Below are positions 1 through 27,088 of a stretch of DNA of 27,088 bases, piece by piece. The stretch comes from a virus. How positions within the stretch are numbered: position 1 is the first letter of the stretch; each line of letters begins with the position of its first letter. The stretch covers positions 1 through 27,088 of the IMG/VR virus record IMGVR_UViG_3300037558_000256, one strand, 5' to 3'. Position numbers and translations under genes: made by a program. The notes beneath the pieces were generated by a model. That model saw only the letters and a program-made list of their open reading frames with translations. It was not told the origin of the DNA and ran no database searches.

Positions 1-259
1 ACTTTATATTGTAGTGATCTTCATCGTAAAGAATACGGAAATTAGTTCCAATATCTTTCCTGTATCTTATTGTAAAAAGATGTGTTGTTTGTTCTTTGAC
101 TTGACCTTGCCTTAATGATTCATTGCCTCTTACTGGCTCTATAGCTGCCCACAGGTTGACTAAAGTTGTGTAGGCTTCTGTGATACCTCCACCTGCATCT
201 CTTGTATTTGTCGGCTTCTGTAGCTCTATCTGGTGTCTCATATGTCCGATATTAGGCAT
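1..259 (-). CDS. Phage head-tail adaptor (head closure) protein, 3' end cut off
   Basis: Translating the minus strand from the ATG at 259 gives an open frame of 86 codons that runs off the window edge. The protein begins MPNIGHMRHQIELQKP and continues with a DAGGG turn, a VNLWAAIEP segment and IRYRKDI. This pattern (MRHRIxxQ, then W..IxP, then IRYR) is typical of the HK97 gp7 / SPP1 gp16-like head-tail joining family, which caps the connector ring before the tail attaches. It starts three bases after the stop of the gp6-like connector gene, the usual neighbour of this family. No strong Shine-Dalgarno is seen, so coupling to the upstream gene is likely. The missing C-terminus lies outside the window. 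Confidence 0.75.
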   Translation of the reverse strand, partial: MPNIGHMRHQIELQKPTNTRDAGGGITEAYTTLVNLWAAIEPVRGNESLRQGQVKEQTTHLFTIRYRKDIGTNFRILYDEDHYNIK

Positions 260-262
260 GAT

Positions 263-925
263 CTACCCCACAGACATCAACATACTAGAACCTAAACCAC
301 CATGAATTCTATAAGGAGCGTAAAGCATTTTTATCATTGCAGGTATTTCTCTAGCTTGTAGATACTCTCCCATATCTCCTCTATGCTCGTACAAATGAGC
401 TATGTGTTGAAACAAACCTAATCTAATTGGTTCAGGAATTGCATAAGCAGTTGCATAGCCTGCCACATAAATAACCTCTATTGCGTTTGCTACTCTTAGT
501 GCTGTAGGAAATGTTTCTCCTGTTCTTAATACAATTCGTGCAGGTTCTCTGGCATTGTCAACGTAATACTTAGAAGCTGCCATAGTCGTAGCTACATCGC
601 TATCGTTGTACGTTTTGACTGAGGTTACACTTATGACTGGTGACTTAGGCAATACAACGTAGTTCTTATAGTAGTTAATATCAGGTGCGGTTCTCATGCC
701 TTCCCATAGAGGACTCTCTGTATCTAAAGCAGTGTCTATAAAAAGAGTGAAAGTCTGTTGCATCAAGGCTCTACCCAGATGCTCTTCTGCAAACTGTCTA
801 ACTGCAGTTATCATAGGTTGTACTACTCTTTCATCACTAGCATCTTCAAGTCTCAGATACTCCTTGACCTCTTGTAGAGACAGAGGTTCTGCTGTCGGTT
901 CTGTGGTTACTTTTATTCCTGCCAT
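263..925 (-). CDS. Head-tail connector protein (HK97 gp6-like)
   Basis: This 220-residue protein begins MAGIKVTTEPTAEPLSLQEV, followed by KEYLRLEDASDERVVQPMI and AVRQFAEEHLGRAL. The 'T-x-P-x-x-EPLSLxEVKxYLRL' start and helical 'A..FxExxxGRAL' segment are the signature of phage gp6-like connectors, which form a ring under the portal. The C-terminal half carries VIYVAGY and IPEPIRLGLFQHIAHLYEHRGD, also typical. I chose the start at 925 over an upstream in-frame codon at 979 because its ATG overlaps the stop of the preceding 63-residue gene (TAATG) and the family begins here. The head-tail adaptor gene follows immediately. Its position downstream of the fibre genes, rather than next to the capsid gene, is unusual. 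Confidence 0.85.
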   Translation of the reverse strand: MAGIKVTTEPTAEPLSLQEVKEYLRLEDASDERVVQPMITAVRQFAEEHLGRALMQQTFTLFIDTALDTESPLWEGMRTAPDINYYKNYVVLPKSPVISVTSVKTYNDSDVATTMAASKYYVDNAREPARIVLRTGETFPTALRVANAIEVIYVAGYATAYAIPEPIRLGLFQHIAHLYEHRGDMGEYLQAREIPAMIKMLYAPYRIHGGLGSSMLMSVG

Positions 926-1116
926 TACACTAATGCTCCAAATATGCCTGACGTTATAGCTACCCCGTACAGACCCCATATAAGGTACTCCATACGAATA
1001 AAACGAGCCGACCCTGACTCTAACCTCTTCTCAAGGTTCTCGTACCTTATGGCGCAAATCTGTTCGTGCAGTTCTAAAGCACTAACATCACTGCTTGGTT
1101 TCTTCTCCTGATTCAT
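925..1116 (-). CDS. Small protein with one C-terminal membrane helix
   Basis: This 63-residue protein has a charged N-terminal half with a probable amphipathic or coiled segment (LEKRLESGSARFIRMEYLI) followed by one hydrophobic stretch, IWGLYGVAITSGIFGALV, running to the C-terminus. The layout resembles XhlA-type haemolysin/holin-like accessory proteins, but it is too short and generic to assign. Its start lies inside the end of the upstream gene (29-bp overlap), with GAGG six bases before the ATG. Its stop overlaps the connector start. A role in lysis or in a virion or membrane interaction is inference only. Confidence 0.6.
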   Translation of the reverse strand: MNQEKKPSSDVSALELHEQICAIRYENLEKRLESGSARFIRMEYLIWGLYGVAITSGIFGALV

Positions 1117-1432
1117 CTACAACCTCAACTCCTTCCTTATCTTCAATAACAGTTTCAGCTTCTGCCACCTCGTCAGGTTTGTTTATTTCGTTTTCTATCA
1201 GCCAGTTACTGCGCTTTGCCACTCCATCCATCAGGTCTCCGAGCTTGACAGTGTTTCTTCTGATTATCTTTCTTATCTGCGCTTCATCATCCCTGTCTTG
1301 TAACAGGTCTAGATATATAGCCTGTCCGTCTGCAGAGAACGTATTCGCATCCACTTCTATCTTTTCACCATCCTTCTCGTAAGCAAATTTAGGTGTAGGG
1401 TTTTCGTTTGAATTATCTTTGGCATCTACCAT
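1088..1432 (-). CDS. Hypothetical acidic phage protein
   Basis: This 114-residue protein has AGGAG six bases before the ATG. It starts with a short lysine/asparagine-rich segment, then KFAYEKDGEKIEVDANTFSA, which reads like a strand-turn-strand. A helical part rich in Asp, Glu, Arg and Lys follows (IYLDLLQDRDDEAQIRKIIR), and the C-terminal tail is strongly acidic (many E, D and V residues after about residue 88). I do not recognise a characterised family. It lies between the third fibre gene and the membrane protein and is probably co-transcribed with both. It could be a small structural or chaperone protein, but nothing in the sequence decides this. Confidence 0.6.
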   Translation of the reverse strand: MVDAKDNSNENPTPKFAYEKDGEKIEVDANTFSADGQAIYLDLLQDRDDEAQIRKIIRRNTVKLGDLMDGVAKRSNWLIENEINKPDEVAEAETVIEDKEGVEVVDESGEETKQ

Positions 1433-1466
1433 GTCTTTCTCCTAAGTTAAAAATATAATCATAGCA

Positions 1467-3110
1467 TTAAGACTCTAAAGCCTCAATTCTAGTCTTAAGA
1501 TCGTTTATAGATGTAGTTTGTGCTTCTATTATTGTTTGTTGTTCTTGGATGCATTTCATTAGTGCATATTGCAAGTCAGTCTGGTAGATAGACAGGCGCA
1601 TCTTTGGTACATCTTTTGTTCCCCAATTACTTTCTACCACCAACTCTGGGGCAGTCGCTTGTACATCTTGAGCAACAACACCCAATGACGGACTGTCATC
1701 ATCTTCCATATTTTGGTCAATGTAGTTGAAGGTCTGCACAGGAATTCCGCAGATTATGTCTAGGTAAGATTTTGCAGGGTTAAAGTTGGTCTTCTCACGT
1801 CTATCAGACAAATTACTATTATTTGCTTGATAGTTTTGCACACCACCATTTGATAACCACCCACCACGATAAGCACTTGAATCAGCAGTAGTAAAAAATG
1901 TTGACGTTCCATCATTAGGATTTTGGTGAGAAAATTTGAATGCTGTTCCACTTGGAGCAGTAGTACTACTGTTAATTATTTCTAATATACCCCCATTTGC
2001 TGTTGACTTTGAAATTGTATGCGCTGAACCGCTAGTAGCCCCCACCAACAAGTTTCCAGAAGAATCAATACGCATTCTTTCTGTATCATTCTGTAAGAGA
2101 ACTACATTTGCATTTGAAGTAGTACCAAATACTGCATTGTTAGCCCATGCCGAATTTCCTACAGAGCCACCACCTGTACCTACTACAACAGTAGCAGCAG
2201 TGCTATTTGCATTTTCAATGTATAGTGTTGAATATAAACTTGCTCCATCTTCTTGAAATCTTGCTATTGGATAACCAGAAGTAGCCACAACATGTAATGG
2301 CTTTGTAGGACTCGTAGTTCCTATGCCAACTTTATCATTAAACAAAGCACTACCTTTATCAGACATATCAAGGGTAAGAGCATTTATAAATGAACCACCA
2401 TCATTACCTCTAAAAATAATGTCTTTATCTTGTGCAATGCTTATGATTTGCAAATCAGTAGAGCTGTTTTTTAATTGAGCAAACTCAGTACCATCATCTT
2501 TTAATTGTATAAGACCACCATCAGCATCTAGTACGATTTGACTTGCTGCATCTAAAGTCATAGAACCACTAGATAAAGCTAAAGTAGTGCCATCAAGTGT
2601 AAAGTTGTCTACTACTACACCTGCATTAGCTGTAAGTACACCTGCTACCGCTAACGTACTGTCCAACGTAGTAGCACCTGTCACATCAAACGTACCTGCT
2701 ATGTCTATGTTGGTGTCTATCTTGGCACTGGTGACTGCGTTGTCTGCGATCTTACCTGTGGATATGTTGCCATCGGTTATCTTGGCTGTGGTGACTTGTG
2801 CATCTGCAATATGTACTGTGTCTATAGAGCCATCAACGTACTGGTCTGAATCTACAGAGTTGGCTGCCATCTTACCTACTGTGATCTGTGCATCAGCTAT
2901 GTGGGCTGTGTCTATAGAACCATCTGTGTAGTGTTCTGAGTCTATAGCGTTATCGGCAATCTTAGCACCTGTGACAGCATCAGCGTTTATGGCTGCAGTT
3001 ACTACAGCGTTGTCTGCCAGTTCTGCAGCAACGATAGTTCCGTCTGCTAACTTGGCTGCGGTTATAGAGCCATCTTCTATCTGTTCACTTTGTACTGTCG
3101 TGTTACCCAT
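1467..3110 (-). CDS. Tail-fibre-like protein 3 with Peptidase_S74 chaperone
   Basis: This 547-residue fibre-like protein has three parts. Residues 1 to about 145 are short degenerate repeats of the type IADNAV / DGSIDTAHIADAQ, including a 30-residue period (90 bp) seen as near-repeats at 2821 and 2911. The middle part has beta-rich fibre modules, including LTLDMSDKGSALFNDKVGIG, VGIGTTSP and ERMRIDSSG. The C-terminus is a Peptidase_S74 intramolecular chaperone starting at NLSDRREKTNF (candidate cleavage Ser435), with GVVAQDVQATAPELV and a terminal leucine-rich coiled coil. In characterised S74 proteins the chaperone trimerises the fibre and then cuts itself off; cleavage here is inference. The start overlaps the stop of fibre 2 (TAATG), with GAGG upstream. 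It may bind host receptors. Confidence 0.85.
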   Translation of the reverse strand: MGNTTVQSEQIEDGSITAAKLADGTIVAAELADNAVVTAAINADAVTGAKIADNAIDSEHYTDGSIDTAHIADAQITVGKMAANSVDSDQYVDGSIDTVHIADAQVTTAKITDGNISTGKIADNAVTSAKIDTNIDIAGTFDVTGATTLDSTLAVAGVLTANAGVVVDNFTLDGTTLALSSGSMTLDAASQIVLDADGGLIQLKDDGTEFAQLKNSSTDLQIISIAQDKDIIFRGNDGGSFINALTLDMSDKGSALFNDKVGIGTTSPTKPLHVVATSGYPIARFQEDGASLYSTLYIENANSTAATVVVGTGGGSVGNSAWANNAVFGTTSNANVVLLQNDTERMRIDSSGNLLVGATSGSAHTISKSTANGGILEIINSSTTAPSGTAFKFSHQNPNDGTSTFFTTADSSAYRGGWLSNGGVQNYQANNSNLSDRREKTNFNPAKSYLDIICGIPVQTFNYIDQNMEDDDSPSLGVVAQDVQATAPELVVESNWGTKDVPKMRLSIYQTDLQYALMKCIQEQQTIIEAQTTSINDLKTRIEALES

Positions 3111-5963
3111 TACGCATCCTCTAGTGTTTTAATTCTTGCTTCTGCAGTTTCTAGTTTTGTTGTTAGTTCTTGGATTGCTTTAACTAATATAGGAACAAAT
3201 ATTGAGTATTTAACAGACTTTGTTGTTGTTTCTAACTCGTTGTTATCAGAATCTATATCAATGGTTTCTTCTACCATGCTAGGAAATATGGTTTCTAATT
3301 CTTGTGCTACAACACCTATTTGTTTTAAATCGCTGCCTATAAAATTAAAATTTCGTACTTTAACTTTTTTTAAATCAGATAGTTTGTCTGTGGCATCTAC
3401 TATGTTTTCTTTTAATTTAGAGTCTGAAATTTGCCCATAAGAGTTATTTGCATTTTGCAGATTACCATTGCTACGAATGACTGCTCTAGTTGTTGAGCTA
3501 TCGCTACAAGCTAAAAAGTAACGTGTTCCATCGTTAGGACTATTTGTCAGTGATACTGATATCCCGTATTCGGTAGCAGCAGCAGATGTTGACGTAATGT
3601 TTACAGCTGCATGATTTGCAAGATCATTTAAAACTTGTAATCTATCGCCTGCACTTGTAGTTCCTATGCCTACGTTTCCAGATGAGTTTACAACCATTCT
3701 AGTAGCATTTGCAGTGACATCATAAACAGTAAACGAATCTGATATTCCGCCATGTACACCTATTCTCCATGCACGTGCATCATTTTCAAAAGCCATTTGT
3801 ACCGCAGCATTTGATGAACCATCATATAAATCTAGTTTTGTTGCGGGAGTCGTAGTCCCTATGCCTATAGTTCCGTCTGATTTAATAAAGAGTCTTGTAG
3901 CAGATGCAGCAGCATCATAAATGTAAAAATTTTGTTGTGAGTTAGCAAGATGAAACTCACCATCTGTAACATCACTATCTTTTAAAGATAATAATGGTTG
4001 TGTGCCTGAAATCTGCACTACTGGTGAAGCACTACCCCAATCTGTAGGACTTGGACTCGTAGTTCCTATGCCTACGTTTCCACCATTAAAATAAGAATTT
4101 CCTGCGGTATGTATTAAAACATCTGCATTTCCAGAAGTATCACAAACTATCCAACGACCATTACCAGATGAATCTTGCTCCATAGAAGCCATCTTTGTTC
4201 CTGCCGAATCTTCTATTTTAAATATATTATCATTAGTAGCTGCTGCTCCTTTTACAACAAGTCTATAGTCAGGACTCGTAGTTCCTATGCCAAGCTGACC
4301 AGTATCGTCAAGAACCATTTTTACTTGTAAGGCTCCACCATTTGCTCTTGTTTTAAACTCTAATGTTCCTGCGTAGTCAGCATCAGTAGAATTAGCTTTA
4401 GCACCCTGTATTGCCGCCCATTCTGTATGGTCTCCGTTACTTCTATATTCAGCACCAAAAGTAATTTGTCCACCTACTCCTGCCGCATAACCAGTAGTGC
4501 TATCATCTAAAAATAGATTCCCTCTATAATCACTAGAAACAGCACTTGAAATATGTAAGGCATCAAGAGGACTCGTAGTTCCTATGCCTAAGTTTGCACC
4601 TAATATATTTATATCACCTGCACCATCAAACTCAATTCTTTCAGCATCATCTGCTATACCTATAGACGTATCATCACCCATGACTATATTGCCTGTCATA
4701 GTGCCACCTGCTAATGGTAGCTTGGCTGCTATAGAGTTAGTAACTGTTGTAGAGAAGTTAGCATCATCTCCCATTGCTGCTGCCAGTTCATTAAGCGTGT
4801 TTAAGGCATCAGGTGCGGAATCGGCTAAGTTGGCTACCGCAGTAGAAACAAATGCAGTAGTGGCGATTCTAGTAGTGTTATTGCCTGCGCTCTGCGTAGT
4901 AGTGGTAGGGTTGCCTGCTAAAGCTACATCGTCAGCTACTTTATCTCCTGTTACAGCGTTGTCTGCCACCTTTGCTGTAGTGACATTAGCATCTGTAATA
5001 TTAGCTGTTAGAACTGCGTTATCTGCCAGTACTCTTGATGTTATTTTAGTGTTTGCCATGTTATCCCTCTAGAGTTTCTATTCTAGCTTTTAAATCTTCT
5101 ATAATTGTTTGTTGTTCTTGGATTGCTTTTGTAAGAACTGGTATCAAAAACTTTTCTCTAACAGCTAAAGGATCATCAACTGTTACATCTCCTGCTTTTA
5201 TTGTTTGTCCTGCAGCAAAATCTTCTACTGCATCAGGAAAAACAGTTTGTACTTCTTGTGCAATAAAACCATATAAAGTTTTATCATTTTCTGACTTAGA
5301 AAAATCTTTTATCCAATTAAACTTTACAGGGTTTAAAGCTTTAACTATTGCCAAAGAATCCGATAATGTAGATATATTTTGTTTTACTCTACGATCTGAA
5401 GCGTTATAAATATTTGTACCACCAGGCGCTCCAACTGACCCATTTGCTCCTAAAGTCATAATCGTTGAACCAATTCCTTTACCACCAAGCAACATCTCGT
5501 TTGCGTTATGGTCATAAGCCACGAAACCTGCATATATTTCAGAGCCACTTGTTCCATCTGCAAAATGTATTCTGCCTAATGAGGCATTACCTGAATAAAT
5601 AGTTATCCCATCGTCACCTACACCATCACCTGCAACTAAACTACTTGCTCCTCCAAACATTGATGATGCTACTGTGTTTCCTATGGCTACACGACCAGAA
5701 GAATCAATACGCATTCTTTCTGAACCTGCTGTAGAAATATACATATAATCAGACGCATGAGCGTATCCAAAAATTCCTCTTGCTCTTGCGCTTGCATCAG
5801 AGAATAAAATCAATCCTTGATTAGCGTCTGGGCATCTAATATCTAAAGCTACTGAATCATTGTTTTCTATTGCTAATACATCACCACCATCAACAGACCA
5901 TGCTCTACCACTTGCAGCTTTATATATATGAGCTTTATTAGTAGGACTCGTAGTTCCTATGCC
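2308..5963 (-). repeat. Dispersed 20-bp repeat shared by the three fibre genes
   Basis: The plus-strand 20-mer GGACTCGTAGTTCCTATGCC occurs exactly five times: 2308-2327, 4053-4072, 4272-4291, 4569-4588 and 5944-5963. Near copies lie at 3651-3670 and 3846-3865. Each encodes GIGTTSP or a variant on the minus strand. Identity at synonymous positions goes beyond what the peptide requires. Confidence 0.85.
3110..5059 (-). CDS. Tail-fibre-like protein 2 with Peptidase_S74 chaperone
   Basis: This 649-residue fibre protein begins MANTKITSRVLADNAVLTAN, with the same ADNAV-type repeats as fibre 3. It then has TTTTQSAGNNTTRIATTAFV and a LNTLNELAAAMGDDANF module, common at the base of long phage fibres. 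The centre has five spaced IGTT-type turns, each followed by a beta segment. The C-terminal chaperone begins at QISDSKLKENI (Ser545), with VKVRNFNFIGSDLKQIGVVA and QELETIFPSMVEE, and ends in a coiled coil (IQELTTKLETAEARIKTLE). The ATG lies two bases after the stop of the giant fibre gene, with AGAGGG as a Shine-Dalgarno. It is likely a homotrimer in the virion. Receptor identity cannot be read from the sequence. Confidence 0.87.
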   Translation of the reverse strand: MANTKITSRVLADNAVLTANITDANVTTAKVADNAVTGDKVADDVALAGNPTTTTQSAGNNTTRIATTAFVSTAVANLADSAPDALNTLNELAAAMGDDANFSTTVTNSIAAKLPLAGGTMTGNIVMGDDTSIGIADDAERIEFDGAGDINILGANLGIGTTSPLDALHISSAVSSDYRGNLFLDDSTTGYAAGVGGQITFGAEYRSNGDHTEWAAIQGAKANSTDADYAGTLEFKTRANGGALQVKMVLDDTGQLGIGTTSPDYRLVVKGAAATNDNIFKIEDSAGTKMASMEQDSSGNGRWIVCDTSGNADVLIHTAGNSYFNGGNVGIGTTSPSPTDWGSASPVVQISGTQPLLSLKDSDVTDGEFHLANSQQNFYIYDAAASATRLFIKSDGTIGIGTTTPATKLDLYDGSSNAAVQMAFENDARAWRIGVHGGISDSFTVYDVTANATRMVVNSSGNVGIGTTSAGDRLQVLNDLANHAAVNITSTSAAATEYGISVSLTNSPNDGTRYFLACSDSSTTRAVIRSNGNLQNANNSYGQISDSKLKENIVDATDKLSDLKKVKVRNFNFIGSDLKQIGVVAQELETIFPSMVEETIDIDSDNNELETTTKSVKYSIFVPILVKAIQELTTKLETAEARIKTLEDA

Positions 5964-8900
5964 TAACTTATTATTTATATAAACAGCACCACTAACTGTT
6001 TCTAATTGTTCTGCTCCATCATAAAACAGTTTTATTGCACCACTTTGTGCAACTATTTGATTTTTGTTATTTGCTGCATTGTTTAAGACAAAAAGGTCTG
6101 TTCTTGGTCTTAAAGCAGTTGCATTAATAATTAAATCTCCTGTCCCTGCATCATCAATATAGCTATTAGAACCATCGTGATAAATCTGTAAATCATCACC
6201 TCCACCCAAAACTAGCTTGTTGTTATCTCCAAAATAAACATGGTCGTTAAAAGTTCCACCTGCATTGAATATTGCTCTACCTGCTGCTGACATATCAAGA
6301 GTAAGGGCTGTGACAGTAGAGCCATTATCATTTCCTTTGAACTGTATATCTACATCTTGTACAGCAGAATAAATTTGAAAATTTGTACTGTTATTTGTAA
6401 ATCTTCCTATTTCTGTTCCTGCATCTCTAAAAGAAATATCTCCACCATTAGCATCAAGGATGATATCTCCTTCAACATCTAATGTTAGGTCTCCACCATC
6501 AGATATTGTAGAGCCATTAATAGTTATATCGTCTACTGTAAGGGCAGTAAGCGTGCCTAGACTTGTAATATTTGTTTGTGCTGCTGTAGCAAGTGTTCCT
6601 GTTATGTTGCCTGATACATCTAAAGCACCATTAACATCTACTGTCGTGGCATTGATCTCTATCTCTGTATCGGCTACTAAGTCAAGAACTCCGTCTGCTG
6701 ATTGGTGTATGTAAGTGCCTGAATCGCCAAACTGTAATTGTCTTGAACTGTTTAAAAGAATACCTGTATCGGCAACGTGGGTAAGCGTTACATCTCCATC
6801 TTCCCCTAAGTGTACAACTGCTGCATCACTATCTAAGAAAAGATCGTCTTGTCCTGTTATGTCTCCTGTGACTTCTACGTTAGCTGCAAAGGTAGCGTTC
6901 TCACTACTGTCAAAGGTCATGACAACTGCATCTGCTGCCGATGTAATACCTACCGCAGTTTCCATCAAGTCTTTTACATCAGCTTTCTTGAGTGCGTTAT
7001 CAGTAGCATCAAAAATCATTACATGATCACCTGATACTGGTGTCACTTCTGTAAGGTTTGATATACCGCTTGCAGGGAAAGTGTTGATATTCGTTTGTGT
7101 GAATGTCATTACTTCAATAGCTGCACTATTGGCAGGTGCTGCATCAAAGGTTAGGGTAGTTCCTGATATAGCGTAGGTTGCCTTGTTCTGATAAACACCA
7201 TCTATATAAACCTGTGTATTGTTCTCGCTATCCGCAGATACCCCTAGAGTATAGGCTGTTGTGCTTCCGTTTCCTGTGTAGCTGTTTTGATGTACTCCTG
7301 TTCCTGCTACTGCTGCACTTACATGGTAGACAACTATCTTTCTTCCGTTAGGTGGTGCTGCATCTAAGGTAAGAGTAGTGCCATTAAGAACAAAATCATT
7401 AGGGTTCATGAAGACACCCTCTACAAAGACTAGGACGTTATCTTCTGAGTCAGGTGCTTTGCTTAAAGTAAATGCTGTGGTTGAACCATTGGCTGTATAA
7501 GTATTAACAGCAAAGGTAGATGTGCCACCTCCACCAATCTCGCCCCACGCATCTGTATATCCCTCAAACTTGCTAAGAGTTGTGTTGTATCTGAATAATC
7601 CTGCTGCCCCTGTCGGTCTTTGTCCAGTCGTACCTTTAGCAACTAAGATCGCATCTGTAACACTTCCTACGTCTAATCCTACGCTTGGAGAAGCCTGTTT
7701 GATACCTACCCTGTTATTGCTAGTGTCTACCTTAAATACGTTGGTATCTACCGCTAGATCGCCTGTAATGGCTAGTGAGGTTAGTGTACCTACGCTTGTT
7801 ACGTTTGCCTGTGCTGCAGTTGCCAAAGTTCCTGCTAACCCTGTTGCTGTTAGCAATCCAGTAGAAGGATTGTAGGTAAATCCTGTGTCAGTCTCTAAGC
7901 CTTGTGTTCCTGAAGCACCATCTACGAATACAGGGAATATGGTTTCGTCTGCGCTGTTGTTTGCAGTTATGGTGACAGTAGTTGCTAATGCTGCAGTACC
8001 AGTTGTGTCTTGATTTAATGTGCCAACTGTAAAGTCTAATGTGTTATCAGAATCGTCATAAGCTACAGTTATACCGCTTTCTGTGTTGGAACTTACCATT
8101 GCTCCAACTGTGTCAGATATAACTTCTGCTAATGTTACACCGCCTACTGTTATGGCATCTGCTTCTAGTGTTCCATCTATGTCTGCATCACCGCTTATGT
8201 CTAAGGTAGCACCATCAAGTTCACCGCTTATGGTGAGATTGCGTATGCCTGTGTAATCTTTATTGGAATCCAATATAACCGCTTTAGAGGCTATTGCAGT
8301 ACCGACTGCTGTACTACCTAAGTCAAGAGCGTTTAACTCTCCTACAACTGCTGTGATTCCGTCCAGTGCGTTTATTTCTGCTGCAGTAGCTGTGACTCCA
8401 TCAAGAATATTGAGTTCGGCTGCTGTAGATGTAATAGCAGTAGAGCCTAAAGTAATTTCAGAAGTGGTTAAAGCTGCTATAACTAGATTAGCTGCAGCGT
8501 AGCCAGTAGCACCTGTATTTACAGTTGTGCTAGGTACAGTCTGTGTGTCTACAAATAATCTAAATGTATTGTCGGTAGAAGCATCGTAAAAGATACCTGC
8601 GTATTTTGTTGTGGTTGACTCAACATATTTACCATAGAAACCAAAGTCAACTGAGTTGCCTGAGTTTGCATTGGAAAGACCTGTAAAGTTGTTGTCTGTT
8701 ACAACCGAACCTGTTTGTGTTGTTGTCCCTGATACAACAAGGTTTCCGCTTACTGTTAGATTGTTGCTTACTGTTACATCATTAGGTAGTCCAATAGTTA
8801 CTGTGTCCGTAGCACTTACTGCAACATCAACCTCATTGCTTGTACCTGCAACTGTGAGCGTATCACCGCCTGCTACTGTTTGTGTGTTAGAGCCATCAGA

Positions 8901-11900
8901 TAATGTAAAACTTGTGGATATGTTTGCTGTACTGGCTGATGTGATTCTACCTTTGGCATCTATAGCAAGAACTGGTATAGCTGTGGCACTTCCATAACTT
9001 GCTGCACTTACACCTGAGTCTGCTAAAACATAGTCTATTGTTCCATCTGAGTCTTGATAAGTTACAGTTATACCTGTTTCAGTATTTGAGGAAACCATAG
9101 CACCAACTGTATCTTGTACTACTTCGGTTAAATCTATATTAGCTGTTCCGTCAAAGCTTACTCCGTGAATAGTACGGGCATTGGCTAAAGCTGTAGCTGT
9201 AGCTGATAAAGCGACTGCTATGTTTGCAGTTCCATCAAAAGAAGTACCGCCAATAGTTCTTGCAGTTTCTAATGCGGTAGCTGTTGCTGAATTACCAGTT
9301 GTGTCCTGATTTAAAGTACCTACGACTACATCAATAGTATTGTCAGAATCTTGGTATGTAACTGTTATTCCTGTCTCTGTATTGGAGCTAAACATTGCTC
9401 CAACTGTATCGCTTATAACCTCAGATAAATCTATGTTCGCAGAACCATCAAAGCTGACACCATGTATCGTTCTTGCTGTTGCTAATGCTGTTGCAGTAGA
9501 TGAATTGCCTGTTACATCTCCTGTAATGTTTCCTACAAATGATGATGCTGCAAAGACTTTGTTTGAAGTCAGTCTACTGTTTCCGTTATCCCATGTAATG
9601 GTAGGTTTACTAGAAGAAGCACCAAACTCTATACCTGCGCCATTGGTATTAGCTAAACTTGTAGCACCTTTTGCTACTCTGATTGTTGCATCCTCTACAT
9701 CTAAAGTTGCAGTATTTAAGGTTACTGTATCTCCGTTGACTGTTAGATCACCTGTCACTATCAGATCATTGCCTATGGTCACGTCATCAGGCAGAGCAAA
9801 GGTTATGGCATTGTTGCTTACTGTAGTTGTGATCTCGTTAGACGTACCTGTGAATGTAAGTGTCTCGCCAGTATTAAATGTATCGTTAGAACCACTATCT
9901 GCTGCTAATGTAAAACTTGTGGCTATGTTGTTTGTTGAAACCGCAGTTACCAGACCTTTAGCGTTTACAGTTATGGCAGGTATAGCTGTAGCACTACCAA
10001 AAGAGCCTACATTGGAATTTACTGTGTCTAGTGTTGTGGTTATAGAAACATTGCCTAGATTAGTCATGGTGGCACTACCATCTATGTCACCTGCTATGGT
10101 TATAGTAGGATCGTTGACGTTGAAGTCTAAAGTACCATCTCCGTCCTCATAAGTGACCGCTATGCCTGATTCTGTGTTGCTTGACACCATAGCACCAACA
10201 ATGTCCTGTACTCTCTCTGTGGTGTGATATAGGTTAGAAGAACCTTCTGTCAGATCGTCTGTGTCAAAGCCTGTAAGGTTTCTGGTATCAAAGTTGACTC
10301 GGTTACCCATAAGGGCATGAGCAGAGCATTGATAAAATAAGACTGTAGGTGTGGCTGCTGTAGCCTTAATCTCTGTATAAGCCCCTGCGCTACCTGCTGT
10401 GCCATTGGTTGTTACCCCTGTTGTATAAGCTGTAGTCTTGTCTGACTCATAATAGAATCTAAGAGGGTGTCCACCATTAGAACTATCTGCTTGGTCAAAC
10501 CTATAAGTAGTGTCAGGTGTAAGCGTTAGATAAGGAGACTCTACTCCATCCAGTACATAAGCACTTGAACTGCCACCATCGTACGGATGCTCACTTGTCT
10601 TACTGGCTACTGTTACTGTAACTGTCTGTGTAGTGGATTCGCTTGGTGCTGTACTTAATGTTCCTGAAAACTCAGGGTCACTTATTGTAGGATTAGTTAT
10701 TGTTTTGTTGGTAAGTGTTTCTGTAACAGCAGAAGTGTCTACCACCAAATCAATCGTGCCATCACCATCTTCATAAGTTACAGTGATGTTAGTTTCAGTA
10801 TTGCTACCGAACATAGCACCTACTGTGTCCTGTATTACTTCACTAAGGTCTATGTTGGCTGTTCCGTCAAAAGACACACCATGTATGGTTCTTGAGGTCT
10901 CAAGGGCAGTTGCGGTAGCTGCATTTCCTGAAGTATCTTGGTTAAGAGTACCGATAACTAAATCTATAGTTCCGTCCCCATCCTCATAAGTTACAGTGAT
11001 ATTAGTCTCTGTGTTAGAGCTGAACATTGCACCGACTGTATCTTGTACAACCTCTGTCAGATCAATATCTGAAGTACCATCAAAACTTACACCATGAATA
11101 GTACGAGCTGTTGCCAAGGCGGTAGCTGTACCTGCCAAACCTGTTGTATCTTGATTAAGTGTTCCTATCACTAGATCAATAGTTCCATCGCTATCTTGAT
11201 AGGTGACTGTAATGTTTGTTTCCGTATTGGAGCTGAACATAGCACCAACTAGGTCTTGCACGAACTCAGTATTCAGTCCTACTGTTACTGCTGCTGATTC
11301 AGAACCGCTATTGGCTACATCTATGCCACTGTTTGCTGCAGCTAATGTTGCTACATAGTTACCAGTAGTATCTGTGCCTAAAGCTACAGAATTGGCTGCT
11401 ATGGTGGCTGTAAGAGTGCCATCGGCTAAGTTGGAGAGGGTCACAGAACCGCTTAAGTCTCCTGCTAATGTGATAACTGGTGATTTATTAATCGTAGTCC
11501 CAGACGAAATATCACCTCCGTTTATATCAACAGTATTGAGGACAGGAGCTGTTAGTGTTTTGTTGGTCAGTGTCTGTGACCCAGAGAGTGTTGTGACAGT
11601 GCTATCTATTGCAAAGGTAACTGTATTACCGCTACCTGTTGTATCTATGCCTGTACCACCAGTAAAGGTCATAGTTTCGCTGTCTAAATCTATGTTTAAA
11701 GCACCGCCTGAGTCTCCTTGAAAGTCAAAGTCTTGTGCTGTTACTTGCGCATCTACATACGCTTTGATTGATTGTTGTGTGGCTAGTTTGACATTACTGT
11801 TACTGCCTAAGTTATCTTCGTCTAATATTCCTGTAACTGTTGCACCACCTGCTGTAAAAAGTAACCCTTTTAACTTAGTGCTTAAAGATGTTGCGTTGCT

Positions 11901-12122
11901 TGATGTGGTAGCAAGCCATCTAGCATTGGCATGGTCATATATAATCGTAGAGCCTGCATCACTAGAACCTACTGTTTCCTCTTCTGTTGTTCTTCCTAGT
12001 AGTGTTGCTGCACCTGCTAGACCTTGTGTTCCTACAGTTATGACACTGATTGCATCTCCATCAGTTACAACAACTTTGTTTATGGTATTTGTACTGGAGG
12101 TTGTGACCTTTGATATAGCCAT
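5061..12122 (-). CDS. Giant fibre protein (2353 aa) with repeats, cupredoxin-like domain and S74 chaperone
   Basis: This gene takes a quarter of the window. Residues 1 to about 260 hold fibre-base modules (ATQQSIKAYVDAQ, TLTNKTLTAPVLN). Seven copies of a VGAMxSSNTExxIxVxY unit follow between about residues 285 and 1370; the first three are spaced exactly 71 residues apart. Residues about 505-610 form a cupredoxin-like domain (His552, Cys599, His602, Met605). A LNILDGVTATAAEINALDG repeat lies near residue 1260. Two TxNGSTTAFTL / GTTLTLDAAP beta domains lie near 1537-1684. After a GIGTTSP turn, the S74 chaperone starts at NASDRRVKQNI (Ser2242) and ends in a coiled coil. The start overlaps the preceding stop (TAATG). 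It is probably a long trimeric virion fibre. Its place next to the capsid genes leaves open whether it sits on the tail or the head. Confidence 0.87.
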   Translation of the reverse strand: MAISKVTTSSTNTINKVVVTDGDAISVITVGTQGLAGAATLLGRTTEEETVGSSDAGSTIIYDHANARWLATTSSNATSLSTKLKGLLFTAGGATVTGILDEDNLGSNSNVKLATQQSIKAYVDAQVTAQDFDFQGDSGGALNIDLDSETMTFTGGTGIDTTGSGNTVTFAIDSTVTTLSGSQTLTNKTLTAPVLNTVDINGGDISSGTTINKSPVITLAGDLSGSVTLSNLADGTLTATIAANSVALGTDTTGNYVATLAAANSGIDVANSGSESAAVTVGLNTEFVQDLVGAMFSSNTETNITVTYQDSDGTIDLVIGTLNQDTTGLAGTATALATARTIHGVSFDGTSDIDLTEVVQDTVGAMFSSNTETNITVTYEDGDGTIDLVIGTLNQDTSGNAATATALETSRTIHGVSFDGTANIDLSEVIQDTVGAMFGSNTETNITVTYEDGDGTIDLVVDTSAVTETLTNKTITNPTISDPEFSGTLSTAPSESTTQTVTVTVASKTSEHPYDGGSSSAYVLDGVESPYLTLTPDTTYRFDQADSSNGGHPLRFYYESDKTTAYTTGVTTNGTAGSAGAYTEIKATAATPTVLFYQCSAHALMGNRVNFDTRNLTGFDTDDLTEGSSNLYHTTERVQDIVGAMVSSNTESGIAVTYEDGDGTLDFNVNDPTITIAGDIDGSATMTNLGNVSITTTLDTVNSNVGSFGSATAIPAITVNAKGLVTAVSTNNIATSFTLAADSGSNDTFNTGETLTFTGTSNEITTTVSNNAITFALPDDVTIGNDLIVTGDLTVNGDTVTLNTATLDVEDATIRVAKGATSLANTNGAGIEFGASSSKPTITWDNGNSRLTSNKVFAASSFVGNITGDVTGNSSTATALATARTIHGVSFDGSANIDLSEVISDTVGAMFSSNTETGITVTYQDSDNTIDVVVGTLNQDTTGNSATATALETARTIGGTSFDGTANIAVALSATATALANARTIHGVSFDGTANIDLTEVVQDTVGAMVSSNTETGITVTYQDSDGTIDYVLADSGVSAASYGSATAIPVLAIDAKGRITSASTANISTSFTLSDGSNTQTVAGGDTLTVAGTSNEVDVAVSATDTVTIGLPNDVTVSNNLTVSGNLVVSGTTTQTGSVVTDNNFTGLSNANSGNSVDFGFYGKYVESTTTKYAGIFYDASTDNTFRLFVDTQTVPSTTVNTGATGYAAANLVIAALTTSEITLGSTAITSTAAELNILDGVTATAAEINALDGITAVVGELNALDLGSTAVGTAIASKAVILDSNKDYTGIRNLTISGELDGATLDISGDADIDGTLEADAITVGGVTLAEVISDTVGAMVSSNTESGITVAYDDSDNTLDFTVGTLNQDTTGTAALATTVTITANNSADETIFPVFVDGASGTQGLETDTGFTYNPSTGLLTATGLAGTLATAAQANVTSVGTLTSLAITGDLAVDTNVFKVDTSNNRVGIKQASPSVGLDVGSVTDAILVAKGTTGQRPTGAAGLFRYNTTLSKFEGYTDAWGEIGGGGTSTFAVNTYTANGSTTAFTLSKAPDSEDNVLVFVEGVFMNPNDFVLNGTTLTLDAAPPNGRKIVVYHVSAAVAGTGVHQNSYTGNGSTTAYTLGVSADSENNTQVYIDGVYQNKATYAISGTTLTFDAAPANSAAIEVMTFTQTNINTFPASGISNLTEVTPVSGDHVMIFDATDNALKKADVKDLMETAVGITSAADAVVMTFDSSENATFAANVEVTGDITGQDDLFLDSDAAVVHLGEDGDVTLTHVADTGILLNSSRQLQFGDSGTYIHQSADGVLDLVADTEIEINATTVDVNGALDVSGNITGTLATAAQTNITSLGTLTALTVDDITINGSTISDGGDLTLDVEGDIILDANGGDISFRDAGTEIGRFTNNSTNFQIYSAVQDVDIQFKGNDNGSTVTALTLDMSAAGRAIFNAGGTFNDHVYFGDNNKLVLGGGDDLQIYHDGSNSYIDDAGTGDLIINATALRPRTDLFVLNNAANNKNQIVAQSGAIKLFYDGAEQLETVSGAVYINNKLGIGTTSPTNKAHIYKAASGRAWSVDGGDVLAIENNDSVALDIRCPDANQGLILFSDASARARGIFGYAHASDYMYISTAGSERMRIDSSGRVAIGNTVASSMFGGASSLVAGDGVGDDGITIYSGNASLGRIHFADGTSGSEIYAGFVAYDHNANEMLLGGKGIGSTIMTLGANGSVGAPGGTNIYNASDRRVKQNISTLSDSLAIVKALNPVKFNWIKDFSKSENDKTLYGFIAQEVQTVFPDAVEDFAAGQTIKAGDVTVDDPLAVREKFLIPVLTKAIQEQQTIIEDLKARIETLEG
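6540..11300 (-). repeat. Internal repeat region of the giant fibre gene
   Basis: Seven related copies of a unit encoding VGAMxSSNTExxIxVxYxDxD lie within the giant fibre gene, near 11230, 11015, 10800, 10190, 9400, 9095 and 8095. Five copies of ARTIHGVSFDG (one degenerate, ARTIGGTSFDG) alternate with them. The first three are in perfect 213-bp register: equivalent bases lie at 11224, 11011 and 10798. Between the fifth and sixth copies an extra half-unit of TATALANARTIHGVSFDG has been inserted. Downstream parts carry other fibre modules rather than this repeat. Confidence 0.8.
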
Positions 12123-12475
12123 TATCTGCTAATGTTCCTCCTGATTGTGTAAGTGCCTTCTAAGATGCGATACACCCTAGATGACCCATCTACTACCTCT
12201 AGATCAAAAACACCATCTCCTGCTGTTAAATTAGCTGTATCGGCTGCTGATATGGATAGGGTTACTGTGCCTGCTGAACCGCCTAGTGTTACACGATTGT
12301 TTGCAGTCGTTAGTGTGAGGACTTCTGATGAACTTTCTGGTGTTTCTCTTAAGTCCATTTCTGCTGACGTATAGCCAGTAAGATTGATTAAACTGTCGCT
12401 AGAGTCCTTTAATGTCAGAGTCTGACCAAAGGTTGCACCCTGCTCTATGATGAAATGATGATAACCTGCACTCAT
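12122..12475 (-). CDS. Small beta-sandwich-like virion protein, fibre-associated
   Basis: This 117-residue protein has an IEQGATFGQTLTLKDSSDS start, then INLTGYTSAEMDLRE, a TLTTANNRVTLGGSAGTVTL segment and a C-terminal GVFDLEVVDG...RVYRILEGTYTI. The ordered pattern (EQGATF, LTGYT, IDLxExx, GxxxYDLE, V.R.LxG) matches a common phage family of small immunoglobulin-like or BppU N-terminus-like proteins that sits beside fibre genes. Its stop overlaps the giant fibre start (TAATG), so the two are probably translated together, and it may be an adaptor or accessory subunit of the fibre. Only a weak AGG-type ribosome site is seen. A biochemical role is not established by the sequence. Confidence 0.7.
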   Translation of the reverse strand: MSAGYHHFIIEQGATFGQTLTLKDSSDSLINLTGYTSAEMDLRETPESSSEVLTLTTANNRVTLGGSAGTVTLSISAADTANLTAGDGVFDLEVVDGSSRVYRILEGTYTIRRNISR

Positions 12476-12583
12476 ATTTATTACCTTTTATCTGCATGGT
12501 GTCTACCATCTTTAGCATCTGCTTAATTAATAATATCACTTGTTAATGTCTTTGACATCAATAAGTGTGGAAGGTACAAGTTT
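12476..12583. other. Intergenic stretch, no gene seen
   Basis: These 108 bases between the 113-residue and 117-residue genes contain only an 11-codon open frame (MSKTLTSDIIN) at the 3' side of the former, with no convincing ribosome site. No hairpin with a T tract was found. Confidence 0.4.
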
Positions 12584-12925
12584 CTACGACTTCTTCTTAG
12601 TCGTTCTTTTCTTAGTTGTTTTTTTAGCGGTTTTTTCAGGCGCTTCTCCACCTTCCCATGCCTCATTGACATCAGGTGTATCAGGATCATCTCCCATAAG
12701 CTGTCCTTTGTCATTTCTTGCTCTTACAGGTTCACCCTCTTCTTCGCTACCACCAGAAACTTTAACTTCCATTGCCCAACCATTCTCAATGAACGTGGAC
12801 ATAATATCTTCTTGCCAACCTTCTTTGGCATCTACTACTTCATCTGCTTGATATAACTTCATGTCAGTGCCATCTTTATTTGCAGATGCAGGTTTGGGAA
12901 CTAAAATCTTATATGTTTTTGACAT
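12584..12925 (-). CDS. Hypothetical virion-region protein with lysine-rich tail
   Basis: This 113-residue protein has AAGGAG six bases before the ATG. The N-terminal part (MSKTYKILVPKPASANKDGT) is followed by a helical stretch ending in FIENGWAMEVKV. A linker RARNDKGQLMGDDPDTPDVN with EAWEGG follows, a motif I have seen in many phage small structural proteins. The last 18 or so residues are almost all Lys, Thr and Arg (KKTTKKRTTKKKS), suggesting nucleic-acid or acidic-surface contact. It lies between the probable decoration protein and the fibre genes. No enzymatic motif is visible, and its function is not known to me. Confidence 0.65.
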   Translation of the reverse strand: MSKTYKILVPKPASANKDGTDMKLYQADEVVDAKEGWQEDIMSTFIENGWAMEVKVSGGSEEEGEPVRARNDKGQLMGDDPDTPDVNEAWEGGEAPEKTAKKTTKKRTTKKKS

Positions 12926-12943
12926 CTTTTTCTCCTTAAGGTA

Positions 12944-12963
12944 GTGGGGGCATACACCCCCAC
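12944..12963. other. Intercistronic GC hairpin without T tract
   Basis: GTGGGGG (12944-12950) pairs perfectly with CCCCCAC (12957-12963) around a six-base loop. It lies between the decoration-protein gene and the next gene, next to the palindrome GCTTAATTAAGC (12971-12982) that includes the upstream stop codon. There is no run of T on either side, so it is unlikely to be a simple intrinsic terminator. It may protect or process the capsid mRNA. Confidence 0.6.
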
Positions 12964-12976
12964 ATTCCTAGCTTAA

Positions 12977-13441
12977 TTAAGCGTTATGTGCTGTAAAAGC
13001 GTTATCACCACTATGTCTAGCACCACTTCTCACAACCATCGCACCAATAGGTGTTCCGTTGGAGTGTGTTCCAGTCTTAGCGAGTACAACTCTTATATAT
13101 CTGCTATTTCCGACATATTCAACACGGAAGATTCCGCCTGCTGAATCAGGATTACCGCCTGCTGTACCATCTAATTTTAAGAAGATACCGCCTGCAGCTA
13201 TAGTTCCATCTACAATGCCTGCTTGAGCAACATCAGTAAAAGTTGAGTTGTCATCAGATTCCTCTAATGATACTTCAAAGTGTACTGAACTGGATAAAGT
13301 GTCACCTTCCGCACCTACGTCAACTAGCACTGTAGCTCTTTCGTAGCCTTGAAGATCAACACCTGTTCCATTAGCTGCAGCAGTTCTAACTGCACTGACG
13401 ATAGAAACAGCAGGATTTATATTATTTGATAGGTCTTGCAT
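12977..13441 (-). CDS. Probable head decoration / stabilisation protein
   Basis: This 154-residue protein follows the major capsid gene by 12 bases, with GGGAG before the ATG. It begins MQDLSNNINPAVSIVSAVRT and has a beta-rich body: RATVLVDVGAEGDTLSSSVH, FEVSLEESDDNSTFTDV, then FRVEYVGNSRYIRVVLAKTG. This is a common pattern for the small protein encoded directly after the HK97-type capsid gene in phages, usually annotated as a hypothetical or head decoration protein. There are no Cys residues and no transmembrane segment. The assignment to decoration is from position and composition, not a recognised motif. Confidence 0.65.
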   Translation of the reverse strand: MQDLSNNINPAVSIVSAVRTAAANGTGVDLQGYERATVLVDVGAEGDTLSSSVHFEVSLEESDDNSTFTDVAQAGIVDGTIAAGGIFLKLDGTAGGNPDSAGGIFRVEYVGNSRYIRVVLAKTGTHSNGTPIGAMVVRSGARHSGDNAFTAHNA

Positions 13442-13453
13442 AATTTACTCCCT

Positions 13454-14671
13454 TTACGCTGATACTTTTTGTTTAACAACAGCTTCGGCTTGAATGACCT
13501 GTCCACCAACTCTTCTTCTTGCAATGTATCTAACATTACCAGATGTAGCTTGTGTGAAAGGGTCTCTCGTTACAGCCAAAGCAACTCTGTCTACAATCAT
13601 GTAGGCTCTTCTGAAGTCACCAAACAATACAGGATATGTTCCTGCACCAACGTCTGGCATATCAGTAGCTTCTACATAAGGGTAGCCTAATATAGTATTA
13701 GGAACACCTGCTTGTAGAGACATACCTGCTTGGAAAACATATTGTCCTGCAGTGTCTTTTAACTTTCTGATAGCTGATAAAGTACCTCTATTAAACATAA
13801 ATGTACCATTTCGGCTGTACTCAGATTTGATGCTGTGAACTAATGTGATCAGACCATCAGCTAGTAATGTACTAGCATGACCTGAAATAGATTCACCAAC
13901 ACTTCCATTGGTTAATAAACCTTCAGGCTTACCAACAGAATCACCGCTTACAAATGCAGTTCCTTCAGCTTTTGCAAATTGCTCTGCGAATTCTGATTGC
14001 ATTTCTGCTTCTAGATCAAAGACAGTATCTTCTAAGTTTTGCTCAGAAATATCTACTAAAGCGTAAAGTTCGTGGGCAGGTAGTTCCTCAAGACCTACTG
14101 TGTAACCAGTAGTTTCGGCTCTAGTGCCACTTTCTGCAACCCATGCTGCTGAGAATTGACCATCACGTTTAGGCACTTGGATTGATCTTTGTCCAGTGCT
14201 TCTTACTCTAGCGATTGAACGAACAGGCGAGATTTCAGTTACTGTTTTCAGTAATTCTCTCACATATTCAGGTGGTGCTAGATATCCACCAGTGTTGTCA
14301 TTGCTGACAGTTAGAGCCTTTTTCTCTGCATCATCAAGACCTTCCAGTCCTTTTCTGCAGTAGGCTTCAAATGCTTCAAGAGTTTCATCAACTTGCTTGG
14401 CTTCATAACCAGAGTTTGGTCTTTTCATGACTGTCTCTAGTTGTTCTACCTGCTCTTTGATTCCTTCTTGAGCTTGCTTGGCTTGTGTGATCTCTTGGTT
14501 GATGTCCTCTAAACCATTCAGCTTTTCTTCAATAGCTTCAAGTTTTGAGTCAACTAAGATATCAACATTTTGCCCTTTTTCTAGTGCTTCTAACTTTTGA
14601 TCGTTTGCTTTTTTAAATTCTTCAAAAGCATGACCAATTTCAGAAACAGCATTTTTTATATCTTCAGACAT
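13454..14671 (-). CDS. Major capsid protein, HK97 fold
   Basis: This 405-residue protein has AAGGAG seven bases before the ATG. Residues 1 to about 110 are a predicted coiled-coil scaffold (delta) domain rich in Glu, Lys and Gln (LEAIEEKLNGLEDINQEITQ). The HK97-fold core begins near residue 120: SNDNTGGYLAPPEYVRELLK, SPVRSIARVRS, the stretch W(V)AESGTRAETT, LPAHELYALVDISEQNLED, and FAKAEGTAFVSGDSVGKPEG. GRRxGG-like C-terminal residues (RRRVGGQVIQAEAVVKQ) complete the family pattern. The delta domain is expected to be removed by the protease encoded just upstream. Its length is close to HK97 gp5 (385 residues). This is a highly confident assignment. Confidence 0.95.
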   Translation of the reverse strand: MSEDIKNAVSEIGHAFEEFKKANDQKLEALEKGQNVDILVDSKLEAIEEKLNGLEDINQEITQAKQAQEGIKEQVEQLETVMKRPNSGYEAKQVDETLEAFEAYCRKGLEGLDDAEKKALTVSNDNTGGYLAPPEYVRELLKTVTEISPVRSIARVRSTGQRSIQVPKRDGQFSAAWVAESGTRAETTGYTVGLEELPAHELYALVDISEQNLEDTVFDLEAEMQSEFAEQFAKAEGTAFVSGDSVGKPEGLLTNGSVGESISGHASTLLADGLITLVHSIKSEYSRNGTFMFNRGTLSAIRKLKDTAGQYVFQAGMSLQAGVPNTILGYPYVEATDMPDVGAGTYPVLFGDFRRAYMIVDRVALAVTRDPFTQATSGNVRYIARRRVGGQVIQAEAVVKQKVSA

Positions 14672-14680
14672 AATTGCTCC

Positions 14681-15685
14681 TTAGAGTTTGGTTATTTTTA
14701 ATGTTAATTGTTTAATGGCTTCTACCACTTCAGCATCAACATCAACCTCTCGCTGAGTAAATGCTTGATTGACAGCTTTTGCTGCAACCTTTGCTTCTGA
14801 ACGAGATAAGTTGAAAGCATCACGCAATCCGTTCTCCCATTCCCTTATGGATATTTCCTCTCCTTTTACCTGACGAACTGTAGCTTTTGGGTTCATAGGA
14901 AAAGTTACAAGGCTTATCTCCATTAAGTCTACCTCTTTAATGATACGCTGACCTTTGCGCTTATCATAAGAAACTTCTTTAGGGTTGACACGAAAGCCTA
15001 TGCTTAGACCATCTAATGCACCCATCTTTAATAATTCGTAAGCATCTCTGCCTGCTGTTGTACCTAGAGCTAATCTTCCCTTAACTCTTAGTCCATGACT
15101 ATCTTCAACTATCTCATCAAACACACCTATAGGCATATCTGATTTGTGTTGATATAAAAGCTTTACACCTTTGTTGCCTCTTTCGGCTAGGCTCTTTGTA
15201 AATGCACCACTCTTGATTACATCATTACCAAGATCAGTATTGTTAAAAACAGAACCATAACCTTCAAATGTACCATCTTGGTTTTCGTCTGCTTTGATTT
15301 CAGAGTGTACTTCTATATAAGACTTAAGTTCAGAGATATTATCTTCGCAATCACAAGCTTCTTTCTTCTTAGGCTTCTTAGGTTTCTTCATACGACCACC
15401 ATAACCATAACCTGACTCTTCATTCTCAAGCTCTTCGCCCGTTAGTCTTGTGTAGTCTGCGTGTGATCCGCAAGGCATAAAGACAATGTTGCCATCATCA
15501 TCGTGCGTGTGTGTTCCAGAACAACCTATTTCTTCAGCTCTTGCTTCAGCTTCTGCTTCAGTAGTAAACACATCCTTGCTTACTTCTCGTTTTAAATCGT
15601 CATTCTGATTAGAATCTTCGTAGGAATCGTACTCGTCTGTACGGACAGCTAAATCAGGCTCATTAGATGTTAATTCACTGCTCAT
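14681..15685 (-). CDS. HK97-family prohead protease with Cys/His-rich N-terminal extension
   Basis: This 334-residue protein is longer than usual for HK97 gp4 (about 225). The Peptidase_U35 domain starts near residue 137: FEGYGSVFNNTDLGNDVIKS, LLYQHKSDMPIGVF (catalytic His180), MGALDGLSIGFRV (catalytic Ser228) and LMEISLVTFPMNPKA. It matures the capsid by cleaving the delta domain. An N-terminal extension (residues 40-90) contains EIGCSGTHTHDDDGNIVFMP and CGSHADY, with Cys55, His59, His61, Cys72 and His75 as possible metal ligands, and then a basic GYGYGGRMKKPKKPKKKEA linker. TTGGAGA seven bases before the ATG supports the start. It lies between the Mu F gene and the capsid gene, as expected. 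Confidence 0.92.
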   Translation of the reverse strand: MSSELTSNEPDLAVRTDEYDSYEDSNQNDDLKREVSKDVFTTEAEAEARAEEIGCSGTHTHDDDGNIVFMPCGSHADYTRLTGEELENEESGYGYGGRMKKPKKPKKKEACDCEDNISELKSYIEVHSEIKADENQDGTFEGYGSVFNNTDLGNDVIKSGAFTKSLAERGNKGVKLLYQHKSDMPIGVFDEIVEDSHGLRVKGRLALGTTAGRDAYELLKMGALDGLSIGFRVNPKEVSYDKRKGQRIIKEVDLMEISLVTFPMNPKATVRQVKGEEISIREWENGLRDAFNLSRSEAKVAAKAVNQAFTQREVDVDAEVVEAIKQLTLKITKL

Positions 15686-15728
15686 AGTGCTATCTCCAAA
15701 TTTATCCCTATATATAGTAGCTTAATGA

Positions 15729-16550
15729 TTAATCAGACACAACATCTTGTTCATCAACATAAATTATCACACATCTACAATTAATATTATTTCTTGCTCC
15801 ACCTTTAGGATCGCCAGTATGTGCCATCGGCAAACCTCCTACTTCAAAATCTTCGTCCATCTCCCTTATCTGTCCATTTGCTATTGTATGTGCTGATCGT
15901 GTTCTACCATCGTTAGTAGCACCCCACCTTTTTAGCATCTTAGAACCATATTCTGTAGCAACTTGTTTATAGTATTTATGATGTGCAAATCCTGCTGCAT
16001 TGTGTGTTTCTGTTCTGGCGATAGTGGCTGCCCTAGCTCGTGTTATGGGTCTTACTTTTTTTTCAATATTTCTAGCTATCTCAGTCAAAGTCAAACCTTC
16101 TGATCTACCATCAATAATAATTTTTTCTACTCTTTTAGATATATTAGAAGATATGTTTGCAAGGACTAATTCTCTGGTTCTGAAGTATTCTTCAATGATT
16201 GGTTCTAAATCTACATTCCTACCGAACACCAAAGCATCTTCTTTTAGCTCGTCTAGAGTATTAGCTTTGTTATTTTCATCATAGATAGTTCTAAAGATTC
16301 TTCTGTAATGACTTTGCATGACTGGATAAAGTTCAGCCTGTAAGTCTCTAGTTGCTATACCTAATTCATACTCTCCAAATTCTCTGTATAAATAAGCTCT
16401 GGTATTAACGAAACGTCCAAATAAAGAAGTGAGCCTTTTAAAAAAAGTTTTTTCTAAGTTGTTTCGGATTCTAAGTTGTTTTCTTATTTCCTTTTGCGCA
16501 CTAATTCTGCCCCTACGAAATCTACTGAATTGCTTTTTGTTTGGGATCAT
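15729..16550 (-). CDS. Phage head morphogenesis protein (Mu F / SPP1 gp7-like)
   Basis: This 273-residue minor head protein has a basic N-terminus, then the family C-terminal domain: RAATIARTETHNAAGFAHHK, WGATNDGRTRSAHTIANGQ, FEVGGLPMAHTGDPKGGARN and NINCRCVIIYV. These match the Phage_Mu_F signature (ARTET, W.at.DgRTR..H...nGq, gdp.GgA...iNCRC). In SPP1 the homologue is an ejection or assembly protein bound to the portal. The start ATG overlaps the portal stop (ATGA), consistent with translational coupling and with the usual portal-Mu F neighbourhood. Its exact role here is inferred from family members. Confidence 0.9.
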   Translation of the reverse strand: MIPNKKQFSRFRRGRISAQKEIRKQLRIRNNLEKTFFKRLTSLFGRFVNTRAYLYREFGEYELGIATRDLQAELYPVMQSHYRRIFRTIYDENNKANTLDELKEDALVFGRNVDLEPIIEEYFRTRELVLANISSNISKRVEKIIIDGRSEGLTLTEIARNIEKKVRPITRARAATIARTETHNAAGFAHHKYYKQVATEYGSKMLKRWGATNDGRTRSAHTIANGQIREMDEDFEVGGLPMAHTGDPKGGARNNINCRCVIIYVDEQDVVSD

Positions 16551-18574
16551 TCTTTAGAACTTAAGGGATGTCCTTCTGGAAATAAGTCTGTGTCATGTTT
16601 GCCACTTCTAAATCTACCATTCCTCAAAGCATACAGATAAGAATTTACCCTTGCATATGCCCATTGTTCTTCACTACTAACACTTGGTCTTACTGAAGAT
16701 GGATTAGTTCTATAAGCTCCTACACCTCTTTCAAATACTGCTGTCAGTGTTCTAAGGTTGGTTTTCTTTGTAACAGTGTCACCATAATCTTCATTATGAT
16801 CATCTACTTTTTTTTTTAAACCACGCTTTACTGTTTGTGATACTGCTTTCAGATCAGTTAGCTTTATCTCTACATGATTGTCATTAGACAAGAACTTTTC
16901 TTCTTCTCTTTTAATCTGTTCAACTTTACGTTTTGACCATGTAAACCCTGCATCTCCACCCCACAATGCCCAAGCTATTCTACCTGCAGAAGGATATCCA
17001 TCTTCACCGACATCAAAACCTTGTCCTTGTTTATCTACTTCATGCCTTGAGAAGAAGCTATACATTCTCTTGACTGTATCTATGGAAAGATTTTCTTTGC
17101 TTACTAATTGATTTGCCCTAGCAACACCAACTGCTGTTCCACCTCTATTGTGTTCTTTGCGCCAGTTTAAGCCTTTTTCTGCTTCTGTAGCCATGCCATC
17201 AGTAGGTTTGGTATCTATGTCTGCAAGTGCTTTATCATCTTGTTCTAACATATCCTCATCAGTATCTTCATCTTCTACATAGGCATCAAGTTCTTCTTCT
17301 GCTACAGGATTTTCAGGTGCTTCACTTCCTTCTGTTGTAAGTGGGAATAGATTAGCTGCTATATACAGTTCATCAGCACCATCAATAGGAGATAGACCAA
17401 TAGCTTCTCTAGCTTCGTTTCTAGTCATTATGCCTTCCCTTACTGCTGATGTTACATTCTCATAGATACGCTTAGTTCTCTCAGATAGTGCAGGTATCTT
17501 ATCAATATCAAAACAAAACTCTAAATTCTCACCAAACATGGGAATTAGCCACTCATTCAAATCAGACTCAATCTTTCTTAAATGTGGAATAATTGTCTCT
17601 TCGTAAAGAGCAAGTCTAGCTTCAGCTACGTTTGCATATGTCTGTGCATCCGATACACCGACTAACTGACTAGGCACTCCAAAACACATAGCTATATCTG
17701 TAGCTGCCATCTGTTTAAGATTTAGGAAGTCCATGTCTTTAGGACTTAATCCCATCTCTTTCCAATCAAAATCACCTTCTAACAGTAATGGTCTACCTGC
17801 ATTAGCAGTACCGCTAAATCTATTATTGAGGTCTGTGAGTAGTTGTTGCCTTTGTGATTCAGTCAAATTTACTGCAAAACCTGAATCGTCTTGAGGTTTG
17901 AATACCACTGCACCACTTGGTCTTGCTCCGTTGCTTAATAAGTTGATGTTATGTTTACCTGACATATTGTGCTGATCAACTTCTATAGCTGCTGCAGACA
18001 TTGGAGATAATCCATAGAAATCATCCAGAGGATTAAAGAGCTTAATATGTTTCACCTCACTGAAACCTGTGGATTCTTCAACTGGATAAGATGCTTGTAT
18101 TCTTCCATTTATCACATAGTCATATCTATCAGGTATCGGATTACTACCGCCTTTGATATTAATTCTGTCAGGTCTTAATAAGTGTAATTCTTTGGGTGCG
18201 CCTACTTCTGATCCTACTTTTAGAATATAAGCGTTACCGCTTAGTAATAAGTAACCAAAGATGCTGTTGAAGAACTCACTATGGGATTGCAAGGGATTAG
18301 GTCGGCTCAGTAGGGTGACGATAGGGTGACTATCTAAAACCTGATCTCCTGCTTTTACCATAAATGGTACTGCGCTTGCACCTTTGGCTATCTCGTTTAC
18401 GCAACGAAATACAATGGAATTGGAAATGTAGCCTTCTTGGGCTAAATCTTGATAAGAGTAATTCTTTGACTTTGACGTACCCACTCCAAAATATCCAACC
18501 ATGTTACCTACGTCTTTTTTTTCCGCAGGCTTGGGTGTGAATACATTCTTTATATTGTCCAGTATTGTTGCCAT
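16547..18574 (-). CDS. Portal protein (HK97 family) with two extra C-terminal domains
   Basis: This 675-residue protein is much longer than a typical HK97 portal (about 400-430). The start at 18574 (MATILDNIKNVF) fits GGAGG nine bases upstream and a TAATG overlap with TerL; an in-frame ATG 15 bases upstream is less likely. The portal core covers about residues 1-410: LSRPNPLQSHSEFFNSIFGY, LLSGNAYILKVG, HIKLFNPLDDFYGLSPMSAA, AMCFGVPSQLVGVSDAQTYA and IGLSPIDGAD. An acidic linker (410-455) follows. Two domains follow: GLNWRKEHNRGGTAVGVARA with MYSFFSRHEVDKQGQGF and GRIAWALWGGDAGF (about 460-560), then LRTLTAVFERGVGAYRTNPS with YALRNGRFRSGKHDTDLF (about 566-675). I have seen such domains in other phage head proteins, but their function is unknown to me. 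Confidence 0.92.
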   Translation of the reverse strand: MATILDNIKNVFTPKPAEKKDVGNMVGYFGVGTSKSKNYSYQDLAQEGYISNSIVFRCVNEIAKGASAVPFMVKAGDQVLDSHPIVTLLSRPNPLQSHSEFFNSIFGYLLLSGNAYILKVGSEVGAPKELHLLRPDRINIKGGSNPIPDRYDYVINGRIQASYPVEESTGFSEVKHIKLFNPLDDFYGLSPMSAAAIEVDQHNMSGKHNINLLSNGARPSGAVVFKPQDDSGFAVNLTESQRQQLLTDLNNRFSGTANAGRPLLLEGDFDWKEMGLSPKDMDFLNLKQMAATDIAMCFGVPSQLVGVSDAQTYANVAEARLALYEETIIPHLRKIESDLNEWLIPMFGENLEFCFDIDKIPALSERTKRIYENVTSAVREGIMTRNEAREAIGLSPIDGADELYIAANLFPLTTEGSEAPENPVAEEELDAYVEDEDTDEDMLEQDDKALADIDTKPTDGMATEAEKGLNWRKEHNRGGTAVGVARANQLVSKENLSIDTVKRMYSFFSRHEVDKQGQGFDVGEDGYPSAGRIAWALWGGDAGFTWSKRKVEQIKREEEKFLSNDNHVEIKLTDLKAVSQTVKRGLKKKVDDHNEDYGDTVTKKTNLRTLTAVFERGVGAYRTNPSSVRPSVSSEEQWAYARVNSYLYALRNGRFRSGKHDTDLFPEGHPLSSKE

Positions 18575-19878
18575 TAGCTGATCCTCCAATTCACTTCGCC
18601 CCTAGACTTACTGAGTTCGGTAAGACCCCATACTAAAGCATCCAGTCTATCAGGGGAAGTATTTGTTTCTCCTGTGTAGCTTACCATCTGTTGCTCTAAC
18701 TCTGGCAGATAACCTATATGATGAACCTTCTTCTGCTCATAGAGCGCACTAATAGGCTCTGCTCTAATCATTTTACCTCTTGTTGCTCTTACTGCTCTAT
18801 AAGGACAAGTAGGGTCTATAGACTTAATTAGTCTTTCTACTAAGTCTCCACCATTATTAACCTCAGCACATAGTTGATTGGCTTCATATTCATAGACAGC
18901 TTGTATTGCTTTTCTTGCCCATTGATCAGGTGTATATATTCCAGAGATATCGTCTATGACATAGTATCTATCGGCAAAGTCTTTACCAACAATGACTATA
19001 CCTGTTTCGTCAGAATTAGCGTTAGAAGTGACCGCAGGGTCTACTGCTACTACTATTTTCTTTAGTTCTATTTCTGTATCTTCTGCAAGCCTTGTCTCCT
19101 CTATCATTCTATTGCTCCACAAAGCACCTTCAAAGTCCTCTAAGATTTCTGCATACAGTTCTTGTCTGCCTAATGTCGTACCCTCATACCTTTCCTTAAA
19201 CATAGACAAAGCTGTAGCAGCTAAGTTCTCTTCATTCTCAAAAGTATTACCTCTAGTGACTATGACATCGTCCCTCTCTACTAAACTCTTTATTATAGGT
19301 ATTGGTTTGGGTGTTGTAGTGATTACACACTGTGGATTTTCACCAAGTCTTAATCCAAACATGAGTTGATCAAAAGCTTCAGAATATCTCCAAGCTGCTA
19401 ATTCATCGCACCAAGCTCTGTGAAACTGCGCTCCTCTAAGTCTTTCTGGATTGATAGCTGCATAGCCAATGATCTTAGAGCCATTATGAAGATGTATCTC
19501 CTCTCCACGATAAGAAGAATAACCAGAGCCTTCTTGCCTAAAGCATTCTTCAGGTATCACTGAAAGAAGTCCACTCTCACCATCAAAACAGGTTCTTCTC
19601 AAGTCTCCGTGTGTTGGAGCTACAACTGCACTGATAGTATTTGAGTTTCTTAAAGCGTAAAGTGCTAAGTCCTGTGCGCCTGTTCTAGTCTTACCCCAAC
19701 CTCTACCTGCTAAGATTAACCATATCAAATGATCATCTAAGGGATTTATCTGTTTAGGTCTAGCAGTATTGAGCCACTCAGTGTATTGGTTTATCGTCTG
19801 CCTTTCTGCGTTGTTCTGCAACTGTGTCCAAGAGTTCAAGAACTTCTGTGAAGGCTTCAGTTTGTTGGATGCTTCCAT
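18574..19878 (-). CDS. terL: Terminase large subunit (packaging ATPase and nuclease)
   Basis: This 434-residue protein has Walker A GRGWGKT (58-64), Walker B RAWCDEL with Asp158 and Glu159, and a CVITTTPKP coupling motif (184-192). The RNase H-like nuclease has VAVDPAVTSNANSDETG, with Asp280 and Asp290 as candidate metal ligands. RLDALVWGLTEL near the C-terminus adds the third acidic residue (Asp410 or Asp413). It cuts concatemeric DNA and drives it through the portal. The ATG at 19878 lies 101 bases inside the TerS gene in another frame. Homologues begin with a similar helical segment (SWTQ...WLNTARPKQ), so the overlap is probably real. No strong Shine-Dalgarno is seen. The stop overlaps the portal start. 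Confidence 0.95.
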   Translation of the reverse strand: MEASNKLKPSQKFLNSWTQLQNNAERQTINQYTEWLNTARPKQINPLDDHLIWLILAGRGWGKTRTGAQDLALYALRNSNTISAVVAPTHGDLRRTCFDGESGLLSVIPEECFRQEGSGYSSYRGEEIHLHNGSKIIGYAAINPERLRGAQFHRAWCDELAAWRYSEAFDQLMFGLRLGENPQCVITTTPKPIPIIKSLVERDDVIVTRGNTFENEENLAATALSMFKERYEGTTLGRQELYAEILEDFEGALWSNRMIEETRLAEDTEIELKKIVVAVDPAVTSNANSDETGIVIVGKDFADRYYVIDDISGIYTPDQWARKAIQAVYEYEANQLCAEVNNGGDLVERLIKSIDPTCPYRAVRATRGKMIRAEPISALYEQKKVHHIGYLPELEQQMVSYTGETNTSPDRLDALVWGLTELSKSRGEVNWRIS

Positions 19879-20320
19879 TTATATTTATAGAGTCAGTTGA
19901 TTCACCAAATGCTAACTTAGCTAATCTCTGTGCTGCTACTGCAGTGTTAGCTAGGCTTAGTATCTGACTGGGGTTATCTGTTTTAGAATCTAGTTCTAAG
20001 GCTTTAAGGTTCTTGTAGACCTTACCATGAACTATCTCCATCAGTTGATTGGCTACCTTGACACTCTTAGAGTCAAACTTCCTAGACTCTACTGCCATCT
20101 GTTTTGCAGTTTCTTCGTCCATCTTCTCTTGTAGTTGTACTTTGAACTGCTCCTTCTGATCTCTCCAGTTCTCTTTCTGTGACAATCTAAAGAGTGTAGT
20201 CTGAGCGACATTGTACTTAGTGGCTAACTCTACAATGGGTAAGTATTGTCTCTCACCGCTTTCTATTTCTATTCCCTGCACAAATTCTGTCCTAAGCTTC
20301 ATCGCTAGATCAGGTGTCAT
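19778..20320 (-). CDS. terS: Terminase small subunit, putative
   Basis: This 180-residue protein starts at MTPDLAMKLRTEFVQGI. An in-frame TTG-initiated extension to 20410 would run into the terminator hairpin and is rejected. An N-terminal helix-turn-helix, ATKYNVAQTTLFRLSQKENW, is followed by a long charged helical region (QKEQFKVQLQEKMDEETAKQ) and a QILSLANTAVAAQRLAKLAF segment. This HTH-plus-helix layout directly before TerL is typical of small terminase subunits, which bind the packaging site. The ribosome site is weak (AAAGA). The C-terminal 33 codons overlap TerL. A candidate promoter lies upstream at 20353-20381. Confidence 0.78.
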   Translation of the reverse strand: MTPDLAMKLRTEFVQGIEIESGERQYLPIVELATKYNVAQTTLFRLSQKENWRDQKEQFKVQLQEKMDEETAKQMAVESRKFDSKSVKVANQLMEIVHGKVYKNLKALELDSKTDNPSQILSLANTAVAAQRLAKLAFGESTDSININGSIQQTEAFTEVLELLDTVAEQRRKADDKPIH

Positions 20321-20352
20321 TCTTTGTACTGTGCTTTTTTTATCCACTGATT

Positions 20353-20381
20353 GTTCTATGTTTAGTCTACAACTTTTGCAA
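20353..20381 (-). promoter_or_regulatory. Candidate promoter of the late (packaging and head) operon
   Basis: Reading the minus strand, TTGCAA (20376-20381) and TAGAAC (20353-20358) are separated by 17 bases, with the predicted start about 25 bases before the TerS ATG. It lies just downstream of the early terminator. Each hexamer matches the sigma70 consensus at four of six bases, so this is tentative. Confidence 0.35.
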
Positions 20382-20385
20382 ACTA

Positions 20386-20400
20386 TATTACAGATTGTTC
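20386..20400 (-). promoter_or_regulatory. Fifth, weaker copy of the early intergenic element
   Basis: Plus-strand TATTACAGATTGTTC matches the 21038 copy (TACTACAAATTGGAC) at 11 of 15 positions. It sits upstream of TerS, between the terminator and the candidate promoter. Confidence 0.3.
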
Positions 20401-20408
20401 TAAAACAC

Positions 20409-20446
20409 AAAAAAAGGGAGACTTTTAAATCTCCCCTTTCTTTTTT
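20409..20446 (-). terminator. Rho-independent terminator between early and late genes, probably bidirectional
   Basis: GGGAGA (20416-20421) pairs with TCTCCC (20430-20435) around an eight-base loop. On the minus strand the stem is followed by seven T residues (plus-strand A at 20409-20415), placing a good intrinsic terminator 30 bases after the last early gene. On the plus strand the stem is followed by CTTTCTTTTTT, so it could also stop transcription from the other side. Confidence 0.85.
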
Positions 20447-20466
20447 AATAACCGCAGGTTGAGTGA

Positions 20467-20625
20467 CTAACCTACATGATTATTATACATCCTTTTTGAT
20501 GCTTTACGTTTTTGACGTGCTTTTCTTTTGGCTCTATCTTGATCTGTAAGACCAAAACTCTGATTGTGCATCTTACTAATATGAATACCTTTAGTATTAG
20601 CTTCTATTTTTGTAAATCCAGACAT
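20467..20625 (-). CDS. Small basic hypothetical protein (52 aa)
   Basis: This short gene has MSGFTKIEANTKGIHISKMH at its N-terminus and a very basic stretch (DRAKRKARQKRKASKRM) before the TAG stop. AGGAGG lies seven bases before the ATG, one of the strongest ribosome sites in the window, and the ATG overlaps the stop of the upstream gene (TAATG). The basic tail suggests nucleic-acid binding, but no family is recognised. It is the last gene before the terminator. Translation in this frame is well supported by ribosome site and context, while function is unknown. Confidence 0.7.
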   Translation of the reverse strand: MSGFTKIEANTKGIHISKMHNQSFGLTDQDRAKRKARQKRKASKRMYNNHVG

Positions 20626-21002
20626 TATGCTACCTCCTCTTGTTCTCTTTGTTCTTCTTGCTCTTGATCATGAACTAATCTTAATCCTTTGAACACTTGA
20701 AATATTACATCATTCTCTGCTTCTAATCTAAATAATGTTTTGTCTGATCTACTATTAAGAGATCGCATATCTCCATTTGCTGCATCAATAAGATTTTGTA
20801 CTCCTTCTTCACAGAAGTGTTCTTGTATTCTAACTTCGTAAAGTTCTTTATTGGGGTTGTAACATTCATGATCAAATATAGTAGAGGCGGTACTGATTAA
20901 GGCTTCATCTAAAGTCTCGTAAATTACCCAACCTTTGTTTGTGTAAATTGTACTTTCTGACTCTCCATCTAAGCCTTCAATTATTGCTATGTATATATTC
21001 AT
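20625..21002 (-). CDS. Hypothetical early protein
   Basis: This 125-residue protein starts at MNIYIAIIEGLDGESESTIY. The ATG at 21002 is chosen over one 15 bases upstream because AAAGGAG is six bases before it. The body has TNKGWVIYETLDEALISTAS and YEVRIQEHFCEEGVQ, mixed alpha/beta by eye, and the tail is Glu/Gln-rich (HDQEQEEQREQEEVA), probably disordered. No known family is recognised. It is preceded by a 67-base gap holding a copy of the shared intergenic element, so it probably begins a short transcription unit with the 52-residue gene. Confidence 0.7.
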   Translation of the reverse strand: MNIYIAIIEGLDGESESTIYTNKGWVIYETLDEALISTASTIFDHECYNPNKELYEVRIQEHFCEEGVQNLIDAANGDMRSLNSRSDKTLFRLEAENDVIFQVFKGLRLVHDQEQEEQREQEEVA

Positions 21003-21037
21003 TTTATCTCCTTTCAATTAATTAACCCTACCTATGT

Positions 21038-21051
21038 TACTACAAATTGGA
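21038..21051 (-). promoter_or_regulatory. Early intergenic element, copy upstream of the 125-aa gene
   Basis: Plus-strand TACTACAAATTGGA lies 36 bases before the ATG at 21002. It shares TANNACAWWWNGG with three other early gaps. On the minus strand it reads TCCAATTTGTAGTA, resembling an extended -10 region (TG followed by a T/A-rich hexamer). Confidence 0.45.
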
Positions 21052-21069
21052 CTATATACAAGAACTTTC

Positions 21070-21252
21070 TCAATATTTTTTCACTCTTGTTATCTTGATC
21101 TTTTTACTACCAAAGTGCGAATCAAACTTGGCTCTGGCAGAAGGTTCATCTAAAGCAGGAAAGTTGTGTGCCTCATACTCTAACTTGTGAGCCTTATACC
21201 ATCTCTTAAAGTTTCGTTCATAGGTGTCGCTTCTATCGTAGAAAAATGCCAT
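21070..21252 (-). CDS. Small basic hypothetical protein (60 aa)
   Basis: This 60-residue protein (MAFFYDRSDTYERNFKRWYK..., ending KIKITRVKKY) is basic and aromatic-rich at its N-terminus. Its ATG overlaps the stop of the ribbon-helix-helix gene (TAATG), and its size and coupling suit a small phage accessory protein. No motif allows a functional call. It is the last gene of a closely packed group beginning near 22250. Confidence 0.6.
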   Translation of the reverse strand: MAFFYDRSDTYERNFKRWYKAHKLEYEAHNFPALDEPSARAKFDSHFGSKKIKITRVKKY

Positions 21253-21488
21253 TAGTCTTCTTTGTCTGTATTCTCATAAATAGTTTTTATTAGGCTAGAT
21301 GACTTCTCTCCTTTCTCTCTAAAGTATTTGAGTCGTTCAATCCTCTCTGCGTGTTCAGACATAAAATCTATAATCATGCCTTCTATGATTACGCTTGTGC
21401 TTAGACCAGTAGATTCTTTAATCAGCTTAAGATGTTCGTCAGCTTTTTTAGATAGCTGTAAACTGATCCTGCTACGTCTGTTAGCCAT
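21252..21488 (-). CDS. Ribbon-helix-helix (CopG/Arc-like) DNA-binding protein
   Basis: This 78-residue protein starts at MANRRSRISLQLSKKADEHL. I prefer the ATG at 21488 over an earlier in-frame codon at 21548 because it overlaps the stop of the 36-codon gene (TAATG) and removes an odd cysteine-containing extension. RISLQLSKKADEHLKLIKES reads as strand-helix, and TGLSTSVIIEGMIIDFM as the second helix, matching ribbon-helix-helix repressors that dimerise on operator DNA. A charged C-terminal helix follows (HAERIERLKYFREKGEKSS). It may regulate phage genes; the operator is not identified. Confidence 0.7.
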   Translation of the reverse strand: MANRRSRISLQLSKKADEHLKLIKESTGLSTSVIIEGMIIDFMSEHAERIERLKYFREKGEKSSSLIKTIYENTDKED

Positions 21489-21598
21489 TAGAATCCAAAG
21501 GCTGCTAAGAACACACAACCGATAATCATACTGCCGAGTATAGACCAAGCGATCCTCTCGTTTTTTTCATCTCTAATTTTACTAGGTGATTTTCTCAT
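21488..21598 (-). CDS. 36-residue single-helix membrane protein
   Basis: This short gene reads MRKSPSKIRDEKNERIAWSI and then continues as a hydrophobic run (LGSMIIGCVFLAAFGF) to the C-terminus, giving one transmembrane helix with a basic cytoplasmic side. GAGG lies six bases before the ATG. The ATG overlaps the upstream stop (ATGA) and the TAA stop overlaps the downstream ATG (TAATG), so it is locked into the operon on both sides. Small one-helix proteins occur in phage lysis and superinfection control, but the sequence does not decide between these. Confidence 0.7.
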   Translation of the reverse strand: MRKSPSKIRDEKNERIAWSILGSMIIGCVFLAAFGF

Positions 21599-21852
21599 TT
21601 GATTACCTCTTTAATAATATCCCAAGCTTGTTGATTTGGGATCAGGAAAGATACTTTGCGTTCCAGTCCTTTCCTGTGGATTCTCTTTCTTTGTGAGATA
21701 GTAGCATCTCTTAAAGTGTGTTTGTATTCATGACTCCAAAAGTAAGCCAAGCCGAGATAGTCCAGTGTGCCGATAAACTTGTTGTCCATCTCCATGATCT
21801 CAGCTATCGCTTGTGGGGTTGCGGTGTTCAGGTTCAAAGTGAAGTCGCTCAT
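21595..21852 (-). CDS. Hypothetical early protein (85 aa)
   Basis: This 85-residue protein has AGGAG five bases before the ATG. It begins MSDFTLNLNTATPQAIAEIM and then reads DNKFIGTLDYLGLAYFWSHE, a helical and aromatic-rich segment, and a basic region RDATISQRKRIHRKGLERK. No recognised domain. It lies seven bases after the previous gene and overlaps the small membrane gene by four bases. Confidence 0.65.
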   Translation of the reverse strand: MSDFTLNLNTATPQAIAEIMEMDNKFIGTLDYLGLAYFWSHEYKHTLRDATISQRKRIHRKGLERKVSFLIPNQQAWDIIKEVIK

Positions 21853-21860
21853 ATTATCTC

Positions 21861-22250
21861 CTATAGAGGAAAGCAGGCTTTAGCCTGCTCTTGTCTCTCC
21901 TTTACAATTTTTTGCAATTCCGTGATGTTCCAATCCACATTGAATTTAGAAGGTTTACTTAAAGATAAGAGTCTTTTCAATTCTCTGTAATGATAACCTT
22001 CGTAACTTAGTTCATAGCCATACTTAGCCTCGTCAGTAAGAGAAGCAGAAACTCCATTAAGATTGCGTAGATGGAAGAAAGCCTTAAGTGTGACTGGTAA
22101 GTTTTCATCTGTTTCAAGAACATCACTTACCAACCTGTGTATATTTATTTTCTTAGCATGATATTCTTCAGTTTCTATCTTGTCCGCTAACCAAGAATTT
22201 CTAAGTTTCCTATTGAATGATCTAGCTTCTTTGTAAGTTATTGTTTTCAT
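21861..22250 (-). CDS. Hypothetical early protein (129 aa)
   Basis: This 129-residue protein starts MKTITYKEARSFNRKLRNSW. The ATG at 22250 is preferred over an in-frame GTG nine bases upstream because AAAGGTG lies six bases before it. The body is largely helical and charged; near the middle it reads FFHLRNLNGVSASLTDEAKY. No family is recognised. It leads a run of six small genes down to 21070 and is preceded by a 68-base gap that carries the shared element and a 12-bp palindrome. Confidence 0.65.
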   Translation of the reverse strand: MKTITYKEARSFNRKLRNSWLADKIETEEYHAKKINIHRLVSDVLETDENLPVTLKAFFHLRNLNGVSASLTDEAKYGYELSYEGYHYRELKRLLSLSKPSKFNVDWNITELQKIVKERQEQAKACFPL

Positions 22251-22275
22251 ATTATTCACCTTTCAAGTTATTAAC

Positions 22276-22289
22276 TATTACATTATGGA
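22276..22289 (-). promoter_or_regulatory. Early intergenic element, copy upstream of the 129-aa gene
   Basis: Plus-strand TATTACATTATGGA matches TANNACAWWWNGG and partly overlaps the perfect palindrome GACTAATTAGTC (22288-22299). The minus strand reads TCCATAATGTAATA, an extended -10-like shape. Confidence 0.45.
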
Positions 22290-22328
22290 CTAATTAGTCA
22301 TGATTGCAAGGATTATTTTTCAATTATT

Positions 22329-22667
22329 TTAGAATGGTAAATCATCGTCTAATTCTTTATAGAATCCTTTACCTTCAAACATCCTCTGTGCCATCTCCTT
22401 ACCATAGTTCTCAGGCAGCCCAAACTTTGCAAAGAAAGATTTCTCTGATCCAAACTTTGTATGTAGTTCTGCATGATGGTGTAGACATAAAGGAATTACG
22501 TTCTGATCTCCTGCTCGTAGACTCATGCCCCTTTCACCTGTGTAGGGTTTCAATAAATGGTGAGCCTGTACGACTCCTCTGCAAGAGTAGAACCCTGCTT
22601 GTTTAATCAAACAGGGTTGTTGCCTTACCCATGCAAGGTGTTCTTTGTCTACAAAGCGTTTAGCCAT
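22329..22667 (-). CDS. HNH-type nuclease (DUF968/Ref-like) with SSB-like C-terminal tip
   Basis: This 112-residue protein has an HNH core: VVQAHHLLKPYTGERGMSLR with His36-His37, then GDQNVIPLCLHHHAELHTKF with Asn56, His63-65 and His69. Cys19, Cys29 and Cys61 may bind zinc. The pattern matches small phage HNH proteins of the DUF968 / Ref group, which act in recombination or DNA processing. The C-terminus is KELDDDLPF, very like the SSB acidic tip. It is coupled to the preceding gene (TAATG), whose product also ends in a similar tip. Substrate and structure specificity are not visible in the sequence. Confidence 0.8.
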   Translation of the reverse strand: MAKRFVDKEHLAWVRQQPCLIKQAGFYSCRGVVQAHHLLKPYTGERGMSLRAGDQNVIPLCLHHHAELHTKFGSEKSFFAKFGLPENYGKEMAQRMFEGKGFYKELDDDLPF

Positions 22668-23080
22668 TAGAAGGGAACGTCAGACAGTTCTTCTTTCTTT
22701 TGCACATATTGACCCTGTTCTTCTTTAGGCTTGATGCTGATAGAAGTGTACTCTTGATTTTTCTTACTGATCTTTTTCCATCCACCCAGTTTAAATACTT
22801 GTCCTTCATTACCACCAGAACCACCAGTAGAAGGTATTGTTATTGCTCCACCGATATCAGGACTGTTCTCAGAGACCTTCTCATGTTGTTGATTGACGTG
22901 CAGTAACCCAAGAGACATCATGAATTCGTACTTAGGCTCGCCCCTGTCGTTATGTGACTCAATGATTGCTACATAATGTTTCTTGCCATCAAGAGTCAGA
23001 GTTCCTTTTCTCATGACACTAGAGTTACCATTCTCATGCCATAAGAATCCAGTCTTTTCGTTATCGTATTGTTGTTCCAT
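22667..23080 (-). CDS. Probable ssDNA-binding protein with SSB-like C-terminal tip
   Basis: This 137-residue protein has AGGAG six bases before the ATG. It contains a strand-rich N-terminal half (GFLWHENGNSSVMRKGTLTL, KHYVAIIESHNDRGEPKYEF), a Gly/Ser-rich loop (GGAITIPSTGGSGGNEG), then FKLGGWKKISKKNQEYTSIS. The tail ends in EELSDVPF, matching the SSB consensus of acidic residues followed by P-F. The region could adopt an OB-like fold, as in small phage DUF736-like proteins, but I cannot show that. Its position between the annealing protein and an HNH nuclease supports a recombination or replication role. The alternative is an uncharacterised adaptor that uses an SSB-type tip. Confidence 0.6.
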   Translation of the reverse strand: MEQQYDNEKTGFLWHENGNSSVMRKGTLTLDGKKHYVAIIESHNDRGEPKYEFMMSLGLLHVNQQHEKVSENSPDIGGAITIPSTGGSGGNEGQVFKLGGWKKISKKNQEYTSISIKPKEEQGQYVQKKEELSDVPF

Positions 23081-23089
23081 ATTTTTCTC

Positions 23090-23368
23090 CTAAAATAAGT
23101 CTTGTTGTCCTGTTTGGACATTCAGTTTATATTCATAACCTTTTCCTGCAAGTCTAGATCGTTTGTCTACGACCTCTCCATACTCTTTAAGGTTATACTT
23201 TTTTCTTTCCTCATAGTTTCTAAGTTTCCTTAGACCTGCTGATATTGTTGCTTCTCCATAGAACTTGTCAAAGGAGTTTGATATAAGGTCTTGCAATGCC
23301 CAGAATGTATACCACCCTCCGTCTTTCATAATTTCATAGAGGCAGTCTGTAAGTGTCATCTTCTTCAT
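23090..23368 (-). CDS. Winged-helix-like hypothetical protein
   Basis: This 92-residue protein has AGGAG seven bases before the ATG and overlaps the preceding stop by four bases (ATGA). Residues 1 to about 60 (MTLTDCLYEIMKDGGWYTFW, then ALQDLISNSFDKFYGEATIS, AGLRKLRNYEERKKYNLKEY) follow a helix-turn-helix-wing pattern seen in small DNA-binding or replication accessory proteins. A basic wing (VDKRSRLAGKGYEYKL) follows. No precise family. It lies inside the recombination operon. Confidence 0.6.
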   Translation of the reverse strand: MKKMTLTDCLYEIMKDGGWYTFWALQDLISNSFDKFYGEATISAGLRKLRNYEERKKYNLKEYGEVVDKRSRLAGKGYEYKLNVQTGQQDLF

Positions 23369-24051
23369 GCTGACTCTCCTAGTTCTATAAGTGCCTTGTA
23401 GCCTTCCTTAACTTGCTTGTCACTTGCAGGCACACTGTCATGGGCTTGGTCTATTTGCTCTTTATTCATCAGATACAAACCTTTAAATGACTTCTCTTCT
23501 TGCACACACTTTTGATACTCCACTCGCATCTGTACCAAGAAGTCACTTGCAGTCTTGCAGTTACTCTTGATGTTGCCATTGAGTTCTTTGATGCTGAATC
23601 CTGTTTCCGTTTCAGATTCAACTTCTACAACTTCTTGTGTAACTTGTGCCTCTGCTGCATCCTTAGCTGCATCTGGCAAATCTTCTCCTCTAAATATATA
23701 GTTTGCTAAACCAAACATAGCCAAACACTTAACCATACATCTCATTCTTGTGTCTGAGATTTGTCTGGTAGTAGGATTAGTAAGAGAATTATTACGATTG
23801 TCCATGCAAGGCAACCACATATATCTTTCTAAGTTTCCTATTCTTACTATGCAATGAGACATTACAGTACCATTGGCTTCGTAAGTTTCTGGCATAAATT
23901 CATAAGTTGCAAAACTATATTGCTCCTGCAGAATTTGCCAAGCATCAGTCCAAGACAGATAAGTAAAGTTACCTTTCTTATCGTGATGCTCACTAAGGTC
24001 TAAGGCATTTAAAGTTGCCCAAACTTCTTTGTATGTCAATTCAACATTCAT
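23365..24051 (-). CDS. Single-strand annealing protein, Sak3/DUF1071-like
   Basis: This 228-residue protein starts at MNVELTYKEVWATLNALDLS; the ATG at 24051 has GGAG seven bases upstream and overlaps the exonuclease stop (ATGA). Conserved features are KKGNFTYLSWTDAWQILQEQ, CIVRIGNLERYMWLPCMD, the asparagine-rich NRNNSLTNPTTRQISDTRMR and CMVKCLAMFGLANYIFRGED. The 'YLSWTDAW' and 'QISDTRMRCMVKCLAMFGL' segments are those of DUF1071 single-strand annealing proteins (Sak3). These anneal complementary single strands during phage recombination. The gene is directly downstream of its exonuclease partner, in a Red-like arrangement. The C-terminal third is charged and probably flexible. Confidence 0.85.
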   Translation of the reverse strand: MNVELTYKEVWATLNALDLSEHHDKKGNFTYLSWTDAWQILQEQYSFATYEFMPETYEANGTVMSHCIVRIGNLERYMWLPCMDNRNNSLTNPTTRQISDTRMRCMVKCLAMFGLANYIFRGEDLPDAAKDAAEAQVTQEVVEVESETETGFSIKELNGNIKSNCKTASDFLVQMRVEYQKCVQEEKSFKGLYLMNKEQIDQAHDSVPASDKQVKEGYKALIELGESA

Positions 24052-24836
24052 TTTATACTCCATATTTTACGTTCAATGATTTGTTCTATCTCGTAATCTG
24101 ACCAAGTCCAATCGGAAAAGTCAGGGTACATCACTGAAGTTATTTCATTTAAGTCGCCCAAAGACAAAAGGTTCTGCATTGCTATAACAGCTCCTTTTAC
24201 TTGTGACATATATATATCCACATCGTTGACTTCCATAGTAATCACTTCCTGTCTGGACTGATTGACTACAACATAGTCTACAAGTGGAACGTATCCGTCT
24301 AAGGCTGTGCTGTAAATGGACAGTTGCCTATTGACTGAATCTGGTATCTCAGAGGGTTTCTTGGCAGTAGTCTTTAGGTCTCTGACTATGCCTAACTCTG
24401 GGTAAGTGAAATCGCAGTAGCCGATAATTTTTACTGGCGACCACTCTGGTTGATATTCTATTTTCTGCTGATGATTAGCTTTGCCTAAGTTCTTGTAGTG
24501 AGGTATGGCAAGCTCAAGATATTTTGCTAAGTTCTGTTTCTCTTTGAGTTCTTTTGCTTCGTCTACCTCAAATGCTTTTTCTTTCTTGAGTTGCTTTATG
24601 GTCGTATCAAACTCTAGGACTGCCCTTTGTATTGACTCTGCAACTGGTAATGCATCTTTTTCTTGTCTACCTATTTCGTGATCTACCACTGTGCCTCTAA
24701 GCATTGCAGGATTTGTGTGTGATCTTATCTTATGCAGATAATTCAGAACCCACTTAGGAGTGTTGGATATAAACAAGCTGATGCTTGAGTTGGATAAATG
24801 TTCTATTCCAAAAGTGTCAAATGGATTGTTATTCAT
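24048..24836 (-). CDS. PD-(D/E)XK exonuclease (RecE/YqaJ-like role)
   Basis: This 262-residue protein has AAGGAG five bases before the ATG. Nuclease motifs are visible: LRGTVVDHEIGR with His53, IIGYCDFTYPELGIVRDLKT with Asp142, Asp153 and Lys155 as the D...D-x-K core, and NRQLSIYSTALDG with Gln171 and Tyr175, the QxxxY motif of RecB-like nucleases. It probably resects double-stranded ends to expose ssDNA for the Sak3-like annealing protein encoded next to it. There is no helicase or ATPase motif, so it fits the exonuclease VIII / PDDEXK_1 role rather than AddB. The start region is a shared divergent control region with the Cro-like gene. Confidence 0.85.
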   Translation of the reverse strand: MNNNPFDTFGIEHLSNSSISLFISNTPKWVLNYLHKIRSHTNPAMLRGTVVDHEIGRQEKDALPVAESIQRAVLEFDTTIKQLKKEKAFEVDEAKELKEKQNLAKYLELAIPHYKNLGKANHQQKIEYQPEWSPVKIIGYCDFTYPELGIVRDLKTTAKKPSEIPDSVNRQLSIYSTALDGYVPLVDYVVVNQSRQEVITMEVNDVDIYMSQVKGAVIAMQNLLSLGDLNEITSVMYPDFSDWTWSDYEIEQIIERKIWSIK

Positions 24837-24855
24837 GTTTTCTCCTTTTTATTAT

Positions 24856-24884
24856 TTTCATTTGATTCAATATTGGAGTATAAT
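24856..24884 (+). promoter_or_regulatory. Candidate promoter of the Cro-like gene, face to face with the exonuclease promoter
   Basis: Plus strand TTTCAT (24856-24861), 17 bases, then TATAAT (24879-24884), a perfect -10 box, giving a start about 39 bases before the ATG. A minus-strand TATACT (24877-24882) overlaps it, with TATACA 17 bases upstream (24900-24905). The two promoters would share DNA and probably compete. Confidence 0.5.
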
Positions 24885-24903
24885 TCCTTTTCGGATTTAT
24901 GTA

Positions 24904-24917
24904 TATAACAAATTGGA
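24904..24917 (-). promoter_or_regulatory. Early intergenic element, copy between exonuclease and Cro-like genes
   Basis: Plus-strand TATAACAAATTGGA. Its ATAACAAATTG core (24905-24915) recurs exactly 50 bp away inside the Cro-like gene (24955-24965), making a candidate pair of operator sites. Confidence 0.45.
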
Positions 24918-24929
24918 ATTTTTACAACG

Positions 24930-25133
24930 ATGAAATTGAACACATATCTTAACGATAACAAATTGACACAAAATGATTTTATAGAAGTCTGCAAAGACAA
25001 GACTGGACATACCTTTACACAAGGTTGCATCAGCAAGTGGGTCTTAGAAAAGCGCAGACCGAGAGCTGACGAATGTAAAGTCATATATAATTCTACTGAA
25101 GGCAAAGTCACACCTAACGACTTCTACCTTTAA
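24930..25133 (+). CDS. Cro-like repressor (YdaS/Cro family helix-turn-helix)
   Basis: This 67-residue protein is the only convincing plus-strand gene. KLTQNDFIEVCKDKTGHTFT then QGCISKWVLEKRRPRADECK and VIYNSTEGKVTPNDFYL match Cro/YdaS regulators: a helix-turn-helix with a conserved 'S.W....R.P', then the 'TxGxVTPNDFY' end. It probably binds operator DNA near its own start. It sits antisense within the early block: divergent from the exonuclease and convergent with the replication initiator (20-bp overlap of the two stops). Transcription of the early strand through this gene would produce antisense RNA to it. Only a weak ribosome site is seen (GGA about 13 bases upstream). No CI-like partner is in the window. 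Confidence 0.85.
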   Translation: MKLNTYLNDNKLTQNDFIEVCKDKTGHTFTQGCISKWVLEKRRPRADECKVIYNSTEGKVTPNDFYL

Positions 25134-25914
25134 TATTATGTTTGGAGGCAATCTCCGCTAACTTCTGACTAGCCTTTGGATTTACTTTAGGTGAGTTCTT
25201 AGGCTTGTTTTCTGTAGACCATGAGCTTGATACTCTGACCTCATTTTGCTTGCTTAGAATCTCTTTATCTTGCATCCACTTGGGTTTATCTTTTGTGGTC
25301 TTAGTAACCTTCTTGATGTCCTCTAACTTTATATCCTCATAGTCAAGGTATCTGCGTTGATTTAAAAAGGTGGTGCAATGACAGATGAAGGTCTGCTGAA
25401 TTTCTTCAGCTAGGCAATGAGCTACAAACTTTTCTAACTGATGATATAACTTTTCCTTATCGTAAGTTTTGACAATCTGTTCATATTTGATTCTTGCAGA
25501 AAACTTGCTGATCTTTCTGGGATAGATTTTCCAAAATCTTTCAAACTCTATATTAATAATATCTTTAGTATCATCTTTAGTATTGGAGGGTTGTGGAACG
25601 GATAGCCTCACCGCCCTTAGACCCCTGTCCGTTTTTCCACCCATAGCCTTAGAAAAGTGGTATCTATTACTTGTATGACCACCCAGATCATTCTTTCTAT
25701 GCTCTATACTTATCAAACCTAATTGCTCAAATTCTTTGATAGCCTTTTGCACTCCTTTGGTATCTTTTAATCCAACCATCTCTGCGATGTGCCTATAAGA
25801 TGGATAACAAGTGCCTCGTTCATCGCAATAGTTTCCTAAGATCACCAATATAAATTTTTTGGTTGGGGTTAAGCCTTCTACTTTTAAGGCTGCGTTCAAA
25901 CACTCTATAGACAT
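25114..25914 (-). CDS. Replication initiator, lambda O-like, with N-terminal HTH
   Basis: This 266-residue protein has AGGAGG four bases before the ATG. The N-terminal part (LNAALKVEGLTPTKKFILVI, then YPSYRHIAEMVGLKDTKGVQ and KAIKEFEQLGLISIEHRKND) is a winged helix of the HTH_36 type found in phage replication proteins. The C-terminal part has FERFWKIYPRKISKFSARIK and HCTTFLNQRRYLDYE, the typical 'F..FW..YP.K' to 'TTFLNQ.RW' region of such initiators. It would bind the origin and recruit host replication proteins. The C-terminal tail is basic and Ser/Lys-rich. A promoter lies directly upstream. The origin itself is not identified; iterons were not found by eye. Confidence 0.8.
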   Translation of the reverse strand: MSIECLNAALKVEGLTPTKKFILVILGNYCDERGTCYPSYRHIAEMVGLKDTKGVQKAIKEFEQLGLISIEHRKNDLGGHTSNRYHFSKAMGGKTDRGLRAVRLSVPQPSNTKDDTKDIINIEFERFWKIYPRKISKFSARIKYEQIVKTYDKEKLYHQLEKFVAHCLAEEIQQTFICHCTTFLNQRRYLDYEDIKLEDIKKVTKTTKDKPKWMQDKEILSKQNEVRVSSSWSTENKPKNSPKVNPKASQKLAEIASKHNIKGRSR

Positions 25915-25942
25915 CTGTCCTCCTTTTTTTTGTGGGTGAATG

Positions 25943-25971
25943 ATACTAAATCCGTTCTGGTCTTAGGTCAA
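25943..25971 (-). promoter_or_regulatory. Sigma70-like promoter of the replication initiator
   Basis: On the minus strand TTGACC (25966-25971), 17 bases, then TAGTAT (25943-25948). The -35 matches five of six consensus bases. The predicted start is about 20 bases upstream of the initiator ATG and the -35 overlaps the end of the previous gene. This is the best consensus match in the window. Confidence 0.55.
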
Positions 25972-26801
25972 CTCCTTCTTGCGATTAATACTCTTGCTTG
26001 ATCATGCGCTTGCTTCCAAGTCCAAGTGCAATGCTCTCCACTGCTTCCATCATTAAAGTAATCTTGATTAGCTTCTAAGTAATCTTGATCCCAAACATCT
26101 AATCTAAACTCTCCTTCCCATCCATCATCCTTTTCTATCTTAAGCCAATAATGTTCTGTCATAAGTTCTTGGCATTTCTGTTTATAGCTTTTGACTGCTT
26201 TCTTTTCTTTCTCAATATTAACAAAATATTTAGTAGTTCTTTTTTCTTCAGAATGTACTCTTTCATACTTTTTAATTTCTTTTTGAACTTTAGCTAAATT
26301 ACGTTCTGCTTGTTTGGATGCCTTAGACCACTTCTCTTGTCTCTTCAACATACTCTCGTATCTCTTTGCTACCTTGTTGATAGTAACTTTAACTTTAGGC
26401 TTCGCAAGTTCTTGATTAGACATTACAACTAAATTATTTTCGGCTACATATTTAGTCAGTCTGTATTCCATTGCAGCGTGTTCAGCGCAGTGAGGTCTTT
26501 TAAGATTCTTTCTATAACCCATCCAGTGACCCAAGCTATGTATGATCTCTGCCCAACCTTTGGTTGTGTTTACAGTGAAGGTCTTTCTGTCTCTGCACCA
26601 AGTGTCTCTATTACCTGAAACTTCTTTTAAGGTATATGGGAACTTCGTACCCATCTCTTTTTTCCAAAGAGCCTTGATGGTTTTACAAACTACTTTGTAA
26701 TCTGCAGGAGTGCTTTTCCAAACATTAGGATTGACTCCAACTGACTCCCAAGTTTGGTCAACCTTCTTATACCATGACATTGATTCCGCAGATGTTTTCA
26801 T
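25968..26801 (-). CDS. Hypothetical protein with HSLGH...H motif (phage family, possible metal-binding)
   Basis: This 277-residue protein has AAGGAGG five bases before the ATG. Near residue 90 it carries WAEIIHSLGHWMGYRKNLKR followed by PHCAEHAAMEYRLTKYV. The H-x3-H ... H-x3-H-x3-E pattern resembles a metalloprotease-like site (HExxH and a downstream His), but the Glu of HExxH is replaced by Ser. A long charged helical middle follows (KAERNLAKVQKEIKKYERVH and more, with coiled-coil character). The C-terminal part (GWEGEFRLDVWDQDYLEANQ, HCTWTWKQAHDQARVLIARR) is aromatic-rich. I have seen similar proteins in phages as conserved hypotheticals. It overlaps the preceding gene by four bases (ATGA). 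Confidence 0.65.
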   Translation of the reverse strand: MKTSAESMSWYKKVDQTWESVGVNPNVWKSTPADYKVVCKTIKALWKKEMGTKFPYTLKEVSGNRDTWCRDRKTFTVNTTKGWAEIIHSLGHWMGYRKNLKRPHCAEHAAMEYRLTKYVAENNLVVMSNQELAKPKVKVTINKVAKRYESMLKRQEKWSKASKQAERNLAKVQKEIKKYERVHSEEKRTTKYFVNIEKEKKAVKSYKQKCQELMTEHYWLKIEKDDGWEGEFRLDVWDQDYLEANQDYFNDGSSGEHCTWTWKQAHDQARVLIARRS

Positions 26802-27055
26802 CCCTGCCTCCTTGATCTTGCTTTAGCATTATTATGTTGCTTGACCAGTTCGTTCTCAATCAAGAACCAAGACCTGACAATTTCTGACTTGAGTTCTTTG
26901 TCAGATAAATCAGTCTTATTATCTGTGATCTGGATATGTTTTTCTTTGACAATTAGCGTTGCGTATCTGTGATACTTTTCATCCACCAACTTGAATTTGT
27001 AATCGTCACCTGTGTAAATATTGATGCCATCTACTAGCTGTATATATTCTGTCAT
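26798..27055 (-). CDS. Hypothetical early protein (85 aa)
   Basis: This 85-residue protein has AAGGAG six bases before the ATG (the same AGGAGATAAAATG context as the 125-residue gene at 21002). It begins MTEYIQLVDGINIYTGDDYK and contains KYHRYATLIVKEKHIQITDN, beta-rich by eye, then a charged helix ending in KARSRRQG. No family is recognised. It is the first gene of the window and overlaps the HSLGH protein gene by four bases. A copy of the shared element lies upstream at 27076. Confidence 0.6.
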   Translation of the reverse strand: MTEYIQLVDGINIYTGDDYKFKLVDEKYHRYATLIVKEKHIQITDNKTDLSDKELKSEIVRSWFLIENELVKQHNNAKARSRRQG

Positions 27056-27075
27056 TTTATCTCCTTCAATTTATA

Positions 27076-27088
27076 TAATACATTAGGG
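27076..27088 (-). promoter_or_regulatory. Early intergenic element at the window edge
   Basis: Plus-strand TAATACATTAGGG agrees with 22276-22288 (TATTACATTATGG) at 11 of 13 positions. It lies 20 bases before the first ATG. The minus strand reads CCCTAATGTATTATA, with TATTAT as a possible -10. The sequence is cut by the window edge. Confidence 0.4.

Follow-up and report, generated by a model that had tools for sequence, protein, structure and literature searches.

Results

Adjacent genes of a phage recombination module encode proteins with SSB-like C-terminal tips

The stretch of DNA analyzed here (the window; 27,088 nucleotides) is a 27-kb virus contig whose relatives are mostly marine, uncultivated phages and whose terminase shows at most ~50% identity to named phages among the matches listed. 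On its minus strand, the genes for an SSB-like protein (SSBL) and a small HNH protein share one base within the sequence TAATG (Table 1). The C-terminal tips of SSB proteins are textbook docking tags, which bacterial SSBs use to recruit repair enzymes. An earlier note on this DNA had pointed out acidic tips of this kind on both neighbors, and both are present: SSBL ends in EELSDVPF and the HNH protein in KELDDDLPF. Upstream of SSBL lie genes for a 92-aa protein, the annealing protein Sak, a PD-(D/E)XK nuclease and a replication-initiation O-like protein, and the exonuclease/Sak/SSBL/HNH set constitutes a phage recombination/replication module. Across related loci in which a DUF968-type HNH protein bears the tip, the order of the HNH gene with the Sak, exonuclease and SSBL genes is conserved, the 92-aa protein gene being present in 43 of 46 and the exonuclease-like gene in 42 of 46, and in most loci the HNH gene overlaps that of SSBL or lies directly next to it.

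Table 1. Coordinates of the module features in the window and the basis for each assignment
Feature	Position	Strand	Basis
HNH nuclease, 112 aa, DUF968 (PF06147)	22329..22667	-	Pfam, motif, AF2
HNH SSB-C-terminal-like tip KELDDDLPF, disordered	22332..22358	-	homologue ends, codons, entropy, pLDDT
SSBL, 137 aa, all-beta core and disordered tail	22667..23080	-	PHROG matches of family, AF2
SSBL C-terminal tip EELSDVPF	22670..22693	-	homologue ends
92-aa module protein, ends GQQDLF	23090..23368	-	sequence
Sak single-strand annealing protein, candidate partner	23365..24063	-	PF06378 E=2e-32; phrog_659 E=1.9e-34
PD-(D/E)XK exonuclease-like protein, same module	24048..24836	-	PF12705 E=1.2e-6

The end of the 92-aa protein resembles a beta-clamp-binding motif, not an SSB tip; it reads QQDLF or QQHALF in near relatives and is lost further out, and AQLDLF forms the tail of another ORF in loci L078-L081 and L093. 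We considered whether a clamp motif stands in place of the SSB tip and rejected this, since QQDLF is on a different gene and only close relatives keep it.

The HNH protein matches only the nuclease part of DUF968

The HNH protein matches DUF968 (PF06147) at 38.4 bits against a cut-off of 27.8 (E=1.6e-9), and the match covers only the HNH part, positions 85-154 of the 171 in the profile. DUF968 proteins have been characterized as fusions of HNH to an Orf-type recombination domain (PMC4118853), a domain that binds the C-terminus of SSB in YbcN, a member of the Orf family. No N-terminal Orf/NinB-like domain is found in the 112-aa window protein, whether through loss or because it never possessed one; lambdoid DUF968 members are 305-338 aa long. 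Residues H36, H37, C61, H64, H65 and H69 are invariant in 39 sequences, conservation does not extend to the second Cys of the first zinc pair, and the motif C61-x-x-H64-H65-x-x-x-H69 has the spacing of C181/H184/H185/H189 in the phage nickase Gp16. The HNH core was modeled with a pLDDT of about 90 (AF2); all matches of the model to solved structures were weak (E>0.5) and were led by HNH-type proteins, among them ScoMcrA and 3g27. The window protein has no match to PF16786, the P1 Ref (RecA_dep_nuc) family, at E<=1, and one DUF968 relative (L087) has a sub-cut-off match (E=1.4e-4).

The nuclease tip is a conserved, exposed SSB-type peptide

The end of the HNH protein, DDDLPF, has the canonical SSB-Ct form: a disordered tail whose free C-terminus consists of acids followed by hydrophobic-Pro-Phe. 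In a search of viral contigs, all 69 distinct homologues first fetched (45-96% identity) terminate in LPF, preceded mainly by Asp, Glu or Asn. This count is skewed to near relatives because the set was drawn from the best 80 of 240 matches. The tip is likewise invariant in 46 of 46 non-redundant members of the clade to which the window protein belongs. The LPF residues are encoded by five different Leu, four Pro and two Phe codons in the HNH genes, which places the selection at the level of the peptide. Weighted column entropy is 0 at L, P and F and 1.2-1.4 bits at the three acidic positions, versus a mean of 2.5 bits over the ten positions of the hypervariable linker that precedes the tip and 1.32 bits over the protein. 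The check suggested in the earlier note, whether homologues keep the tip better than the remainder of the protein, thus comes out positive for the nuclease, whose tip is conserved above nearly every other part. In the AF2 model the tip is without secondary structure at a pLDDT of 57-59. The HNH tip is a conserved exposed SSB-type peptide, and the claim of an SSB-type motif on a nuclease is strong.

We also asked how often such ends occur elsewhere in these genomes. PF terminates just one of the 1,119 distinct tails of the remaining ORFs in the 138 loci collected, so the pair of tips is more than chance. The sole case is another HNH nuclease, of the P1-Ref type, to which we return below.

SSBL is likely to bind single-stranded DNA and has a less constant tip

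Members of the SSBL family match two PHROG families named single strand DNA binding protein, phrog_18154 (36 of 46 members) and phrog_7364 (34 of 46), and the window copy itself gives a weak PHROG match (E=7.4e-5). The AF2 model has seven strands and is all-beta, with a tail (residues 122-135) at a pLDDT under 50. Its matches to the PDB are weak and mixed, and a distant BFVD match is to Single stranded DNA-binding protein [Vibrio phage JSF9] (E=4.6e-3, TM 0.39). Judged by these family matches, SSBL likely binds ssDNA. No SSBL was found in the named phages searched.

The window SSBL tip, SDVPF, has the hydrophobic-PF part and is weakly acidic, with a net acid of 1 in the last six residues. In the first-fetched set, 69 of 69 SSBL ends have the terminal F and 64 of 69 end in PF; with 74 sequences the terminal F is present in 74 and P in 68 (six lack PF). 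By the same check SSBL comes out half positive: its terminal Phe is invariant and its Pro almost invariant, but the acids vary and are poorly conserved, Lys being the commonest residue at -4 (n=74). Many SSBL tips are basic at this position (KKIPF, AKVPF, EKAPF; for example in L012, L039, L107 and L113), unlike canonical SSB tips, and may fit another pocket, such as that of a co-evolved Sak. We rejected the idea that Lys at -4 is explained by a ribosome-binding site that serves the HNH gene overlapping SSBL, since Lys is also found where the two genes are separated.

Over 44 paired loci the mean net acidity was 2.25 for the HNH tip versus 0.59 for the SSBL tip, and the HNH tip was the more acidic in 29 of the 44 pairs and the less acidic in five, the pairs coming from related phages. 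The idea that the two tips act as a linked pair found no support across loci: with a canonical-tip definition the tip states of nuclease and SSBL are independent (Fisher p=1.0 for DUF968 and p=0.11 for Ref-type loci). An apparent compensation between the two in a first look at Ref-type loci (p=0.036) faded when more loci were included (p=0.15), and compensation was rejected under the canonical-tip definition as well. Of the two, the HNH tip is the more constant, a difference left unexplained by a simple shared-partner model.

A second HNH family carries the tip, and some relatives of both families lack it

The exceptional PF end noted above, in locus L104, belongs to a member of the P1-Ref family of HNH proteins (PF16786, E=9e-19) encoded downstream of SSBL in a locus without a DUF968 HNH gene. 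In a sample of 80 Ref-type loci, tips such as YDDLPF, FDNIPF, ADTLPF, SETLPF and LDDCPF were found, and a PF tip is present on 17 of 60 non-redundant Ref-type HNH proteins. SSBL adjoins the Ref gene for 14 of the 17 tip-bearing proteins versus 12 of the 43 tipless ones (Fisher p=0.0003, with related genomes counted as independent). The distribution of the Ref tip needs six changes on the tree, which has few columns and many unresolved forks, so that fewer gains are possible. The tree places the DUF968 and Ref forms apart (100*), and the majority of Ref proteins and of outer DUF968 members are tipless, which makes two or more origins of the tip the simplest account; the tip probably arose at least twice.

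A search seeded with an outlying member revealed DUF968 relatives without the tip: 15 of 68 non-redundant proteins lack it, in neighboring lineages and in many cases beside SSBL. We therefore rejected the possibility that the tip is universal in DUF968, as it is also missing from the members examined in lambdoid, Azospirillum Cd and Planktothrix phages. Given these tipless DUF968 proteins, those of the named phages examined and most Ref proteins, a DUF968 or Ref nuclease can do without the tip. Three tip-bearing DUF968 HNH proteins lie among tipless relatives (L385, L011 and L358, with the ends DTDIPF, DDGLPF and TDDLPF); judging from their placement, these may represent separate gains or losses.

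No tip was found in the named phages searched, where the HNH and Ref alignments, among the matches listed, stop before the tip, and no relatives in bacterial genomes were found in the scan.

In the loci read, the DUF968 HNH protein never occurs together with the Ref form or with a coiled protein ending GFEEWRTK...KRYGA. This ~117-aa, helical-looking protein usually accompanies a Ref-type HNH protein beside SSBL (L103, L104, L110, L112, L119, L121, L125 and the Ref loci L271-L323) and has no PHROG match. In Pelagibacter phage Baldr, a similar protein adjoins a Ref-type HNH protein.

Comparison with known systems

The tip, the nuclease families and the module are each known. An SSB-like tip on a phage nuclease, seen here in one clade and a second family, was not found in the named phages searched, nor in the open literature searched, where an absence carries little weight. 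The E. coli SSB tip, DDDIPF, is similar in its acids, hydrophobic-Pro-Phe and free C-terminus, though it may not be the tip of the host, and it is found on an ssDNA-binding protein, whereas the window tip is on an HNH protein.

Among nucleases, Gp16 of the S. aureus phage PhiNM1 is a RecA-interacting nickase with a NinB/Orf-like domain and an HNH domain (PMC12817073). Gp16 and the window protein have the same C-x-x-H-H-x-x-x-H spacing, and Gp16 is an early phage nuclease tied to recombination. The N-terminal NinB/Orf-like domain is absent from the window protein, which instead has the SSB-like C-terminal tip, a feature that the available text of PMC12817073 does not describe for Gp16. P1 Ref, which cuts at RecA-made D-loops (PMC4330346), is of the same broad kind of phage HNH nuclease, and in related phages a Ref-type protein lies next to SSBL where the window has its DUF968 protein. 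Ref differs in that the window protein belongs to DUF968 and does not match PF16786, and in working with RecA via a basic, unstructured N-terminal segment; no SSB tip is reported for P1 Ref in PMC4330346, where SSB is not mentioned.

A further parallel comes from phage HK620, in which the SSB tail NDYPPF is needed for binding of the phage annealase Sak4 (PMC5928155). As in the window, this is a phage recombination module, and an SSB-type tail recruits the phage annealase; in HK620 the tail is on the SSB, whereas in the window a nuclease carries a tail as well.

The tip may tether the nuclease to proteins that read SSB

We favor, with some reservation, a model in which the HNH tip acts as an SSB-Ct mimic, tethering a RecA/recombination-type HNH nickase to proteins with an SSB-tip pocket, Sak and/or those of the host. 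The HNH protein would be a small nickase-type nuclease of the DUF968/Ref superfamily acting in the phage recombination module, with a disordered linker that would present an SSB-C-terminal peptide of acids, L-P-F and free carboxylate. Known pockets take the terminal Phe and the carboxylate of DDDIPF and have a basic rim for the acids (PMC5872125). By docking into such a pocket on a protein that normally reads SSB, the tip could place the nuclease on SSB-coated recombination or replication intermediates. What we infer in this scheme is that the tip docks, on which protein it does so, that the enzyme nicks and to what end, recruitment hub versus competition.

The likeliest partners would be the Sak annealase of the phage itself and/or host RecO, PriA, exonuclease I or DnaG. 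By analogy with HK620, whose SSB tail is needed to bind its own annealase (PMC5928155), the phage-internal partner Sak is no less likely than the host SSB partners. The C-terminal domain of lambda Red-beta is known to bind host SSB (PMC8303780). More tentatively, phages may repeatedly have made two HNH families, DUF968 and Ref, into SSB-tail mimics, so that enzymes that read SSB would hand over intermediates for cutting.

Other roles for the tip appear less probable. The HNH tip, with or without that of SSBL, could be a decoy that fills host SSB-tip pockets, displaces host SSB and blocks repair or restart without the nuclease being delivered. The HNH tip is indeed more canonical and more acidic than the SSBL tip over the 44 paired loci (2.25 and 0.59), as expected for mimicry of a host peptide, but it is fixed to a nuclease with conserved catalytic His and Cys residues and in conserved order with the recombination module, and a decoy needs no active HNH core; we consider this role unlikely. 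Similarly improbable is binding to another phage protein or within the nuclease itself, in which the tip would occupy an OB-type groove of SSBL or the DNA-binding face of the nuclease as an acidic DNA mimic, keeping the nuclease off until ssDNA is met. The overlap or adjacency of the SSBL and HNH genes in most loci would suit such an arrangement, as would T7 gp2.5, whose tail and ssDNA are reported, in work cited by PMC5686142, to compete for one surface. However, autoinhibition needs acidity alone, yet the invariant part is the L-P-F end rather than the acids, and the tip is modeled at low confidence without secondary structure. A part for the LPF end in folding or stability, or its mere retention through common descent, in either case without an SSB-like function, is very hard to credit. 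Although single inheritance could explain the clade of the window protein (46 of 46), the tip is disordered in AF2 behind a hypervariable linker, relatives with the same core are tipless and Ref-type HNH proteins also carry it.

If tethering through an SSB-Ct mimic is correct, the SSB interaction network would gain a new direction: effectors would imitate the tail of the hub rather than bind to it. Such tethering would also provide a concrete handle on substrate finding by the DUF968 and Ref HNH nucleases, enzymes with a poorly understood part in phage recombination.

Other viral proteins end in the same motif

We also searched viral contigs for DDD-[ILM]-PF-stop in a single codon version, whatever the type of protein, which gave at least 120 stretches. 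The matches listed include 118 ORFs of at least 60 aa, of which 52 form one SSB cluster, while the rest, classed by eye, are mostly other beta-rich ssDNA-binding-like proteins with a few oddities. Among these ssDNA-binding-like proteins fourteen SSBL relatives were recognized by HMM, and the DUF968-type HNH model matched none of the ORFs listed. One recurrent family, of 76-80 aa, ends in DDDIPF and is not SSB-looking (for example LKKHYPTDDDIPF; L147, L157, L160, L179, L203, L217 and L248), a possible small tip-only mimic. In L224, a 537-aa protein of primase/helicase-like appearance, with the match at 6061-6081, ends in EKEDDDIPF.

Follow-up and report, generated by a model that had tools for sequence, protein, structure and literature searches.

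Most work on Cro treats it as half of a lysis/lysogeny switch. Lambda Cro is a small helix-turn-helix (HTH) repressor that adjoins a divergent early region, and the operators of O_L and O_R overlap the promoters. The virus DNA analysed here, a stretch of 27,088 nucleotides to which we refer as the window, carries a Cro-like gene (cro) flanked on both sides by minus-strand genes: an exonuclease and then a Sak-type annealing protein on the left, and a replication initiator on the right (Table 1). What would such a gene regulate, through which operators, and does it belong to a switch? We propose that the locus is probably an autorepressing Cro unit without CI, in which one operator region and a two-way promoter would govern both cro and the recombination operon.

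Table 1. Features of the cro/exonuclease region, in window coordinates.
Feature	Position	Strand	Basis or remark
Sak-type single-strand annealing protein	23365..24063	-	PF06378, E 2e-32
PD-(D/E)XK exonuclease, heading the divergent operon that runs leftwards	24048..24836	-	PF12705, E 1.2e-6
-35-like TTTTCA of the predicted cro promoter, 18 bp from the -10	24855..24860	+	window, L090, L091, L094, L096, L098
-10 TATACT of the predicted exonuclease promoter, four base pairs common to the cro -10	24877..24882	-	sequence, clade comparison
-10 TATAAT of the predicted cro promoter	24879..24884	+	conserved in 12/12 clade loci
O1, candidate operator, dyad ATTCC-TTTTC-GGATT	24883..24897	.	covers cro -10/start region and exonuclease promoter spacer
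-35-like TATACA of the predicted exonuclease promoter, 17 bp upstream of the -10	24900..24905	-	sequence
O2, candidate operator, dyad ATAAC-AAATT-GGAAT	24905..24919	.	-35 side of exonuclease promoter; contains upstream ATAACAAATTG
ATAACAAATTG, copy 1	24905..24915	+	supplies O2's left half plus spacer
Cro-like HTH repressor gene, 67 aa (MKLNTYLND...VTPNDFYL)	24930..25133	+	phrog_35 match, codon-position pattern, AF2 model
ATAACAAATTG, copy 2	24955..24965	+	cro codons D-N-K-L; unconserved; not taken as operator
Replication initiator, convergent with cro, 20-bp overlap	25114..25914	-	phrog_270, E 7e-33

A predicted Cro-like repressor divergent from an exonuclease

Three observations indicate that the open frame is a real gene: differences from relatives concentrate at third codon positions (first, second and third positions carry 8, 4 and 36 of those against L090), its product is matched by phrog_35, a phage family annotated as transcriptional repressor (E 2.5e-5), and AlphaFold (AF2) confidently predicts an HTH domain (pLDDT 94.9). 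The model has five helices, at residues 3-9, 14-25, 31-38, 46-55 and 62-65, and displays the fold of Cro/C1-type (XRE) HTH repressors of the lambda/P22/434 type; its nearest solved folds are TP901-1 CI (Z 9.1), YdaS (7.9) and P22 c2 (7.5), at ~10-15% identity and with weak Foldseek E-values (best 0.059). The predicted fold, closest to phage CI, c2 and YdaS domains, thus agrees with an earlier reading of the locus, made from the sequence alone, which had called the protein Cro-like. Sequence searches returned little for the window protein: Pfam gave no HTH match beyond YdaS_toxin at 0.13, a PDB sequence search gave chance matches only, and NCBIfam gave no family, including carph-isopro (NF046037), which a Caenibius plasmid protein matches at 1.6e-11. 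The relative L008 matched HTH_3 below the cut-off (E 9.5e-4).

The pairing of cro with the exonuclease is widespread. Searching with an alignment of the exonuclease yielded 148 relatives, and in 75 of the best 80 of these loci a divergent Cro-like gene adjoins the exonuclease; three of the five misses (L093, L153, L155) are contig edges, and two (L164, L165) lack a Cro-like gene. Searches of the genome_contigs collection and of the phage records found no exonuclease relatives. In plasmids four distant ones were found, and that of Caenibius has a divergent HTH/carph-isopro pair located away from the exonuclease. On its other side, cro overlaps the end of the initiator gene by 20 bp, an overlap that the sequence-only reading had pointed out. 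A minus-strand open frame of ~92-95 amino acids runs antisense to cro both in the window (24833-25111) and in the relative G016 (L250:5715-5999); its sequence is alike in the two, and it is probably a shadow of the cro codons.

Two predicted promoters that share a -10 box

The sequence-only reading had proposed that a -10 box for cro overlaps one for the exonuclease on the opposite strand. Both boxes are present, and their overlap is kept in 12/12 loci of the window's clade. The shared element is near-palindromic: its plus strand reads TATAAT, and across the clade its minus strand reads either TATACT or TATAAT. The -35 elements vary: TTTTCA is absent at the same spacing from the clade member L101, and at 16-17 bp from the minus-strand -10 clade relatives carry TTGCTA or TTGCAA. 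The window's TATACA at this place looks more remote from their TTGCWA, which counts against the proposed promoter. A consensus promoter scan alone did not rise above chance (4 found, 2.4 expected).

Applying the usual 7-bp step places the predicted starts at ~24891 (+) and ~24870 (-), 21 bp apart. Bidirectional promoters are defined in PMC10268837 by 7-25 bp between starts, a range that includes the predicted distance; the commonest published distances (PMC10268837, PMC12825309) are 18, 10 and 23 bp. Overlapping, near-symmetric -10 elements are common to those published promoters and to the cro/exonuclease locus, where conserved opposite-strand -10s occur as A[GT]TATAAT together with O1 in 12/12 clade loci. 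In the published cases, one of the paired transcripts can encode a repressor, as with acrR. For five tested E. coli bidirectional promoters, PMC12825309 reports basal transcription too low for polymerase competition, and exclusion between the two directions may therefore be slight.

A conserved dyad as candidate operator

All 12 clade loci read A[GT]TATAAT[TC]CC-N5-GGA[AT]T, which contains the dyad O1, and a second dyad ending in GGAAT, O2, lies 21 bp after O1 in every one of them (22 bp in the window). These ATTCC-N5-GGAAT-type dyads appear to be better operator candidates than the 11-bp repeat ATAACAAATTG, which the sequence-only reading had favoured. At a score of at least 9/10, O1 is the sole dyad site in the window and likewise in G016; sites of this quality beyond cro loci comprise one intergenic site in G003 and two within ORFs in each of G002 and G021. 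The G003 site, ATTCCCATTTGGATT at 16541 (L007 ~1869), lies within the exonuclease operon close to an HNH gene and could be a second operator of that phage. A pattern scan for TATAATTCC-N4-TGGATTTTT returned 15 stretches. L051, a contig that breaks off within cro, was the one addition to the clade; the others belonged to clade members already known or had no Cro-like frame. A scan with the L008 protein found no new close member.

Regular expressions divided the Cro-like proteins by recognition helix into class Q, to which the window protein belongs ([PST]Q[GA]xx[SA]K[WY]), and class H (HA[LIV]xKW). Dyads were scored against ATTCC-N5-GGAAT within 100 bp upstream of cro, with a threshold of 8/10, in representatives below 90% protein identity; L114, whose start codon is unsettled, was left out of the class Q counts in the first-set test, in the ranking of dyads and in the comparison of helices with half-sites. 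Among loci from the best 80 of 148, the dyad reached 8/10 in 17/18 class Q representatives as compared to 0/21 of class H, and 9/10 in 14/18 and 0/21, respectively, in sets that include the early relatives and L008 (ATTCC-N5-GGATT) in which the dyad was first noticed. Shuffled class Q upstream sequences reached 8/10 in a mean of 1.15 and a maximum of 4 in 300 shuffles. When 15,220 dyads (761 half-sites at 20 spacings) were tried without prior choice, ATTCC-N5-GGAAT ranked first in class Q, and no single dyad stood out in class H. Class H loci such as L010 and L011 have a different conserved block, of the GACAAAATGGGTTGATATGCAAG type, between exonuclease and cro, with -35 boxes apparently back to back.

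An independent set came from a scan with class Q proteins, in which 19 of the best 80 of 133 loci lay on contigs already used, leaving 61 new loci. The dyad reached 8/10 in 43 of these and 9/10 in 20; counted by representatives, the figures were 19/25 and 15/25. At other spacings, 9/10 matches among the 25 new representatives were absent for spacers of 0-4 and 7-10, four for N6 and one for N11. Counts at N6 were also raised at 8/10 (10/18 in the first set, 13/25 in the new one), perhaps owing to A/T neighbours. The dyad was missing at 8/10 from six of the 25 new representatives and from L108, whose helix, TQGAINKW, counts as class Q, and some of the misses carry a different right half. The right half in turn varies with the helix: GGGTT occurs with 8/14 SQGG proteins as compared to 1/25 PQGT proteins (Fisher 3.6e-4, not corrected for kinship).

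In the exonuclease tree one branch separates class Q from class H, so the contrast between them amounts to one evolutionary event. Persistence of the dyad inside class Q, down to ~42% protein identity to the window, is the stronger evidence. The single split is also what gives some room to the view that another protein binds the dyad, or that it is a mere promoter element (discriminator or start region), the Cro-like protein acting elsewhere; O1 lies over the -10/start region, and the demands of a promoter are by themselves enough to preserve bases there. We nevertheless consider this view unlikely, given the inverted symmetry, the fixed N5 and the second copy 21 bp off, outside the cro core promoter. 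A half-site that varies with a helix residue points instead to a dimeric protein of the Cro-like family, and this dyad is missing upstream of cro in class H, where cro is likewise divergent from an exonuclease of this family. Autorepression, as the sequence-only reading had also suggested, would then be the best reading of a conserved dyad on the cro promoter.

Gene orientation downstream of cro

Downstream of cro, the next gene points towards it in each of the 12 clade loci and also in L117-L124 and L008; it is co-directional in 33/33 class H loci and in at least 18/43 class Q loci, a lower bound because L104-L106 and L166 were counted as opposed though a co-directional gene starts within ~6 bp. 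With a co-directional downstream gene in many loci, the opposed layout is a trait of some lineages, and the exonuclease-cro pair is what stays constant. A scan found no terminator-like site between initiator and exonuclease, so readthrough across cro is possible, as is, judged from the layout, the antisense transcription that the sequence-only reading had envisaged.

It might then be transcription itself, through initiator readthrough over cro and polymerase exclusion at the shared -10, that exerts the main control, with a small role for the protein. This account draws on the opposed gene of the loci just named and on the interval free of terminator-like sites; we regard it as quite unlikely, because the layout it depends on gives way to a co-directional one in all class H and many class Q loci, and the conserved parts are the divergent pair and the dyads, not the opposition.

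No integrase, resolvase or S24 domain found in 20 related contigs

No phage integrase (PF00589), resolvase (PF00239) or S24 (PF00717) was found in 20/20 related contigs, G016 among them; an earlier set of 15 contigs included one with both integrase and S24, namely the contig of L015, which encodes a distant Cro-like protein (36%). HTH_3 matched a small ORF in 8/20 contigs and was not found in four contigs of the window's clade (G016, G017, G002 and G003), and 20 non-structural ORFs of G016 matched no repressor or integrase family. G016 (L250-L252) has 47,471 bp and a 99-bp terminal repeat, and nearly all of its genes lie on one strand; the exceptions are cro and a group of genes at 3301-4751, one of which encodes a 2OG-Fe(II) oxygenase. 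Such family searches miss repressors without HTH_3 or S24 domains, and the window is a 27-kb fragment. The absence of integrase, resolvase and S24 suits a lytic life without proving it.

The sequence-only reading had spoken of a switch. Of the components of a lambda-type lysis/lysogeny switch, the searches revealed no CI partner (S24 in the 20 contigs, HTH_3 in the four clade contigs), an absence that is not proof as the contigs include fragments, no integration functions (PF00589 and PF00239, 0/20) and no separate O_L and O_R, only O1 reaching 9/10 in the window and G016. With neither CI nor integrase found, a bistable form is unlikely, and the lack of a CI partner argues for negative feedback rather than a two-state switch. 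A lambda-like bistable switch could still operate if a CI-type repressor of unknown family, encoded elsewhere in the genome, used O1 and O2. Such a repressor might sit among the small ORFs of G016, most of which have no family match, and in the Mesorhizobium phage vB_MseS-P1, where an integrase is present, a related Cro gene does face a LexA-type repressor. Here, by contrast, cro faces an exonuclease for which the genome_contigs search found no relative, and the negative searches in the 20 contigs and, for HTH_3, in the four clade contigs also count against this possibility, which we hold to be very unlikely.

The 11-bp repeat

ATAACAAATTG occurs exactly twice in the window, at the two places that the sequence-only reading had named and exactly 50 bp apart. 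An exact 11-mer pair is expected within this 297-bp stretch in ~2% of dinucleotide shuffles, and outside its repetitive tail genes the window carries 14 close 11-mer pairs at nine places, so the pair is weak on its own. The repeat was found in one of 77 Cro-like loci (the window, L008 and the 75 exonuclease loci from the best 80 of 148), the window itself; neither copy is present in seven close relatives with 84-87% identical proteins, and the copy inside the gene, which encodes D-N-K-L, differs in every relative shown. We therefore rejected the 50-bp repeat as an operator: it is private to the window, and its inner copy is changing coding sequence. That the two copies, exact and about five helical turns apart, act as an operator pair across 50 bp is thus extremely improbable, the upstream one being accounted for by O2.

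Close 11-mer repeat pairs are concentrated elsewhere in the window: 44 of 58 fall within 1467-12122, the span of three long, repetitive genes on the minus strand. Their products, of 547, 649 and 2353 aa, resemble one another at the C-terminus and look like tail or appendage proteins.

Discussion

From the gene, its predicted fold, the conserved promoter overlap and the conserved dyads that go with the recognition-helix type, we infer DNA binding, dimerisation and repression by the Cro-like protein, as well as start sites and timing. In the autorepressing unit that we propose, host RNA polymerase would take the shared -10 in either orientation; rightward transcription would read cro, and leftward transcription the exonuclease/Sak recombination operon. 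Once enough Cro had built up, a dimer would settle on O1 (ATTCC-N5-GGATT) and cover the cro -10/start together with the spacer between the exonuclease -35 and -10; O2, beside the exonuclease -35, would be occupied after O1, turning both promoters off. Such negative feedback would limit early transcription.

Whether the locus is in addition a collapsed immunity region seems to us evenly balanced. CI-O_L-O_R would in that case have been reduced to Cro, an operator pair and a promoter with a shared -10, and helices and half-sites would have changed together, giving lineage-specific specificities. The reduction would then extend across a wide range of uncultivated tailed phages, with the promoter driving the repressor and the recombination operon in opposite directions.

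A Cro that apparently stands alone, in phages without a detected route to lysogeny, isolates the role of Cro in lytic growth, the shut-off of early genes. The natural pairs of helix and half-site (PQGT with GGAAT, SQGG often with GGGTT) constitute a ready test set for specificity. They could also account for which phages silence each other in a co-infection.

We did not find the cro/exonuclease arrangement described in the open-licence literature searched, as far as its accessible text extends. SA97, considered as a possible precedent, was set aside, as it is reported (PMC4632378) to have neither a CI-like nor a Cro-like repressor. A similar layout occurs in the cultured SAR11 (Pelagibacter) phage HTVC034P (L044), where a small gene annotated as hypothetical (4842-5114) stands directly back to back with one for a putative nuclease (gp14/gp15), and an annealing protein gene comes next; at the protein level the similarity is very weak (E 0.9 over 27 aa). 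The related 71-aa Cro-like protein of Mesorhizobium phage vB_MseS-P1, annotated 'repressor protein C' (33% identity, E 0.03), belongs to a temperate arrangement and differs in this respect from ours.

The N-terminal domain of TP901-1 CI, a temperate-phage repressor that is larger as a whole, is the best fold match to the window protein (PDB 3zhi and 3zhm, Z 9.1 and 8.7 over 63-66 residues), at just 11% identity. In gene order and promoter layout lambda offers a parallel, and by analogy the cro/exonuclease unit may work like its Cro arm: in both, exonuclease and annealing genes lie on the opposite arm and operators lie over promoters. Unlike lambda, the window's clade has no CI or integrase that we could find, a single operator region in place of O_L and O_R, two promoters that share a -10 box and a replication gene that is reversed.
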